From Mesorhizobium sp. SARCC-RB16n (GTDB lineage: Bacteria; Pseudomonadota; Alphaproteobacteria; Rhizobiales; Rhizobiaceae), in the NCBI RefSeq assembly GCF_008520305.1, contig NZ_ML703256.1:264433-328432 (forward strand): 64,000 nt of DNA. The letters run 5' to 3'. Position 1 is the first letter of the stretch; each line of letters begins with the position of its first letter. The position numbers and the translations under genes are program-made. Shown here piece by piece: positions 1 through 64,000 of this stretch. A model generated the notes under the pieces. It saw nothing but the letters and a program-made list of their open reading frames with translations, was not told where the DNA came from and ran no database searches.

Positions 1-192
1 GTCCTCATAGGTGGGGATCTGGCCGAAGGGATGGATGGCCAGATGGTCGGGCGCCTTCATCTCCGCGAAGGAAACAAGACGAACCTCATAAGGCTGCCCC
101 ACTTCTTCCAGCGCCCAGCGAACGCGGGTATCGCGCGCCAGTCCCTTGCCTCCATCGGGCGATCGTTCAAACGCTGTGATCGTGATTGTCAT
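1..192 (-). CDS. Glutathione S-transferase family protein, N-terminal part (cut by window edge)
   Basis: The reading frame starts with ATG at 192 and runs leftward off the window, giving the first 64 residues. It opens with a beta strand (MTITITAFERSPD), followed by RVRWALEEVGQPYEVRLV and then HPFGQIPTYED. This is the thioredoxin-like N-terminal domain of glutathione S-transferases, where the PFGQIP-type loop carries the cis-proline that contacts glutathione. These enzymes conjugate glutathione to electrophiles or reduce peroxides in the cytosol. The substrate cannot be told from this fragment. The gene is divergent from the acetyltransferase gene, with 244 bp between the two starts. Confidence 0.8.
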   Translation of the reverse strand, partial: MTITITAFERSPDGGKGLARDTRVRWALEEVGQPYEVRLVSFAEMKAPDHLAIHPFGQIPTYED

Positions 193-436
193 CGCAGTCG
201 GATCCTTGCTCAGGCGAATTTCTTCGGCTTCCTTTCGAGGACGAATGAGCTTCCTGGAAATCGACACCGGTCTTGAACTATTTTCATTGCCGGTGCGGAT
301 CGCGAATGGCCGCTTGCCATCAAAGCCGTGATAGCACGCTGGCCAATTCCGCAAGGCCGCGTATCCTGGGTTATGGGTTCGGGTCCTAGTCGTTGCCCCG
401 GCGCTGTTCGCAATGATGTCAAACGGAGGCACTGCC

Positions 437-994
437 ATGGTTCAGAGCGAACGTGCGAAAATGGCGGCCGGCGAATGGTATATGTGCCTGGATGACGATC
501 TTGGCGCGTTGCGCGCCGTGGCCGCGGATGCCGTGTTCGAACACAATACGCTCCCGCCTCGTCAACGCGGGAACCTCGGGCCGGCCCTGCGGACACTGCT
601 GGGCGGCGTGGGCGAGGGCGCCCGCATCGAGGCGCCGTTTCATTGCGCCTACGGCTTCAATCTCTTTCTCGGCGACGGCGTCTTTCTCAATGCCGGCTGC
701 ACCATTCTCGACACCGCGCCGGTGCGCATCGGCAAAGGGACGCTGCTTGGCCCCAATGTGCAGATTTATTGCGCCGAGCATCACAAGGAGCCGGCAGGGC
801 GGCAGGCGGGACTGGAGATCGCCAGGCCGGTCACGATCGGCGACAATGCCTGGATCGGCGGCAGCGCGGTCATCCTTGGCGGCGTCAGCATCGGCGAAGG
901 CGCCATCGTAGGCGCCGGGGCCGTGGTGACCCGCGACGTGGCGGCGAACACCACCGTGGTTGGCAATCCGGCGCGGGTGGTCAGTCGGGGCTGA
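437..994 (+). CDS. Maltose/galactoside O-acetyltransferase-like enzyme (hexapeptide repeat family)
   Basis: This 185-residue protein opens with SERAKMAAGEWY, the N-terminal cap (Mac domain) of the maltose O-acetyltransferase/NodL/LacA group. Left-handed beta-helix hexapeptide repeats follow (IGKGTLLGPNVQI, IGDNAWIGGSAVILGGVSIG) and it ends with VVGNPARVV. The His pair at about residue 115 is in the position of the catalytic histidine. The family transfers acetyl from acetyl-CoA to a sugar hydroxyl. I chose the ATG at 437 because GGAGG lies eight bases upstream; an in-frame ATG at 413 would add eight residues without a site. The gene converges on the regulator gene, and the two ends overlap by 14 bp. 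NodL-type chitooligosaccharide modification is possible, but no nod genes are nearby. Confidence 0.82.
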   Translation: MVQSERAKMAAGEWYMCLDDDLGALRAVAADAVFEHNTLPPRQRGNLGPALRTLLGGVGEGARIEAPFHCAYGFNLFLGDGVFLNAGCTILDTAPVRIGKGTLLGPNVQIYCAEHHKEPAGRQAGLEIARPVTIGDNAWIGGSAVILGGVSIGEGAIVGAGAVVTRDVAANTTVVGNPARVVSRG

Positions 995-2009
995 GCGCAC
1001 TTCCCACAGGCTGTCGATACGACAGGGCGGACGCCATGCGCTCGTCCTGGTCAATCCGCCTTGAGAATTCGCGCCTATACTGCGCCGGCGACGTTTTCAG
1101 TCTCGCGGAAAAGTGCTGGCGCAGCGAGGTGGCGCTGCCGAAGCCGGCCTCGAAGGCGACGATGTCCATCGATTTCTCCGTCGCTTCCAGCAACCGCTGC
1201 GCCAGTTCGATGCGCTGGCTTGTCAGCCAATCGCCAAAACTGGTGCCGATCGATTTCTGGAAGCGGCGGGTGAAGGTGCGCCGTGTCAGGCCGGCGGTCT
1301 CGGCGACGCTGTCGAGGCTGTGCGTTTCGCCAAGCGTAGCGCGAACCGTGTCGAGCGCCCGGGTGAAACGGTCGGCATTGGCGCTTTTTGCCACGGGGCG
1401 CTCGATGAACTGCGCCTGTCCGCCCTGCCGGTGCGGCGAAAGCACGACGTGCCGGGCGAGCCTCAGTGCCGCCTCCGCGCCATAGCGGGCGCGTACGATG
1501 TGCAGACAGCAGTCGAGCCCGGCGGCGACGCCGGCGGAGGTTACGATGTCGCCATCGTCGACGTAGAGCACGTCGGGATCGACTGAAATGTCGGGATGAA
1601 GGGCCTGCAACTGGTCAGTATAGGCCCAATGCGTGGTCGCCTTCCGTGCCGAGAGCAGGCCGGCGGCGGCGAGGGCAAAGGTGCCGAGACACAGGCCCAC
1701 GATCAGCGCGCCGCGCCGGTGAGCACGGCCGAGCGCTTCCTCGATCGGTTTCGCCAGCGGCGCCTCGAGATCCTTCCAACTCGGGATGATGACGATATCG
1801 GCGTCTTCGAGCGCGGCAAGCCCGTGCGGGACCAGGATGCTCAGCCCCGCATCGGTCCGGATCAGACCTTCCTCGATCCCGCAGACGCGGAAATCGAAGC
1901 GTGGCAGGCCAAGGCTGGTGCGGTCCGCGCCGAACACCAGGCAAGGCACCGAGAGATGGAACGGGCTGATGCCGTCGAAGGCAAGCACGGCAATGATAGG
2001 AGCGGTCAT
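981..2009 (-). CDS. GlxA-family transcriptional regulator (DJ-1/PfpI domain plus AraC HTH)
   Basis: This 342-residue regulator has an N-terminal DJ-1/PfpI-like domain (about 1-190) with the nucleophile-elbow segment VGLCLGTFALAAAG (Cys107). Its C-terminal AraC DNA-binding domain (about 235-325) contains two helix-turn-helices, LDSVAETAGLTRRTFTRRF and MDIVAFEAGFGSATSLRQHF. In this family the DJ-1 domain is generally thought to sense a ligand rather than to act as a peptidase. The ATG at 2009 begins the conserved MTAPIIAVLAFDG strand; an upstream extension lacks homology to the fold. It is divergent from the cysteine hydrolase gene at 2136, so regulation of that gene is likely but inferred. Confidence 0.88.
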   Translation of the reverse strand: MTAPIIAVLAFDGISPFHLSVPCLVFGADRTSLGLPRFDFRVCGIEEGLIRTDAGLSILVPHGLAALEDADIVIIPSWKDLEAPLAKPIEEALGRAHRRGALIVGLCLGTFALAAAGLLSARKATTHWAYTDQLQALHPDISVDPDVLYVDDGDIVTSAGVAAGLDCCLHIVRARYGAEAALRLARHVVLSPHRQGGQAQFIERPVAKSANADRFTRALDTVRATLGETHSLDSVAETAGLTRRTFTRRFQKSIGTSFGDWLTSQRIELAQRLLEATEKSMDIVAFEAGFGSATSLRQHFSARLKTSPAQYRREFSRRIDQDERMASALSYRQPVGSALSPD

Positions 2010-2135
2010 GGGGCGATTTTCCAGTGGGAATGCGGATTGTCCCAATTCTTTCGAATGATGTCAATCGGGTCACTTTTGCCAGATTGCAGAGAGCCTATCC
2101 TTGGCTGGTCGCATCCAGCCCGAAAGGAAAACACC

Positions 2136-2780
2136 ATGTCCGAGCCAGCCAACACCGCGCCGCGCCGCGCGCTCGTCGTCATCGACGTCCAGAACGACTA
2201 TGACGGCGGCAATCTGGCTATCCAGCATCCGCCGTTCCGCGACAGCGTGGTCAACGTGGCGCGCGCCATGGATGCCGCCGCCGCTGCCGGCATCAAGGTG
2301 GTGGTCGTCAAGCAGATGGCGCCCGAGACCTCACCGATCTTCGCCAAGGGCAGCCATGGCGGCGAACTGCATCCGGAGATCGCCAAGCGTCGTCGCGATC
2401 ACTATGTCGAGAAGAATTTGCCGAGCGCCTTCACCGGCACCGACCTCGAGGCCTGGCTGCGCGCCAACGCCATCGATACGATCACGGTAGTCGGCTACAT
2501 GACGCACAATTGCGACCTGTCGACCATCATCCATGCCGTGCATATGGGCTTTGCGGTCGAGTTTCTGTCCGACGCGACCGGCTCGGTGCCTTACGCCAAC
2601 AGCGCCGGCTACGCCTCGGCCGAGGAGATCCACCGCGTGGTCACGATCATCTTGCAGTCGCGCTTCGCGGCCGTGCTGAAGACCGCCGAATGGGTCGAAT
2701 GCCTGAGGACAGGCACTCTGCCTGAACGCGATACGATCTATTCATCCAACCAGCGGGCGCTGGCGCGCAGCGCGGCGTAG
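2136..2780 (+). CDS. Isochorismatase-family cysteine hydrolase
   Basis: This 214-residue protein has the isochorismatase-like alpha/beta fold with the usual triad Asp17 (VVIDVQNDY), Lys93 (EKNLPSAF) and Cys126 (GYMTHNCDLST). Members cleave C-N or ester bonds in nicotinamide, carbamoylsarcosine, isochorismate and similar compounds. The substrate is not evident here. The start at 2136 has GAAAGGA nine bases upstream. It is transcribed away from the GlxA-type regulator across a 126-bp shared promoter region and is followed by a strong terminator. Regulator and enzyme probably form a small inducible module for a nitrogen compound, which is inference. Confidence 0.88.
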   Translation: MSEPANTAPRRALVVIDVQNDYDGGNLAIQHPPFRDSVVNVARAMDAAAAAGIKVVVVKQMAPETSPIFAKGSHGGELHPEIAKRRRDHYVEKNLPSAFTGTDLEAWLRANAIDTITVVGYMTHNCDLSTIIHAVHMGFAVEFLSDATGSVPYANSAGYASAEEIHRVVTIILQSRFAAVLKTAEWVECLRTGTLPERDTIYSSNQRALARSAA

Positions 2781-2795
2781 AACGATCCGCAAACA

Positions 2796-2827
2796 AAAAG
2801 GGCGCCGCATCGTCGCGGCGCCCTTTT
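2796..2827. terminator. Bidirectional rho-independent terminator between the hydrolase and fhs
   Basis: A perfect 13-bp stem reads AAAAGGGCGCCGC (2796-2808) and GCGGCGCCCTTTT (2815-2827), with a six-base loop. An A-run precedes it and a T-run follows it, so it can stop transcription from both of the convergent genes that flank it. Confidence 0.9.
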
Positions 2828-2845
2828 GATTGTCGGGACGAAGGA

Positions 2846-4525
2846 TCAGAACAGGCCTTCGATCTGGCCGGCCTCGTTGAGGAAGATCTTTTCCGACGAT
2901 GGCGCCTTGGGCAGGCCGGGCATGGTCATGACCTCGCCGCAGATGATGACGACGAAGCCGGCGCCAGCCGAAAGCCTGACCTCACGCACCGGCACGGTGT
3001 GGCCGGTCGGTGCGCCGCGCAGGTTCGGATCGGTCGAGAAGGAGTACTGGGTCTTGGCCATGCACACCGGTAGGTTGCCGTAGCCGGCCTGCTCCCAGGC
3101 GTGCAACTGGTCACGCACCGACTTGTCGGCGATCGCCTCCGAGCCGCGATAGATGCGCTGGACGATGGTATTGATCTTCTCGAACAGCGGCATCGCGTCG
3201 GGATAGAGCGGAGCGAACTGCGAGGCGCCGGATTCGGCCAGCGCCACCACCTTGTTGGCGAGCTCCTCGATGCCGGCCGAGCCCTTGGCCCAGTGCTTGC
3301 ACAGGATCGCCTCTTCGCCCATCGAGGCGACATAGTCCTTCATCGCCTGGATTTCGGCGTCGGTGTCGGAATAGAAATGGTTGATGGCAACCACCGCCGG
3401 CACGCCGAACTGCCTGATGTTCTCGATGTGGCGGCCGAGGTTGGCGCATCCCTTCTTCACCGCTTCGATGTTTTCCTTGCCGAGGTCTTCCTTCTTGACG
3501 CCGCCATTCATCTTCATGGCGCGCACAGTGGCGACGATGACGGCTGCCGCCGGCTTCAGGCCCGCCTTGCGGCACTTGATGTCGAAGAATTTCTCGGCGC
3601 CAAGGTCGGCGCCGAAGCCGGCTTCGGTGACGACGTAGTCGGCGAGCTTCAACGCCGTGGTGGTGGCGACGACCGAGTTGCAGCCATGCGCGATGTTGGC
3701 GAACGGGCCGCCATGCACGAAGGCGGGGTTGTTCTCCAGCGTCTGCACCAGATTGGGCTGCATGGCGTCCTTCAACAGCACCGCCATGGCGCCGTCGGCC
3801 TTGAGGTCGCGGGCATAGACCGGCGATTTGTCACGGCGATAGGCGACGATGATGTCGCCGAGGCGCTTTTCCAGGTCCTTCAGGTCGGTGGACAGACACA
3901 GGATGGCCATCACTTCCGAGGCGACGGTGATGTCGAAGCCGGCCTCGCGTGGAAAACCGTTGGCGACGCCGCCGAGCGAGCAGATGATTTCGCGCAGCGC
4001 CCGGTCGTTCATGTCCATGACGCGGCGCCACACGACGCGGCGGGTGTCGATGCCGAGCTCGTTGCCCCAATAGATGTGGTTGTCGATCAGCGCCGAAAGC
4101 AGGTTATGTGCCGTGGTGATGGCGTGGAAGTCGCCGGTGAAATGGAGGTTCATGTCCTCCATCGGCACGACCTGCGCGTAACCGCCACCGGCGGCACCGC
4201 CCTTGACGCCGAAATTCGGGCCAAGCGAAGCTTCGCGAATGCAGACGATCGCCTTCTTGCCGATGCGGTTGAGACCGTCGCCGAGGCCGACAGTGGTGGT
4301 GGTCTTGCCTTCGCCGGCCGGGGTCGGGTTGATGGCGGTGACCAGGATCAGCTTGCCGTCCTTGTTGCCCTTCACCGATTTGATGAACTCGGCTGAGATC
4401 TTGGCCTTGTCATGGCCGTAGGGCAGCAGATGTTCGGTCGGGATGCCGATCTTCTGGCCGATCTCCTGGATCTGTTTTTTCTTGGCGCCACGCGCGATCT
4501 CGATGTCGGACTTCACTTCGGCCAT
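2846..4525 (-). CDS. fhs: Formate-tetrahydrofolate ligase
   Basis: This 559-residue enzyme has the usual length of the family. It joins formate to tetrahydrofolate with ATP to give 10-formyl-THF in the cytosol, feeding purine synthesis and one-carbon flow. The N-terminal ATP-binding loop is visible at about residues 66-78 ([13 protein letters not shown]). Other conserved blocks are [20 protein letters not shown] and [14 protein letters not shown]. The C-terminus carries [14 protein letters not shown]. It is a single-gene unit with a convergent terminator downstream and a promoter-like sequence about 80-110 bp upstream. No THF riboswitch structure was recognised upstream. Confidence 0.97.
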
Positions 4526-4837
4526 GACGGCTTTCCTCTGGATTGGACGGTGGAGGGGACGGTGTTGATGTCATTCGCAAGAAGGCTGGAACCGGACGCG
4601 CGGGCATCTAACCCTGTCGCTGCGGTTGCGTCAACTTTCATGCAACTATGTTTCCTATAGAGAAAATTCCTCTGCGGCGGGCCGACCTATTCCCGGTTCT
4701 TTATGGCTCCGCTTGCCGCGCCGTATAGAAGCCAGAGCAGCGGCGCTTCCGCCGTCTCAAAACAGCCGCACAATGCACGGAATGCGACAGACGCGACGAC
4801 GCAAATCCGCCATCGCTTGGGTTGCCACAGAACAGCG
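4526..4837. other. 312-bp intergenic region upstream of fhs
   Basis: No gene was found on either strand. The only signal I can support is the leftward promoter-like pair listed separately at 4606-4634. The part next to 4837 lies downstream of the DUF2333 gene stop, and no clear terminator hairpin with a T-run was seen there. Confidence 0.5.
4606..4634 (-). promoter_or_regulatory. Candidate sigma-70 promoter of fhs
   Basis: Read on the minus strand, TTGACG (4634-4629) is followed after exactly 17 bases by TTAGAT (4611-4606), about 80 bp ahead of the fhs start codon. The -35 is near consensus. The -10 is weak, so this is a prediction by eye. Confidence 0.45.
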
Positions 4838-5956
4838 CTACTGCGTCAGCACGTTGCTGATTTCGACCATGTTGGAGCGTACCCGAAGCACGTAAAAGCC
4901 CATCGTCGTCAGGTGCGTCGGCAGCAGCCAGCCGTCCTCGCGGCCGTTGGCGATGATGAAGGGCTGGATGCGCAGGGCCGACACGAATTGCGCGTCCATC
5001 GTATCCCAAAGGCTCTGCAGGTGCTTTTCCTTGAGGACGTCCTCGAAGTCGGCTTGGGCGCCCTTCATCAGGCCGTAATAGCCATAGAGCTGGCCATAGG
5101 CGAACCAGTAGCGGTCGTCGGCACGGAAGTCGAACCAGCCATTGTTATGGTTTTCGGCGCGTTCCTTGAGGATGGCCGAGGTCGAACCGATGTCGCTGGC
5201 GATGCGATCGATATATTGCTTCAGATTGTCCGCGCGCGCATCGAAAGTCGCCTGGCAGGTGGCGAGGCGAGCGTTGAAAGAGCGCAGATTGCTCATCGCG
5301 CGCCGATACATGCTGGGCGTCGTCGCGGTCATGCCGTTGCGGCTGATATACCAGATGGACTCGTCGTACTGCAGCTGGCCACGAGCATCCTGGAGATTGG
5401 TATCGATCTGCGAGGTGGTGCGCACACGGCCGAGGTTGTCGGCAAGCTCGGTGGCTGTGCGCCGCACCGCCTGATTGATGCCGCGCTGGAACGAAGCCTT
5501 GTTGTCCATCCATGGCGTGTCGTCCCAGTCGATGCCGAACAGGCCGAGCTTGTAAAGGACCATCGACGAGACCCAGGCGTTCTGGTTGACGTTGAAATCG
5601 ATCAGGTCTGCAGCAATCTGGGCGATACCGGAGTTGCCGCAGGTCCTGGCCGTGTCGGTGCCGGCGCCCGCGGCGACCTGCTCGCCCGCGGAGATGTTGC
5701 GCTTTTCGAAGCTGTATGTGTCGGGATAGCTCGGGTTGAAATTGCTCCACCACTGGGTGGCGTAGAAGAAATTGGCGTAAAGGCCGATAAGCACCAGCAA
5801 AGCCAGGCCAACCACCGCCTTCAGGATCCAGCCGCGCTGCGTGTACCAGCGCCCGGCCCACATGAACGGCCACAGGATGACGCCGATCACAAGGCCGATG
5901 CCGCGGCCGATCCACTGGAAAATGCGGGTGAAGAAGTTCACGATCGGATCGAGCAT
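4838..5956 (-). CDS. DUF2333 family inner-membrane protein
   Basis: This 372-residue protein begins with an amphipathic/hydrophobic segment (about 12-34), then a clear membrane helix at about 47-66 (AVVGLALLVLIGLYANFFYA). A roughly 300-residue region follows and is predicted to lie in the periplasm. I recognise it as DUF2333, whose function is unknown. Its soluble part is mainly helical, with a conserved-looking WWSNFNPSYPDTY after the membrane anchor and repeated Trp/Tyr positions (YWFAYGQLYGYYGLMKG). It is the last gene of the leftward cluster that starts with the coiled-coil protein at 12197. A 103-bp gap with two hairpins separates it from the DUF6638 gene, so it may be transcribed partly on its own. 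Confidence 0.82.
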   Translation of the reverse strand: MLDPIVNFFTRIFQWIGRGIGLVIGVILWPFMWAGRWYTQRGWILKAVVGLALLVLIGLYANFFYATQWWSNFNPSYPDTYSFEKRNISAGEQVAAGAGTDTARTCGNSGIAQIAADLIDFNVNQNAWVSSMVLYKLGLFGIDWDDTPWMDNKASFQRGINQAVRRTATELADNLGRVRTTSQIDTNLQDARGQLQYDESIWYISRNGMTATTPSMYRRAMSNLRSFNARLATCQATFDARADNLKQYIDRIASDIGSTSAILKERAENHNNGWFDFRADDRYWFAYGQLYGYYGLMKGAQADFEDVLKEKHLQSLWDTMDAQFVSALRIQPFIIANGREDGWLLPTHLTTMGFYVLRVRSNMVEISNVLTQ

Positions 5957-5982
5957 GGCGATGTCACCCCCTCAACATGATG

Positions 5983-6062
5983 CCAAAAAGTTGCGGACTT
6001 TTTGGATAACATCATGCACCAAAACAACAAATTAGAACGGAATGACGGTTCATTTCGTTCTA
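5983..6062. repeat. Double-hairpin intergenic repeat
   Basis: Two adjacent hairpins fill the gap between the DUF2333 and DUF6638 genes. The first has the stem CCAAAAAGT (5983-5991) with ACTTTTTGG (5997-6005). The second has the stem TAGAACGGAATGA (6033-6045) with TCATTTCGTTCTA (6050-6062), which contains one wobble pair and runs over the DUF6638 stop codon. The layout resembles the multi-palindrome intergenic elements of rhizobia. It could also act as a terminator or an mRNA processing site. Confidence 0.65.
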
Positions 6063-7361
6063 GTCGGTCAGGCCATAGAGGCGTGTGCGAAACGCCACCT
6101 TGTCCTTCAGATATGTGGTTTTCAGAACGTCCACAACATGCGATCGCCAGGCGTCGCTGAAGCCGTCATAGTCCTTGTAGAAGCCGTCCTTGTTGAAGAT
6201 GTAGCGCGAGACGAAGTCCGACGGCACGAAATCCGAGATCAGCCGGTTGGTCAGCCAGGCGTCGGGATGATCCGGCCTGGCGCGTATCACCAGGAAGCGC
6301 TGCCGCGGCAAGACATCCTCGATCTTGAGGTGGCCGAGCTGGGCGATCTCGCGCTTGGCGGCGTTGAGGAAGGGGAAATTGCCGTCCTTCGTAATCAGGT
6401 CGGCATGGCTCTGGATCCAGGTCTGCAGCCAGACCTTGTCGACATCGGTCAAATTGCGGTTCGGCTCTGCGTCGCGGATCAGCGCGCGCACCACCATTTC
6501 GGCGCGGTGCTCGAGATAGCCAGAGGCCTCGATCCAGGAGGCGCGCGGCAGTTCGATGCGGCCGGTGGCGGCCAGGAATTTGAACACCTTGTCGGCGTCC
6601 TTGATCGAGAGATAGCTCACCTGCCAGGGTCGCGAGCGGCGGAAGCCGGGGGCGGCCGGATCGCTGATCACCGTCGTCATGTCGGGATCGACGAACACGT
6701 AGAGCCCGCCGAAATGGCTGGTCCAGTAGGCGTTGTGACGGAAGATCACCTGGTCCGGCACCAGCGCGTTCTCGCGGATATCGCCGCAGACCTTGGCGAG
6801 CTCGACCATGCGGGTCAGCATGGCATTGTCGCGCCAGGCGTCAGGCTCCTGCTTCAGGCGGTCGACGAGCTTGCCGAGTTCAGCGGCCTTGCCCAGCACG
6901 TCCTCCGCCGACAGCACCTTGAACTCGACCTGGCTGATCGACAGCAGGTCCTCGATGTCGTTGACCTTGGGAACGGAGTCCTCGATCTCGCCGTAGATGA
7001 CGTCCTTGATGGTCAGCGCGTCGATGGCGCGCTGGTTCCTGGTCATGAACTCGAACATAAGCTGCGAGGTGTTGGAGAAGGCGGTGTGCACCACCGGCAG
7101 GTCGATCTGCGACGGTGTCAGGATGATGAAACGGCGGTTGACCTCGTTGGGATCGAGATAGTCGTAGTCGCCACACTCCTCGGCCACTTCGGGCGAAAAA
7201 CCGGTACGGTCGATCTGGAAGGTCGTCAGTTTGGTGGGCTTCTTGCCGAAAGCGGCCAGCGCCTTGTTGTAGCGCTGGATGAGATGCGGCTCATCGATCG
7301 TCAGCAGCCGGCCATAGATGAGTTCGTTGTCGCGCAGGAGGTCGGGTTTGCGGGCGGTCAT
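6060..7361 (-). CDS. DUF6638 family protein
   Basis: This is a 433-residue soluble protein without signal peptide or membrane segment. I recognise it as the family named DUF6638, found beside AAA+ ATPases in rhizobia, with no known activity. Visible blocks include NRRFIILTPSQIDLPVVHTA near residue 93 and SVPKVNDIEDLLSISQVEF in the middle. I chose the ATG at 7361 (MTARKPDLLRDNELIYGRL). A longer frame to 7532 would translate the palindromic repeat at 7404-7462 as a Pro/Arg/Glu-rich tail and is not credible. It is the fourth gene of the leftward cluster, cut off from the AAA+ ATPase gene by the DUF559 repeat unit. Confidence 0.8.
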   Translation of the reverse strand: MTARKPDLLRDNELIYGRLLTIDEPHLIQRYNKALAAFGKKPTKLTTFQIDRTGFSPEVAEECGDYDYLDPNEVNRRFIILTPSQIDLPVVHTAFSNTSQLMFEFMTRNQRAIDALTIKDVIYGEIEDSVPKVNDIEDLLSISQVEFKVLSAEDVLGKAAELGKLVDRLKQEPDAWRDNAMLTRMVELAKVCGDIRENALVPDQVIFRHNAYWTSHFGGLYVFVDPDMTTVISDPAAPGFRRSRPWQVSYLSIKDADKVFKFLAATGRIELPRASWIEASGYLEHRAEMVVRALIRDAEPNRNLTDVDKVWLQTWIQSHADLITKDGNFPFLNAAKREIAQLGHLKIEDVLPRQRFLVIRARPDHPDAWLTNRLISDFVPSDFVSRYIFNKDGFYKDYDGFSDAWRSHVVDVLKTTYLKDKVAFRTRLYGLTD

Positions 7362-7403
7362 GTCGAAGAGTCCGAAGGGTTTTGCCTGACAAGGCGAAGC
7401 GCT

Positions 7404-7462
7404 AACGCTGACGCCCCCCTCTCCCCGTTCTTCACGGGGAGAGGGTAAGGGTGAGGGGCGGC
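7404..7462. repeat. 59-bp palindromic repeat, left copy
   Basis: The core stem is CCCTCTCCCCGT (7417-7428) with ACGGGGAGAGGG (7434-7445), followed by a GTGAGGGGC tail. The whole 59 bp matches the reverse complement of 7890-7948 with about two differences, so the two copies face each other across the DUF559 gene. Confidence 0.9.
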
Positions 7463-7470
7463 GCTGACGG

Positions 7471-7887
7471 TCAAGAATACGTCTCCCCATAGCCTTCGGC
7501 GGCGAGAAATCGAAGATCATTCGTTTCGACATGGCGATCGAGACGCCGCTCGATAGCCGCCAATATTGTTTCGAGCACCGCGTCCCGTTCCTTTAATACG
7601 TCGACGTTCCAAAAGCGGAGCACAGACCAACCACTTGAAATCATGAATTGATCACGGACCTGATCATATTTGTTGCCTGCGTGTTGACTCCCGTCCACTT
7701 CGACAACCAGGCGGCATTCCCTGCAGGCAAAATCAGCAAAGTAGCTGCCTATCGGAACCTGTCGAACGAATTTGTGGCCATTTAGTCTGCGGTCGCGCAA
7801 TTCCATCCAAAGTGCGCCTTCGGCATCATTATCCGATTGCCGCAGACGTCTTGCCCTTTTGGTCGTCGTGATTTCCGGTCCACGCAT
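7471..7887 (-). CDS. DUF559 (Vsr-like) endonuclease-domain protein
   Basis: This 138-residue protein has the DUF559 fold of the PD-(D/E)XK nuclease group related to very-short-patch repair endonuclease. The core reads GALWMELRDRRLNGHKFVRQ, then IGSYFADFACRECRLVVEVD and GSQH, with the likely catalytic Asp and Glu in ADF and VEVDGSQH. The C-terminal part continues with GWSVLRFWNVDVL. Its cellular role is unknown. I chose the ATG at 7887 (MRGPEITTTKRAR). A longer frame to 8001 would translate the right-hand palindromic repeat into a Pro/Ser/Gly/Glu-rich segment, a common misannotation in this family. The gene lies exactly between two inverted repeats. Confidence 0.85.
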   Translation of the reverse strand: MRGPEITTTKRARRLRQSDNDAEGALWMELRDRRLNGHKFVRQVPIGSYFADFACRECRLVVEVDGSQHAGNKYDQVRDQFMISSGWSVLRFWNVDVLKERDAVLETILAAIERRLDRHVETNDLRFLAAEGYGETYS

Positions 7888-7889
7888 GC

Positions 7890-7948
7890 GCTGCCCCTCA
7901 CCCTTACCCTCTCCCCGTGAAGGACGGGGAGAGGGGGGCGTCAGCGTT
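7890..7948. repeat. 59-bp palindromic repeat, right copy (inverted)
   Basis: The core stem is CCCTCTCCCCGT (7907-7918) with ACGGGGAGAGGG (7924-7935). It is the inverted partner of 7404-7462 and begins 2 bp upstream of the DUF559 start codon, so it probably also forms the 5' leader of that transcript. Confidence 0.9.
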
Positions 7949-7988
7949 GGAGCCACACTTTTCAACACCCGCGGGCAACGAAGGAAAT

Positions 7989-9899
7989 TCACGCATTCCA
8001 CAGGCCCTTCTTCTTCATCTCCTCCATCTCGCGCGTTGCCCTCTCGCGCAGCCTGGCGTCACGGAGCAGCTTCTCCACCGCCGCATCATCTGATTTGTCG
8101 GAATAGCGGAACTCGGAATCGGCGTAGCGATTGATCTCCTGCATGACCATGTCCATCGAAAACGGGCCGCGCAATTCCTCGATCATCGCTTTCTTGTCGT
8201 CGTAGCTCTTGTGCATGAAGGCTTCCGGCTTTTCGAACCAATCGTCGGGAAGCTCGATGTCCATGGCGCGCATCTTGATGGCGTCGGTGACGTTCTTGAT
8301 GGCGCGGCCGGTGAAGCGCGGTTCGGCGTCCTTGATCAAGTGCAGGTAGGTGCCGATGTCGGCCATGGTCTTGGGCGCGCCATTCTCCTTCATGTAGCGC
8401 TCATAGACCCGCATCAGCCCGTCCTCTTGCGGCTTTTCATGCTCCTCATAGGCTTCGGTCACGGCGCGCTGGATTTCCTGCGCGGCGTAGAGTTCGTGCT
8501 TGCCCAGAGGGATCTCGTGGTTCTTGCCGGCAAGCAGCACGAAAATGTCGATATAGTCGTCTCGCGTCTGCGGCCCGTCGACCAGCCAGCGGGCGCCGGC
8601 GCGCTGGCGCAGCGCGTCGTCGACATTCTCGGGATAGTTGGAAAACATGCCGAACGAGCAATTGCCGCGCACCACGGTGGCGGCACCGGCAAAGGCATCC
8701 ATCAGGACGCCGGTGATCTCCTGCTGGCCGGCCGAGGCGCGGTCGTCGGAGCGCCGCGCCGCCACCTGGTCGATGTCGTCGATGGTGCCGAAGCCGATGA
8801 CGCGCGGATTCAAGACATTGTTGATGAACTGGCGGCAGTTCTGGCCCGACTTGCCCTGGTAGGAAGAAATCTGGTCGACGCCGAAATTCTCATAGGCGAA
8901 GGGATAGCCGGCGACCTGGCAATAGCCGTTGACGAGGCCGGCGATCATCTGGATCAGCGTCGTCTTGCCGGTACCGGGCGCACCGTCGCCGATGAAGGTG
9001 AACAGGAAGCCGCCAAGTTCGACGAACGGGTTCAGCTCGCGCTCGAAGTCGTAGGCCATCAGCATCTTGGCGAGCTTGACCGACTGGTATTTGGCGATGT
9101 GGTTGCCAACGACCTCTTCCGGCGTCTTGAAGGTCATCACCAGCGGCTTCGAGCGCTTGCCCGGCGCGACATCGAAGCCGTCGAGGGTGAAGTCGTCGGC
9201 ATCGATGCGGATATGGGCGTTCTCGAACGGGCCGATGCCGTCGAAGCGATCCTTGCGCGCGAGCAGGCCGTCGATGGCGACGCGGGCAAAGGCGCGGGCG
9301 CGGGTCATTAGGTCGGCGTCATCCGAAGCACCGGCAATTGCCTTGTCCAGGCCGGCAAGGATCGACTTCACCGCGTCCTGCGGCGTGTCGAACAGGAAAT
9401 CGGGCTCGGGTGTATCGTTGGGCGCCTCGCCATCGCTGTCGATCAGCTGGAAGAGATAGGACGACAGGCTGAAGGCGGAAATGTAAGCGGAGGCTGACAG
9501 AAGCTTCTTGAAGGTGGCGGCATCGTCGCCTTCGAGCGGGGCGCGGGCGTTGCGCGCCTGCAGGCTTTCGAGGTCGGAGCCTTCGGCAAAGACATCCGAT
9601 ACGGCCAGCGCAATCGCCGTGCCGCGCCGGGCGCGGAACAGAAGCATGTGCTGCGGGATGGTGAGCAACTGGTCGTCGGGATGGACGGCGCCGACGGTCT
9701 TCGTCAACTCGACCTCGCGGGTGCGGCGCACTGAGCCGACCGAGACGGTGGAGACGAAGCGGCGGTTGGTGCCGGCCAAGGTCGTGCCGGATTCCCGCGA
9801 CGGATCCTCCAGCACGACGATGCGGGTGATAAAACTCTGCGCGGTGGCGCGGTGCTTCTCGATCGCCGCTTCCGGGATGGTGGTCAGGCCGGTGTCCAT
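7989..9899 (-). CDS. AAA+ ATPase with long N-terminal domain, cluster component
   Basis: This is a 636-residue ATPase. Residues 1 to about 260 form an unrecognised domain. The AAA+ module follows: Walker A GDGAPGTGKTT (304-314), Walker B region VIGFGTIDDIDQV (367-379), sensor-1 Asn in GMFSNYPE (about 421), and Arg-finger candidates in LRQRAGARW (430-438). The C-terminal 190 residues are helical and charged. There is no signal peptide or membrane helix, so it should act in the cytosol as a ring-forming remodelling ATPase. ACGGAG lies about nine bases before the ATG at 9899. Its gene is 24 bp downstream of the 380-residue protein gene, which supports joint transcription. Its substrate is unknown. 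Confidence 0.85.
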   Translation of the reverse strand: MDTGLTTIPEAAIEKHRATAQSFITRIVVLEDPSRESGTTLAGTNRRFVSTVSVGSVRRTREVELTKTVGAVHPDDQLLTIPQHMLLFRARRGTAIALAVSDVFAEGSDLESLQARNARAPLEGDDAATFKKLLSASAYISAFSLSSYLFQLIDSDGEAPNDTPEPDFLFDTPQDAVKSILAGLDKAIAGASDDADLMTRARAFARVAIDGLLARKDRFDGIGPFENAHIRIDADDFTLDGFDVAPGKRSKPLVMTFKTPEEVVGNHIAKYQSVKLAKMLMAYDFERELNPFVELGGFLFTFIGDGAPGTGKTTLIQMIAGLVNGYCQVAGYPFAYENFGVDQISSYQGKSGQNCRQFINNVLNPRVIGFGTIDDIDQVAARRSDDRASAGQQEITGVLMDAFAGAATVVRGNCSFGMFSNYPENVDDALRQRAGARWLVDGPQTRDDYIDIFVLLAGKNHEIPLGKHELYAAQEIQRAVTEAYEEHEKPQEDGLMRVYERYMKENGAPKTMADIGTYLHLIKDAEPRFTGRAIKNVTDAIKMRAMDIELPDDWFEKPEAFMHKSYDDKKAMIEELRGPFSMDMVMQEINRYADSEFRYSDKSDDAAVEKLLRDARLRERATREMEEMKKKGLWNA

Positions 9900-9923
9900 G
9901 AAGGATGCTCCGTGGTGTGACGG

Positions 9924-11066
9924 TCAGACGTCCGAGATGACCTGTCCGTTGGACAGGACGTGAACCTTGTAGCCGGCGAATATCTTTTGCGCCTCGCCGG
10001 CGGCGTAGAGGGCCTGGTAGGCTTCGTGCGGAATGAGCGCGTGATTCTCGTAGCTCGACACGCCCTGTCGCGCGGCTTCCAGGTCGTCGGTATTGATGAA
10101 GAATTCCTCCGACGACGGTTCGCTCGACCACAGGCCCTTGCGACCGGGTTTTTCGCCCTTCGAATAGACCTCCTGGATGGTCCAGGTCAAAAGCCAGGCG
10201 TTTTCGGGCTTGCGCACCTTGGCCAGCACCTCGGCGACAACGGAATTGTTTTCTGTGATGCCTGCCGAATAGAAGGGACCGAGCACCACGCGGCGCAGCT
10301 GCTTGGGGTGAAGGTCGGGGAAATCCTTGTCGACGTTGACGGCGATCGTCGCCGGCGAGAGCGTGTAGGCCGAGTTCTTCTCGGTGAAATCGTCGAAACG
10401 GTGGGCGAGCTCGGGATTGAGCAGGCCGTTGACGGGCAGGGGAATGTCGACCTTGTCGTTCAGTCTGCCATTGTCGACAAGCTGCCGGATCATGCTTTCC
10501 GAGGAATCCTCCACCGTCACCATGTAGACCAGGGGCAGGTTGGCGCTGCCGTCGAAGGTTGCCCAGTGAACGAGGTAGTAGGGCCGCGCCGTGTTCGGAT
10601 TGACCGACACCTTGGCGGTCTGCGCCAGTGTGAACGGACCGAAGGTCTGCTCGCTCTTGACGTCCTCGAGATAGAGCCGCTCGGCCATCGATTTCTGCAG
10701 CGCCTCGGGAAACTCCTTGTGGCGCAGGATGAAGTCGGCCATCTCCTCGCGCAGTTCGCCGGCCTGGGGAATGTTGGCGAGCCGGCTGTCGGCCTGGCGG
10801 CGGTCGTTTTCCAGTTCGAGCAGGTTCTGGAACACCGGGTAGCCGCTTTCGGCGCGCGAAATGCGGAACGTGTCCATGAAGCCCAGCCGGTTGCGCCAGC
10901 AGGAAAAGGACTTGTCGAGCCGGGCGATGTATTCGGCAACGATCTTGGCGACGATGCCGTGCCGGTAAAGCGGCGAGCGGTCGTCGCGCATGAACACTTC
11001 GAGGCCGCTGAGCGCGGCCGTGATTGCCGAGAAATACCGCGCCGCCGCGTCGTTTTCGGGGGTCAT
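9924..11066 (-). CDS. Conserved hypothetical protein, cluster component
   Basis: This 380-residue soluble protein is of a family I cannot name. The N-terminal third is helical (IVAKIVAEYIARLDKSFSCW, then LLELENDRRQADSRLANIP). The rest looks mixed alpha/beta, with YYLVHWATFDGSANLPLVYM and AWLLTWTIQEVYSKG as marked blocks and a C-terminal FAGYKVHVLSNGQV. There is no signal peptide. I used the ATG at 11066 (MTPENDAAARYF), which has AGGG about nine bases upstream. It lies between the coiled-coil gene (42 bp upstream) and the AAA+ ATPase gene (24 bp downstream), so it probably works with both, perhaps as an adaptor. Confidence 0.72.
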   Translation of the reverse strand: MTPENDAAARYFSAITAALSGLEVFMRDDRSPLYRHGIVAKIVAEYIARLDKSFSCWRNRLGFMDTFRISRAESGYPVFQNLLELENDRRQADSRLANIPQAGELREEMADFILRHKEFPEALQKSMAERLYLEDVKSEQTFGPFTLAQTAKVSVNPNTARPYYLVHWATFDGSANLPLVYMVTVEDSSESMIRQLVDNGRLNDKVDIPLPVNGLLNPELAHRFDDFTEKNSAYTLSPATIAVNVDKDFPDLHPKQLRRVVLGPFYSAGITENNSVVAEVLAKVRKPENAWLLTWTIQEVYSKGEKPGRKGLWSSEPSSEEFFINTDDLEAARQGVSSYENHALIPHEAYQALYAAGEAQKIFAGYKVHVLSNGQVISDV

Positions 11067-11108
11067 GCTGTCAGCCCTGGGATTGCCGCACCGGTCCGTG
11101 CGGCCCAA

Positions 11109-12197
11109 TTATGACTGCACGTAGTTGGCTGAATTGTGCTTCTTCAGCACCTCGTCGAAACGGCGGGCGAAGGCGTCGTCGGCCAGCTTCTTGCGGCGCT
11201 GGATGTCGGCGCTGGCCACCATGTTCTTCTCGTGCATCTCCAAGAGGTCGCCGATGTGCTTCTGCGAGGCGGCGCCGATGCCGGCCATGGTTTCCTCGGC
11301 CGTGTTGTCGACTTGGCTGCCCAGCGTGTTGATCTTGTGGGCGACGTCCTGCTGCGCGGCGGTCTTCAAGGAATCTTCCAAAGCCTTGTAGAGCACGATG
11401 CGCTGTTCGGTATCGATGGTCAGCTTGTTGATCAGCGTCGACTGGGCGGCGATCTGGTTGTTGAGTGAATCGACGAAGGTCTGGAACATCGAGGTGTAGC
11501 GTTCCAGCGTCTGGCTCTCGGCCAGCAATTCCTGTTCCTTGGCCTGCTTTTCATTGTATTCCGTGGCGAGCTTGGAGCGCTCGCCTTCGAGCTGCGTGCG
11601 GTCCTTCTGGCTGGTCGAGGCGGCGATCTTGTTCTCGATGTCGAGCAGCATCGGATTGAGCTCCTCGATGCGCTTCTGCACGGTTTCGAGGTTGGTCATG
11701 GTGGTCTTGCGGCGTTCGATAACCTGCGACAGGCTGGCCTCGGAGGTCTTGTAGCGCTGGTCGAGAACTTCCTTCTGCGCCTTCAATATGCCGACGATGG
11801 TGTCGGACTTGGCCAGCAGTTCCTGCAAATTGCCGGCGAGCGACATGTTGCGCACGCGGTCGGTGCGCATGCGCTGCTTGCGCTGCGCCGAAAAAACGCC
11901 GACGAAGTTTTCCCAGCCTGTGTAGTTTTTCATGCTCTCGAACTCGGCGCCGAAGACATTGGTGGCGTCCTCGAGGCCGATGATCAGGTCGGCGATGTTG
12001 CCTTCCATCACCTTCTGCTGCTTCAGCACATCCTCGATGCGGGCGTTCTCGATGTCGAAATTGGCGTCGCCGATCTTCTTGTCGGCGGTGGCGAGTGTGT
12101 CGAGCACCGTGCCGGATTGCTCGATCCTGGTGCGCATGTCCTGCACGACCTGCTTGGTCTTGGCAATTTCGGCATCGAAATTCTGCAATGTCGCCAT
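11109..12197 (-). CDS. Coiled-coil protein heading the AAA+ cluster
   Basis: This 362-residue, almost wholly helical protein is rich in Gln, Glu, Lys and Thr, with long heptad-like stretches (TTMTNLETVQKRIEELNPML and EGERSKLATEYNEKQAKEQE). It has no membrane helix or signal peptide. The start at 12197 is fixed by GGGAGG five bases upstream; an ATG at 12218 has no site. The layout of helices, with a segment around INKLTIDTEQRIVLYKALED, loosely recalls the TelA toxic-anion-resistance family, but I cannot confirm this without a profile search. It is the first gene of the leftward cluster and is followed closely by the 380-residue protein. Confidence 0.75.
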   Translation of the reverse strand: MATLQNFDAEIAKTKQVVQDMRTRIEQSGTVLDTLATADKKIGDANFDIENARIEDVLKQQKVMEGNIADLIIGLEDATNVFGAEFESMKNYTGWENFVGVFSAQRKQRMRTDRVRNMSLAGNLQELLAKSDTIVGILKAQKEVLDQRYKTSEASLSQVIERRKTTMTNLETVQKRIEELNPMLLDIENKIAASTSQKDRTQLEGERSKLATEYNEKQAKEQELLAESQTLERYTSMFQTFVDSLNNQIAAQSTLINKLTIDTEQRIVLYKALEDSLKTAAQQDVAHKINTLGSQVDNTAEETMAGIGAASQKHIGDLLEMHEKNMVASADIQRRKKLADDAFARRFDEVLKKHNSANYVQS

Positions 12198-12515
12198 AAG
12201 GGCCTCCCGCTTCGACATCAGGTCGCTGATCGCGAACAGCGGCGAATATATGTGGGGTATCAGGGGATTGAAAGACGTGAAGACAAGGACAGCGCGAAAA
12301 CAAATATCCGGCCGAAACCCTTGAAAGGCAATGCAGCCGTGGTCATGGCGTGATCAATTGGCCGGCCAAGCCTGGTTCAGCTGATTTTGAACTTTCATGC
12401 CGGCAAAGCAATCAGTCCACGCCGAAGCGGATGGCTCTGAAAGCCGACAACAACTGACCATTTGCAGCCCCGACAGGGTGCGCAAACTGGCTGTCTTTCG
12501 ACGAACGGCGTCTGC
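12198..12515. other. 318-bp intergenic region upstream of the AAA+ cluster
   Basis: No gene was found on either strand. The region should hold the promoter of the leftward cluster. I see no -35/-10 pair convincing enough to annotate. The part next to 12515 lies downstream of the cytochrome c gene and shows no clear terminator. Confidence 0.5.
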
Positions 12516-12905
12516 TCAAGGCTTGGGATCGGCCTTGAGATAGGCGATGACATTGGCGATGTCGTCGTCATTGCCAAGGCCGCCAAAGGCCATCCTGTTG
12601 CCGGGCACCTTCAGCTTGGGCGATCTGAGGTATTCGGCAAGATTTGCCTCGTCCCAGACGAGACCGGCAGCCCCCGCGCTCTTCATGGCGTCCGAATAAT
12701 AGCCGAGGAAGCTCTCGGCCGTCCCCGCCGTGCGGCCGACGACGCCCATCAGATGCGGGCCGACCTTGTCGCGGTCGGTCGCCGCCTCATGGCAGGCCGT
12801 GCAACGGTTGAAAACATGTTTGCCTAGCACAGGATCGCCCCCGGCTTGGGTGGCAACGGAAGTGGCAAGCAAAAGAAGGCTGGCGGACAAGACGGCTCGA
12901 AGCAT
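12516..12905 (-). CDS. Class I c-type cytochrome (cytochrome c2/c550-like), periplasmic
   Basis: This 129-residue protein has a signal peptide (MLRAVLSASLLLLATSVATQAG), a single haem-attachment motif CTACH and an axial Met in GNRMAFGG, as in small soluble class I cytochromes c. It should carry electrons in the periplasm, possibly between the bc1 complex and an oxidase, although petABC lies 30 kb away. The ATG at 12905 gives a normal signal peptide; an upstream extension would bury it. It is a single leftward gene 129 bp downstream of the thymidine kinase stop. Confidence 0.9.
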   Translation of the reverse strand: MLRAVLSASLLLLATSVATQAGGDPVLGKHVFNRCTACHEAATDRDKVGPHLMGVVGRTAGTAESFLGYYSDAMKSAGAAGLVWDEANLAEYLRSPKLKVPGNRMAFGGLGNDDDIANVIAYLKADPKP

Positions 12906-13034
12906 GGCTGACTCCGGAAAAGCACTGGCTGAGGGCGGAAAATAGGGCGCTGACCTTGACAAAGGCAACTTGGAATGGCGTGACGGCAAGAGGTGGCAGC
13001 GGCTCCCCGATGCCGACGTTCAGCGGCCTTCGTT

Positions 13035-13646
13035 TCAACCGCTGACAAAGCCGATGAAGTCGTCGGGTGCCGCGCGCCCCATTTCCTCTTCCCAATGACG
13101 GCGGCAGAGCGAGACATAGACGTCCTTGCCGATCGCCACCTGTTCGCCCTGCCGGGCCACCTTGCCGTCGGGACCGAGACGCACGACCATGGTTGCCTTG
13201 CGGCCGCAGCGACAGATGGTGCGCACCTCGCGCAAATCGTCGGCGATCGCCAGCAGGGCCTGTGAGCCGGGAAACAGCTTGCCCTGGAAATCGGTGCGCA
13301 GCCCGTAGCACATCACCGGGATGTTGAGCCGGTCGGCGATACGGGCAAGCTGCCAGACCTGTTCCTCTTCCAGGAACTGCGCCTCGTCGACGAAGATGCA
13401 ATGTACCGCCGTATGCTGGTGATGCTCGGCAACGCGGGCGAACAGGTCGTCGCCGTCGCGGAACATCTCGGCCTCGGCTTCGAGCCCGATGCGCGACGAG
13501 ATCAAACCGCTGTCGCCCTTGCGATAGTGGCCGGCGACGAACAGCATCGTCTCCATGCCGCGCTCCCGGTAATTGTAGGACGCCTGCAACAGCATGGTCG
13601 TCTTGCCGGCGTTCATCGTCGCATAGTGGAAGTAAAGCTTGGCCAT
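13035..13646 (-). CDS. tdk: Thymidine kinase
   Basis: This 203-residue enzyme is a type II thymidine kinase, which phosphorylates thymidine to dTMP with ATP in nucleotide salvage. The P-loop is near the start (ATMNAGKTTMLL). VHCIFVDEAQFL holds the Walker B region and catalytic acidic residue. A zinc-site cysteine pair (TICRCGRK) and a Cys near YVSLCRRHW follow. Length is normal for the family. It stands alone on the minus strand, divergent from the choline transporter. Confidence 0.96.
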   Translation of the reverse strand: MAKLYFHYATMNAGKTTMLLQASYNYRERGMETMLFVAGHYRKGDSGLISSRIGLEAEAEMFRDGDDLFARVAEHHQHTAVHCIFVDEAQFLEEEQVWQLARIADRLNIPVMCYGLRTDFQGKLFPGSQALLAIADDLREVRTICRCGRKATMVVRLGPDGKVARQGEQVAIGKDVYVSLCRRHWEEEMGRAAPDDFIGFVSG

Positions 13647-13908
13647 GCCGCCCTTTTAAGCCGACTTGCCGCCGCGCGGGGAGGGGGCGCCGCCGCATTC
13701 CCCTGAAAAAGCCGCCATTGCCGAGGCAGATTGCGCTCAGGCGCGGCACGGAAAGCGCCGGCGGTGTCGCTGATTGGCCACCCAGCGCCGTTGATCGTGA
13801 TTGCCTTAGCGCTTGAAACCACTCCAGAATGGTGTTTGGCTGACGAAACAAGGCGGGCACAAAAACCGTAACTTCGCTCCGCCAAAGAATCGAAATGGGA
13901 GAATACAG

Positions 13909-14844
13909 ATGTCGCGTATGAATTCCTTCGTCGCCGGCCTAGGCTTGGCGGCTTTCCTGTCTACGAGTGTCGCCTTCGCCGGCGATCCGGCAAGCTGCAA
14001 GGCGGTACGCCTCTCCGATGTCGGCTGGACCGACATCCAGGCCACCACCGGGCTGGCCTCGGTGCTGCTCACCGCCCTCGGCTACGAGCCGCAGGTGATC
14101 CAGCTCTCGGTCCCGGTGACCTATGCGTCGCTGAAGAACAAGGACCTAGACGTCTTCCTCGGCAACTGGATGCCGTCGATGACCAACGACATCAAGGATT
14201 ACACGGCCGACGGTTCGGTCGAGACCGTCAGCCAGAACCTGACCGGCGCCGGTTACGGCATCGTCGTGCCGACCTATGTCGCGGATGCCGGCGTCAAGTC
14301 GCTGACCGACCTCGGCAAGTTCAAGGACAAGTTCAACGGCAAGATCTACGGCATCGAGGCCGGCAATGACGGCAATCGCATCATCCTCGACATGATCAAG
14401 AACCCGAAGGACAATCTCGACGGGTTCGAGCTGGTCGAATCCTCGGAGGCCGGCATGCTGACGCAGGCCGAGCAGTCGATGAAGAGCAATGAGTGGATCG
14501 CCTTCCTCGGCTGGACGCCGCATCCGGTGATGGGCGCCATGAAGATCACCTATCTCGACGGCATGGGCGACAGCGGTTTCGGCGCGGCCACCGTCTCGAC
14601 CAATGTGCGCAAGGGCTACATGACCGAGTGCCCGAATGTCGGCAAGTTCATCGCCAACCTGAAGTTCAATCTGGACATGGAAGGCCAGATGATGGACGCC
14701 ATCCTGAAGGGCAGCGATGCCAATAAGGTGGCGACCGACTGGCTGAAGAAAAACCCGGACGCGGTCAAGCCCTGGATCGCCGGCGTGACCACCTTCGACG
14801 GCGGCGACGCGGCGGCGGCGGTCAAGACCGCGCTCGGAGGCTAA
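13909..14844 (+). CDS. choX: Choline-binding periplasmic protein of an ABC transporter
   Basis: This 311-residue protein has a signal peptide of about 24 residues ending SVAFA. The mature part is an OpuAC/ProX-type binding protein that closely resembles ChoX of Sinorhizobium. Aromatic residues for caging a quaternary ammonium are visible in SDVGWTDIQ, FLGNWMPSM and FLGWTPHPVMGA. It captures choline (and probably acetylcholine) in the periplasm for the ChoWV importer. The ATG at 13909 has TGGGAGA about ten bases upstream. A terminator-like hairpin follows the gene, so the binding protein is probably made in excess over the membrane parts. Confidence 0.93.
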   Translation: MSRMNSFVAGLGLAAFLSTSVAFAGDPASCKAVRLSDVGWTDIQATTGLASVLLTALGYEPQVIQLSVPVTYASLKNKDLDVFLGNWMPSMTNDIKDYTADGSVETVSQNLTGAGYGIVVPTYVADAGVKSLTDLGKFKDKFNGKIYGIEAGNDGNRIILDMIKNPKDNLDGFELVESSEAGMLTQAEQSMKSNEWIAFLGWTPHPVMGAMKITYLDGMGDSGFGAATVSTNVRKGYMTECPNVGKFIANLKFNLDMEGQMMDAILKGSDANKVATDWLKKNPDAVKPWIAGVTTFDGGDAAAAVKTALGG

Positions 14845-14875
14845 GCCGGCTTTGATTTCGGCATGACCGAAAGAG

Positions 14876-14907
14876 GGGCAGCCATTGTGGAAAAGGCTGC
14901 CCTTTTT
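14876..14907 (+). terminator. Internal terminator between choX and choW
   Basis: GGGCAGCC (14876-14883) pairs with GGCTGCCC (14895-14902), followed directly by TTTTT (14903-14907). It lies 31 bp after the choX stop and 70 bp before the choW start. A partial terminator here would lower choW-choV expression relative to choX. Confidence 0.8.
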
Positions 14908-14977
14908 CGTATCCTGTGACAAGATGACGTTGCGACAATACGGGGCCGAAGGCAGAGCTCTGCAAACGAGGGGTGAG

Positions 14978-15832
14978 ATGGATCCGATTTCCAAATTCAT
15001 GGTCGATCACAAAATCCCGATCGGCGCCTGGGGAAAGGCGTTCTTCGGCTTCCTCACCGACAATTTCGACACCATCTTCAGGGCTTTTTCCAACGGCCTC
15101 AATTTCCTGCTCGACGGGCTGGTCAACATCCTGCTTGTGGTGCCGCCGGTGCTGCTCGCCCTGGTCATAGCGGTCATCGCCTGGCTGCTGCAGCGCTCGC
15201 GACCGCTCGCCATCGGCGTCTTCCTCGGCCTGATCTTCATCATCAACCAGAACCTGTGGAAACAGACGGTGCAGACGCTGGTGCTGGTCGTCGCGGCCGC
15301 CGCCATGGCGATGGCCATCGGCGTGCCGCTCGGCATCTGGGCGGCGCACAAGCCGAAGGTCTACCGCATCATGCTGCCGGTGCTCGACCTGATGCAGACG
15401 CTGCCGACCTTCGTCTACCTGATCCCGGTGCTGACGCTGTTCGGCCTCGGCAACGCGCCCGGCCTGATCGTCACCATCATCTTCGTCATCCCGACCGCGG
15501 TCAGGCTCACCCATCTCGGCGTCGTCTCGGTGCCGAAGTCGATCATCGAGGCCGGCGAGGCCTTCGGCGCCACCAAGAGCCAGCTGTTGTGGAAGGTCGA
15601 GCTGCCCTCGGCGCTGCCCACCATCATGGCGGGCCTGACGCAGTCGATCATGCTGTCGCTGTCGATGGTGGTGTTCGCTGCCCTGATCGGCGCCGGCGGG
15701 CTCGGCACGGAAATCAACCGGGCGCTGGGCTCGCGCCGCATCGACCTTGGACTTGAGGCCGGTCTCGCCATCGTCGTGCTCGCCATCGTGCTCGACCGGA
15801 TGACCCGCATTGGCGTTGGAGGCAAGAAATGA
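14978..15832 (+). CDS. choW: Choline ABC transporter permease
   Basis: This 284-residue inner-membrane protein has about six to seven hydrophobic segments and a C-terminal binding-protein-dependent permease domain. The EAA loop for contact with the ATPase reads EAGEAFGATKSQLLWKVELP. It belongs to the OpuAB/ProW branch and would form the channel for choline brought by ChoX. GGGTGAG before the ATG at 14978 supports this start. It overlaps choV by 4 bp (ATGA), which suggests translational coupling. Confidence 0.93.
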   Translation: MDPISKFMVDHKIPIGAWGKAFFGFLTDNFDTIFRAFSNGLNFLLDGLVNILLVVPPVLLALVIAVIAWLLQRSRPLAIGVFLGLIFIINQNLWKQTVQTLVLVVAAAAMAMAIGVPLGIWAAHKPKVYRIMLPVLDLMQTLPTFVYLIPVLTLFGLGNAPGLIVTIIFVIPTAVRLTHLGVVSVPKSIIEAGEAFGATKSQLLWKVELPSALPTIMAGLTQSIMLSLSMVVFAALIGAGGLGTEINRALGSRRIDLGLEAGLAIVVLAIVLDRMTRIGVGGKK

Positions 15833-17010
15833 CCGTCGCCGTCGATTTCAGGAATGTCGATATCGTCTTCGGCGCCGACCAGGCCGGCTCGCTGGCGATG
15901 ATCGACAAGGGCGCTACCCGGGCCGAAATCCTCGAGAAGACCGGCAATGTTCTAGGCTGCGCCGGCGCCAGCCTCACCGTTAATGAAGGCGAAATCTCGG
16001 TGCTGATGGGCCTGTCGGGGTCCGGCAAGTCGACTCTGCTTCGGGCGGTCAACCGGCTCAACGTCGTGTCGCGCGGCCAGGTGCTGGTCAAGGACGGCGA
16101 CCGCACGGTCGATGTCGTCACTTGCGATGAGCCGACCCTGCGGCGTCTGCGCCAGAAGCAGGTGGCGATGGTGTTCCAGCAGTTCGGCCTGCTGCCGTGG
16201 CGCACGGTGGAGGAGAATGTCGGCCTCGGCCTCGAACTCGCCGGCGTGCCGGATGCCGAGCGCAAGGAACGGGTGCATAGGCAGCTCAAGCTGGTCAATC
16301 TCGACCAATGGTCGAACAAATACGCGCATGAGCTCTCGGGCGGGATGCAGCAGCGCGTCGGCCTGGCGCGTGCCTTCGCCACCGAGGCGCCCATCCTGTT
16401 GATGGACGAGCCGTTCTCGGCCCTCGACCCGCTGATCCGCACCAAGCTGCAGGACGAGCTTCTGCAGCTGCAGGCGGAGCTGAAGAAGACCATCATCTTC
16501 GTCAGCCACGACCTCGAGGAAGCACTGAAGATCGGCAGCCATATCACCATCATGGAGGGCGGCCGCATCGTCCAGACCGGCGCCCCGGAAGACATCGTGC
16601 TGCGGCCCGCCAACGACTATGTCCGCGACTTCATCGCCAATGTGAATCCGCTGTCGGTGCTGACCGCGTGGAACGTGATGCGCGACCGCCGCGATCTCGA
16701 ACAAGGCAAGGACGGCTGGGTGTGGCTCGACCGGCGCAAGACGACGCGCTTCAAGATCGACGAGCACGGGCTGGTGGCGGCGGCCGAGCGCGACGGCAAG
16801 CCGGCCGTGTGGGTGTCCTGCGCCGATGTCGAGGGTCAGCCGGAGGAATTGGCGCAGGTGTTCTGGGCCAATCCCGGCACGTCGCTCAAGACGGTGATGC
16901 TGGCCATGCACCGGTCGCAGACCGCACCCGTGGCGCTGTTCGACGACCAGTCGCGCTTCGTCGGCGCGATCGGCATCAGGGATGTGCTGTCGGCGGTGCT
17001 GCGGCGGTAG
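15829..17010 (+). CDS. choV: Choline ABC transporter ATP-binding protein
   Basis: This 393-residue ATPase has Walker A GLSGSGKST (61-69), a Q-loop in MVFQQFGLLPWRT, signature LSGGMQQRVGLARA, and Walker B ILLMDEPFSALD. A C-terminal region (about 295-393) resembles the CBS domains of osmolyte importers, with FVGAIGIRDVLSAV at its end. It powers choline uptake with ChoW and ChoX. Choline can serve as carbon and nitrogen source or as precursor of the osmoprotectant glycine betaine. The bet genes are not in the window. Confidence 0.94.
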   Translation: MTVAVDFRNVDIVFGADQAGSLAMIDKGATRAEILEKTGNVLGCAGASLTVNEGEISVLMGLSGSGKSTLLRAVNRLNVVSRGQVLVKDGDRTVDVVTCDEPTLRRLRQKQVAMVFQQFGLLPWRTVEENVGLGLELAGVPDAERKERVHRQLKLVNLDQWSNKYAHELSGGMQQRVGLARAFATEAPILLMDEPFSALDPLIRTKLQDELLQLQAELKKTIIFVSHDLEEALKIGSHITIMEGGRIVQTGAPEDIVLRPANDYVRDFIANVNPLSVLTAWNVMRDRRDLEQGKDGWVWLDRRKTTRFKIDEHGLVAAAERDGKPAVWVSCADVEGQPEELAQVFWANPGTSLKTVMLAMHRSQTAPVALFDDQSRFVGAIGIRDVLSAVLRR

Positions 17011-17056
17011 GCAGGCAACGTCAACCGAGGGCTTTCGGGTCGCATCGGGAGGCGCT

Positions 17057-17347
17057 TTGAAAAGGATCTTGAACCGGCTGTCGACAGCGCGCGCCGCGCA
17101 AGTGGCGCTCGGGTTGCTGATCGTGATCGCGATCCGGTCGATCGCGGAGTTCTTCCGTGTCGGGGGCGCAAGCGGCGGACCGGTCGGCGACGGACAGCTC
17201 TTCTATGTCGAAGGGGCTCTCGCCGCATCGATCGCGGCACTGGCCGTTCTCGTCCTGCATGTATTCGGGCGGCACCGCTGGGCCACGCTGCTCACGGCGG
17301 CAGTCATCATCGCTCTGCTGGCCTGGAAAATCATTGCAATTGGCTGA
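17057..17347 (+). CDS. Small membrane protein, function unknown
   Basis: A TTG at 17057 is preceded by CGGGAGG at four bases and opens a 96-residue frame with three hydrophobic segments (AAQVALGLLIVIAIRSIAEF, AASIAALAVLVLHVF and ATLLTAAVIIALLAWKIIAI). I do not recognise the family. It lies 46 bp after choV on the same strand and may be cotranscribed with it. It converges on the sensor kinase gene 23 bp away. The start is chosen for the ribosome binding site; no ATG is available in the conserved part. Confidence 0.62.
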   Translation: MKRILNRLSTARAAQVALGLLIVIAIRSIAEFFRVGGASGGPVGDGQLFYVEGALAASIAALAVLVLHVFGRHRWATLLTAAVIIALLAWKIIAIG

Positions 17348-17370
17348 CGTGCGGGACCGCCTGATCAGCC

Positions 17371-18780
17371 TCAAGCTGCCAGCGGCAGGCGCAATTCCGT
17401 CAGCAGGCCGCCGTCCGAATGATTGGATAGGCGGACTTCGCCGCCCGCCGCACGCGCGATGTTGCGGGCGATGGTCAGCCCAAGCCCGAGCCCACCGGTC
17501 TGGCGGTTGCGGGAGTGTTCGAGGCGCACGAAGGAGCCGAACACGGCGTCGATCTGGGCCTGGGGTATGCCCGGCCCCTCGTCGCGGATGGCGAGCGTGA
17601 TCGTGTCGTCCGAGCGGCTGAGGCTGAGATGCGCCTTCTTGCCGTAGGTGACGGCGTTCTGCACCAGATTGGTGACGCAGCGCTTGAGCGCTACCGGACG
17701 CGCCATGCAGATCAGGCCGCGCGGGCGGATGTCGTCATTGTCGAAGGAGACGGTCTCGTAGCTGTCGGCGACCGATTCCACGAGGGACCAGAAATCGATC
17801 CGCTCGGCCTTCTCTTCCGTGACCTCGAATTTGGCGAAGTCTATCACGGAGCTCGCGATGCTTTCGATGTCGGCGAGATCGTGGGCGAGCGCCTGGCGCG
17901 CCGGCGATCTGCGCAACAGCTCCAGGCGCAGGCGCATCCTGGTCATCGGCGTGCGCAGGTCGTGCGCCAGGGCTGCCGCCAGGTGCTCGCGATCCTCGAC
18001 ATATTCGCGCAGCCTCGCCTGCATGGCGTTGATCGCCTTGGCGGCGGCGCGCACCTCCCGGCTACCGCTCTCGGCGATGGGCGGGCTCTTGAGGTCATTG
18101 CCGATCCGGTTGACGGCGGTTTCCATCATCCGGTAGGGCGCGGTCAGCCGGCGCAGCGACCAGATCGACATGATGACCACCAGCCCGGCGATCAGCGAAT
18201 AGAGCGGCAGGCTGTCGACGCTCAGGATCGGGCCGACGGGGGTGATCGGCTCGGTGAAGTTCAGCCATTGGCCGTCGGCGAAGCGCAGCGAGGCCGTCAG
18301 CTTGTCGCTCTGGGCGAAGTCGGCGGCGAGCACCAGAAGGTCGCGCTCGACCTGGCCGATATCGGGACCGGACACGGTACCGCTGGCGTCGTCGGCCTCG
18401 CGCGTCGCCGGATCGCGCCGCACGCGCGCGTCGGTGATGCCGAATTTGGACAGCCGGCCGACAAGGATGTCCTCGAGCTCGGCCAGTTCGTCGTCGCCGG
18501 CTATCGAGGAGGTGACGGCGGGCGTGTCCGAGACCGTGAGCGCGTATGTCGAGTTGAACAGGCCCGCCGCGGTCGCCTTGCGCTCTTCCGGCGTGGCGCC
18601 ACTCATCAACTGCACCAGCGCGAAGGCGCGGTCGTTGAGGCGGTAGAGGTCGACCACGTCATTGGCGGCGGCTCGGTCGCGCGACACGATGTAAAGCGTC
18701 GCGACCTGGCTGATCAGCAGGCCGGCAATGACGATCAGCAGCACCCAGACAGGCAAGGTCTGCGGCAGGAAACGTCTCAT
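17371..18780 (-). CDS. Two-component sensor histidine kinase (EnvZ-like layout)
   Basis: This 469-residue kinase has a membrane helix at about 10-32, a periplasmic sensor region to about 190, a second helix at about 192-210, and a HAMP linker. The dimerisation domain carries the phospho-acceptor His273 (AHDLRTPMTRMRLRLELL). The ATPase domain shows NLVQNAVTYG (N box), DEGPGIP (G1) and GGLGLGLTIA (G2). The signal it senses is unknown; the periplasmic part has no recognised domain. Its start overlaps the stop of the response regulator gene by 4 bp, so both are made from one leftward transcript. Confidence 0.93.
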   Translation of the reverse strand: MRRFLPQTLPVWVLLIVIAGLLISQVATLYIVSRDRAAANDVVDLYRLNDRAFALVQLMSGATPEERKATAAGLFNSTYALTVSDTPAVTSSIAGDDELAELEDILVGRLSKFGITDARVRRDPATREADDASGTVSGPDIGQVERDLLVLAADFAQSDKLTASLRFADGQWLNFTEPITPVGPILSVDSLPLYSLIAGLVVIMSIWSLRRLTAPYRMMETAVNRIGNDLKSPPIAESGSREVRAAAKAINAMQARLREYVEDREHLAAALAHDLRTPMTRMRLRLELLRRSPARQALAHDLADIESIASSVIDFAKFEVTEEKAERIDFWSLVESVADSYETVSFDNDDIRPRGLICMARPVALKRCVTNLVQNAVTYGKKAHLSLSRSDDTITLAIRDEGPGIPQAQIDAVFGSFVRLEHSRNRQTGGLGLGLTIARNIARAAGGEVRLSNHSDGGLLTELRLPLAA

Positions 18781-19493
18781 TCGGAGGTCGTCTCTGGCAG
18801 GAACTGGTAGCCGCCGCTGCGCACGGTGAGGATCAGTTTGGGTGTCTTGGGATCGTCTTCCATCTTGCGCCGCAGCCGGCTGACCAGGATGTCGATGCTG
18901 CGGTCGAAGGAATAGTCGCTGTCGCCGCCGGACAGTTCGATGAGCTGGTCACGGGTCAGCACGCGCTGGGCGCTCTTGACGAAGGTCTGCAGGAGGTTGA
19001 ACTCGGCCATGGTCAGCTCGACCCGGACGTCGTCGGGCGCGGTCAGCCGGCGCCGCGAGCAGTCCATCGTCCAGCCGGCGAAGTGGTAAATCTGCTTGGT
19101 GGTGGCCCGCTTCGGCTCGGCGGCACCATTGCGCCGCAGCACGGCGCGGATGCGGGCCAGCAATTCGCGCGGGTCGAAGGGTTTGGGCACATAATCGTCG
19201 GCGCCCATCTCGAGGCCGACGACACGATCCGTCGTCTCGGTGACGGCGGTCAGCATGATGATAGGCGTCGTATACTGGGCGCGCAGATCGCGGCACAGTT
19301 CCAGTCCGCTCCTGCCGGGTAGCATCACGTCGAGGACGATGAGGTCCACCTGCGAACGGCGCAGGATGGCTTCCATCTCGGTGCCATCGGCGGCAACCGA
19401 GGTGTGCAGGCCCCGCTTCTGGAAGAACTCCTGAAGCAGGTCGCGGATGCCCTTGTCGTCGTCGACGATCAGTATATGCGCATCGGATTTCAC
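18777..19493 (-). CDS. OmpR-family response regulator
   Basis: This 238-residue protein has a receiver domain with acidic pocket VDDDKG, phospho-acceptor Asp55 (LIVLDVMLPG) and switch Lys in YVPKPF. The winged-helix DNA-binding domain has LTRDQLIELSGG and SFDRSIDILVSRLRRKM. I chose a GTG start at 19493 because AGGG lies about six bases upstream and because it begins the conserved strand. An ATG at 19544 lacks a site. It precedes and overlaps its kinase partner. The target genes are unknown; OmpR-type regulators usually bind direct repeats near promoters. Confidence 0.92.
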   Translation of the reverse strand: MKSDAHILIVDDDKGIRDLLQEFFQKRGLHTSVAADGTEMEAILRRSQVDLIVLDVMLPGRSGLELCRDLRAQYTTPIIMLTAVTETTDRVVGLEMGADDYVPKPFDPRELLARIRAVLRRNGAAEPKRATTKQIYHFAGWTMDCSRRRLTAPDDVRVELTMAEFNLLQTFVKSAQRVLTRDQLIELSGGDSDYSFDRSIDILVSRLRRKMEDDPKTPKLILTVRSGGYQFLPETTSE

Positions 19494-19774
19494 AGCTGCC
19501 CTGTCTGTTTGCCGGCCAAGCCATTCTTGGCTGGTGAGCCACACGATAGAATTCGGGCCATATGTTGGCCAGTGCCTTGCTTTTCAAGGGAGAATGAATT
19601 CGGCTTTCTCCACATGGAAAGCCACGGCCAGCCTGGCCTCGGCATGGCCAGACACAATCCAGAAACAAAATTCTACAATCGGGAAAAACTCCTGAAAAGG
19701 TAGGCCGTCATAACGGTGCCGTGGCGGTCAGGTTATCGGCTGCGACGCTAGTCTCCGGGTTCACGGATAAACCA

Positions 19775-20074
19775 ATGCCAAGATTGTCGATCAGCTTGTT
19801 GGGAGTTTTGCTGGGCCTTGGCCTGCTCACTGCCGCTGTCGACCAATCGGATGCAAAGGCGCCGCTCACCCGGAGCGAACGGTGCGCCAATCTTAGCCAC
19901 CAATTTGATGAAGCCCTCGAAACCCATGCCACGGCAACGCAGGTCACCGCGGCAAAGGCACTTCAGAGAAAGGGCAACCGGTACTGCGCCGCTAAGAAAC
20001 AGGCGCAGGGCATCCGGATGCTCGCCAACGCTTTGAAGCTGCTTGGAGTGACACCGAACGACCCGGTTCAGTGA
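19775..20074 (+). CDS. Small secreted protein, function unknown
   Basis: This 99-residue protein has a signal-peptide-like start (MPRLSISLLGVLLGLGLLTA), then a helical mature part with two cysteines (ERCANLSHQF and NRYCAAKKQA) that could pair in the periplasm. I do not recognise a family. The ATG at 19775 is the one that starts the signal peptide. It lies 36 bp upstream of the Ala/Lys-rich secreted protein gene, so they may be cotranscribed. Confidence 0.65.
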   Translation: MPRLSISLLGVLLGLGLLTAAVDQSDAKAPLTRSERCANLSHQFDEALETHATATQVTAAKALQRKGNRYCAAKKQAQGIRMLANALKLLGVTPNDPVQ

Positions 20075-20110
20075 CACTCAAAACGACCCGCATAAAAAGG
20101 AAATGAAGCC

Positions 20111-20404
20111 ATGAACAAGTCCATCCTGTCCGCCCTTGGTCTCGCCGTCGCTCTCGCCTTCTCGATGCCGGTTCTCGGCAACGCAGCCACCACCACGACC
20201 GCTGCCCCGGCTGCTGCCACCACGACCACCGCTCCGGCTGCTGCCGCGACGACCACCGCTCCGGCCAAGGCTGCTCCGAAGAAGGTCGCCAAGAAGACCG
20301 TCTGCAAGGTGACCAAGAAGCACAAGTGCCCGGTCAAGAAGGCCCCCGCGAAGATGGCTCCCGCGAAAATGGCCCCCGCGAAGGCCGCTCCGAAGAAGCC
20401 CTGA
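20111..20404 (+). CDS. Ala/Thr- and Lys/Pro-rich secreted low-complexity protein
   Basis: This 97-residue protein has a clear signal peptide (MNKSILSALGLAVALAFSMP, cleaved near GNAA). An Ala-Thr-Pro segment built of AAATTTAPA-like units follows, and then a strongly basic tail of AP(A)K and MAPAK repeats. It has one cysteine pair in VCKVTKKHKCPVKK. AAAAGGAAATGA before the ATG at 20111 gives a good ribosome binding site. The composition suggests a small periplasmic or exported polycation; the function is unknown. The repeats are likely to vary in number between strains. A strong hairpin lies just downstream. Confidence 0.72.
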   Translation: MNKSILSALGLAVALAFSMPVLGNAATTTTAAPAAATTTTAPAAAATTTAPAKAAPKKVAKKTVCKVTKKHKCPVKKAPAKMAPAKMAPAKAAPKKP

Positions 20405-20424
20405 TCAGCTTCGAGGTAAGTTCC

Positions 20425-20465
20425 AGAAGGCCGCTCCAGCCGCAAACCGGCTGGGGCGGCCTTCT
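20425..20465 (+). terminator. Terminator-like hairpin after the low-complexity protein gene
   Basis: An 18-bp stem with one wobble pair (AGAAGGCCGCTCCAGCCG with CGGCTGGGGCGGCCTTCT) lies 21 bp after the stop codon at 20404. There is no T-run, so it may stabilise the mRNA 3' end instead. Confidence 0.6.
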
Positions 20466-20566
20466 GCCAACTGCATGATCGATGAGCTGAACACCGGCGG
20501 CTTTTCAGCCACTCATCTCGATCGTGCTTAACCCGTTTGCAATGCCGGCCCTGTAGGACAATCCGC

Positions 20567-20881
20567 ATGAAGAAGCGGCTTTCGTCCATTTTTCGCTCCA
20601 TGGTGATCGGCGGCCTGGTTGCCACCGGCGTCGCCAGGGTGCTGATTCTGCTCACCGCCAGCCCCGTGCCGGACCCCGCAAGCGGGCGCACCGAGCCCTC
20701 GCTGTTCGCGCCGGTGATTTCCAGCAACTGGGATTACATCACGCCGGTTCAGGCCTGGCTTTTGATCGTGCTCGCCGGCGTGACGCTGATCTGCGTTGCC
20801 GGATGGCCGATCGCGGCATGGCTGGAACGCCGGGCGGATGCCGACACAACTCGCCGCATCTTCGGCCGCCAGGGCCGTTGA
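20567..20881 (+). CDS. Small inner-membrane protein, function unknown
   Basis: This 104-residue frame has two predicted membrane helices (MVIGGLVATGVARVLILLTA and AWLLIVLAGVTLICVAGWPI), separated by about 30 polar residues, and a basic C-terminus (ERRADADTTRRIFGRQGR). I do not know the family. The ATG at 20567 begins MKKRLSS, a normal membrane-protein start; the upstream site is weak. It lies 130 bp before clpS on the same strand. Confidence 0.6.
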   Translation: MKKRLSSIFRSMVIGGLVATGVARVLILLTASPVPDPASGRTEPSLFAPVISSNWDYITPVQAWLLIVLAGVTLICVAGWPIAAWLERRADADTTRRIFGRQGR

Positions 20882-21011
20882 ACCGCGACCGACCATTTCC
20901 CACATGATTGTGAAGGACCGGGCCTGGCCGCCGACGGGTCCGCAAATGGACGATCGCTGCCGCCCGTGGCAAAATGCGGACTTGAGTTTGATCGCGAAAC
21001 TGTCGGTTCGA

Positions 21012-21317
21012 ATGCCTGAAACCACCACAAAACCGCGCGTAAAAGTCAAGCCGCAGACCGAGCGGCCGAAGCTTTACAAGGTCATCCTCGTCAACGACGA
21101 TTTCACGCCCCGCGAATTCGTGGTGACGGTGCTGAAGGGCGAGTTCAACCTCAGCGAGGACCAGGCGCACCGGGTCATGATCACCGCGCACCAACGTGGT
21201 GTCTGCGTGGTCGCGGTCTTCACCAGGGATGTCGCCGAGACCAAGGCGACGCGGGCCACCGATGCCGGCAAGGCCAAGGGCTACCCGCTGCTGTTCACGA
21301 CGGAACCGGAGGAGTGA
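21012..21317 (+). CDS. clpS: ATP-dependent Clp protease adaptor ClpS
   Basis: The 101-residue ClpS delivers N-degron substrates to the ClpAP protease. The core is typical: LYKVILVNDDFTPREFVV (with the NDD that binds the N-terminal residue), then VMITAHQRGVCVVAVFTRDV and ETKA. The start at 21012 gives the usual length, but the ribosome binding site is poor and an in-frame ATG about 110 bases upstream is possible. clpA is not next to it. Many rhizobia carry two ClpS paralogues; I cannot say which this is. Confidence 0.9.
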   Translation: MPETTTKPRVKVKPQTERPKLYKVILVNDDFTPREFVVTVLKGEFNLSEDQAHRVMITAHQRGVCVVAVFTRDVAETKATRATDAGKAKGYPLLFTTEPEE

Positions 21318-21339
21318 GGAGCGGTCGCCCGCAGGGCGA

Positions 21340-21365
21340 TTAATCGACAACGATTTGTCGATTAA
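21340..21365. repeat. Perfect palindrome downstream of clpS
   Basis: TTAATCGACAA (21340-21350) and TTGTCGATTAA (21355-21365) form a perfect 11-bp stem with a four-base loop, 22 bp after the clpS stop. It may work as a terminator or be part of a repeat element with the larger palindrome that follows. Confidence 0.7.
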
Positions 21366-21403
21366 AGCGACGAACGCCCGGAGCCATAGCGAAGGGCAGG
21401 GCC

Positions 21404-21447
21404 GGACGCTCTTGCCTTCTCCCCTTGTGGAGAAGGCAAGAGCGTCC
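21404..21447. repeat. Perfect 19-bp-stem palindrome between convergent genes
   Basis: GGACGCTCTTGCCTTCTCC (21404-21422) pairs perfectly with 21429-21447 across a six-base loop. It lies 4 bp from the stop codon of the leftward membrane protein gene. The CTTGCCTTCTCC motif recurs in the palindrome at 47021-47047, so it belongs to a dispersed repeat family and may also terminate both convergent transcripts. Confidence 0.82.
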
Positions 21448-21451
21448 CGCT

Positions 21452-23524
21452 CTACCGTCCCTCGCGGTACCACATCGAGCCCATTGCCAGAAGCAGCAGG
21501 CCGAGGCCGAGGAAGCCGCCGAAAAGCGGTACGCGTGACACGGCCTTCAGCACGCTGTCGTTGGTGGTGCGCAGGCCGATCCAGTCGCTGCCCGACGCTT
21601 CGCCGGACGAACGCACCGGCACGATGGAAGGCAGCGTCACGTCGCTGGCCGTGGACGAGGCCAGCCGGCGCACGCTGCCGCCGGTGGCTTCAGCCGGTGC
21701 CTTCAACCGCTCCTGCGTGGAGACGACGTCGGCGAATTCCGGCGCGTTGACCGGTCCGACGTGGGCAAGCGCGGTGAGATCGCCATTGGCGACCTGGAAG
21801 AGGCCGATCTCGCTGGTCTGGACGCTGCCGAGGAAGACGCCGGGTTCGGATTTGTCGAGCTTGACGGTGAGCGTCTTGCCGGACGGTGTGATGATCTGCG
21901 CCGTGCCGGGATCGTCGGCCATCGTCTGGCGACGGATCTCCAGCACCATACCGCGTCCCTCGGCGGTCAGCCGCTCTTCCTCGAGCTCGGGCTCCTTCAT
22001 CAGCCAGTGGGCGATGCGCCGGTAGAGCTGGACATGCGGGCCGCCGCCCTCGAAGCCGCGCGCCCACAGCCAGCCCTGGTCGGACAGAAGCATGCCGACG
22101 CGGCCTTCGCCCTTGCGGTCGAGCAGCAGCAGCGGCCGGTTGTCAGCGCCCTTCATCACCACTTCGCCTTGCGGGTTCTGCACGCCGATGGTGCGGAACC
22201 AGCGGCTCCAGTGCGGTGGCTCGGTGGCCGAACCGTCGAGGCCGCGCGTCACCGGATGACGCTGGCCGAGTTCGGTGAGGCGGGGAAAGAATGCCTTGTC
22301 GACCACTTCGCCGGTCGGCATGGCCGGCAGGGCCGACATCAGCGGCGTGCGCGCGATCGAAGCCTCGCCGGCATATTCGGGGCCGGCGGCGATCAGCAGC
22401 GCGCCGCCCTTTTCGACATACTCGGAGATGTAGTCGTAATAGAGGATCGGCAGCACGTCGCGGTGCTGGTAGCGGTCGAAGATGATGAGGTCGAAATCCT
22501 TGATCTTCTCGACGAACAACTCACGGGTCGGGAAGGCGATCAGCGACAATTCGTTGATCGGCGTGCCGTCCTGCTTCTCCGGCGGCCGCAGGATGGTGAA
22601 ATGGACGAGATCGACCGAGGCGTCGGATTTCAACAGATTGCGCCAGGTGCGCTCGCCCGCATGCGGTTCGCCCGACACGAGCAGCACGCGCAGGTTCTCG
22701 CGGATGCCGTCGACCAGCGCGATGGCGCGGTTGTTGGTGTCGGTCAGTTCGCCCGGCTCGCGGTCGATGGCGAGTTCGATGATGTTGCGGCCAGCACCCG
22801 GGATGGTCACTTGCAGCGGCATGGCCTGGCCGACGGTGGCATGCTCGACCGCGACTTGCTCGCCATTGACCGAGACCCTGACATCGACCGGTCCAGCCTC
22901 GTTTTCGGTCGAGATGACACGGTAAGTCATATCGAGCGGCTTGCCGACAAGGCCGAAACGCGGCGCGTTCTCGAAGCGGATGCGGCGGTCCTTCTCGTGG
23001 TCGTTGCCGGTGATCAGGGCATGCAGCGGAGCGTTGAAATCGGGCGCGCCCGAGGGCGTGTCATGCACCTCGCCATCGGTGATCATGATGGCGCCGCCAA
23101 TGCGCGTGGGCGGCACGTCGCGGAAGGCGCCTTCCAGCGCGCCGAACAGCCGCGTTTCGGTACGCTCCTCGGCGGCGTCGGACTTGCCGGCCTCGACGAC
23201 GCGGACGTCGAACTGCTTGAAGCGGCCAAGACGCTGCTGCAGTCCGGCCACGGCCTCGTCGGTCTGCCTGGTGCGGTCGCCAATGTCCTGGCTCTGGCTG
23301 CGGTCGACGATCAGGGCAACGACGCTCTTCAGCGGCTCGCGCTCCTCGTTGAGGAACACCGGATTGAAGAGCGCGGCGGCGAGCGCCAGCAGGGCGACGA
23401 AGCGCAGGACCGCGCCGCGCTGGCGAAACCACAGGCCGACGAGTGCCAGCAATGCCAACGGCACCAGAACCAGGACCAGAAACGGCCAGGAGATCAGCGG
23501 TTCGAAGGAGATCGACCAGTTCAT
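21452..23524 (-). CDS. Membrane protein with VWA-like and class I amidotransferase-like regions (MoxR operon)
   Basis: This 690-residue protein has two N-terminal membrane helices (FLVLVLVPLALLALVGLWF and VLRFVALLALAAALFNPVF). A VWA-like region follows, with VVALIVDRSQSQ and AIMITDGEVHDT. A middle region resembles glutamine-amidotransferase-like domains (GALLIAAGPEYAGEA), and a C-terminal helix anchors the protein (GLGLLLLAMGSMWYREGR). Such proteins accompany MoxR/DUF58 genes. The VWA and amidotransferase-like parts are thought to bind partners and may lack enzyme activity. It is the last gene of the leftward moxR operon, 57 bp after the DUF4159 gene. Whether the metal-ion site is complete is uncertain. 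Confidence 0.78.
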   Translation of the reverse strand: MNWSISFEPLISWPFLVLVLVPLALLALVGLWFRQRGAVLRFVALLALAAALFNPVFLNEEREPLKSVVALIVDRSQSQDIGDRTRQTDEAVAGLQQRLGRFKQFDVRVVEAGKSDAAEERTETRLFGALEGAFRDVPPTRIGGAIMITDGEVHDTPSGAPDFNAPLHALITGNDHEKDRRIRFENAPRFGLVGKPLDMTYRVISTENEAGPVDVRVSVNGEQVAVEHATVGQAMPLQVTIPGAGRNIIELAIDREPGELTDTNNRAIALVDGIRENLRVLLVSGEPHAGERTWRNLLKSDASVDLVHFTILRPPEKQDGTPINELSLIAFPTRELFVEKIKDFDLIIFDRYQHRDVLPILYYDYISEYVEKGGALLIAAGPEYAGEASIARTPLMSALPAMPTGEVVDKAFFPRLTELGQRHPVTRGLDGSATEPPHWSRWFRTIGVQNPQGEVVMKGADNRPLLLLDRKGEGRVGMLLSDQGWLWARGFEGGGPHVQLYRRIAHWLMKEPELEEERLTAEGRGMVLEIRRQTMADDPGTAQIITPSGKTLTVKLDKSEPGVFLGSVQTSEIGLFQVANGDLTALAHVGPVNAPEFADVVSTQERLKAPAEATGGSVRRLASSTASDVTLPSIVPVRSSGEASGSDWIGLRTTNDSVLKAVSRVPLFGGFLGLGLLLLAMGSMWYREGR

Positions 23525-23581
23525 GCCTTATCCTCCCCGTTGTGGAGAGGGTCGACCGCCGTGGGGAGTGAGAACGTCATC

Positions 23582-26404
23582 CTACTGCCCCAACCGTTCG
23601 AGCAGGATGGGAACATGCACCTGGTCGGATTTGTAGTTGCCGGTCAGCATGTACATCATGATGTTGACACCGGCGCGCAGTGCGTAGACCCGCTGCATCG
23701 GATCGTTCGGCACGGTCGGCAATAGCGGGTCGCCATTCTCGTCGACGGCCCATGCGCCGGCGAAATCATTGGCGGTGATCATGATCGGCGAAACGCCGTC
23801 GCCGGTGCGCACCGGACGGTTGTCGGCGTTGCTGGCTTCGAGCGATGCCTCGACCCAGAGCGGACTGCCGGCGAAGCGGCCGGGAAATTCGGGCAGGATG
23901 AAGAAGGACTTGGTCAGCACGTGGTCCGACGGCACCGGCTCCAGCGGCGGCACGTTGAGGTTGCCGAGGATGTCGCGCAGCCGCTCGGTCGCTGGGCTGG
24001 TGGAATCGGCGCCGATGCCGTTGGCGAACTGGTCGCGCGTGTCGAACAGCACGGTGCCGCCCTGCTGCATATAGGCGTCGATGCGGGCGATCGCGGCTTG
24101 GCTCGGCATGGGGGCCGCCGGGTCGATCGGCCAGTAGATCAGGGGATAGAAGGACAGCTCGTCCTTCGAAATGTCGACGCCGGCGGGCGCGCCCGGTTCG
24201 AGCGCCGTCTTCTCGATCAGGAAGCGGGTCAGGCCCTCGAGCCCGGCGCGGCTGATCGAATCGACACCCGGCACGCCGGTCAGCACATAGGCGATGCGGG
24301 TTTTCGAGATCGCCTCGATGGCGACCTGGTCACCCGGCTTGGCATCGTCGGCGCGCGCGACATCGGCATGGCCGAACAGTGCGCCAAGCGCGATCAGCAT
24401 GGCGGCGGTGGTTGCCGCGGCACCGGCCCGGCGCGGCCGGCGCGAAAACAGGCCGCCCATCCACAACACCGCCAGCGTGTCGAGCAGCATCAGCAACAGA
24501 GCCGCCGCGACCAGCGAACCCTTCAGGTTGCGCGATTCATCTAAGGCATACTGGACCGTGGTGACCGGCACTGTCACTTGCGGGCGCGCCAGCGGCTCGA
24601 ACGTGCTTGCGGCGTCGAGCAGATTGTGAGCGAAGACGCCTGTCTCCGAGCCATACAGGCCTGGCGGGTTCTCGAAGGTCACCGGCAATGCGCCTGCGCC
24701 GGGCACCAGCGGCCGTGCATCCGGTGTCGGCGGCACCAGCGAGCCGTCGGCCGCGATCATGCGATAGGGTGCCAGCGACGTGGCGGCGGCTTCGGCATTG
24801 GCGATCGCCGCGCCCTGGTTACGCGACAGCTGCACGATGCGGCGCAGCATCTCGACGAAGCTGCCCGAGATCGGCAGGTTCGACCATGTCGCCTCGGGCG
24901 TGACGTGGAACAGCACCAGCGTGCCCTTGCCCTTCTTCAGCCCGGTGACCAGCGGCGTGCCGTCGGCAAGGGCTGCCCAGGTGCGCTCGACGATGTCGGG
25001 TGTCGGTTCGGCCAGCACCTGCCTGGTCACCGTGACCTCGGTTGGCGGCGCCAGGTCGGCGAACGGGCCGGCCTTGGGAAATTCGGTGACCGGCTGCGGC
25101 GATGTCCATGACAGCGCGCCGCCGAGCGAACGTTCGCCGGTGCGCAGGCGAACCGGCAGCAGGTCGTCATCATTACCGGCAGCGGCCAGCCGCGAGCCGG
25201 CGAAACGCACCAGCGTGCCGCCATTGTCGACCCAGTCGACCAGCCTTTGCCGAACTTGCGCAGGAATGGTGCCGATATCGGCCATGACGATCATCGCCGG
25301 CTTCTGGTCCAGGATCTGCGGGATGGCGTTGGCGAGATCGGCGCTGGAGGGTTCGACCAGATCGGCGAAGGGCTGCAGGGCGCGCCTGATATAGTAGAGC
25401 GGCGACAGGAGCGGCTGCGCCTGGTCGGCCTCGGCTTGCGACAACAGCCCGACGCGGCGGCGCTTGGAGCTTTCGTCGAGCACGCGCACCGCCCCCGCGT
25501 GCCGTTCGCCGTCGAGCGCGATCGAGGCGAAGTCGTTGCGCAATTCGAACGGCACCGCCATGGTGCCGGTGGCAGTGGCCTCGCCTGGCGCGAAGGTCAG
25601 GGTCGCATCGGCGATGCGGCGGCCCTTGTCGTCGAAGGCGCCGGCGGTGACCTGCGCCGGAGCGGGATCGCCGGGCGCGCGGATGGCGGTCAGGGCAAAG
25701 CCGTCAACCTGATTGTCGGCTGATGTCAGGCCGGTCAGGGAAAGTCGGTCGGCCACCGCCCAGACGACGCGGGCGGCATTTTTCGACAACAGCGTGTTGA
25801 AGGCGGCCTCGTCGCCCCTGGCTGCCAGACCATCGGCCAGCACGGCGACGCTGGTGCCGGGCAGGCTCTCCAGAACGCCGGCGACGCGGGCATAGACGGC
25901 GGGCCGGTCGGTCGGGATAGGCCGTGGCTTGGCGGCGCGCAGCCGGTCGAGTGCGGCGGCGGCATCGAAGGGGCCGATCTCCGCATTGGGCTTTTCGGCG
26001 GTGAAGGCGATGACCACCGGCACGCCGTTCGAACCCGCGTCGTTGATCAGCCGCTCCGCGGTGGCGACGCGCTTGTTCCAGTCGGCGGCGCTGGCCCAGT
26101 CATTGTCGATGACCAGCGCAAGGGCCGCACCCTCGGCCGGCAGCTTCTCGCGCGGGTTGAAGACCGGTTCGGCCAATGCCGCGACGACGAGAGCGGCCAT
26201 CAGCAGCCTGAGCAGCGTCAGCCACCACGGGCTGCGCTGCGGGGTTTCCTCACGCCTCAGCACAAGGGCCAGGATCTTCAGCGGTGGGAATATTTCGGTC
26301 TGCGGCTTGGGCGGCGTCAACCTCAGCAGCCACCAGATCACCGGCAGCGCCAGCAGGCCCCACAGCACCATCGGGGCGCCGAAGGAGAGCGGCAGCCAGC
26401 TCAT
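23582..26404 (-). CDS. DUF4159 protein with BatA-type N-terminus (MoxR operon)
   Basis: This 940-residue membrane protein starts with a BatA-like N-terminal region (FGAPMVLWGLLALPVIWWLL, then PWWLTLLRLLMAALVVAALA). A VWA-like part follows (ALALVIDNDWASA), then an amidotransferase-like region (AMIVMADIGTIPAQVRQRLV) and a helix at about 620-660. The C-terminal DUF4159 domain shows LSFYPLIYWPIDP and GGTVLFDTRDQF. It is probably an inner-membrane scaffold with large periplasmic domains. Its start overlaps the DUF58 stop by 4 bp (ATGA). The role of this MoxR-linked operon in rhizobia is not established. Confidence 0.82.
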   Translation of the reverse strand: MSWLPLSFGAPMVLWGLLALPVIWWLLRLTPPKPQTEIFPPLKILALVLRREETPQRSPWWLTLLRLLMAALVVAALAEPVFNPREKLPAEGAALALVIDNDWASAADWNKRVATAERLINDAGSNGVPVVIAFTAEKPNAEIGPFDAAAALDRLRAAKPRPIPTDRPAVYARVAGVLESLPGTSVAVLADGLAARGDEAAFNTLLSKNAARVVWAVADRLSLTGLTSADNQVDGFALTAIRAPGDPAPAQVTAGAFDDKGRRIADATLTFAPGEATATGTMAVPFELRNDFASIALDGERHAGAVRVLDESSKRRRVGLLSQAEADQAQPLLSPLYYIRRALQPFADLVEPSSADLANAIPQILDQKPAMIVMADIGTIPAQVRQRLVDWVDNGGTLVRFAGSRLAAAGNDDDLLPVRLRTGERSLGGALSWTSPQPVTEFPKAGPFADLAPPTEVTVTRQVLAEPTPDIVERTWAALADGTPLVTGLKKGKGTLVLFHVTPEATWSNLPISGSFVEMLRRIVQLSRNQGAAIANAEAAATSLAPYRMIAADGSLVPPTPDARPLVPGAGALPVTFENPPGLYGSETGVFAHNLLDAASTFEPLARPQVTVPVTTVQYALDESRNLKGSLVAAALLLMLLDTLAVLWMGGLFSRRPRRAGAAATTAAMLIALGALFGHADVARADDAKPGDQVAIEAISKTRIAYVLTGVPGVDSISRAGLEGLTRFLIEKTALEPGAPAGVDISKDELSFYPLIYWPIDPAAPMPSQAAIARIDAYMQQGGTVLFDTRDQFANGIGADSTSPATERLRDILGNLNVPPLEPVPSDHVLTKSFFILPEFPGRFAGSPLWVEASLEASNADNRPVRTGDGVSPIMITANDFAGAWAVDENGDPLLPTVPNDPMQRVYALRAGVNIMMYMLTGNYKSDQVHVPILLERLGQ

Positions 26405-27410
26405 GCGACGGCCTTTCCAGGCTTACCGCCACTGGCAGTGGCGGTCGGCCCGGCATGATTAGAGGTCAGCCCGGCATGACCAGAGGTCAGCCCGGCATGA
26501 CCAGAGGTCAGCCCGGCATACGAGCCATCAGCGGTCATCGCCATGTGCAGGCGCACCAGCGCGTCGGAAGCGAGCCGGTCGGTGTGGTTGACGGTAAAAC
26601 TCCAGCCGAGCCGCTTGCACCAACGGGCCAGTTCCTGGCGGCGGGCGGTGTAGAGCAGACGGTATTCATCGGCCAGCATCTCGGCGCGGCCGGCGGTCAG
26701 CTTGTCGCCGGTCTCGGGATCGGTGAACTCGGTGCGGCCGGCGTAGGGGAAGGTTTCCTCGGCCGGGTCGGCGACCTCGATCAGATGGGCGCGCACGCCG
26801 TGACGGGCGAGTACGTCGAGCCAGGCCATGGTTTCCTCGACGGGATCGAGGAAATCGCTGGCGATGACGATGTCGCAGAAGCGCCTGATATCGGAGAGAT
26901 CGGGTTTTGCCGGCAGATCGCCGACATGCATGAGTTGGGCGGCGATGCGCTCGGCGCCGTTGCGGGCGGTGAACGGATCGGTCAGCCCCGGCCAGGCGAT
27001 GCGCTCGCCGCTGCGCGACAGAAGCTCGGCCATGGCCAGTGTCAGCACCAGCGCGCGCGATTGCTTGGAAACACCGGCACCTGTCGATTTGTAGAGCATG
27101 GACGGCGAGGGGTCGGCCCACAGCCAGACCGTATGGGCGGCTTCCCATTCACGGTCGCGCACATAGGTATGGTCGTCGCGGGCCGAGCGGCGCCAGTCGA
27201 TGCGCGAGGCATCGCCTTCGACATAGGGTCGGAACTGCCAGAAATTCTCGCCGATGCCGCGCTTGCGGCGGCCATGCCAGCCGGCGATCACGGTGTTCAC
27301 GATACGGCGTGCTTCGACCAGCAGGTCGGGCACAAGCGAAGCCCGCAACCGGCCGCGGGCGAGCGCGTCACGCGTCGCTGCCGGAGCCTGGACTTCGCCG
27401 ATACGCACCA

Positions 27411-27411
<1 letters not shown>
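26401..27411 (-). CDS. DUF58 domain protein (MoxR partner)
   Basis: This 336-residue protein carries the DUF58 motif in RRIDWRRSARDDHTYVRDRE-like sequence (FRPYVEGDASRIDWRRSA). A VWA-like fold follows (LVLTLAMAELLSRSGERIAW and IVIASDFLDPVEETMAWLDV). DUF58 proteins are encoded with MoxR ATPases and are thought to be their clients or adaptors. The ATG at 27411 overlaps the moxR stop by 4 bp. The last 40 residues are unusual: three 21-bp repeats encode GLTS(G/N)HA units, and then a Gly/Lys-rich end follows. Confidence 0.86.
26449..26520. repeat. 21-bp tandem repeats in the 3' end of the DUF58 gene
   Basis: Three full copies (26449-26469, 26470-26490, 26491-26511) and one partial copy of a 21-bp unit, CCCGGCATGACCAGAGGTCA plus G, lie in frame. 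They add seven residues per copy to the DUF58 C-terminus. The last two copies are identical and the first differs at two positions. Confidence 0.92.
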
Positions 27412-28415
<1,004 letters not shown>

Positions 28416-28572
28416 GCCGCATCGATCCCTTTGGTTGGAATGCCATGGTTTGGAAATGCTGGCTCGCACCATACCATAGACTGCCGCGATTCGGCCTCGC
28501 GGAGCGCCTATGGTTGAACTTAAATCACAGACTTAGGCTGACAAGCGGAACAACAGTGACTATTTCGTGACG

Positions 28573-29202
28573 ATGACGGAACACCACGAACATCGCCAAC
28601 AAAGCCTTACGCAAGCCACCGAGGCTCGAGGCCTCGAGGCGTTGATCTCGCGCGCGGCCCGTGCCGGCAAGGGCGCGGCGCCGGTCGAACGCTGGAATCC
28701 CGACTTTTGCGGTGATCTCGACATGGAGATCAAGGCCGACGGCACCTGGTTCTACCTGGGCACGCCGATCGGCCGCATGCCGCTGGTGCAGCTTTTCTCG
28801 TCCGTGCTGCGCAAGGACGCAGACGGCAGGACCTATCTGGTGACGCCGGTGGAAAAGGTCGGCATCCGCGTTGCCGATGCGCCGTTCGTCGCCGTCGAGA
28901 TGGATGTTTCGGGCGAAGGCGAGGATCAGGTCATCACCTTCCGCACCAATGTGGGCGACGTGGTCGAGGCCGGACCGGAGCGGCCGCTGCGCTTCGTCGA
29001 CGAAAACGAGACCGGCGGCCTGAAGCCCTATCTGCTGGTGCGCGGCAGGCTGGAGGCGCTGGTGGCGCGGCCGGTCATGTACGAACTGGTCGGGCACGGC
29101 GAGGAGATCGAGATCGACGGCAGGACGATGTTTTCGGTGCGCTCGAAGAATGCCGTGTTTCCGATCATGCCGGCGGATCAGTTGAAGCGGTCGAGCGCAT
29201 GA
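28573..29202 (+). CDS. DUF1285 family protein
   Basis: This 209-residue protein belongs to DUF1285, a cytosolic family of unknown function with a two-domain beta-rich structure. Blocks seen are FCGDLDMEIKADGTWFYLGT, IGRMPLVQLFSSVLRKD, and VEKVGIRVADAPFVAVEMDV. I used the ATG at 28573; a GTG two codons upstream is possible. It is the first gene of a rightward operon in which each gene overlaps the next by 4 bp, which ties it to the Nudix hydrolase and the CCA-adding enzyme. Confidence 0.88.
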   Translation: MTEHHEHRQQSLTQATEARGLEALISRAARAGKGAAPVERWNPDFCGDLDMEIKADGTWFYLGTPIGRMPLVQLFSSVLRKDADGRTYLVTPVEKVGIRVADAPFVAVEMDVSGEGEDQVITFRTNVGDVVEAGPERPLRFVDENETGGLKPYLLVRGRLEALVARPVMYELVGHGEEIEIDGRTMFSVRSKNAVFPIMPADQLKRSSA

Positions 29203-29834
29203 TGGACCATGTGTCGCCGGCGCCGTTCTCATCGGCGGACTTTCGCGCGCGCTTTGCCGCGCAGCCGGATGCGCATGCCGGCGACGACTATGGCGATCAC
29301 CGCTTCAATCCCGTCCATCCGCGCCTCAATCCGGGCAAGCCGCTGCGCAATGCGGCGGTGCTGATCCCGGTGGTCGACCATGACGGTGAGGCGACGGTTC
29401 TCCTGACCAAACGGGCCGAGAAACTGCGCAACCACTCGGGGCAGGTAGCCTTTCCCGGTGGCACCATCGATCCGACCGACGCAACCCCCGAGGCGGCGGC
29501 GCTGCGCGAGACTTTCGAGGAGATCGGCCTTGCCCCTGATCACATCGAGATCATCGGCCGCATGCCCGATTACGTCGCCGGCAGCGGCTACCGCATCGCG
29601 CCGGTGCTGGGCATCGTGCGGCCACAATTCCAGCTGACCCTGAACGCCGATGAGGTCGATGCCGCCTTCGAAGTGCCGCTGCGCTTCCTGATGGATCCGG
29701 TGAACCATAGGCGCGACAGCCGCATGTGGAACGATCTCGAGTGGTTCTTCTACGACATGCCTTATGGCGACCGGCGCATCTGGGGCGTCACCGCCGGCAT
29801 CATCCGTACGCTCTATGAAAGGCTCTATGCGTGA
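29199..29834 (+). CDS. Nudix hydrolase (CoA pyrophosphatase-like)
   Basis: This 211-residue protein has a Nudix box (GGTIDPTDATPEAAALRETF followed by EEIGL) and the upstream block KRAEKLRNHSGQVAFPGG typical of the NudL/CoA pyrophosphatase group. Such enzymes cleave CoA to 4'-phosphopantetheine and adenosine bisphosphate. Substrate assignment is by similarity only. The ATG at 29199 overlaps the DUF1285 stop, and its own stop overlaps the GTG of the CCA enzyme gene, which points to translational coupling. Confidence 0.88.
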   Translation: MMDHVSPAPFSSADFRARFAAQPDAHAGDDYGDHRFNPVHPRLNPGKPLRNAAVLIPVVDHDGEATVLLTKRAEKLRNHSGQVAFPGGTIDPTDATPEAAALRETFEEIGLAPDHIEIIGRMPDYVAGSGYRIAPVLGIVRPQFQLTLNADEVDAAFEVPLRFLMDPVNHRRDSRMWNDLEWFFYDMPYGDRRIWGVTAGIIRTLYERLYA

Positions 29835-31093
29835 GTGTTTCGATCGCGGGCAGGGCGGACTGGCTCTTCGACAATCATCTTCAGCGCCTGCTTGCCGTGC
29901 TCACCGAAGGCGGTGAGGCGGCGCGTATCGCCGGCGGCGCGGTGCGCAACGTGTTGATGGGCCAGCCCGTCACCGACATCGATATCGCCACCTCTTGCCT
30001 GCCGCAGGAAACCATCCGCCGCGCCGAGGCGGAAGGCTTCAAGGCGGTGCCGACCGGAATCGAGCATGGCACCATCACGGTGGTCGCCGATGGCAAGCCC
30101 TATGAAATCACCACCTTGCGCGCCGATGTCGAGACCGATGGCCGCCGCGCCAAAGTGTCGTTCGGGCGCGACTGGAAGCTTGACGCGGAGCGGCGCGACT
30201 TCACCATCAACGCGCTCTATGCGGAGGCCGACGGACGGGTTGTCGACCTTGTCGGCGGCATCGCCGACATCGAGGCGCGCCGGCTACGCTTCATCGGCGA
30301 TCCGGAGGCGCGCATCCGCGAGGATTATCTGCGCATCCTGCGCTTCTTCCGCTTCTTCGCCTGGTACGGCGAGGGCCGGCCCGACGCGGAGGGGCTGAAG
30401 GCCTGCGCCCGGTTGAAGGAAGGGCTCGCCCAGCTCTCCGCCGAGCGCGTCTGGTCCGAATTGAAGAAGCTTCTATCGGCGCCCGACCCTTCGCGCGCCT
30501 TGCTCTGGATGCGCCAGGCCGGTGTCCTGACCGCCGCGCTGCCGGAAAGCGAGAAATGGGGCATCGATGCGATCCATGGGTTGACCAGGGCCGAGAAGGA
30601 TTTGGGCTGGGCGGTGGATCCGATGCTGCGGCTGGAGGCGATCGTGCCGCCGGATGCCGCGCGCATGAAGACCCTGGCCGAGAGGCTCAGGTTCTCGACC
30701 GCTGAAGCCGACCGCATGCTCCACTGGGCGCTCACCACGACCGTCGAGCCGAAGACGACCGAGGGCGAACTGGCGAAACGGCTCTATCGCGGCCACCGGC
30801 AAGGGTTTGTCGACCGCCTGCGGCTTTCGCTTGCCGCGGCGCGGGTGCGCGCTGTCGAGGACAATGATGCATTGCTTCAAGCGGGTGGCTTTTCGCGCCT
30901 GCTTGCCTTTGCGCTCAAATGGGAAAAACCGGTGTTTCCTCTGAAAGGCGCCGATCTTACGGCGCTCGGCGCAACGCCGGGGCCGAAGCTCGGCGAAATC
31001 CTCAAGAACCTCGAGGCGGAATGGATCGATGCGGGTTTTGCGCCCGATCGCGACGCGCTGATCAAGCGCGCCGCGGAGGCCCTTGAAACGTAG
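29831..31093 (+). CDS. cca: CCA tRNA nucleotidyltransferase
   Basis: This 420-residue class II tRNA nucleotidyltransferase adds or repairs the 3' CCA of tRNAs from CTP and ATP. Motifs are GGAVRNVLMG, DIDIATSCLPQE (the two catalytic Asp), RRDFTINALYAE, and EARIREDYLRILRFFRFF. The start is GTG at 29831, overlapping the Nudix stop (GTGA). The C-terminal region past about residue 230 is helical and variable, as usual. No tRNA genes are in the window. Confidence 0.95.
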   Translation: MSVSIAGRADWLFDNHLQRLLAVLTEGGEAARIAGGAVRNVLMGQPVTDIDIATSCLPQETIRRAEAEGFKAVPTGIEHGTITVVADGKPYEITTLRADVETDGRRAKVSFGRDWKLDAERRDFTINALYAEADGRVVDLVGGIADIEARRLRFIGDPEARIREDYLRILRFFRFFAWYGEGRPDAEGLKACARLKEGLAQLSAERVWSELKKLLSAPDPSRALLWMRQAGVLTAALPESEKWGIDAIHGLTRAEKDLGWAVDPMLRLEAIVPPDAARMKTLAERLRFSTAEADRMLHWALTTTVEPKTTEGELAKRLYRGHRQGFVDRLRLSLAAARVRAVEDNDALLQAGGFSRLLAFALKWEKPVFPLKGADLTALGATPGPKLGEILKNLEAEWIDAGFAPDRDALIKRAAEALET

Positions 31094-31131
31094 GCCAGAA
31101 CCGCTGTGTCTGCCCCTGCGCTTCCGTGCCG

Positions 31132-32118
31132 CTACTTGATCGACAGCGGAGCGAGGGCACGCGAAAGGCTTGCCTCGCCCTTGCCATAGACGGAGGCGCT
31201 ATAGTTGGCCAGCGTGTCGGTACGGGCCGTATTCAGCAACTGGTTGGTGATCTGGGTCGGCGTTGCCTTGCTGAACTTGCTGCCCACGATGGCGGCGTAG
31301 CCGGCAACGATCGGCGCGGCGAAAGAGGTGCCGTAAAGGCCGGTCTTGTCCCCGGTGACACCCACGACCAGGAAATGGCTCTGCACAGCCGTGTTGGAGC
31401 CGGCGGTGTTGGAGTACCAGGCCATGCTGGCCTTGTTCGACGTCGTGCCGTTGCTGTTGAGCGCGCCGACGAAAATCGCGGATGCCTTTCCGACCAGGGC
31501 GAGGTCTAGGTAGTCCTGCTGGCCGCTGGTGACGCCGCCCACGGCAACCGCGTCGTTGCCGGCAGCCTTCGAAACCACGGCCGTTCCCCTGGTGGCATAG
31601 GAGATGATGGAGGCTTCCTCGGCGCTCCATCCGATCTGGCTGGGGCTATAACCCGCTTTGGCGTACATGCCATAGCTCAGATTGAGCACGTTCAGGCCCG
31701 GCGACAGCGCGACCGATGAACTGGTGGAAAAGTCTTTCGACCTGATGGTTGCCAACGGCGCAACCATGCTGGCTTCTTCGCGGGTCCATTCGCCGTGGCG
31801 CTGGGTCTGCGTGCCGATGCCGAAATTGCCGCTGAACTTCGATGTGCTGGAGAAATCGTCGACGATCGTGATGGTGACGCCTTGGCCCTTGTAACCGGAA
31901 CGCCATGCGGCTCCGACATCCGGGCTCATCCAGCCTTGCAAGGTCTGCGATGTGGCCGTCGGCAAGGTTGCGCTCAAGCATATGGAAGCGTTCGACTGGC
32001 CGCCCACGCAGAGCGCGGATAGCGGATCCGGACCGCCAGCTTCTTGAGCCGCCGCCATGGAAGCCGGCAGAAGGGCGAGGGCCGTGGCGATACCGAACTT
32101 CCAACGCGCATTTGACAT
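31132..32118 (-). CDS. Secreted subtilase-family (S8) serine peptidase
   Basis: This 328-residue protein has a signal peptide (ATALALLPASMAAA) and a compact S8 domain. The triad is visible: Asp87 in VTITIVDDF, His108 in TQRHGEW, and Ser265 in YGTSFAAPIVAGYAAI. The oxyanion Asn188 lies in SKAAGNDA. There is no obvious C-terminal barrel or long propeptide, so it is smaller than subtilase autotransporters. GGGGTAAG precedes the ATG at 32118. It converges on cca and lies downstream of a gene for an outer-membrane-like protein on the same strand. Export to the periplasm is expected. Its target is unknown. Confidence 0.85.
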   Translation of the reverse strand: MSNARWKFGIATALALLPASMAAAQEAGGPDPLSALCVGGQSNASICLSATLPTATSQTLQGWMSPDVGAAWRSGYKGQGVTITIVDDFSSTSKFSGNFGIGTQTQRHGEWTREEASMVAPLATIRSKDFSTSSSVALSPGLNVLNLSYGMYAKAGYSPSQIGWSAEEASIISYATRGTAVVSKAAGNDAVAVGGVTSGQQDYLDLALVGKASAIFVGALNSNGTTSNKASMAWYSNTAGSNTAVQSHFLVVGVTGDKTGLYGTSFAAPIVAGYAAIVGSKFSKATPTQITNQLLNTARTDTLANYSASVYGKGEASLSRALAPLSIK

Positions 32119-32205
32119 GATCTTACCCCGGTTCAAACAGAAGCTAGGATGGACGACCGCGAATCTCCGGCGGCTATGCCATATCTCGTGCCTGGCCGCC
32201 CGCGA

Positions 32206-32784
32206 TCAGAAAGTAACACGGTAATTCAGCCAGAGATGCTGGCTCTCCGGTTTAGCGTTAACCAGATATTTCAACGTTTCCTCGGGCGCGACCTCGCCGG
32301 CGGCGAGCCGGCAATTGACGCTGTAGGTGCCCAGATCGCCATAATCGGCCTGGCAGGGCTTTTCGGTGAGCTTACCGCCGAAGGTCGTGGTGAACGACAA
32401 GGACAGTATGCTGTTCGCACTCGGATGCAGCTGTGTGAGGAAACCAAGCTTGAGGCTGGGCTCGATCCGATACTTCTCGCCATGTTCCCCGGTGCCAAAC
32501 CCCCAAAGGATACCGGTGTCCTCCGTAATCTGCGTCATCAGGTCCACATGCATGTCGACCCAGTTTGTCTGGTACCACTGGTTGAACGATACCCGGCTTC
32601 CGGACTGCAACTCATACCCGCCGTCACCCAGGCCTCTCGCCTTATCGCTGAGCGGCGAGCCCTGGTGGATGTCGATGAGCGATGTCGTCAATTCCTGGGC
32701 AACCGCCGGTGGCGCGCCGAGGAGCGCCCACGGCAGGAGCGCCGTTGCGCACAAACTCGCACGATTGCCGGATTTTTCGCGCAT
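32206..32784 (-). CDS. Outer-membrane-like secreted protein, function unknown
   Basis: This 192-residue protein has a signal peptide (LCATALLPWALLGAPPAVAQ) and a beta-rich mature part with alternating aromatic residues (GSRVSFNQWYQTNWVDMHVD and ILSLSFTTTFGG). It ends in LWLNYRVTF, a C-terminal aromatic residue as in many outer-membrane barrels. Two cysteines (KPCQADYG, VNCRLAAG) may form a disulphide. I do not know the family. It is 87 bp upstream of the subtilase gene on the same strand, so the two may be coexpressed. Confidence 0.62.
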   Translation of the reverse strand: MREKSGNRASLCATALLPWALLGAPPAVAQELTTSLIDIHQGSPLSDKARGLGDGGYELQSGSRVSFNQWYQTNWVDMHVDLMTQITEDTGILWGFGTGEHGEKYRIEPSLKLGFLTQLHPSANSILSLSFTTTFGGKLTEKPCQADYGDLGTYSVNCRLAAGEVAPEETLKYLVNAKPESQHLWLNYRVTF

Positions 32785-33031
32785 CCGCGAAACACCTCGC
32801 CCCACTGATTCCGGACCAGTGCCTGACGGCGACGGGCTTCTCTGGCAGCCCCCTGTAGTCTGGATATCAGTCTGACGATCGCACGGGTTTGGTTACCGCA
32901 CGGTTTATTTTAGCTGGAGCAAATATGATTTTTTGAGGCGCGGGCCATGTGTCGAAATAAACCGGTGCGACGCGCGTTACCCGAGCGCCACCACGGTTCT
33001 TTTGCTCATATCGACAGTCCCCGCCCGCGCC

Positions 33032-33217
33032 CTACGCCGCGTCACGGACCTTCTCAATCCGGGAGCGGATAGCCTCGATCATCGTCTCGCGGATGATCGT
33101 CTCGCCATGCGTCTCGCGCATATGCTCGACGGCACGGCGCATGACCTCGGCTTCCTCGTCGGCACGGGTGTGCCAGTCGCAGCCGGGAACCAGCGAGCCG
33201 CAATGGAACTGTTTCAT
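33032..33217 (-). CDS. DUF1059 family small protein
   Basis: This 61-residue protein matches DUF1059, with the pattern CGSLVPGCDWHTRADEEAEV and HMRETHG. The two cysteines and the histidines suggest a small metal-binding module, though that is not shown. A strong ribosome binding site (AGGAGAGA) lies before the ATG at 33217. It stands alone on the minus strand. Confidence 0.85.
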   Translation of the reverse strand: MKQFHCGSLVPGCDWHTRADEEAEVMRRAVEHMRETHGETIIRETMIEAIRSRIEKVRDAA

Positions 33218-33430
33218 GGGATCTCTCCTCTTCCTCCATGGAGCCGGATCGACTGCCCTGCAAGGACAGGCCGGAGCTCCGCATCTTCTTGGCCCGCTAT
33301 CCGGCCTTGGAACCGAACCACGGGCAGGGGTGAAGACCGTAACACAGATGGGGTGGTATTGGTTGCGGTCAATGGTGAAAGGCGGAGCGGCGCTGCTCCG
33401 CCCTCTTACGCTAACCCAGCGGGCAGGCCA

Positions 33431-33691
33431 TCACTTCACGATCTTGACTGCCTCGGCAACCTTGTCCTTGCCGCTCATGTCCCACGAAATTCTGACCTTC
33501 TCGCCGGCCTTCAGGCCAGGATCCTTGAAGGTCGCGGGAAGCGTAAAAGACGATCCATTGTCGAGAACCAGGCTCTTGGCCATCGCATCGAAGCTCTTGA
33601 CCGTTCCGGTGGTGTGCTTGACGGCGGCGAACGCCACGGAACCGGAAGCAAGAAGGGCGGCGGCGGCAGCGGAAACGATGATCTTTCTCAT
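33431..33691 (-). CDS. DUF1344 family periplasmic protein
   Basis: This 86-residue protein has a signal peptide (MRKIIVSAAAAALLASGSVA), then a small beta domain: GTVKSFDAMAKSLVLDNGSS and AGEKVRISWDMSGKDKV. DUF1344 proteins are small, OB-like, and of unknown role. AGGAGTG lies before the ATG at 33691. It is a single leftward gene with no close partner. Confidence 0.86.
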   Translation of the reverse strand: MRKIIVSAAAAALLASGSVAFAAVKHTTGTVKSFDAMAKSLVLDNGSSFTLPATFKDPGLKAGEKVRISWDMSGKDKVAEAVKIVK

Positions 33692-33993
33692 GCTGATACA
33701 CTCCTGGAAGAGCGGGCATCCTTTTTGGCGAGGATGATCCGCATCGTCTTTGGGCCGTCCGGTCGCGTCGAGTCGCGGCTAACCTTGTTCGGACGCAATT
33801 CCGAAGGGAAAGCGGTTGCATTTCCTGGAATTGCCCTTGGGCAAACCACCGGCGCTTCCCGACCCGAATGCGACAAATAACTCAGTTTTTTCAGATGGAT
33901 ATTAGACGAAAAAGATATTCTCGACGCCACATTCCGCGCCCAGATTCGACAAATGGGACATCAATGCGGCCTCACATCGCGCTCACCATTTTT
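33692..33993. other. 302-bp intergenic region, relatively AT-rich
   Basis: No gene was found. It lies between the DUF1344 start and the hemF stop, and its right half is clearly richer in A and T than the surroundings. It should contain the DUF1344 promoter. I could not identify a convincing -35/-10 pair or a terminator for hemF. Confidence 0.45.
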
Positions 33994-34908
33994 TTACGGC
34001 CAGCGCACCTCCGGCGGGAGGCTGGACAGGATCGCGGCAACATTGCCGCCGGTCTTCAGCCCGAAGATGGTGCCACGATCGTGAAGAAGGTTGAATTCGA
34101 CGTAGCGGCCGCGGCGGATCAGCTGTTCGTCGCGGTCGCCATCGGTCCAGTTCTCGTTGAAGTTGGCGCGCACCAGGTGGCCGTAGACGACGAGGAACGA
34201 ACGCCCGACGTCCTGGACGAAGTTGAAATTGGCATTCCAGCCGCCCTTCTCCTCTTCCGGATGCAGGTAGTCGAAGAAGATGCCGCCGGTGCCGCGCGGC
34301 TCATTGCGGTGCGGCAGGAAGAAGTACTCGTCGCACCAGGCCTTGAATTTCGGGTAGTCGGCAACCGCCGCGTTCTTCTCGCAAGCGAACTGCATGGCAC
34401 GGTGGAAGGCTATCGTGTCGGGATCATCCTGCGTGCGGCGGCGGTCGAGCACCGGCGTCAGGTCGGCGCCGCCGCCGAACCATTGCCTGGATGTGACGAC
34501 CATGCGCGTGTTCATGTGCACGGCCGGAACGTTGGGGTTCCATGGGTGCGCGATCAGCGAAATGCCCGATGCCCAGAAGCGCGGGTCTTCCTCGGCGCCA
34601 GGCATCTGCTTCCTGAATTCGGGCGAGAACTCGCCATAAACGGTCGAAGTGTGGACGCCGACCTTCTCGAAGACGCGGCCATGCATCATCGACATGGTGC
34701 CGCCGCCGCCCTTGCCCTGGTCGCGTTCCCACGGCGTCTTTTCGAAGCGGCCGGGCGACCATGAGGCGAGTGGACCGCCGAGGTCCTGCTCGATCTGCTC
34801 GAAAGCGCCGCAGATGCGCTCGCGCAGCGCCTCGAACCAAAGCCGGGCCTTCATCTTCATCTCTTCGATGTCGGCGGGCAGCCCCGCCGGTATTTCAGGT
34901 CGTTCCAA
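33994..34908 (-). CDS. hemF: Oxygen-dependent coproporphyrinogen III oxidase
   Basis: This 304-residue enzyme converts coproporphyrinogen III to protoporphyrinogen IX with O2 in haem synthesis. Family signatures are clear: [40 protein letters not shown] and [18 protein letters not shown] chose the TTG at 34908 (encoding the Met of [15 protein letters not shown]), which has GGAGA about eight bases upstream and gives the usual length of about 300 residues. The frame stays open far upstream, but that part has no homology. It is a single leftward gene. Confidence 0.95.
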
Positions 34909-35076
34909 GTGCCGTCTCCGGTTTCGGGGCGGCGAGTCGACAAAAGACTCGTCTTTTCCGGGCGCGATCCCTAATCTCTTAAGGGACAGGGTCAAGTCAC
35001 TTTGGTTTTGCGCATGGTCCTTTCCGAAACCCGATTCCGATTTCGGGGTCATGCGCCAGGTGCAAGGAGTTGTTTC

Positions 35077-35334
35077 GTGCGCACCCCGGCAAGACCGCCG
35101 CTGGATGGCCTGAAGAAAAGGCTCGACCAAAGCCGAGCCGAACGCGCGCGCATGCCGCGCGACGGTTTCCTGCGTGAGACCTTCGTCCTGCCGCGCTCCG
35201 ACGCCCGCCTGAAGGCCAAGGAGTGGTTCGAGCGCTTCCCCAAGCAGGCCTACTGGACCGAGATCGAAAGCTGGTTCGAGCGCCCGGGCGATCTGATCGA
35301 GTTTACGATAAGGCGGTTGCCGGCGGCGGATTAG
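35077..35334 (+). CDS. Conserved small basic protein
   Basis: This 85-residue protein has a GTG start at 35077 preceded by AAGGAG at seven bases. It is rich in Arg and Lys, with [20 protein letters not shown] and [15 protein letters not shown] as marked blocks. I recognise it as a conserved rhizobial hypothetical but know no function. It is divergent from hemF and its end overlaps the soxR stop by 4 bp in convergent orientation. Confidence 0.68.
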
Positions 35335-35777
35335 CCCCCGACCAGCAGTCGCCGCGCCCCCGTTCCCTCCCTTGCCAGCCGATCCCCCTTGTTGCGAAGC
35401 GGGCATTTGTCGATCGACATGCAGCCGCAGCCTATGCAGTCGGTCAACCCGTCGCGCAGCTTCTTTAGTTGGCTGATTTTCTGATCGAGGCTATCGCGCC
35501 AAGCCGTTGAAAGCAGATTCCAATCTTCGCGCGTCGGCGTGCGGCCTTCAGGTAATGATTCAAGCGCGGCACCGATTTCCGCGAGCGAGATACCGACCTC
35601 CTGGGCGATCCGGATTATGGCCACCCGGCGCAGCACGTCGCGGCCGTAACGGCGCTGGTTGCCGGAGGTGCGGTGGCTGCGGATCAGGCCGCGCGTCTCG
35701 TAGAAATGCAGCGCCGACACCGCCACGCCGCTGCGCGCAGCCACCTGGCCGACCGTCAATTCCAATGCTGGTGCCAT
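35331..35777 (-). CDS. soxR: Redox-sensitive MerR-type regulator SoxR
   Basis: This 148-residue protein has an N-terminal MerR helix-turn-helix ([20 protein letters not shown]), a dimerisation helix, and the [2Fe-2S] cluster ligands Cys114, Cys117, Cys119 and Cys125 ([12 protein letters not shown]). It senses redox-cycling compounds and superoxide, and activates promoters with a long spacer. A SoxR-box-like palindrome lies 21-38 bp before its start. Outside enterobacteria SoxR usually controls a few efflux or redox-drug genes directly, and not soxS. Confidence 0.95.
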
Positions 35778-35792
35778 CTCGCAATTTTCCGC

Positions 35793-35815
35793 TTGACCTC
35801 AAGTTAAGTTGAGCT
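35793..35815 (+). promoter_or_regulatory. SoxR-box-like operator with -35 element
   Basis: TTGACC (35793-35798) overlaps the palindrome CTCAAGTTAAGTTGAG (35798-35813), the classical SoxR site arrangement. The -35 points rightward, away from soxR. The -10 is unclear: TGTAGC at spacing 17 or TAGCCA at spacing 19. Confidence 0.75.
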
Positions 35816-35906
35816 TGTAGCCAAGAAAGCCTGGATGTGCAAACGAAGGAGAAGGCGGATGTGCGCCTGGGCACAAATCACCGCGGACCGCGCTGCGGGC
35901 GATCCC

Positions 35907-36365
35907 CTAGCCAAGCTGCCGGATGGCTTCACCCGCCACCATGGCGACGGAAAGCGCGACGTTGATGCTGCGCGCCGCGCCTTGCATCGGGATGGTCAGC
36001 CGCGCATCCGCCGCCTGATGGACTGGATCCGGCACGCCCGCGGATTCGCGGCCGAACAGGAGGATGTCGCGGTCGGTGAAGCTGAAGTCTGTATAGGGGG
36101 TGGTAGCCTTGGTCGACAGCAGCACCAGCCGGTCCGCGCGGGCCTTGCGACATTCCTCGAAGGCGTGCCAGTCGACATGCCGGGTCAGGGCAGCCATTTC
36201 GAGGTAGTCCATGCCGGCACGCTTGAGCGCTCTGTCGGAGAGCGGAAAGCCGGCCGGCTCGATGATGTCGACGCCAAGCCCGAGACACGCGGCGAAGCGC
36301 AGGATTGTCCCGGTATTGCCGGCAATGTCAGGCTGGTAGAGCGCGATGCGGAGACCACGGTTCAC
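35907..36365 (-). CDS. trmL: tRNA (cytidine/uridine-2'-O-)-methyltransferase TrmL
   Basis: This 152-residue SpoU-class methyltransferase has a trefoil knot. It methylates the wobble ribose 34 of certain leucine tRNAs using S-adenosylmethionine. Conserved blocks are LYQPDIAGNTGTILRFAACL, LLFGRESAGVP and IPMQGAARSINVALSVAMVA. The length is normal. It is a single leftward gene whose stop faces the SoxR operator region. Confidence 0.95.
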   Translation of the reverse strand: MNRGLRIALYQPDIAGNTGTILRFAACLGLGVDIIEPAGFPLSDRALKRAGMDYLEMAALTRHVDWHAFEECRKARADRLVLLSTKATTPYTDFSFTDRDILLFGRESAGVPDPVHQAADARLTIPMQGAARSINVALSVAMVAGEAIRQLG

Positions 36366-36505
36366 TTCCGCGTCCTTCTAATAAGTGGCAGATCGGCCAC
36401 AGCGGCTTCCTGGTTTTGGAAATTCCTGGACCTGCGGGTGGCCATTTTCTGCGAAGTCGGGTATGTCAACTCCATTGTCAACCCGAACCGATGGAGGGGT
36501 AATTC

Positions 36506-36583
36506 ATGATGACCATGCACATCCAGCGCCCCACCCGTGGGCTTACTTGCGCCCTGGCGGTTTCGGTACGACGTTTCTCCTGA
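36506..36583 (+). CDS. Possible 25-residue small ORF with strong ribosome binding site
   Basis: ATG at 36506 follows GGAGGGG with six-base spacing, an almost ideal site, and the frame encodes MMTMHIQRPTRGLTCALAVS plus VRRFS. It could be a leader peptide or small protein ahead of the hypothetical gene at 36649. No regulatory structure could be assigned. The call rests only on the ribosome binding site. Confidence 0.35.
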   Translation: MMTMHIQRPTRGLTCALAVSVRRFS

Positions 36584-36648
36584 TCTTTTAGACACTTCCG
36601 CACCGATTTCCGCCGAAACCATTCCCTGGTCTTCGAAGGAATCCTGCG

Positions 36649-37167
36649 ATGTTTTTCAAGCCACCGAAGGGGCCAATGGCCCCGTCCCAACGCGTTCCGA
36701 CTGATCCTCCGCAGATTCCGCGGCATGACGTCGATCACCCTTTTTATCTCTATTTCAACACGGAGGACGGACCGATGTTCGATCCCTATAGAATACCCGG
36801 CTCGAGGAGCCTGCATATCCACCGCATGCCGACCTGGGTGCTGTTGATCGGTGAGACCTATTCTTCGGCGGTTCATGCCGAAGTCCGTCGCCGGCCGCAT
36901 CGTGGCATGTTGCCGGATGTCGATTTCTCGCATGCGGTTCCCGATCCGAGCCGGCCGTCGCTGGGTCGCCGGATCATCCGGCTGATCCGGCCAGGTGCGA
37001 AGATCCGGGCTGTCGGCACCGCGCCGTCAGGATCGTCAAAAGAGCCTGTCGGCGAAAAGCCCGCGAACCCCTATATTGCGCGAAGCAGGGCCGACGGTCC
37101 GGATGATTCCGGACCGTCGGCCCTCGGCGCCATGCGTTCCGAGGACCTCGTACGGCGTGCCGCTTGA
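36649..37167 (+). CDS. Hypothetical protein
   Basis: This is a frame of 172 residues whose middle part (MFDPYRIPGSRSLHIHRMPT and WVLLIGETYSSAVHAEVRRR) looks coding, while the C-terminus translates a perfect palindrome. GAAGGA lies about eight bases before the ATG at 36649; a start at 36775 would also be possible. I know no family. It is basic and proline-rich, with no signal peptide or membrane helix. It lies 29 bp upstream of the ABC transporter pair. The gene may be real but is weakly supported. Confidence 0.4.
   Translation: MFFKPPKGPMAPSQRVPTDPPQIPRHDVDHPFYLYFNTEDGPMFDPYRIPGSRSLHIHRMPTWVLLIGETYSSAVHAEVRRRPHRGMLPDVDFSHAVPDPSRPSLGRRIIRLIRPGAKIRAVGTAPSGSSKEPVGEKPANPYIARSRADGPDDSGPSALGAMRSEDLVRRAA
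37088..37123. repeat. Perfect 16-bp-stem palindrome upstream of the ABC transporter pair
   Basis: GGGCCGACGGTCCGGA (37088-37103) pairs perfectly with TCCGGACCGTCGGCCC (37108-37123) around a four-base loop. There is no T-run. It lies in the 3' end of the hypothetical frame and 74 bp before the ABC gene start, so it could be a terminator, an attenuator or a repeat. Confidence 0.8.
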
Positions 37168-37196
37168 GCGGGAAACAGATTTCGTGAGCATGACCT

Positions 37197-39083
37197 ATGT
37201 TGTTGTTTAGCTGGTTTGAAAGAAGGCTCGATCCGTTCCCTGCCGCGGAACCGGTCGAGCCGCCCAAGACGCTGGTTGCCTTCTGCCTGCATTATACGCG
37301 CGGGGCATGGCCCTATATCCTGGTCGATGCGGTGCTGGTGGCTGCCATCGCCATAGCGGAAGTGTGGATGTTCGGTTTCCTCGGCCGCATCGTCGACTGG
37401 CTGTCGGGGCAGAATCGCGAGACCTTCCTGCAGACGGAGGGCTGGAAGCTCGCCGGCATGGCCTTCATCGTGCTGTTCGCGCTGCCCGGCACGGTCTGGC
37501 TGCATTCGCTGCTCAACCAGCAGACGCTGATGGGCAATTATCCCATGCGCATCCGCTGGCAGGTGCATCGCTACCTGCTCAAGCAATCGATGAGCTTCTA
37601 CCAGGACGAGTTCGCCGGCCGCATCGCCACCAAGCTGATGCAGACGGCGCTCGCCGTGCGCGAATGCGTCATCAAGGTGATCGACGTCCTGAACTACGTC
37701 ATCGTCTATTTCCTCGGCATGCTGTTGATCGTCGGTTCGGCCGACTGGCGGCTGGCGGCGCCGCTTGGCGTCTGGCTGGTCGGCTACGTGCTGTTGCTGC
37801 GCTTTTTCATCCCGCGCCTGGGCAAGGTCGGCGAGGAGCAGGCCAATGCGCGCTCGACCATGACCGGCCGCGTCGTCGACAGCTACACCAACATCCAGAC
37901 GGTCAAGCTGTTTTCCCATTCGCGCCGCGAGGCAGCCTTCGCTAGGGAAGGCATGATGGGCTTCCTCGACACGGTCTACCGGTCGATGCGGCTGGTGACG
38001 GTGCTGTTCGGCTCGCTCTACATACTGAACGCGCTTCTGCTGTTTTCGGTCACCGCCATCTCGTTGTGGCTGTGGATGGGGCAAGCGGTGACGATCGGCG
38101 CGGTCGCCGTAGTCATCGGCCTGGTGCTTCGGATGTGGGGCATGTCGCAGTGGATCATGTGGGAAATGTCGGGCCTGTTCGAGAATATCGGCACGGTGCA
38201 GGACGGCATTGCCTCCATCTCGCTGCCACGCCTCGTGGAGGACAGGCCGGATGCCAAGGAGATCAGCGTTTCCAAAGGCGATATCCGCTTCGAGGACATC
38301 CGCTTCCACTACGGCAAGCAGAAGGGCGTCATCGAAAACCTGTCGCTCGCGGTGAAGCCGGGCGAGAAGGTCGGCATTGTCGGGCGCTCGGGCGCGGGCA
38401 AGTCGACGCTGGTCAATCTCCTCTTGCGTTTCTACGACTTGGAGTCCGGCCGGATCCTGATCGACGGCCAGGAGATCGCCGGCGTGAAGCAGGATTCGCT
38501 GCGCGCCCAGATCGGCATGGTCACGCAGGACACCTCGCTGCTGCACCGTTCGGTGCGCGAGAACATTCTCTATGGCCGGCCCGAAGCCAGCGATGACATG
38601 CTTGTCGAGGCGGCGCGGCGGGCTGAGGCGCTGGATTTCATATCGGCGCTTTCGGACCATAGCGGCCGGAAAGGCTTCGACGCCTATGTCGGCGATCGCG
38701 GCGTCAAACTGTCCGGCGGCCAGCGGCAACGCATCGCCATTGCTCGCGTTATGTTGAAGGACGCGCCCATTCTTATCCTTGACGAGGCGACGTCGGCGCT
38801 CGATTCCGAGGCGGAAGCCGCCATCCAGGAGAATCTCTACAAGCTCATGCAAGGCAAGACCGTCATCGCCATCGCGCACCGGCTGTCGACTATCGCGGCG
38901 ATGGACAGGCTCGTCGTGATGGACCAGGGCCGCGTCATCGAGGAGGGTTCGCACGAGGAACTGGTCGCCAGAGGCGGGCTTTACGCGCAGCTCTGGCAGC
39001 GCCAGTCGGGTGGGTTCCTGCTCGAGGACGGCCCGGTCGGCGCCGCCAACGACGCAATAGCAAAGGGGCAAGCCGCAGAATGA
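37197..39083 (+). CDS. ABC exporter half-transporter, fused membrane and ATPase domains (first of pair)
   Basis: This 628-residue protein has a six-helix membrane domain (about 25-330) and an ATPase domain with Walker A GRSGAGKSTL (about 395), signature LSGGQRQRIAIAR (about 504) and Walker B ILILDEATSALD (about 524). It belongs to the MsbA/MDR-type exporter group. The next gene encodes a similar half-transporter 10 bp downstream, so a heterodimer is likely. The substrate is unknown; lipids, peptides or drugs are all possible. Both ATPase sites look intact. Confidence 0.93.
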   Translation: MLLFSWFERRLDPFPAAEPVEPPKTLVAFCLHYTRGAWPYILVDAVLVAAIAIAEVWMFGFLGRIVDWLSGQNRETFLQTEGWKLAGMAFIVLFALPGTVWLHSLLNQQTLMGNYPMRIRWQVHRYLLKQSMSFYQDEFAGRIATKLMQTALAVRECVIKVIDVLNYVIVYFLGMLLIVGSADWRLAAPLGVWLVGYVLLLRFFIPRLGKVGEEQANARSTMTGRVVDSYTNIQTVKLFSHSRREAAFAREGMMGFLDTVYRSMRLVTVLFGSLYILNALLLFSVTAISLWLWMGQAVTIGAVAVVIGLVLRMWGMSQWIMWEMSGLFENIGTVQDGIASISLPRLVEDRPDAKEISVSKGDIRFEDIRFHYGKQKGVIENLSLAVKPGEKVGIVGRSGAGKSTLVNLLLRFYDLESGRILIDGQEIAGVKQDSLRAQIGMVTQDTSLLHRSVRENILYGRPEASDDMLVEAARRAEALDFISALSDHSGRKGFDAYVGDRGVKLSGGQRQRIAIARVMLKDAPILILDEATSALDSEAEAAIQENLYKLMQGKTVIAIAHRLSTIAAMDRLVVMDQGRVIEEGSHEELVARGGLYAQLWQRQSGGFLLEDGPVGAANDAIAKGQAAE

Positions 39084-39093
39084 TGGCCGCCGC

Positions 39094-40977
39094 ATGATGA
39101 CAGCCATCTACCGCTGGTTCGAGACCTGGGTCTATCCGTTCAGGGAGCCGGCGAATCTTCGGCCACCGGCCAGCGTCGGAGGCTTCCTGTGGCACTATGT
39201 CGGCCAGGCGAAGTTCGCCTTCTTCGCCATGCTGGTCATCGGGGGCATCGCGCCGCTGGTCGAGGCCGGCCTGTTCTATTTCGTCGGGCGGCTTGTCGAT
39301 ATCCTCGACCAGCTTCCCGGCGAGCGGAGCTGGCACGCGCTGTGGGCCGCCGCCGGCCCCGAACTTGTGTTCATGGTCGCTGTGGTGCTGGTCATCCGCA
39401 CCGTGGTCGTCGGGCTGTCGGCGCTGGTCGACGAACAGACGATCACGCCGGGCTTCTACAATCTGGTGCGCTGGCAGGCGCACCGGCATGTCTCGCGCCA
39501 GTCCTATGCCTTCTTCCAGAACGATTTCGCCGGTCGTATCGCGACAAAGGTCTGGCAGGCCGGGCAGGCGACCGGCGACCTGATGGAAAGCTTCATCGAG
39601 GTCGTCTGGTTCATGGTCGTCTATACGGTGACGACGCTGGCGCTGGTCGCGGGGCTGGACCTCAGGCTGGCGGCACTGGTGGTGATCTGGATCACCGCCT
39701 TCGGCTTTCTGGCCAGGCGCTATTTGCCGGCGATCCGCAAGCACGCCGAAGCGACCGCCGAGGCGGGCTCGATGATCAATGGCCGCATCGTCGATTCCTA
39801 TTCCAACGTGCAGACGCTGAAACTGTTCGCGGCCGACGGCGACGACCGCTACATCAGGAACGGCTTCGATATCTATCTCGACGCGCTGCGGCCCTTCACC
39901 CGCCGGCTGACCGGCGTTCGCATGGCGCTGACGACGCTGTCGGGCATCATGATCACGGCGATCGGCTGCTTTGCCGTCTATCTCTGGGTCGAGGGCTCGA
40001 TCACCGTCGGTGCCGTCGCGTTCACGCTGTCGCTGGTGCTGCGCCTCAACATGCTGCTCGGCCGGCTGATGATGCAGATGAACGGCATCTTGCGAAACCT
40101 CGGCGTGCTGGAGAACTCCAAGGCGCTGATTTCGCAGCCGCTCGGGCTAACCGACGCGCCCGACGCCAAGGAGTTGGTCGTGGCCGGAGGCCGTATCGAT
40201 GTGAAGAACGTCGAGTTCCACTACGGCAAGGGGTTCGGCGTGCTCAACGGCATAGACCTTGTCGTCAGGCCGGGCGAGAAGGTCGGGCTCGTCGGGCCAT
40301 CGGGCGCCGGCAAGACGACGTTGGCCAACCTGATCCTGCGCCTCTACGACCTCGAAAGCGGCCGGATCACCATCGATGGCCAGGACGTCGCCGGTGTGAC
40401 GCAGAATTCGCTGCGCGCCAATATCGGCGTCGTCAGCCAGGACACGGCCCTGTTCCACCGTTCGCTGCGCGACAACATCAAGCTCGGCATGCCCGACGCG
40501 ACCGATGCGGAGGTGATCGCGGCGGCGAAGAAGGCCGAGGCCCACGAGTTCATCCTGACCTTGCGCGACAACCGGGACCGCCAGGGTTATGAGGCCTTTG
40601 TCGGCGAGCGCGGTGTCAAGCTGTCGGGTGGCCAGCGCCAGCGCGTGGCGATCGCCCGCGTCTTCCTCAAGGACGCGCCCATCCTGATCCTCGACGAGGC
40701 GACCTCGGCGCTCGATTCCGACATCGAGGCGGCGATCCAGGAGAATCTGACGCGGCTGATGGAGAACAAGACCGTGATCGCCATCGCCCACCGGCTGTCG
40801 ACGATCGCGGCACTGGATCGCCTCGTGGTGCTCGACGGCGGCCGCATCGTCGAGCAAGGCACGCATGACGAACTGGTGGCGCTCGACGGGCTCTATGCCC
40901 GGCTGTGGAAGCGCCAGTCCGGTGGCTTCCTCTATCATGAGGAAAGCGTGCTCGAAGAGACGCGGCCGGCGGAGTAG
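39094..40977 (+). CDS. ABC exporter half-transporter, fused membrane and ATPase domains (second of pair)
   Basis: This 627-residue paralogue of the upstream protein has the same layout: membrane domain (about 30-325), Walker A GPSGAGKTTL (about 400), signature LSGGQRQRVAIAR (about 509) and Walker B ILILDEATSALDSD. The shared RWFETWVYPF/SWFERRLDPF-type N-terminal segment and similar ends suggest an old duplication. The gene begins 10 bp after its partner and is followed by a GNAT gene only 4 bp later, so all belong to one rightward operon. Confidence 0.93.
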   Translation: MMTAIYRWFETWVYPFREPANLRPPASVGGFLWHYVGQAKFAFFAMLVIGGIAPLVEAGLFYFVGRLVDILDQLPGERSWHALWAAAGPELVFMVAVVLVIRTVVVGLSALVDEQTITPGFYNLVRWQAHRHVSRQSYAFFQNDFAGRIATKVWQAGQATGDLMESFIEVVWFMVVYTVTTLALVAGLDLRLAALVVIWITAFGFLARRYLPAIRKHAEATAEAGSMINGRIVDSYSNVQTLKLFAADGDDRYIRNGFDIYLDALRPFTRRLTGVRMALTTLSGIMITAIGCFAVYLWVEGSITVGAVAFTLSLVLRLNMLLGRLMMQMNGILRNLGVLENSKALISQPLGLTDAPDAKELVVAGGRIDVKNVEFHYGKGFGVLNGIDLVVRPGEKVGLVGPSGAGKTTLANLILRLYDLESGRITIDGQDVAGVTQNSLRANIGVVSQDTALFHRSLRDNIKLGMPDATDAEVIAAAKKAEAHEFILTLRDNRDRQGYEAFVGERGVKLSGGQRQRVAIARVFLKDAPILILDEATSALDSDIEAAIQENLTRLMENKTVIAIAHRLSTIAALDRLVVLDGGRIVEQGTHDELVALDGLYARLWKRQSGGFLYHEESVLEETRPAE

Positions 40978-40981
40978 GCGC

Positions 40982-41470
40982 ATGGGCGCGGCGGATGAAA
41001 CCGGTTACGTGCTGAAGGGGCTGCGCCCGACGACACCGGCTTTCGATGCTCTGATGCAGGAAAGCCGTCAGGAAGGCTACTGGATGCTGGTGCGGCTTCG
41101 CGACGGCTGGACGAGCGGGCGCAACAAATTCCTGAAAAGGCCCGAAATGCTGCTCGGCGCCTATCATGGCCGGCAACTGATCGGCGTTGGCGGGCTCAAT
41201 GTCGATCCCTATTTCGAAGAAGGCGATTTCGGCCGCGTGCGCCACCTCTATGTCAGCGCGGCGCACCGGCGCCTCGGCGTCGGTCGCATGCTGGTCGGCG
41301 CGATCATCGAGCGGGCACGAGCGCATTTTTCATCGCTCAACACACGCGCTCCAGCGGAATCATTTGCCTTTTACGAGAGGCTTGGCTTCCATCGCGTTTC
41401 CGGCGAGGAATTCGTCACCCATCGCATGGCGCTGAGCGATGAGACTGCAAAGCGCAGAAAGGCGAACTGA
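40982..41470 (+). CDS. GNAT-family N-acetyltransferase
   Basis: This 162-residue protein has the GNAT acetyl-CoA motif region VRHLYVSAAHRRLGVGRMLV (with R-x-x-G-x-G/A) and the terminal FYERLGFHRV segment. The substrate is unknown. GGAG lies nine bases before the ATG at 40982. It is 4 bp from the second ABC gene and directly abuts the next small gene, so it shares their transcript. Confidence 0.88.
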   Translation: MGAADETGYVLKGLRPTTPAFDALMQESRQEGYWMLVRLRDGWTSGRNKFLKRPEMLLGAYHGRQLIGVGGLNVDPYFEEGDFGRVRHLYVSAAHRRLGVGRMLVGAIIERARAHFSSLNTRAPAESFAFYERLGFHRVSGEEFVTHRMALSDETAKRRKAN

Positions 41471-41782
41471 ATGTCTCTGCGGCCTCCCTCCGGTTTGACC
41501 GGATCTTCCCCCGCCGAGGCCGCCTTTGACGCGCTTGGTCATGAAATCCTCGCCGAGAAGGCTGCCGCGCTCGGTCGTGCCGGCCAGCGCGTCGAGGTGA
41601 CGCTGGCGATGCTTCGCGACAACGAAGATGGGGACCGGCGGCCCCAGCTTCTGAAGGAAGCCGCCGAGGCGGTGCACGGCTATTTCATCCAGCGCGAACT
41701 GTGCGGGCTGCGCAAGCACGATGCGGTGATCCGGGAATACAGCATCCCCAGGGCCGTGCTGGTCAGGCTCGGCGCCAAATAG
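41471..41782 (+). CDS. Small conserved rhizobial protein (possibly DUF6665)
   Basis: This 103-residue helical protein has the block FDALGHEILAEKAAALGRAG and VEVTLAMLRD, then EAVHGYFIQRELCGLRKHDA. I think this is the family named DUF6665, of unknown function, but I am not certain. It begins at the base after the GNAT stop codon and appears to end the ABC-GNAT operon. There is no signal peptide or membrane helix. Confidence 0.7.
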   Translation: MSLRPPSGLTGSSPAEAAFDALGHEILAEKAAALGRAGQRVEVTLAMLRDNEDGDRRPQLLKEAAEAVHGYFIQRELCGLRKHDAVIREYSIPRAVLVRLGAK

Positions 41783-41818
41783 GGCTTTTTTGTCTGACCA
41801 TCATCCTGAGGATCATGG

Positions 41819-42163
41819 TCACTCGAGCCACTCGGTGATGAAACTGCCGTTCTCGTGGATATCGGTCGTTTCCAGCGGGCCGGGGCCGAGATTGGTGAAT
41901 TTGTGCGGTGTGTGGGGCGGCACGATGACGATCTGGCCGGCCGAGGCCTCGATTTCCTGGTCGCCGACGGTGAACAGGCCGGTGCCCTGGCGGATGATGA
42001 AGATCTCCGCATAGGGATGAGCGTGCAGCCGTGGGCCGCCGCCGACATCGGGCAGGTAATTGAAGATCAGGCAGGAGTTGGAGCCGTAGACGCCGCATTG
42101 CAGTTCGCCCTTCCAGTGATTGGAACGAACAGACCATTCCTCGCGATCGATGACATGCACCAT
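41819..42163 (-). CDS. Cupin-domain protein
   Basis: This 114-residue single-domain cupin has metal-binding motif 1 in PRLHAHPYAEIFIIRQGTG and motif 2 in PPHTPHKFTNLG, with the His/Glu set typical of metal cupins. The function could be an isomerase, dioxygenase or sensor and cannot be told from the sequence. It is convergent with the ABC-GNAT operon and divergent from petA, 314 bp away. Confidence 0.85.
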   Translation of the reverse strand: MVHVIDREEWSVRSNHWKGELQCGVYGSNSCLIFNYLPDVGGGPRLHAHPYAEIFIIRQGTGLFTVGDQEIEASAGQIVIVPPHTPHKFTNLGPGPLETTDIHENGSFITEWLE

Positions 42164-42477
42164 GGCAGGGAAAATAGATCACTCGGGCAGCCTATGTCGA
42201 GGCAAACAACGATACCGGATTTGCGGTTGTTTCCCGGTTGTTTAGCCGCCTTTTGCGGCCATTCGCCGCCTTGCCGAGCAATAGGGGATTTTGTCCCCGC
42301 GACAATCTGCCCTTGTGCCTTGACCCGTCTGGACAAAAACGGGCTTCACGCATAAACCGAAGTCCAAATGCCGGAGGAATTCGCTAGCCTGTTCGCCATG
42401 CGCTGTCGGGTTGGCGTGATTGAGCGGGGAACAAGGCTCAGCCACCGGCGCGGAAGAGGCGAAAGGATCAGGCACCC
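42164..42477. other. 314-bp intergenic region upstream of petABC
   Basis: No gene was found. It separates the divergent cupin and petA genes and must hold both promoters. A TTGACC at 42320-42325 could be a petA -35 element, but I found no convincing -10 at proper spacing. No Fnr or RegA box was recognised by eye. Confidence 0.4.
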
Positions 42478-43038
42478 GTGAGCGCAACCGACATCCACGA
42501 TCCCAACCGTCGAGATTTTCTCTACGTCGCCACCGGCATGGCCGCCGTGGTTGGCGCCGGTGCCGTCGCCTGGCCGTTCATCGACCAGATGCGTCCCGAC
42601 GCCTCGACGCTGGCGCTCGCTTCGGTCGAGGTCGATGTCTCCTCGCTGACGCCCGGCAGTTCGCTGATCGTCAAGTGGCGCGGTAAGCCGGTCGTGGTGC
42701 GCAACCGCACCGAGAAGGAAATGAAGGACGGCGAGGCCGTCAGCCTCTCCGATCTCAAGGATCCGATCGCCCGCAACGCCAACCTCGCGTCAGACGCGCC
42801 GGCGACCGACGCCAACCGCACCACGCCCGGCAAGGAAGCCTGGATGGTGATGGTTCAGGTCTGCACCCATCTGGGCTGCATCCCGCTCGGCCAGGAAGGC
42901 GATTTCGGCGGCTGGTTCTGCCCGTGCCACGGTTCGCAGTACGACACTGCCGGCCGCATCCGCAAAGGCCCGGCGCCGGAGAACATGGCTATTCCGGTAT
43001 TCAAGTTCATTTCCGATACCAAACTCCTTATCGGTTGA
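42478..43038 (+). CDS. petA: Ubiquinol-cytochrome c reductase Rieske iron-sulfur subunit
   Basis: This 186-residue subunit of the cytochrome bc1 complex starts with a Tat-type signal anchor ([20 protein letters not shown]). The Rieske domain has cluster ligands Cys129, His131, Cys148 and His151 (CTHLGC and CPCHGS) and the disulphide pair Cys134/Cys150. It takes electrons from ubiquinol to cytochrome c1 in the periplasm. The start is GTG at 42478 with GAAAGGA upstream. It is the first gene of petABC, with short gaps of 16 and 27 bp. Confidence 0.97.
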
Positions 43039-43054
43039 GGCAGGGGATATTTCG

Positions 43055-44356
43055 ATGAGCGAGGGACACTCGACCTATACGCCAAAGACCGGTATCGAAC
43101 GCTGGTTCGACGCCCGCATGCCGCTGCCCAGGATGGTCTATGACAGCTTCGTCGCCTATCCAGTGCCGCGCAACCTGAACTATATGTGGACCTTCGGCGG
43201 CATCCTGGCCATCATGCTGGTCTCGCAGATACTGACCGGCATCGTGCTGGCGATGCATTATACGTCGGACAGCACTCTCGCCTTCAATTCGGTCGAGAAG
43301 ATCATGCGCGACGTCAATTCCGGCTGGCTCCTGCGCTACATGCATGCCAACGGCGCGTCGTTCTTCTTCATCGCGGTCTACCTGCATATCTTCCGCGGTC
43401 TTTATTACGGCTCCTACAAGGCGCCGCGTGAGCTGCTGTGGATTCTGGGCTGCATCATCTACCTCCTGATGATGGCGACCGGCTTCATGGGCTACGTGCT
43501 GCCTTGGGGGCAGATGAGCTTCTGGGGCGCCACCGTCATCACCGGCTTCTTCAGTGCCATTCCGCTGGTCGGCGACTGGATCCAGCAGCTGCTGCTCGGC
43601 GGCTTTGCGGTCGACAACCCGACGCTCAACCGCTTCTTCGCACTGCACTATCTCCTGCCGTTCATGATCGCCGGCGTCGTCGTGCTGCACGTCTGGGCGC
43701 TCCATGTCGTGGGCCAATCGAACCCGACCGGCATCGAGGTCAAGTCGAAGACCGACACCGTCGCCTTCACCCCCTACGCGACCATCAAGGACGCGTTCGG
43801 CATGATCGTGTTCCTGTTCATCTTCGCCTATTTCGTCTTCTTCCTGCCGAACTATCTCGGCCACGCCGACAATTACATCGTCGCGAACCCGCTGAAGACG
43901 CCGGCCCATATCGTGCCGGAATGGTACTTCCTGCCGTTCTACGCGATCCTGCGCGCCATCACCTTCAATATCGGGCCGATCAATTCCAAGCTCGGCGGCG
44001 TGCTGTGCATGTTTGGCGCCATCGTCATGCTGTTCCTGGTGCCGTGGCTCGACACCTCCAAGGTGCGCTCGGCGGTCTACCGGCCCTGGTACAAGCTGTT
44101 CTTCTGGCTGTTCGTGGCCGATGCCATCCTGCTTGGCTGGCTGGGCTCGCAGCCGGCGGAAGGCAGCTATGTGTTCATGGCGCAGATGGCGACGCTGTTC
44201 TACTTCGCCTTCTTCCTGATCGCGCTGCCGGTGCTTGGCCTGATCGAGACACCGCGCAGACTGCCCAACTCGATCACCGAAGCGGTTCTCGAGAAGAACA
44301 AGGGTGGCAGCGGGCATCCGGCGGGCGCCACGGCAGCACCTGAGACCAAGGGCTGA
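43055..44356 (+). CDS. petB: Ubiquinol-cytochrome c reductase cytochrome b
   Basis: This 433-residue membrane subunit has eight predicted helices and two b haems. Conserved blocks are [20 protein letters not shown] (haem ligands), [20 protein letters not shown] (Qo site), and the PEWY motif in [17 protein letters not shown]. It houses the quinol-oxidising and quinone-reducing sites. It is encoded separately from cytochrome c1, unlike the fused fbcH of Bradyrhizobium, which agrees with a Rhizobiaceae/Phyllobacteriaceae origin. Confidence 0.97.
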
Positions 44357-44383
44357 GCGGTAGAGAATCTAAGGGGATTTGGC

Positions 44384-45256
44384 ATGAAAAAGATTCTCAC
44401 CTCGCTGGCGCTGATCGGCCTTGTGGCCGCCGGCACTGGGGTTGCAGGCACTTGGGCGTTCGCGGCCGAAGAAGCGCACAACGCGGCGGCTCCGACGCAT
44501 TTCCCGATCAACGAGCCGAAGGAAATGAGCTGGAGCTTCACCGGCCCGTTCGGCACCTATGACAAGGCGCAGCTGCAGCGCGGCCTGAAGGTCTACAAGG
44601 AAGTCTGCTCGGCCTGCCATTCGATGAACCTGGTGGCGTTCCGCACATTGTCGGACCTGGGCTACAACGACGCCCAGATCAAGACGTTCGCAGCCGAATA
44701 CACCATCCATGACGGTCCCAACGATGCCGGCGACATGTTCGACCGCCCCGGCAAGCCGTCGGACCATTTCCCGGCGCCGTTCGCCAATGAGGAAGCCGCG
44801 GCTGCCTCCAATGGCGGCGCGGCGCCGCCCGACATGTCGCTGCTGGCCAAGGCGCGTGGCGTCGAGCGCGGCTTTCCGCAGTTCGTCTTCGACATCTTCA
44901 CCCAGTATGACGCAGGCGGCCCGGACTATATCCATTCGCTGCTGACCGGCTACGACCAGGCGCCGCCCGCCGGCATGGTCATCCCGGAAGGCACGCACTA
45001 CAACCCGTACTTCATGTCCGGCGTGTCGCTCAAGATGCCCAAGCCGCTCTCCGACGGCCAGGTGACCTATGACGACGGCGCGCCGCAGACCGTCGACCAG
45101 TATGCCCGCGACGTGTCGACCTTCCTAGCATGGGCGGCCGAGCCGCACATGGAAGCCCGCAAGAAGACCGGCTTCCGCGTGCTGGTGTTCCTGCTTCTGT
45201 TCGGCGCGCTGGTCTACATGACCAAGCGCAAGGTATGGGAAGCCGTTGCGCACTAA
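44384..45256 (+). CDS. petC: Ubiquinol-cytochrome c reductase cytochrome c1
   Basis: This 290-residue protein has a signal peptide (about 1-27, ending WAFAA), haem motif CSACH in KVYKEVCSACHSMNLVAFRT, a Met ligand region near NPYFMSGVSLKMPKPL, and a C-terminal membrane anchor (GFRVLVFLLLFGALVYMTKR). It passes electrons from the Rieske centre to soluble cytochrome c. It ends the petABC operon and is followed by a 100-bp imperfect palindrome. Confidence 0.96.
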   Translation: MKKILTSLALIGLVAAGTGVAGTWAFAAEEAHNAAAPTHFPINEPKEMSWSFTGPFGTYDKAQLQRGLKVYKEVCSACHSMNLVAFRTLSDLGYNDAQIKTFAAEYTIHDGPNDAGDMFDRPGKPSDHFPAPFANEEAAAASNGGAAPPDMSLLAKARGVERGFPQFVFDIFTQYDAGGPDYIHSLLTGYDQAPPAGMVIPEGTHYNPYFMSGVSLKMPKPLSDGQVTYDDGAPQTVDQYARDVSTFLAWAAEPHMEARKKTGFRVLVFLLLFGALVYMTKRKVWEAVAH

Positions 45257-45276
45257 GGCCTGTTGATCTTCTGGTG

Positions 45277-45376
45277 AGGCCGGTCTGCAAACGACGGCTT
45301 CCTGCGCTTCCGGTGCTCACGTACTTCAAGTACGCTCCGCTCCGGTTCTCGGAAACCATCGTTTTCGACTCGGCCT
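45277..45376. repeat. 100-bp imperfect palindrome after petC
   Basis: The outer arms are AGGCCG (from 45277) and CGGCCT (to 45376), with matching blocks AAACGA/TCGTTT, TTCC/GGAA and CCGG/CCGG, and a centre at CGTACTTCAAGTACG. The two 50-bp arms match at most positions with small gaps. It begins 20 bp after the petC stop and looks like a dispersed rhizobial palindromic element. It may double as a transcription stop. Confidence 0.75.
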
Positions 45377-45457
45377 GACCTGAATCTCAAAAGGCCTTGG
45401 GCCGTTCAGAGGGGCGCCGCGAGGTGCCCGTGCCCTTTCTGCTTTTCGGGTTGGATT

Positions 45458-45480
45458 ACACCGCCACGCCTTGGCGGTGT
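45458..45480. repeat. Hairpin upstream of the acid phosphatase gene
   Basis: ACACCGCCA (45458-45466) and TGGCGGTGT (45472-45480) form a perfect 9-bp stem with a five-base loop. There is no T-run. It lies 58 bp before the phosphatase start, so it could be a 5' leader structure. Confidence 0.6.
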
Positions 45481-45538
45481 CACATGGCCGTCACCGCACA
45501 TCGCGATCCTGCGGCGCTCTCATCAAAGGATCACGCCC

Positions 45539-46234
45539 ATGAAAAGATACGCATCGCTTGCGGCAGGCCTGCTGCTGCTCGTCGTCGGTTCCGCGGCCCG
45601 CGCCGAAGACGCAAAACCCTTCATCACCAACAAGGATGTCGACCTGACGATGATCCTGCCGCCTCCGCCGGCCAATGATTCGGCGCAAACCAAGGCCGAG
45701 CTTGGGGAGGTGCTGACCATGCAAGTCACGCGCACACCCGAAATGGAAGCCCGCGCCATCGCCGATGCCGAGGAAAACGTCTGGCGTTTCGCCGATGTCA
45801 TGGGGCCGAATTTCAACAAGGACAAGCTGCCGAAATTCAGCGCCTTCTTCGATCGCGTGGTGGAGACCGAAGGCGCCGTCGTCGACCCGGCGAAGGATGT
45901 CTGGAAGCGCCCGCGCCCGCACCAGCTCAGCGACCTCGTCAAGCCGGTGGTCAAGCTGTCGAGCTCCGGTTCCTGGCCGTCCGGCCACGCGACTGTCGGC
46001 ACGATGATGGGCATCATCCTGTCCGACATGGTTCCGGAAAAGCGCGCCGAGATCATGGCACGCGCGGCCGAGTTCGCACATAACCGCATCGTCGGCGGCA
46101 TCCACTATCCGTCCGACGTCGAGATGGGCAAGATTTCCGGCAGCGTCATCGCCGCGGTCCTGCTCAACCGCGATGACTTCAAGGCTGAATACGACGTGGC
46201 CAAGGCCGAGCTGCGTTCCGGCCTCGGCATGTAA
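45539..46234 (+). CDS. PAP2-family class A acid phosphatase, periplasmic
   Basis: This 231-residue protein has a signal peptide (MKRYASLAAGLLLLVVGSAA). The three phosphatase motifs are KRPRPHQ (Lys and Arg), GSWPSGHAT, and NRIVGGIHYPSDV (catalytic His and Asp). Non-specific acid phosphatases of this class release phosphate from organic esters in the periplasm. The region before the start carries a palindrome and a hairpin but no clear Pho box by eye. A strong terminator follows. Confidence 0.9.
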   Translation: MKRYASLAAGLLLLVVGSAARAEDAKPFITNKDVDLTMILPPPPANDSAQTKAELGEVLTMQVTRTPEMEARAIADAEENVWRFADVMGPNFNKDKLPKFSAFFDRVVETEGAVVDPAKDVWKRPRPHQLSDLVKPVVKLSSSGSWPSGHATVGTMMGIILSDMVPEKRAEIMARAAEFAHNRIVGGIHYPSDVEMGKISGSVIAAVLLNRDDFKAEYDVAKAELRSGLGM

Positions 46235-46262
46235 GCTTTCGCCGATTGCCGTCTGTTCGAGC

Positions 46263-46286
46263 GGGGCGCCTTCGGGCGCCCCTTTC
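46263..46286 (+). terminator. Rho-independent terminator after the phosphatase gene
   Basis: GGGGCGCC (46263-46270) and GGCGCCCC (46275-46282) form an 8-bp stem with a TTCG loop, followed by TTTCT, 28 bp after the stop codon. Confidence 0.85.
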
Positions 46287-46464
46287 TCGTGGTGGCCGCG
46301 GCCTGCGCCCACGGCAAGGAAATCGCCTGGCGTTTGCTGCCAATCCTTTGCCGGATGCGCTTGTCTCGACCGTCACATCGCGCTAGCCGTTGTCGGTCGC
46401 GACGGGTTACGATCGGCCCCCGCGCCGTTTCGCCTCTGTCAGCTGGATCATCCGGAGCCGCTTC

Positions 46465-47010
46465 ATGAAATCCTCGCTCGAAGACACGCTGCTGGCGTCG
46501 ATCCGCACCATTCCGGACTATCCCAGGCCGGGTATCCTGTTTCGCGACATCACCACGCTGCTCGGCAACGCACGCGCCTTCCGCCGTGCCATCGACGAGC
46601 TGGTGCATCCCTATGCCGGGCAAAAGATTGACAAGATCGCCGGCATCGAAGCGCGCGGCTTCATCCTGGGCGGCGCCGTCGCCCATCAGCTTTCGGCCGG
46701 CTTCGTGCCGATCCGCAAGAAGGGCAAGCTGCCTTATGAGACCGTGCGCGTCGCCTACAGCCTGGAATACGGGCTTGACGAGATGGAGATGCACAAGGAC
46801 GGCGTAGCGCCCGGCGAGAAGGTGATCCTGGTCGACGATCTGATCGCCACCGGTGGCACGGCTGAAGCGGCGGTCAAGCTGCTGCGCCAGATCGGGGCGG
46901 ATATCCTCGCCGCCTGCTTCGTCATCGACCTGCCGGATCTGGGTGGCCGCGCCAAGCTCGAGGCGCTTGGCGTGCCGGTGCGGACGCTGATCGGGTTCGA
47001 GGGGCATTGA
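46465..47010 (+). CDS. apt: Adenine phosphoribosyltransferase
   Basis: This 181-residue enzyme joins adenine to PRPP to form AMP in purine salvage. It shows [18 protein letters not shown] near the start, [14 protein letters not shown], and the PRPP-binding loop [20 protein letters not shown]. The ATG at 46465 starts the conserved region, with GGAG nine bases upstream. It is a single rightward gene with a palindromic repeat 10 bp after its stop. Confidence 0.96.
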
Positions 47011-47020
47011 AGGGTCGGAT

Positions 47021-47049
47021 CTTGCCTTCTCCCACAGGGGGAGAAGGAA
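47021..47049. repeat. Palindromic repeat between apt and the MaoC gene
   Basis: CCTTCTCCC (47025-47033) pairs with GGGAGAAGG (47039-47047). The CTTGCCTTCTCC arm matches the arm of the palindrome at 21404-21447, so both are copies of one dispersed family. It lies between convergent stops and may end both transcripts. Confidence 0.7.
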
Positions 47050-47057
47050 GAGACGCC

Positions 47058-47516
47058 TCACCCCACCTTCACCAGCACCGCGCTCTCGAATTCCAGCACC
47101 TTGCCGCCGGTCGAATCGGAAGCCTCGCAGAGCAGCGCCAGCAACCGCCAGCCGGGGCGGGATGCGATGGGGCGGTGGGAAAGCGCCGTGCGCGTGAAGG
47201 TGATGGTTTGCCCGGCATAGACCGGTTTCAGCCATTTCAGGTTCTTGAATCCGGGCGAGGGGCCGAATTCGGGCAGCGGGCCGTCCCAGCCTTCGGCGTC
47301 CAGGCGGGTCTCCAGATTAAGCTTCATCCAGGTGGCCGCGGTGTGCCAGCCAGAGGCGCAGAGCCCGCCAAGCACGCTCTTCCTCGCGGCTTCTTCGTCG
47401 ATATGGAAGATCTGCGGGTCGTATTTGCGGGCGAACGCCTTGATCGCCTCGGGCTCGAACGTGTGCGAACCCAGCGTCACCGTGGTGCCGATGCGGAAGA
47501 ATTCGTCCAATGTCAT
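47058..47516 (-). CDS. MaoC-like hotdog-fold dehydratase (second of pair)
   Basis: This 152-residue protein has the R-hydratase-like pattern YDPQIFHIDEEAARKSVLGG followed by LCASGWHTAATWMK, which resembles the Asp/His-containing catalytic segment of MaoC enoyl-CoA hydratases. Such enzymes hydrate 2-enoyl-CoA, and several act in side pathways. The ATG at 47516 overlaps the stop of the upstream MaoC gene by 4 bp. The two proteins are related, so a heterodimer is likely. Confidence 0.86.
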   Translation of the reverse strand: MTLDEFFRIGTTVTLGSHTFEPEAIKAFARKYDPQIFHIDEEAARKSVLGGLCASGWHTAATWMKLNLETRLDAEGWDGPLPEFGPSPGFKNLKWLKPVYAGQTITFTRTALSHRPIASRPGWRLLALLCEASDSTGGKVLEFESAVLVKVG

Positions 47517-47983
47517 GACAGGTTCCCCGCGGCATCGCGCGTCAGGAACATGACGGAATTCTCGAGCTCGAAGACGCTTTCGCCGCGCTGGTTGACCAGT
47601 TCGCTGCGCATGGTCACGAAGCCGAGTTGCGGCTTCGACTTGGACAGGCGCCTGGCGAGAACCACGAGGCTGCCGCGCAGCGTATCGCCCGCGAGCACCG
47701 GCTTCTTCCATTTGACCTGATCGACGCCGGGCGCGCCCTGGCAGGTGGAGTCCAGCAGGAAGGCATCGCACAGCATGCGCATGAACATGGCGCAGGTGTG
47801 CCAGCCCGAAGCCGAGAGGCCGCCGAGAATGCTGGCCTTGCCGGCCTCTTCGTCGAGATGCATCGGCTGCGCATCGAATTCGCTGGCGAACTCGATGATC
47901 TCCGCCGCGCTCACCTGTTTGGCGCCGAGGTCGAACGAGGTCCCCTCGACGAAGTCCTCATAAGCCCATGTCTTTGCGGTCAT
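47513..47983 (-). CDS. MaoC-like hotdog-fold dehydratase (first of pair)
   Basis: This 156-residue protein has FDAQPMHLDEEAGKASILGG then LSASGWHTCAMFMRM, the same segment as its neighbour. The start at 47983 (MTAKTWAYEDFVEG) fits the family; longer versions run into non-coding sequence. It overlaps the second MaoC gene by 4 bp. No acyl-CoA dehydrogenase or synthase gene is nearby, so the pathway remains open. Confidence 0.86.
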   Translation of the reverse strand: MTAKTWAYEDFVEGTSFDLGAKQVSAAEIIEFASEFDAQPMHLDEEAGKASILGGLSASGWHTCAMFMRMLCDAFLLDSTCQGAPGVDQVKWKKPVLAGDTLRGSLVVLARRLSKSKPQLGFVTMRSELVNQRGESVFELENSVMFLTRDAAGNLS

Positions 47984-48090
47984 GGTCAGGAAATCCGATT
48001 TGCAGAACGCGCGATCCCTTTTGGATCGGCAAACTCGGATGCAGGCCGGGCGGCCTTTGGTCAAGCAATTTTTACTGCGCCAGACCGTGT

Positions 48091-49065
48091 TCAGAGCCAG
48101 CCGCGGCGGCGGAAATACCAGAACGGCAGGATCGCCGACAGGATCATCAGGCCGATGGCGAAGGGATAGCCGAGTTCCCATTTCAGCTCGGGGATGACGT
48201 CGAAATTCATGCCGTAGATCGAGGCAACCAGCGTCGGCGGAAGGAAGATGACGGCAGCGACGGAGAAGATCTTGATGATGGCGTTCTGCTCGATCGAAAT
48301 CATGCCGAGCGTGGCGTCGAGCAGGAAGGAGATCTTCTGCGACAGGAAGGTGGCGTGGTCGGCAAGCGACAGCACGTCGCGCGACAAGGTCTTGATGCGG
48401 GCGCGGACATCCTTGCTCATCTTGGTCAGTGTCGCGACATGGGCGAGGAAACCGGCCAACCGCTGCAACGAGATCAGGCTGTCGCGGACGGAGGAGGCGA
48501 TATCTTCCTTGCGGCCGATGGCCTTCAGGAGTTCCTGGAAGTCGCGGTTGCGCTTCGACACCTTGGTCGAGCGCGCCTCGAAGATGTCGCGCGAGATCTG
48601 CTCGATGTCGCGGCCGGCGCGCTCCAGGATGTCGGCGAGACGGTCGACGATCGCCTCCAGCAGGCCGATCAGGATGGTGTCGCCGCTGGTGCAGCCGGTC
48701 GCCACTTTCTCGGCGCGCAACGGGAAGGTCTTGAACGCCTTCGGTTCGTGGTAGCGCACGGTGATCAGCCTGGCGCCGGCGAGCACGAAGGTGACCGGTG
48801 ACATCAGGGGATCGTCGACCTCCGTCTGGGCAGGTAGCGTGGCGGTCATGAAGTAGGCGCCGTCCTCGATATAGAGGCGGCTCGAAATCTCGATCTCTTC
48901 CATCTCCTCGCGGGTCGGGATGGCGATGCCGAGCCAGCTCTCGATGGCGGCCTCTTCCTCCTTGGTCGGATTGAAGAGATCGGCCCAGACGACCTTGTCG
49001 CCATTGGCCAGCAGGTCGTCGGTGAGGCGCAGGCGATCATTGTCGACGACGAAGGCCTTGATCAT
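48091..49065 (-). CDS. corA: CorA-family magnesium transporter
   Basis: This 324-residue protein has the CorA layout: a large cytosolic N-terminal part, a long stalk helix, and two C-terminal membrane helices. The signature GMN is in IYGMNFDVIPELKWELG. The end (MILSAILPFWYFRRRGWL) is typical. CorA pentamers carry Mg2+ (also Co2+, Ni2+) inward. It is a single leftward gene 107 bp upstream of the MaoC pair. Confidence 0.94.
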   Translation of the reverse strand: MIKAFVVDNDRLRLTDDLLANGDKVVWADLFNPTKEEEAAIESWLGIAIPTREEMEEIEISSRLYIEDGAYFMTATLPAQTEVDDPLMSPVTFVLAGARLITVRYHEPKAFKTFPLRAEKVATGCTSGDTILIGLLEAIVDRLADILERAGRDIEQISRDIFEARSTKVSKRNRDFQELLKAIGRKEDIASSVRDSLISLQRLAGFLAHVATLTKMSKDVRARIKTLSRDVLSLADHATFLSQKISFLLDATLGMISIEQNAIIKIFSVAAVIFLPPTLVASIYGMNFDVIPELKWELGYPFAIGLMILSAILPFWYFRRRGWL

Positions 49066-49250
49066 CGCCGGTTCTCCCTTGCTGACTTAAAGGGTGCGCT
49101 CAGGTTGACGCATCGTGTCGGATTGCACGGAACAGGCGCTTTCGACGAGAGCGCCGATCCGTGCAGCAGCCGATTAGACCCGCGATGTGACAAGGTCAAG
49201 GCAGGGGAAAGCGGCGCTGATCCTCCCGGCCGACCATGGCTCCTGGCCGG

Positions 49251-50354
49251 TCAAGTATTGAACTTGAACAGCATGACGTCGCCGTCCTGGACGACATATT
49301 CCTTGCCTTCGTCACGCGCCTTGCCGGCTTCCTTGGCCGCCACTTCGCCGCCCAATGTGACGAAGTCGTTGTAGGCGATGGTCTGGGCGCGGATGAAGCC
49401 GCGTTCGAAGTCGGTGTGGATGACGCCGGCGGCCTGCGGGGCCTTGTCGCCCTTGTGGATGGTCCAGGCGCGCGTTTCCTTCGGGCCGGCGGTGAAATAG
49501 GTGATCAAATGCAACAGGTCGTAGCCAGCGCGGATGACCTTGTTCAGGCCTGGCTCGTCGAGCCCAAGCGAGGACAGGAACTCCATCTCCTCTTCGTCCG
49601 AGAGCTGGGCGACTTCGGCCTCGATCGCGGCCGAGATCACCACGGTGCCGGCGCCCTGCGCGGTGGCCATCTTTTCCACGGCCTTGGTGTGCTCGTTGCC
49701 GGTGGCGGCATCGGCCTCGGCGACGTTGCAGACATAGAGCACGGGATGCGAGGTCAGAAGGTTCAGGCCCTGCAGGATGCGCAGGTCCTCCGCCGAAATG
49801 CCCTTGAGCAGGATGCGGGTCGGCTTGCCGGCCTGCAGCAACTCAAGCGCCGCCTCCATCATCGGCAGCACCGTGGTCGCTTCCTTGTCCTTGCTGCCGG
49901 CGCGCTTGCGGAACTGCACGACGCGGCGCTCGAGGCTGTCCAGGTCGGCGAGCATCAGCTCGGTCTCGACGGTCTCGGCGTCGGCGACAGGGTCGATGCG
50001 GCCCTCGACATGGGTGATGTCGTCATCCTCGAAACAGCGCAGCACATGCACGATGGCGTCGACCTCGCGGATGTTGGCGAGGAACTGGTTGCCCAACCCT
50101 TCGCCCTTCGAGGCGCCGCGCACCAGGCCGGCAATGTCGACGAAAGAGATGCGGGTTGGGATGATCTCCTTCGACTTGGCGATCTCGGCGATCTTCTGCA
50201 GGCGCGGATCGGGCACCGCCACCTCGCCGGTGTTCGGTTCGATGGTGCAGAAGGGATAGTTGGCGGCCTGCGCGGCGGCCGTCCTCGTCAGCGCGTTGAA
50301 AAGCGTCGACTTGCCGACGTTGGGCAAGCCAACGATGCCGCATTTGAAACCCAT
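49251..50354 (-). CDS. ychF: Redox-regulated ATPase YchF (OBG-type P-loop protein)
   Basis: This 367-residue protein has the G1 motif GLPNVGKSTLFNALTRT near the start, a G3 region VDIAGLVRGASKGEGLGNQF, and the C-terminal TGS-like domain (LGGEVAAKEAGKARDEGKEY). YchF is a universally conserved OBG ATPase that prefers ATP to GTP and binds the ribosome. It lies 95 bp downstream of pth on the same strand, a common pairing (rplY-pth-ychF). Confidence 0.97.
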   Translation of the reverse strand: MGFKCGIVGLPNVGKSTLFNALTRTAAAQAANYPFCTIEPNTGEVAVPDPRLQKIAEIAKSKEIIPTRISFVDIAGLVRGASKGEGLGNQFLANIREVDAIVHVLRCFEDDDITHVEGRIDPVADAETVETELMLADLDSLERRVVQFRKRAGSKDKEATTVLPMMEAALELLQAGKPTRILLKGISAEDLRILQGLNLLTSHPVLYVCNVAEADAATGNEHTKAVEKMATAQGAGTVVISAAIEAEVAQLSDEEEMEFLSSLGLDEPGLNKVIRAGYDLLHLITYFTAGPKETRAWTIHKGDKAPQAAGVIHTDFERGFIRAQTIAYNDFVTLGGEVAAKEAGKARDEGKEYVVQDGDVMLFKFNT

Positions 50355-50449
50355 GGTGTCCGGTCCTATCGGGAAAGCGAAATTTGATGAGGGCTATGGG
50401 CGATAGGGGTGATCAACGTCAAGCCCTGTAACGTCGATGGTCCTGCGCC

Positions 50450-51187
50450 TCAGTCCTTGTTGCCGAACAGCTTTTTCAGCATGGCGGCCATTGGGCCGGT
50501 CTCAGGCAGTTTGGCGGGTGCCTGCTGGGGGCGGGCCTGGCGGGCCTGGCTCTGCTGTTTCGGAGCCTGCTTCTGCGCCGGCTTTTCCGGTTCGGCGCCG
50601 GCCTTACCCTGGACGGCAAGGGCGGCTTTGTTCATGAAGCCGGATTCGTCGCCCTTGACGATCATCGCCGCATTGTCGGCGATCGCGTCGAGCAGCGGGT
50701 CGAGCCAGTCGCGGTCGGCCTTGGCGAAATCGCCGAGCACGTGATGCTGGACCATTTCCTTGACGCCGGGATGGCCGACGCCGATGCGCACGCGGCGATA
50801 GGCATTGCCGACATGACCGTCGATCGAGCGGATGCCGTTGTGGCCGCCGGCGCCACCGCCGGTCTTGATGCGCAGCTTGCCTTCGGCAAGATCGATCTCG
50901 TCATAGAAGACGGTGAGGGCGGAAAGGTCGAGCTTGTAGAAGCGCAACGCTTCGCCGACCGACTGGCCGGATAGGTTCATGAAGGTCTGCGGCTTGATCA
51001 GGATGATCTTTTCGCCGCCGAGCGTGCCTTCGGAAATCAGGCCCTGGAACTTCTTCGACCAGGGCGAAAAGGAATGGCGGCGGGCGATAGCGTCCGCCGC
51101 CATGAAGCCGACATTGTGCCGGTTTTCAGCGTATTTCGCGCCCGGATTGCCGAGGCCTGCAAAGACAAGCGCCGTCTTCCCCGGCAT
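50450..51187 (-). CDS. pth: Peptidyl-tRNA hydrolase with a low-complexity C-terminal tail
   Basis: This 245-residue enzyme frees tRNAs from prematurely released peptidyl-tRNA. The catalytic core (about 1-190) has [20 protein letters not shown] with the catalytic His, and [20 protein letters not shown]. The last 50 residues are rich in Ala, Pro, Gln and Lys, and extend past the usual family end; such tails are common in rhizobia and may be disordered. The gene lies 22 bp downstream of rplY. Confidence 0.97.
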
Positions 51188-51209
51188 CGTCGCCTCCGGG
51201 CGGGAAAAC

Positions 51210-51851
51210 TTACTTCTCTTCGGCGGCCGGAGCCGCTTCGGGAGCCGCAGCCTCGACCGTCTCTTCCGCCTCCGGCTTCATCGCCGCCGAACCGGCAATG
51301 GTCGCGATGGTGAAGTCGCGATCGGAGATGACCGGCTTGACGCCAGCCGGCAGCTTGACCGCCGAGATATGGATCGAATCGCCGATGTCGGCGCCGGTGA
51401 GATCGACGGTGATGAATTCCGGGATCGCATTGGCCGGGCAGTGGAACTCGACCTCGTGACGCACGATGTTGAGCACGCCGCCACGCTTGATGCCGGGCGA
51501 CTTGTCTTCATTGATGAAGTGGACAGGCACGTCGACATTGACTTCCGTGTCCTTGCCAATGCGCAGGAAATCCACGTGCATCGGGAAGTCCTTGACCGGG
51601 TCGAGCTGGAAGTCCTTCGGCAGGACCTGGATCTTCTTGCCGTCGACATCGATCGTGGCGACCGTGGTCAGGAACCCGCCGCCATGGATCTTGTAGAAGA
51701 TGTCCTTGTAGGTGAGAGCGATCGCCAGGGGAGGCTGCTTGTCACCGTAAATTACTGCAGGCACTTTACCATTGCGGCGAACTGCACGGGCGGACCCCTT
51801 ACCGACCTGTTCGCGCGCTTCGGCCTTGAGCTCGTAAGTATCGTGGCTCAT
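51210..51851 (-). CDS. rplY: 50S ribosomal protein L25 (general stress protein Ctc type)
   Basis: This 213-residue protein is the long, two-domain form of L25. The N-terminal 5S rRNA-binding domain shows [20 protein letters not shown]. The C-terminal TL5 domain includes [20 protein letters not shown] and ends in a Glu/Ala-rich tail. It binds 5S rRNA in the large ribosomal subunit. It is the first gene of the leftward rplY-pth-ychF group; the upstream 235 bp to the OhrR-like gene should hold the promoter. Confidence 0.97.
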
Positions 51852-52086
51852 GGTTTTTCCTTTCGCGTGTTATGGAGCGCCTACGGTTGGCGATGTGCCG
51901 AGCCGTAAACGTCGAAAGCCGCCGGACCTCGATGTCCGAATGCCGGAAACCGCAGCGAGCGGATCTTTGTTCGGGATCACAAGGGGAAGGCAGCCTTCCG
52001 CCGCGTTGCCTCCAAGGGTGTCTACGCGGGTGGCGGCTCTATAGCGGAAGGCGGGCAGGCGTGCAAGCCATGGCCGGATGCCGTCG

Positions 52087-52515
52087 CTACCGGTCGCCAC
52101 TCAACGCATCGCGCAGTGCCTGGACCTGCCGGTTCAGGGCGTCGAGCTCGGCCAGCGTCATGCCCGAGCGTTCGACCAGGGTCTCGTTCAGGCAATTGCA
52201 CCGCACAAGCAGCTTGCGGCCAGCGGCTGTCAGATCGACCTGCACCTGGCGCTCGTCGGTCTGGCTGCGCTGGCGGGTTACCAGGTCAGCCTCTTCCATC
52301 CGCTTCACCAGCGGCGTGACCGTGCTCGATTCCAGAGCGAGCCTGTGCGCGATCGTGCCGACCGACATGCCAGCGGCTTCGCCCAGCGCGTTCAGCACCA
52401 GATATTGCGGATAGGTGATGCCCATCTCGTCCAGCATCGGCTTGTAGGTGCGATTGATCGCCATGCTGGTGGCGTAGAGCGTGAAGCAGAGCTGATTGTC
52501 CAATGGGAGAGGCAC
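52087..52515 (-). CDS. OhrR/MarR-family peroxide-sensing regulator
   Basis: This 142-residue winged-helix regulator begins LDNQLCFTLYATSMAINRTY, as in OhrR, where the conserved Cys (Cys10 here) is the organic-peroxide sensor. Two more cysteines (Cys106, Cys108 in VRCNCLNE) lie in the C-terminal helix region used by two-Cys OhrR proteins. The helix-turn-helix is in VGTIAHRLALESSTVTPLVK. It is divergent from the alpha/beta hydrolase, with three palindromic sites between the genes. It is likely to repress both until oxidised. Confidence 0.85.
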   Translation of the reverse strand: MPLPLDNQLCFTLYATSMAINRTYKPMLDEMGITYPQYLVLNALGEAAGMSVGTIAHRLALESSTVTPLVKRMEEADLVTRQRSQTDERQVQVDLTAAGRKLLVRCNCLNETLVERSGMTLAELDALNRQVQALRDALSGDR

Positions 52516-52566
52516 GACGCATTCCTTTGCCGATTAAGCGCCTGCAATATATACCACGAAAAATGA

Positions 52567-52576
52567 TATCGCGATA
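52567..52576. promoter_or_regulatory. Operator-like palindrome 1 (OhrR-side)
   Basis: TATCGCGATA is a perfect palindrome 51 bp upstream of the OhrR-like start codon. It shares the TATCG core with the two other sites in this divergent gap. Confidence 0.6.
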
Positions 52577-52619
52577 CATATTTTTGTAGACAAGACGATC
52601 AAGCTGAGATAGCGATATT

Positions 52620-52633
52620 GATATCGCGATATC
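52620..52633. promoter_or_regulatory. Operator-like palindrome 2
   Basis: GATATCGCGATATC is a perfect 14-bp palindrome about 33 bp upstream of the hydrolase start. It is the strongest of the three sites. Confidence 0.65.
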
Positions 52634-52636
52634 CTT

Positions 52637-52646
52637 TATCGTGATA
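52637..52646. promoter_or_regulatory. Operator-like palindrome 3
   Basis: TATCGTGATA is a near-palindrome centred 15 bp from site 2 and about 20 bp before the hydrolase start, so a protein bound here could block translation-proximal transcription. Confidence 0.5.
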
Positions 52647-52666
52647 TCAATTAAACGGAGATTGAG

Positions 52667-53524
52667 ATGACTTCGCAGACCAAATCAGGCTCAGGCAGCG
52701 GCACGATCACCACCAAGGACGGTACGCAGATCTATTACAAGGACTGGGGAACCGGCCAGCCCATCGTCTTCCATCACGGCTGGCCGTTGAGCGGCGACGA
52801 CTGGGATGCCCAGATGCTGTTCTTCCTGGCACAAGGCTACCGCGTCATTGCGCATGACCGGCGCGGCCACGGCCGCTCGACGCAGACGGATATCGGCAAC
52901 GAGATGGACACCTATGCCGCCGACGTGGCTGAACTTGTCGCGCATCTCGATCTCAGGGATGCCATCCATGTCGGCCATTCGACCGGCGGCGGCGAGGTGG
53001 CGCGCTATGTCGCCCGGTATGGCTCGGGCGGCCGTGTCGCCAAGGCAGCGTTGCTCGGCGCGGTGCCGCCGATCATGCTCAAGACCCCAGCCAATCCCGG
53101 CGGCCTTCCCATCGAGGTGTTCGACGGCTTCCGCTCCGGCGTCGCCGCCAACCGCGCCCAGCTTTACGTGGATGTTCCCGCCGGCCCGTTCTACGGCTTC
53201 AATCGCCCGGGTGCGCAGGTTTCGCAGGGTGTCATCGACAACTGGTACCGCCAGGGCATGATGGGCGGCACCAAGGCCCACTATGACTGCATCAAGGCCT
53301 TCTCAGAGACCGACTTCACCGACGACTTGAAGGCGATCGAGGTGCCGGTGCTGGTCATGCATGGCGATGACGACCAGATCGTTCCCATCGCCGACTCGGC
53401 GCTGCTGACGATCAAGCTGCTCAAGAAGGGCGAGCTCAAGGTCTATAAGGGCTTTCCGCACGGCATGGCCACGACCCACGCCGAAATCATCAACGCCGAC
53501 CTGCTGGCCTTCTTCAAGGCCTAG
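52667..53524 (+). CDS. Alpha/beta hydrolase, non-haem chloroperoxidase type
   Basis: This 285-residue protein has the alpha/beta-hydrolase triad: Ser105 in [10 protein letters not shown], Asp in [12 protein letters not shown], and His in [12 protein letters not shown]. It closely resembles bacterial cofactor-free haloperoxidases, whose native role is often ester or perester hydrolysis. The ATG at 52667 has ACGGAG nine bases upstream. The divergent OhrR-like regulator and the operators suggest induction by organic peroxide, so a detoxifying role is plausible. Signal peptide absent. Confidence 0.9.
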
Positions 53525-53542
53525 AACCTTCCATAGAACGGG

Positions 53543-53569
53543 GGCACCCGCCGTACGGCGGGTGCCTTT
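53543..53569. terminator. Terminator between the hydrolase and Fsr-like genes
   Basis: GGCACCCGCC (53543-53552) and GGCGGGTGCC (53557-53566) form a perfect 10-bp stem with a four-base loop, followed by TTT. It lies between convergent genes and may serve the hydrolase transcript. Confidence 0.82.
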
Positions 53570-53591
53570 GCGTGGACACAACTCGGATGAT

Positions 53592-54833
53592 TTAAGCGGT
53601 TGCCTGCGCCTTGCGGGCTTCCTTCATGTTGGGCAGGAACACCGTCAGCAGCCCCAGCAACGGCAGGTACGAGCAGATCTGGAAGACGAAATCGATGCCC
53701 TTCATGTCGGCGACGACGCCAAGCACGGCGGCCGCGATGCCGCCGACGCCGAAGGCGAAGCCGAAGAAGATGCCGGCGATGGTGCCGACGCGGCCCGGCA
53801 CCAGTTCCTGCGCGAAGACGACGATGTTGGAGAAGGCCGACGACAGGATCAGGCCGATCAGCACGGTCAGCACCATCGTCCATTCCATGTTGGCGTAGGG
53901 GAGCGCCAGCGTGAAGGGCAGGACGCCGACGATCGAGAACCAGATCATCGCCTTTTGTCCATAGCGGTCGCCGAAAGGGCCGCCGAGCAGGATGCCCAGT
54001 GCCGAAGAGCCGAGGAAGAGGAACAGCATGACCTGCGACATCTGCACCGAAACGCCGAACTTATGGATGGAATAGAAGGTGTAGTAGCTGGCTAGGCTGG
54101 CGATGTAGGCGTTCTTGGTCAGCACCAGCAAGGTCAGCACCGCCAAGGCCCACATCACCTTGCGGCGCGGGAAGGGCGAGACGAAGCTTGCCGTCTTGCG
54201 ATTGCCCTCCGCGGCGCGCAGGCGGCTGTACCAGCCACCGACCTGCCACAGGATGACGATGCCGATCAGCGAGCCGACGGCGAACCAGGCGATGCTGGTC
54301 TGGCCGAAGGGCACGACGATGAAGGCGGCCAGCAAGGGACCCATGGACTGGCCGAAATTGCCGCCGACCTGGAACAGCGATTGCGCCAGGCCAAACCGGC
54401 CGCCGGAAGCGAAACGGGCGATACGCGAGGATTCCGGATGGAAGATCGCCGAACCGATGCCGATCAGCGAGGCGCCGATCAGCAGCAGGTAGTAGTGCCC
54501 GGCATAGGCCAGCACGACCAGGCCGATCAGCGAGGACGCCATGCCCCAGGGCAGCGAATAAGGCATTGGCCGCTTGTCGGTGACCGCGCCGATGATCGGC
54601 TGCAGCAGGGATGCCGTCACCTGGAAGGTGAAGGTCAACAGGCCGATCTGCCAGAAGTCGAGGCCGTAATTGTCTTTCAGAAGCGGATAGATGGCCGATA
54701 GCAGCGACTGCATGATGTCGTTGATGCAGTGGCAGAGGCTCACCGCCAGGATGACGGTGAAGGCCGTCGCCTGGGCTGAAGCCCGACTGGCGGTCGCTTG
54801 TGTCGCGACGCTGCTGGCTGTCGTATCGGTCAA
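53592..54833 (-). CDS. MFS efflux transporter of the fosmidomycin-resistance (Fsr) group
   Basis: This 413-residue protein with about twelve helices includes the N-terminal block LAVSLCHCINDIMQSLLSAI and LKDNYGLDFWQIGLLTF, the pattern of Fsr proteins, and GSAIFHPESSRIARFASGGR. Fsr exports fosmidomycin and other compounds in E. coli. The start chosen is TTG at 54833, with CGGAG six bases upstream; no better ATG exists at this end. It is divergent from an AraC regulator, which probably controls it. Confidence 0.87.
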   Translation of the reverse strand: MTDTTASSVATQATASRASAQATAFTVILAVSLCHCINDIMQSLLSAIYPLLKDNYGLDFWQIGLLTFTFQVTASLLQPIIGAVTDKRPMPYSLPWGMASSLIGLVVLAYAGHYYLLLIGASLIGIGSAIFHPESSRIARFASGGRFGLAQSLFQVGGNFGQSMGPLLAAFIVVPFGQTSIAWFAVGSLIGIVILWQVGGWYSRLRAAEGNRKTASFVSPFPRRKVMWALAVLTLLVLTKNAYIASLASYYTFYSIHKFGVSVQMSQVMLFLFLGSSALGILLGGPFGDRYGQKAMIWFSIVGVLPFTLALPYANMEWTMVLTVLIGLILSSAFSNIVVFAQELVPGRVGTIAGIFFGFAFGVGGIAAAVLGVVADMKGIDFVFQICSYLPLLGLLTVFLPNMKEARKAQATA

Positions 54834-54972
54834 GATAGGCTCCGTAGTCTTTTTGGCGGGTTGTTCCCGCGGGCGACGTGGCGGGCGCTTCCCGCAGGCA
54901 GCCTTATAGGCCGGTTGCCAAGAGACTTCTTTCGTGGTTTGGTCCAATAGTTTCGCAAGTGGGCCATACCGA

Positions 54973-55872
54973 ATGCCAAAAACCAGGGAGATTTTCGGCG
55001 CCGGGCACACCGATCTCCAACAGTTGCACGGGCTACGTTGGCAGTGGCTCGAGCAGGCGGTCGGGCCGGCGGTGGTGTTGCCGACCGAATATCCGGACGG
55101 CTACCACGTGCCGCACCACCACCACAGCCGCAGCCAGTTGCTGCATGCGCTGGTCGGCGTCGTGCTGGTGACGACGCGGCATGGGCGCTGGATGGTGCCG
55201 CCGGACCATGCGATGTGGATTCCGGCCGGCATCGAACATTCCGTCGAGATGCTGGGCGATGTCTCGATGCGCTCGGTCTACGTCATGCCGCAGGCGATAC
55301 CGGGCCTGCCGGAGGGCATGCGCGTCGTCGGCGTCACCGACCTGATGCATAGCCTGATCGTGGAATCCGAGAAGCTGCCGCAAGGCGGCGAACTGGAAGG
55401 GCGGGGCGGCCTGATCATGAACCTTCTCCTGCATGAGATCCCGCAATTGCCGGAGCGGCCGCTCGGCCTGCCGTTCCCGTCGGATCCCAAACTTGCGGCG
55501 CTCTGCCGGCGTTTCGTCGCAGCACCCTCACCGCACGCAACGATCGACGAATGGGCCGATACCGTGGGCATGAGCCGGCGCTCCTTCACGCGTGCCTTCC
55601 AGCGCCAGACCGGCCTGTCGCTGTCGACATGGCGCCAGCAGGCCTGCCTGTTCGCGGCCTTGCCGAGGCTCGCCGATGGTGAGCCGATCACGCGGGTGGC
55701 GCTCGATCTCGGCTATGACAGCGTGCCGGCCTTCATCACCATGTTCAAGCGCATGCTGGGTTCTTCGCCGCGCAGCTATATGCGCGGGGCGCGTGACGCC
55801 GGCGAAGGCATGCGGCGAGCCCCGGCCCGGTTAGAGGCCCCGGCGCCATCGGCCTTGCCGCCGCAGGGGTAG
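54973..55872 (+). CDS. AraC-family regulator (NimR-like), divergent from the efflux gene
   Basis: This 299-residue regulator has an N-terminal cupin-like sensing domain (GYHVPHHHHSRSQLLHALVG, IPAGIEHSV) and a C-terminal AraC domain with IDEWADTVGMSRRSFTRAFQ and PITRVALDLGYDSVPAFITM. The pairing of an AraC regulator of this shape with a divergent MFS pump resembles NimR/NimT of enteric bacteria. The ATG at 54973 fits the family. The inducer is unknown. Confidence 0.88.
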   Translation: MPKTREIFGAGHTDLQQLHGLRWQWLEQAVGPAVVLPTEYPDGYHVPHHHHSRSQLLHALVGVVLVTTRHGRWMVPPDHAMWIPAGIEHSVEMLGDVSMRSVYVMPQAIPGLPEGMRVVGVTDLMHSLIVESEKLPQGGELEGRGGLIMNLLLHEIPQLPERPLGLPFPSDPKLAALCRRFVAAPSPHATIDEWADTVGMSRRSFTRAFQRQTGLSLSTWRQQACLFAALPRLADGEPITRVALDLGYDSVPAFITMFKRMLGSSPRSYMRGARDAGEGMRRAPARLEAPAPSALPPQG

Positions 55873-55879
55873 CTGGTTT

Positions 55880-56815
55880 TCAGTCGAACAGGCTCGACAC
55901 CGATTCCTCGGTAGCCGTGCGCGAAATGGCTTCGCCCATCAGGTCGGCGATCGAGATGACGCGGATGTTGGGCGCGTCCAGCACGCTTTGCGTCGGCTGG
56001 ATGGAATCGGTGATCACCAGTTCTTGCAGCTTCGAGCCGCTGATACGGGCGACCGCGCCGCCCGACAGCACGCCGTGGGTGATGTAGGCGGTGACGCTGG
56101 TCGCGCCGTTGGCCAGCAGCGCATCGGCTGCGTTGCAGAGCGTCCCGCCGGAATCGACAATATCGTCGATCAAAAGGCAGTCCTTGCCAGCCACCGCGCC
56201 GATGATGTTCATGACTTCCGATTCGCCCGGACGCTCACGGCGCTTGTCGACGATGGCGAGCTGCGCGTCGAAGCGCTTGGCCAGCGCGCGGGCGCGGACC
56301 ACGCCGCCAATATCGGGCGACACCACCACGACATTGCCGAGCTGCTTGTACTTCGCCTTCACGTCGCGGGCCATCACCGGCACGGAGAACAGATTGTCGG
56401 TCGGGATGTCGAAGAAACCCTGGATCTGGCCGGCATGGAGATCCAGCGTCAAAACCCGGTCGACGCCGGCGCGGGTGATCATGTTGGCGACCAGCTTGGC
56501 CGAGATCGGCGTGCGCCCGGAAGCGCGGCGGTCCTGCCTGGCATAGCCGAAATAGGGGATAACCGCGGTGATGCGCTTGGCCGAGGAGCGCATGAAGGCG
56601 TCGATCATGATGAGCAGTTCCATCAGGTGATCGTTGGTCGGGAATGAGGTCGACTGCAGGATGAAGACATCCTCGCCGCGCACATTTTCCTGGATCTCGA
56701 CGAAGATTTCCTGGTCGGCGAAGCGCCTGACACTGGCCTTGCCCAGCGGGATGTTGAGATAGCGGGCGACCGCTTCGGCCAGCACCCTGTTGGAATTGCC
56801 CGCGAAGAGTTTCAT
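55880..56815 (-). CDS. prs: Ribose-phosphate pyrophosphokinase
   Basis: This 311-residue enzyme makes PRPP from ribose 5-phosphate and ATP for nucleotide, histidine and tryptophan synthesis. It shows [57 protein letters not shown], and the PRPP loop [12 protein letters not shown]. Length is typical. It is convergent with the AraC regulator gene, only 7 bp apart, and is a single leftward gene. Confidence 0.97.
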
Positions 56816-56970
56816 GCACCGTTCCTGGTGGAGGACGGAGAGGCCTGGCGGACTCTCCTGCGCCTTTTAATCGGGCTTTTAGCGGCCCGCGCTGGTATTG
56901 CAAGCGCCGTGATCGCGAATCCGCCGGCTAAGCCCAGGAAAACTGTTTGGCATCACCGACTGGCAATACC

Positions 56971-57591
56971 TCAACTCGCCTTTCCGCTGAGAAAGGCCGC
57001 AAACTGGTCGATGGTCTGGTCGGCGATCGCCTGCATGGTGGCTGGCGAGACCGACTTCCAGCTGTCGGCGCCGCCGGAACTGGTCGAAGGCGCCTTCATC
57101 TGGCCGTTGATGCGGTGCAGCCGGTTGCCGGAGGGGTCGTAGACGTCCCAGACGTAGATGACGGTGGTGTCCTTGCCCTCCGTCATCGCCGAGAAGTAAC
57201 CCTTCAGTACATGCGTTGCCGTCTGGTCCTGGCTGCCGGCCAGCGTGATGCCGCGCTGCTTGGCGCGTGTCTGAAGTTCCGCCGTCAGCGGCGTGGCGGC
57301 TTCCACCGAAGCGCCGACGATCGGCGCGATCTGCAGCCGGGTCTTCGACAGGATCGCGGCGGCCTGGGCGGAGGTGACGGGCGCGGCGGATGCGCCCGCC
57401 GTCGCGGTGGGCGTCGATGGCGCCAGGGCGGGAACGGTGGCCGCAGCGCTGCCTTGTGTGGCGGGTGCGGGCTGTGCCGAAGCCGCCGGCGGGGTGATGG
57501 CGGAAGGTTCGAGGACGTCCTTTGCGTTGGTGCAGGCAGTCAAAGCCAATGCCACAAGCAATGACACGGTCGTCATGTGCGATCGTCTCAT
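56971..57591 (-). CDS. Putative lipoprotein, function unknown
   Basis: This 206-residue protein has a lipoprotein signal with lipobox LTAC (Cys20 in VALALTACTNAK). A Pro/Ala/Ser/Thr-rich linker of about 60 residues follows, then a domain of about 120 residues with THVLKGYFSAMTEGKDTTVI and YVWDVYDPSGNRLHRING. I do not know the family. It should be anchored in the inner or outer membrane and act in the periplasm. The ATG at 57591 has AGAAGG five bases upstream. The domain shape suggests an envelope assembly factor, which is speculative. Confidence 0.75.
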   Translation of the reverse strand: MRRSHMTTVSLLVALALTACTNAKDVLEPSAITPPAASAQPAPATQGSAAATVPALAPSTPTATAGASAAPVTSAQAAAILSKTRLQIAPIVGASVEAATPLTAELQTRAKQRGITLAGSQDQTATHVLKGYFSAMTEGKDTTVIYVWDVYDPSGNRLHRINGQMKAPSTSSGGADSWKSVSPATMQAIADQTIDQFAAFLSGKAS

Positions 57592-57634
57592 TTGCCTTCT
57601 AACTCCTTGGCGAAGAACGCCTCCCATTATGGAT

Positions 57635-58786
57635 TCACTGCACGATCAAGTCGAGATCATGGCGGGACAGCGGCTTCGGCTGGGATTCGGTGGTCAGGTA
57701 GGTGCGGCCAAGCGTCATCGCTGTCTCGGTGTCGGAATCCATGATGATCATGTGGGCAAACAGCGTCATGTTCGGCGCGATCGGCTCGGGATTGCCCTGG
57801 TAGAACATCGGCATGTCCATCCAGGACGGGGTGAAGCGGGCGCCGACCGAATAGCCGCAGGCGTTCAACCGGTGCTTGGTCAGGCCGTGCGCTTCCATGG
57901 TGCGGGCGTGGGCGTCGAACACGTCGCCGAAGGTGTTTGCGGGCGTCATCGCCTTTTCGACGGCCAGAAGCGCGGCGCGTGCCGCGTCGAACAGCTCCTG
58001 ATGGCGCTTGGAGACCTTGCCGGTCAGCACCGTGCGCATCATCGGCGCATGGTAGTGATGGAAGACGCCGGCCCATTCGAGCGTCAACTGGTCGTTCTTG
58101 GTGAGCTTGCGGCGGCCGGCCTTGTATCGGCAGAGCAGCGCGTCGATGCCGGAGCCGATGATGAACTCATTGGCCGGGTAGTCGCCGCCGCCGGCGAAGA
58201 TCGCACCTTGCATGGCGGCCAGGATCAGGGCCTCGTCGCCGCCCTGCTTGATCAGCGGCAGCGCCGCGTCCAGCGCGTCGTCGGAGAGATTGGCGGCCTT
58301 CTCCGCCTTGGCGACCTCGGCCGGGCTCTTGAACAGGCGCAGCCGCCCGACGATGCCGGAAGCATCGGCGATCTGGCCGAAGGTCTGCAACTGCTCGTCC
58401 AGGCGGCGGCCATTATAGGCGGTCAGGCCGTGGGTGTCGTATTCGACGCCGATGCGGGCGCCGAGCAGGTCGAGTTCGTTGAGCAGGTTGCGCAGATCGA
58501 CCGCCGGGTTGGCGCCGTCGCGGTCGGTCCACAGCACGATGTTGTCGATGATCGAGGTGTGGCGCGCCTGGCGCAGATCGGCCGAACGGGTCAGAAGCAC
58601 CATCGACCCTTCGGCCTTCACCACCAGGCACTGGAAGAAACAGAAGCCGAACGTATCGTAACCGGTCAGCCAGTACATGCTTTCCTGCGCGAACAGGAGG
58701 ATGGCGTCGAGCTTCTTCTCGGCCATCTCGATCGTCAGCCGGTCGCGCCGCGCGTCGAATTCCGATCGTTCAAAATGCAGAGCCAT
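57635..58786 (-). CDS. M24-family (creatinase-fold) protein lacking the usual metal ligands
   Basis: This 383-residue protein has the two-domain creatinase/aminopeptidase P layout: N-terminal domain (about 1-150) and C-terminal pita-bread domain with LTLEWAGVFHHYHAPMMRTV and ACGYSVGARFTP. Canonical M24 enzymes use Asp, Asp, His, Glu and Glu as metal ligands. Here the matching positions read Glu, Ala/Pro, Cys and His, so it probably is not a metal peptidase but a creatinase- or ectoine hydrolase (DoeA/EutD)-type enzyme or an inactive form. It begins 2 bp after the pgeF stop, which suggests co-transcription. Confidence 0.8.
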   Translation of the reverse strand: MALHFERSEFDARRDRLTIEMAEKKLDAILLFAQESMYWLTGYDTFGFCFFQCLVVKAEGSMVLLTRSADLRQARHTSIIDNIVLWTDRDGANPAVDLRNLLNELDLLGARIGVEYDTHGLTAYNGRRLDEQLQTFGQIADASGIVGRLRLFKSPAEVAKAEKAANLSDDALDAALPLIKQGGDEALILAAMQGAIFAGGGDYPANEFIIGSGIDALLCRYKAGRRKLTKNDQLTLEWAGVFHHYHAPMMRTVLTGKVSKRHQELFDAARAALLAVEKAMTPANTFGDVFDAHARTMEAHGLTKHRLNACGYSVGARFTPSWMDMPMFYQGNPEPIAPNMTLFAHMIIMDSDTETAMTLGRTYLTTESQPKPLSRHDLDLIVQ

Positions 58787-58788
58787 TA

Positions 58789-59580
58789 TTAATTCTCCAA
58801 AACGATTGCCGAAACCTGCCGGCCATAATCGGGCTCCTTGCGGTGCGTGGTGCGCCGGTAGGAGTAAAACAGATCTTCCTCGGCATAGGTGCAGCGGCCA
58901 AGGCCATCGGCCGTCACTCCGGCCCTGGCCAGCCGGTCGACCGTATAGCGGTTAAGGTCGAACATCGAATGGCCGGCCTGTGCCGAAGGCACGAAATACC
59001 GCGCATTTTCACTGTCGGCATCGACGAAGCGGGCGACGAATTCTGGCCCCACTTCGTAATTGTCGGGGCCGATCGAAGGGCCGAGCACGGCGACGATGTT
59101 TTCGCGACGGGCGCCGAGGCTTTCCATGGCGGCAATGGTGTTTTCGAGCACGCCCGTGAAAGCGCCTTTCCAGCCGGCATGCGCCGCGCCGATGATGCGC
59201 GCGCCGGCATCCGCGAACAGAACCGGGCCGCAATCGGCGGTCGAGGCGCCGATGGCGATGCCTGGACGATCGGTGACGATGGCATCGGCCTTGGGCCGCT
59301 CGCCCGCGAAGGGTTCCCTGGCGATGACGACGTCGGGCGAATGGACCTGCCAGGCGGTCAGGAGATGGCTTGCGGGGACGCCCATCCAGGCGGCGACGCG
59401 AGCCCGGTTCTGCGCCACCAGCGCCTGGTCGTCATCCGACCCGGTGCCGATGTTGAGGCCCTGGTAGATGCCGGTGGAGACACCGCCTATGCGGGTGAAA
59501 TAGCCGTGGCGGATGCCTTGTGCCCGCGTCTTGTCCAGCAACGGCGACCGAACGGGATCCGGTTTGGTCTGATTCAGCAT
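58789..59580 (-). CDS. pgeF: Peptidoglycan editing factor PgeF (polyphenol oxidase/laccase-domain family)
   Basis: This 263-residue protein has the YfiH/DUF152 fold with metal ligands His80 (WQVHSPD), Cys117 (TADCGPV) and His134 (AAHAGWKGA). PgeF removes wrong amino acids from peptidoglycan precursors. The ATG at 59580 gives the usual length; an ATG at 59649 would add 23 residues. It follows the midA-like gene by 135 bp and lgt lies upstream, an order that is common in rhizobia (lgt, methyltransferase, pgeF). Confidence 0.9.
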   Translation of the reverse strand: MLNQTKPDPVRSPLLDKTRAQGIRHGYFTRIGGVSTGIYQGLNIGTGSDDDQALVAQNRARVAAWMGVPASHLLTAWQVHSPDVVIAREPFAGERPKADAIVTDRPGIAIGASTADCGPVLFADAGARIIGAAHAGWKGAFTGVLENTIAAMESLGARRENIVAVLGPSIGPDNYEVGPEFVARFVDADSENARYFVPSAQAGHSMFDLNRYTVDRLARAGVTADGLGRCTYAEEDLFYSYRRTTHRKEPDYGRQVSAIVLEN

Positions 59581-59715
59581 GCGGGCGTTGTTGTCCGTGT
59601 GGGCGGTTTCGTCAAGAAGGAGTGCTTCGTCGAGAAGAAAACGGGGCATGGCGCGGCCGGCGATCCGGTCGCGCTTTTTTACGGACGGGAGATTGGGAGA
59701 GGCTGCGGTGAAAAG

Positions 59716-60819
59716 TCAATCCGCCGTGGCAAGGGACGTCGTTGCGGAGAGTGGGGCGGCCACGCCACGCGGCAGTATGGCAAGCACCTTGAACAACTCG
59801 CCCATGGCTTGCGGGCCGGCGAGGCGCTCGACATCGTCGGCGATCTTGTCACGTGCCGCCTGGCCGGCATCGGCGCCGAGCCGGCCGGCACGTTCGAGAA
59901 TGCCCATGTCGAGCAGGAAATCACCCTGCGTCGACAGATGGGCGTCAAGACCTTGCGCGCGCACGATCGCGGCAAGGGCGGCGAAATCGACATGAGAGGT
60001 GAGGTCAGCTTCGCCCGGATTGGCCAGCACATCTTCGTGATCGTGCCTGCGCAAGGCCTGCAGCGTGTCGCCGACACCCGGCTGCAGATGGCCATAGTCA
60101 AGGAATAGCCCGGCGCCGCCATCCGTGGATACGCGCTCGGCGATGGTAGCCATCAGGGCGGCCCGGGCGGGCGCCACTTCGACGATCGCGCCTTGTGGCG
60201 CGCCTGTGGCATCGGTGGGCAGAAGTGTCGGGTCGACCGAGCCGGCGCCAGCGAAGAAGCAAAGGTTGTCCGAGTGATCGAGGCCGACCATGCGCTCACG
60301 CCAGCCGGCCCCGGCGCGGACAAACTGCCGGATCGGCACAGCGTCGAACAATTCGTTGCCGACGATGAACAGAGGCTGTCGCGGCAGCGTGTCGATGGTT
60401 TCGTGCCAGCCGATCGTGAAGGGTGTCGCCGCAAGCGTCTGTTTCTGGACCTCGGCCAGGCGAGGGCTGGTCTCGATCATGGCGAAGGACGCGCCATTGG
60501 CCAAGGCTGGATCGAGCCGCGACAAGGTGCGCAGCATGTCCTTCATCAGCGTGCCGCGGCCGGGACCGATCTCGGCGACGGTGACTGGCATCGGCCGGCC
60601 GTTCGCTGCCCAAGCCTGGTAAAGCCAGACGGCGACGAGTTCGCCGAACATCTGGCTGATCTCCGGTGCGGTGACGAAGTCGCCGGCTGTGCCGAACGGC
60701 TCGCGTGTCGTGTAATAGCCGTCACGCGGATCGAACAGACAGAGCGCCATGTATTCGTTCACCGGCATCGGACCCACAGCCTTGATCAGGTCGACGATGC
60801 GGGACCTCAGCCGCGTCAT
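59716..60819 (-). CDS. SAM-dependent methyltransferase of the MidA/NDUFAF7 family
   Basis: This 367-residue protein has the MidA fold: [40 protein letters not shown], the SAM motif [12 protein letters not shown], and the block [20 protein letters not shown]. The mitochondrial relative NDUFAF7 methylates an arginine in NADH dehydrogenase during complex I assembly; the bacterial target is not certain. The ATG at 60819 overlaps the lgt stop by 4 bp, so it is translated with lgt. Confidence 0.88.
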
Positions 60820-61676
60820 GTCGCCTGCGGTTGTGCTTGCGTCACCGGTTTGGCTGTCGCCATTGCCCAGATGCCAGCCAGCACCATCGGCGTCGACAGG
60901 ATCATGCCCATGGTCAGCCAGTTGGTGCCGAGGAGATAGCCGAGCTGCTGGTCGGGCTCGCGGAAGAATTCGACAAAGATGCGCGACAGGCCGTAGCCGC
61001 AGATGAAGGCGCCGCCGACAAAGCGCGGCGTCTTCAGCTTGAGGCGCGAATGGGTAAGGATGCGCAGCACGAGAAACAGCACCAGCCCTTCGAGCAGGGC
61101 TTCGTAGAGTTGGCTCGGATGGCGGGTGAACGGACCGCCATTGGGGAATTCGATCGCCCAGGGCACATCGGTGGGCCGTCCCCAAAGCTCGGAGTTGATA
61201 AAGTTGGCGACGCGCACAAGGCCAAGGCCGACCGGCACGCCGGCCGCCACGACATCGAACAGCGACCAGGTACGGATGCCGCGCTTGAAGGAAAACAGCG
61301 TCATGGCGAGGATGACGCCGAGCAGGCCGCCATGGAAGGACATGCCGCCTTGCCAGACAGCGAAGATATCGAGCGGATGGGCGATATAGCGGGACAGGTC
61401 GTAGAACAGGACATAGCCGGTGCGGCCACCCAGAACCACGCCGATGGCCGCCCAGACAATGAAATCGTCGAGATCCTCCGGCTTCATCGGCAGGACGCCG
61501 TCGGGCCAGAGTTTGGGATTGGCGGCGAGCCGCTTGGCATACCACCAGGCAAACAGGATGCCGACGATGTAGCCGATGCCGTACCAGTGCACCGCCAGCG
61601 GCCCGATCTGGACGAGGATCGGGTTGATGTTCGGGAAAGGCAGCGAAGCCAGCGGCAGTAGGAAATATTCGTTCAA
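60816..61676 (-). CDS. lgt: Prolipoprotein diacylglyceryl transferase
   Basis: This 286-residue inner-membrane enzyme attaches diacylglycerol to the lipobox cysteine of prolipoproteins. It has about seven helices, [20 protein letters not shown] near the start, [10 protein letters not shown] and [13 protein letters not shown], and the Lgt signature region [20 protein letters not shown]. It overlaps the midA-like gene and heads the leftward lgt-midA-pgeF group. Confidence 0.97.
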
Positions 61677-61793
61677 CGGGGAGCTCTCGGTTGCGATCGG
61701 CGCGGACCATGCGGCAGGGTTTTGGCAGGGTCAAGGCAAGGTCACGGCCCCGGGAGCAGGATCGCTCCAAGGTCCATCGCGCGGGTGCCGTGC

Positions 61794-62036
61794 TCAACCC
61801 CTGGGCTTGCCGGACACCAGTTCACGCAAGGCGTCGTTGATCCTGTCCTGCCAGCCGGGACCAGCTTCCTGGAAATGATCGAGCACGGCCCGGTCGATCC
61901 TGATCGAGACCAGCTCGCGGACATTCGGAGCGGTGGAGGGCTCGCGTGGCGGAGCCGCGGCCGGCTTCTTGACCGGCTTGAAGACAGCCTCGGCGGCTTC
62001 CATCGGATTTGTCGGTCGGCGCGGGGGTGTTGCCAT
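61794..62036 (-). CDS. BrnA-type antitoxin family protein without adjacent toxin
   Basis: This 80-residue protein has a low-complexity N-terminus and a C-terminal VSIRIDRAVLDHFQEAGPGW followed by QDRINDALRELV, the ribbon-helix-helix pattern of BrnA antitoxins. BrnA normally neutralises and co-represses the RNase toxin BrnT, encoded just upstream. Here no BrnT-like frame lies next to it on either side. It may be a solitary regulator or a remnant. Confidence 0.8.
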   Translation of the reverse strand: MATPPRRPTNPMEAAEAVFKPVKKPAAAPPREPSTAPNVRELVSIRIDRAVLDHFQEAGPGWQDRINDALRELVSGKPRG

Positions 62037-62155
62037 TGGTTATCCTGACTGAAGACGACTCATGCCTGATGCAGTCGCGATGAAAACGCTACAATAGGCG
62101 ACTTGACACCATCCCGTATAGAAGGAGCCGCTCGACGTTCTTGCAAGCGCAGTGC

Positions 62156-62317
62156 CTATCTCGGCGATTTCACTGTCAATGCCTTGTACTTGGCCTCTAG
62201 GCGATCAAGCACCTCCTCGGCTGGTTTGACCCGCCCTGCATCGGCATCGCTGACGCCTCGGGCAAGCGCTGCGTCGAGTGCGGCAAGGCGCCGGTTCAAA
62301 TCCGCATCGATAGCCAC
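62156..62317 (-). CDS. ParD-like antitoxin (small), without adjacent toxin
   Basis: A GTG at 62317, preceded by GGTGGGAG, opens a frame of 53 residues: VAIDADLNRRLAALDAALAR, GVSDADAGRVKPAEEVLDRL, then EAKYKALTVKSPR. The block LARG(x)SDADAGRVKPAEEVLDRLEAKY is characteristic of the C-terminal part of ParD-type antitoxins that act with ParE/RelE toxins. The sequence downstream toward 62036 shows no toxin frame, so it seems orphaned or shortened. The frame is below usual length cut-offs. Confidence 0.62.
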   Translation of the reverse strand: MAIDADLNRRLAALDAALARGVSDADAGRVKPAEEVLDRLEAKYKALTVKSPR

Positions 62318-62472
62318 GGAAGACTCCCACCTAGATGCTCTTCCCAGATGATACCAGCTATCGGCTGTCAGTTCAGATCAAATCGCATCCGACGTGATGC
62401 CGCATCGGCTTTAACGTTCTTGCATTCCTCGCGCCACGTCACTAATTCAAATCGAGCAAGCGAGGATTTGCC

Positions 62473-62775
62473 ATGTCGACCGGACCGAACCGCATTCTCG
62501 ATGAATTCGCCAAGCTGATGACCGACGCCGCCGGTGCCGCTCAAGGTGTGCGGCGCGAGGTGGAGACGGCCTTCAAGGGCCAGGCCGAGCGCATCCTCAA
62601 CTCCATGGATGTCGTGCAGCGCGAGGAGTTCGAGGCCGCGCGCGAGATGGCGGCCAAGGCGAGAGAAGAGAACGGCAGGCTCGCCGAGCGCATCGAGACG
62701 CTCGAGGCCAGGATCGCCGAGTTGACCGGTCAGGCCACACCTGCGGCTCCGGCCAAGCCCAAGCCGAAAAAATAA
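62473..62775 (+). CDS. ubiK: Ubiquinone biosynthesis accessory factor UbiK family protein
   Basis: This 100-residue protein has an N-terminal amphipathic helix (NRILDEFAKLMTDAAGAAQG) and a C-terminal coiled coil (REENGRLAERIETLEARIAE), ending in a Pro/Lys tail. This is the BMFP/UbiK layout. UbiK helps the Ubi enzyme complex, and related proteins in rhizobia are membrane-associated and affect fusion or envelope functions. GCGAGG precedes the ATG at 62473. Confidence 0.87.
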   Translation: MSTGPNRILDEFAKLMTDAAGAAQGVRREVETAFKGQAERILNSMDVVQREEFEAAREMAAKAREENGRLAERIETLEARIAELTGQATPAAPAKPKPKK

Positions 62776-63092
62776 TTCGTTAAACTTTTCCACAAAGCAC
62801 CAGCCTGAAAATCGCTTTGCCGTGAATCGCTTACCGGCATTGCGTGACTCTTTGTGACAGGCACCTTTCCACATGCGAATGACGCAGTGCGAAAAATTGG
62901 GCTGTTCACGCGACTCCCGATCAATAGACTGAATTTGTTGCATGATTCGGAGCAGGGTCATGCGCCGGGCGGTGGGGTCCGGTCTGGGGTCTTTGCGTTG
63001 AGAAGTCCCGGCCGTCCGAGTTCTAGACAGATTGTTCGTCGTGTGTGCCCCGCGGAGCGTGTGGCGCTCCCCCTGAACACAGGAAGCATTCC
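62776..63092. other. 317-bp intergenic region upstream of the YbjN gene
   Basis: No gene was found. It should contain the YbjN-csaA promoter. I could not assign a -35/-10 pair, and no terminator hairpin with a T-run follows ubiK within the first 60 bp. Confidence 0.4.
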
Positions 63093-63593
63093 ATGGAACT
63101 TCTCGAACTCGAATTTTCGCGCGAAATCCATCCGGTGGATGTGATCGAGCAGGTGGCCCACAACAATGACTGGTCCTTCGAACGGGCCGGCGACGACGAA
63201 ATCTCGATCTCGGTCGCCGGCAGCTGGACCGACTATCACGTGTCCTTCTCCTGGATGGAGGATTTCGAGGCGCTGCATCTCGCCTGCGCCTTCGACATCA
63301 AGGTGCCGGAAGCGCGCACGCTGGAAGTGATGCGGCTGTTGTCGCTGATCAACGAACAGATGCTGTTCGGCCATTTCGACCTCTGGGAGCAGGAGGGCGC
63401 GATCATGTTCCGCCAGTCGCTGCTCCTGGCCGGCGGGGTCGAACCCTCGAGCCAGCAGGTCGAGGTGCTTTTGTCCTCGGCCCTGGAAGCCTGCGAGTGC
63501 TACTTCCAGGCTTTCCAGTTCGTCGTCTGGTCGGGAACCTCGGCAAAGGACGCACTGGCCGGCGTGCTGTTCGAGACCTTCGGCAACGCCTGA
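63093..63593 (+). CDS. YbjN domain-containing protein
   Basis: This 166-residue protein of the YbjN family has a type III secretion chaperone-like fold. Seen blocks are [40 protein letters not shown] and [26 protein letters not shown] lies before the ATG at 63093. In many rhizobia a YbjN gene precedes proC; here csaA follows after 16 bp. The function is unknown, with a proposed link to stress or motility in E. coli. Confidence 0.88.
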
Positions 63594-63609
63594 GCAAGAA
63601 GCGTTCGAC

Positions 63610-63969
63610 ATGAGTTCAAGCAACGAGCGCAAGCCCGAAATCAGCTTCGCCGATTTCGATCGTGTCGACATTCGTGCCGGCACGATCGTCGAGGCCGAGC
63701 CTTTTCCGGAGGCGCGCAAGCCGGCATTCAAGCTGAAGATCGATTTTGGCCCGACGATTGGCATCAAGAAGTCGTCGGCGCAGATCACCAAATACTATAC
63801 GCCCGAGACCTTGATCGGCCGCCAGGTGTTCGCGGTGGTCAATTTCCCGCCGCGCCAGATCGGCCCGTTCATGTCGGAAGTGCTGACGCTCGGTTTTCCG
63901 GATGAGGAGGGTGCTGTGGTGCTCGGCGCCATCGAGCGCGAGGTGCCTGACGGCGGGCGGCTGTTTTAG
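63610..63969 (+). CDS. csaA: CsaA-type tRNA-binding protein
   Basis: This 119-residue protein has the OB-fold tRNA-binding domain of Csa[60 protein letters not shown]. CsaA binds tRNA and has chaperone-like activity in other bacteria. It lies 16 bp after the YbjN gene and ends 31 bp before the window edge. Confidence 0.94.
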
Positions 63970-64000
63970 ATGTTTAATCCCGGCATTTGCTGGAGCGGAT

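Follow-up and report, generated by a model that had tools for sequence, protein, structure and literature searches.

A co-inherited four-gene AAA+ module with exchangeable membrane partners in Mesorhizobium and other Pseudomonadota: a candidate remodelling machine

In the ESCRT-III/Vps4 system, and in PspA/Vipp1 systems that include an AAA+ protein, an ATPase with a threading pore loop stands beside coiled-coil and membrane proteins; the main text of a comparative study of PspA partners reports other AAA+ associations and mentions neither TelA nor DUF1523 (PMC11237479). Among solved structures, the best sequence matches to the AAA domain of the locus described here are FtsH/i-AAA, proteasomal Rpt, VCP-like and katanin ATPases (E 6.7e-5 to 8.4e-3), whose pore loop and Walker motifs line up with those of the new protein in the alignments examined but which carry DE, rather than its DD, at Walker B. 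TelA (PF05816), to which another protein of the locus had been faintly likened, is a long, mostly helical cytosolic protein. In Pseudomonas, a DUF2333 gene has been reported next to an hcp-vgrG locus (PMC5256989). Of the literature that we searched, four papers mention DUF1523 and none mentions DUF6638, although print outside that search may differ. Here we define a co-inherited module of four proteins, no description of which was found in the literature searched, and propose how it might work.

The DNA analysed (the ‘window’) is a 64,000-nucleotide stretch of Mesorhizobium sp. SARCC-RB16n. Between positions 4838 and 12197 it holds five genes that run leftward on the minus strand, as a preliminary description had reported: a coiled-coil protein (CC, 362 amino acids, 11109–12197), a soluble protein of 380 residues (p380, 9924–11066, with its ATG at 11066), an AAA+ ATPase (636 amino acids, 7989–9899), a DUF6638 protein (about 433 amino acids, 6060–7361), and a DUF2333 protein (372 amino acids, 4838–5956). 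The intergenic distances given there (42 bp between CC and p380, 24 bp between p380 and the ATPase) agree with the gene coordinates. An alternative CC start at 12218 would yield 369 residues, and CC residues are numbered here according to this longer form. The mechanically called DUF6638 frame extends to 7532 (490 amino acids), and comparison with relatives suggests that translation begins instead at residue 58, a methionine encoded at position 7361. Pfam assigns the DUF2333 (5.6e-22), DUF6638 (2.7e-71) and AAA (5.1e-11) proteins; p380 has no Pfam match, and CC, with Pfam matches below the cut-off only, is assigned to no family. All five genes are under purifying selection (median dN/dS 0.05–0.14; 43–44 loci each, from L046–L089), and the ATPase is up to 97% identical to that of named Mesorhizobium loci.

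A sixth gene, overlooked in the preliminary description, lies between those for the ATPase and DUF6638 and encodes a DUF559 protein (7471–7887, minus strand; Pfam 1e-37). It is flanked by 66-nt inverted repeats (7399–7464 and 7888–7953) that are 94% complementary and 423 nt apart, and the mechanical DUF6638 frame runs back across one of these arms. A search of gaps longer than 150 bp found a DUF559-like frame at this position in 30 of 79 close loci, while in 22 of the same 79 the gap is shorter than 150 bp. The segment at 7399–7953 looks like a variable, repeat-flanked insert rather than a component of the system.

The ATPase scores 43.6 bits against PF00004 (gathering threshold 21.2), which places it in the AAA family. 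Its residues include a Walker A motif (GDGAPGTGKT), a pore loop (Y347-Q-G), a Walker B motif with DD, arginine fingers (R433 and R437) and a sensor-2-like GR. Among 74 AAA sequences (that of the window and the 73 left after redundancy filtering), K312, T313, the sensor-1 asparagine N421, R433, R437 and the late Gly-Arg are invariant. The same holds for all three residues of Y347-Q-G349, giving an aromatic-X-Gly pore loop 1 that a profile alignment sets on the YVG of an i-AAA protease and the YLG of Rpt2. The canonical catalytic glutamate of Walker B is replaced by aspartate in all 74 and in a Vibrio copy, so that ATP turnover may be slow or different. Judged by these motifs, the protein has the anatomy of a threading ATPase whose catalytic acid is conservatively substituted. 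Domain searches named no protease domain in the window protein, and simple hydropathy finds no membrane-like segment in it (one or two are found in 19 of its 73 relatives).

The preliminary description envisaged conserved co-occurrence of all five genes; what co-travels is a core of four, and the fifth place may hold DUF2333, a small protein (X) with DUF1523, or neither nearby. In a sample of 299 Pseudomonadota genomes, 20 have DUF6638 and the identical 20 have the ATPase (E≤1e-10), while CC occurs in these 20 and in five more, one of them weakly (3e-5). At the level of loci, p380 is present at 131 of the 133 that bear an AAA gene, and the remaining two (L101 and L116) are cut by contig ends. 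Profile classification of 138 loci, which were mostly picked by their AAA match and hence show the companions of the ATPase rather than its frequency, gave 78 with CC-p380-AAA-DUF6638-DUF2333, 46 with CC-p380-AAA-DUF6638-X-DUF1523, two with the core and DUF1523 but no X, four with CC and DUF2333 only, seven incomplete, and one with none. Contig ends cut short six of the seven incomplete ones; at the seventh (L220), no DUF6638 was found in about 5 kb of downstream sequence. That CC, p380, AAA and DUF6638 form the real unit, with an exchangeable fifth place, is well supported.

Might these genes be functionally unrelated, an ordinary operon or mere neighbourhood held together by chance and shared descent? 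The close loci, the 80 best among at least 569 relatives, do share their flanks (fhs at 70, TK at 71 and the transporter genes at 75–77, with OpuAC at 77), and conservation inside Mesorhizobium alone therefore proves little; moreover, the gap between the AAA and DUF6638 genes exceeds 300 bp at 41 of 80 near loci and at 34 of 50 far ones (L223 grouped as near). However, shared synteny does not account for all of the conservation: 53 far loci keep the core with fhs, TK and OpuAC at none, OpuB at one and OpuA at two, a comparison in which most far stretches are shorter and cover distant flanks less well, fhs and TK being the nearest neighbours in the window. Distant alphaproteobacteria, Vibrio plasmids and a single genome from another class retain the same gene order between different flanks. 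Together with the identical distribution of the ATPase and DUF6638 across 299 genomes, this makes an ordinary operon of unrelated genes, or an accidental neighbourhood, very improbable. Pairwise distances of the four core proteins also correlate (r 0.77–0.87, 48 loci), with every pair above each of 300 label permutations, and correlate at 0.59–0.64 with those of DUF1523; shared species history contributes to these values. At L127, the locus from another class of the phylum, four of five proteins have their nearest counterpart at L184, a pattern suggestive of transfer.

The DUF2333 protein has two N-terminal hydrophobic segments (residues 16–34 and 43–61), the remainder presumably forming a periplasmic domain, and as had been noted, it is the only protein of the window set with membrane-like segments by simple hydropathy. 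It is a lineage-specific partner. Among the 20 AAA-positive genomes, DUF2333 is found in all nine of the genus of the nearest genome and in none of the other 11, while DUF1523 is found in none of the nine and in all 11. The last gene of X-type loci matches DUF1523 (6.5e-68 in the one example tested), and X itself has two hydrophobic segments in each of nine examples examined. Both families also live without the core: only nine of the 68 genomes with DUF2333 (among the 299) have the ATPase, and in one alphaproteobacterial family 13 of 20 genomes that lack the ATPase have DUF1523, which adjoins X in eight of these 13, with no core gene in the stretches examined around it. Conversely, Vibrio parahaemolyticus and V. 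vulnificus carry the core on plasmids of 0.88–0.94 Mb (four records), and neither DUF2333 nor DUF1523 lies near it on the two Vibrio plasmids examined or on a Rhizobium leguminosarum plasmid (L280). Membrane coupling may thus not be universal. The arrangement originally proposed, a cytosolic ATPase, an adaptor and a coiled-coil protein coupled to a membrane-anchored partner, is supported in part: the soluble ATPase, the coiled-coil protein and the two accessory ones usually have a membrane protein for company, but its identity varies and it is sometimes absent nearby.

CC offers a further view of these relationships. In 63 sequences from full systems, residues 275–320 hold 23 of the 95 columns conserved at ≥95%, and one proline is conserved in 59 of 59. 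At five Rhizobium-like loci (L177–L180 and L282), the ATPase, p380 and DUF6638 are absent and CC persists beside DUF2333. In these five proteins only 12% of the conserved columns of segment 275–320 are kept and 53% are gapped, as against 27–60% kept in seven other segments. Loss of this segment where the three proteins have gone leads us to read it as a probable contact to the lost partners, bearing in mind that the five sequences are related and that the loss perhaps represents one or two events. Partner exchange and segment loss together yield contact predictions that are open to test.

The same observations bear on the possibility that the module is an assembly chaperone or activase, in which the ATPase, with p380 and DUF6638, would mature or insert the membrane partner (DUF2333 or DUF1523) or else a different membrane complex. 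CC would then be a tether rather than a substrate. Retention of the core while the membrane partner varies fits such a role, and CC remaining with DUF2333 after loss of the ATPase is what a tether should do. Nevertheless, the persistence of DUF2333 and DUF1523 in core-less genomes indicates that they have no need of the core, which is itself found without either nearby; we regard this explanation as rather doubtful.

The coiled-coil protein had been said faintly to recall TelA, which is similar in length, but this resemblance was not borne out: Pfam gave no TelA match at E≤1, and hhalign, with a thin profile of four TelA sequences, gave a probability of 4.0% against 1.4, 3.8 and 7.1% for reversed controls. 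TelA is, besides, a separate gene in four of nine genomes searched, three of which have the core. Nor was CC matched to PspA/Vipp1/ESCRT-III (PF04012) by Pfam at E≤1, and the hhalign value for PspA (8.9%, from a thin profile of five sequences) slightly exceeds those of the reversed controls (3.8 and 7.1%) but does not approach significance. These comparisons weigh against a role in stress resistance or phage defence like that of the TelA/Ter or TRIP13/HORMA systems, a reading otherwise encouraged by the patchiness of the distribution (4 of 240 genomes across the class, 63 of 149 in one family) and by weak matches of the ATPase to the PADLOC TRIP13 and IetA models (both 4.4e-4). No HORMA family was named by Pfam or PADLOC among the four partner proteins, and none of these matches a PADLOC model at E below 0.3. 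In addition, close loci hold their position beside fhs, TK and transporter genes, dN/dS is low, and phage records yielded no relative, nor did two pattern scans of viral contigs. Such a role in stress resistance or defence is accordingly unlikely.

For p380 and DUF6638, AlphaFold2 gave models with pLDDT of 90.2 and 89.6 (the latter for 418 residues), p380 being helical in its N-terminal part and mixed beta/helical in its C-terminal part, for which the T-fold of urate oxidase and its relatives is one candidate. Neither model matched a solved chain at E≤0.001, so that two members of the module, both confidently modelled, lack a significant match of solved structure.

We tentatively favor, at somewhat below an even chance, the view that the module is a membrane-coupled AAA+ remodelling machine, in which a threading ATPase disassembles or recycles a scaffold of coiled-coil protein located at the inner membrane. 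On the cytosolic side of this membrane, CC would assemble into a scaffold or polymer attached via the lineage-specific integral partner (DUF2333, or X with DUF1523). The AAA+ ring, for which p380 and DUF6638 would serve as guiding adaptors or regulators, would engage CC, probably near residues 275–320, and thread it through the pore, with disassembly or recycling of the scaffold as the outcome. What the data show are the co-inheritance of the core, the exchange of its membrane partner, the threading-type motifs and the missing CC segment where the ATPase is absent; polymer formation, the role of CC as substrate, the adaptor functions and the membrane location are our inference.

This proposed remodelling machine would share the working logic of ESCRT-III/Vps4 and PspA/Vipp1 without detectable kinship, and no counterpart of p380 or DUF6638 was found among those systems (PMC11237479). 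A bolder version, which we consider possible but improbable, is that the module is an independently arisen membrane remodeller of the ESCRT-III/Vps4 type, comprising a coiled-coil scaffold, a DD-type threading AAA+ ATPase, a pair of adaptors with new folds and a plug-in membrane anchor that differs from lineage to lineage.

In the window, the gap between the AAA+ ATPase and DUF6638 genes contains a DUF559 gene tightly flanked by 66-nt inverted repeats that are 94% complementary, and this repeat-enclosed unit (7399-7953, repeats included) looks like a small mobile cassette. Of 79 close loci (drawn from the best 80 of at least 569 relatives), 30 likewise have a DUF559-like frame between these two genes. 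On pSymB of Sinorhizobium meliloti Ak57 (L279, 8926-10671), AAA+ and DUF6638 are separated by a DUF559-like gene together with a transposase, annotated as IS4-family (ISRm16).

Directly upstream of the coiled-coil gene, the window encodes a cytochrome c-like protein (12516-12989, reverse strand; Pfam 3.9e-6), with thymidine kinase farther out. Downstream of the operon, a single genome (locus L128) harbors a PspA-family gene (7405-8118, reverse strand), followed by a gene for a small protein with two helices and by a large frame that, judged by eye, resembles an acyltransferase/acyl-ACP synthetase. Genome G221 carries an extra pair of genes, encoding the small two-helix protein X and DUF1523 (L277), in addition to a complete six-gene locus (L185).

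The four-gene core is also found on Vibrio plasmids of about 0.9 Mb each (L278 and L281, about 5100-12200), where a gene annotated mfd lies downstream and DUF3592 membrane proteins are encoded close by; identity of these copies is 36-39% for the ATPase and coiled-coil proteins.
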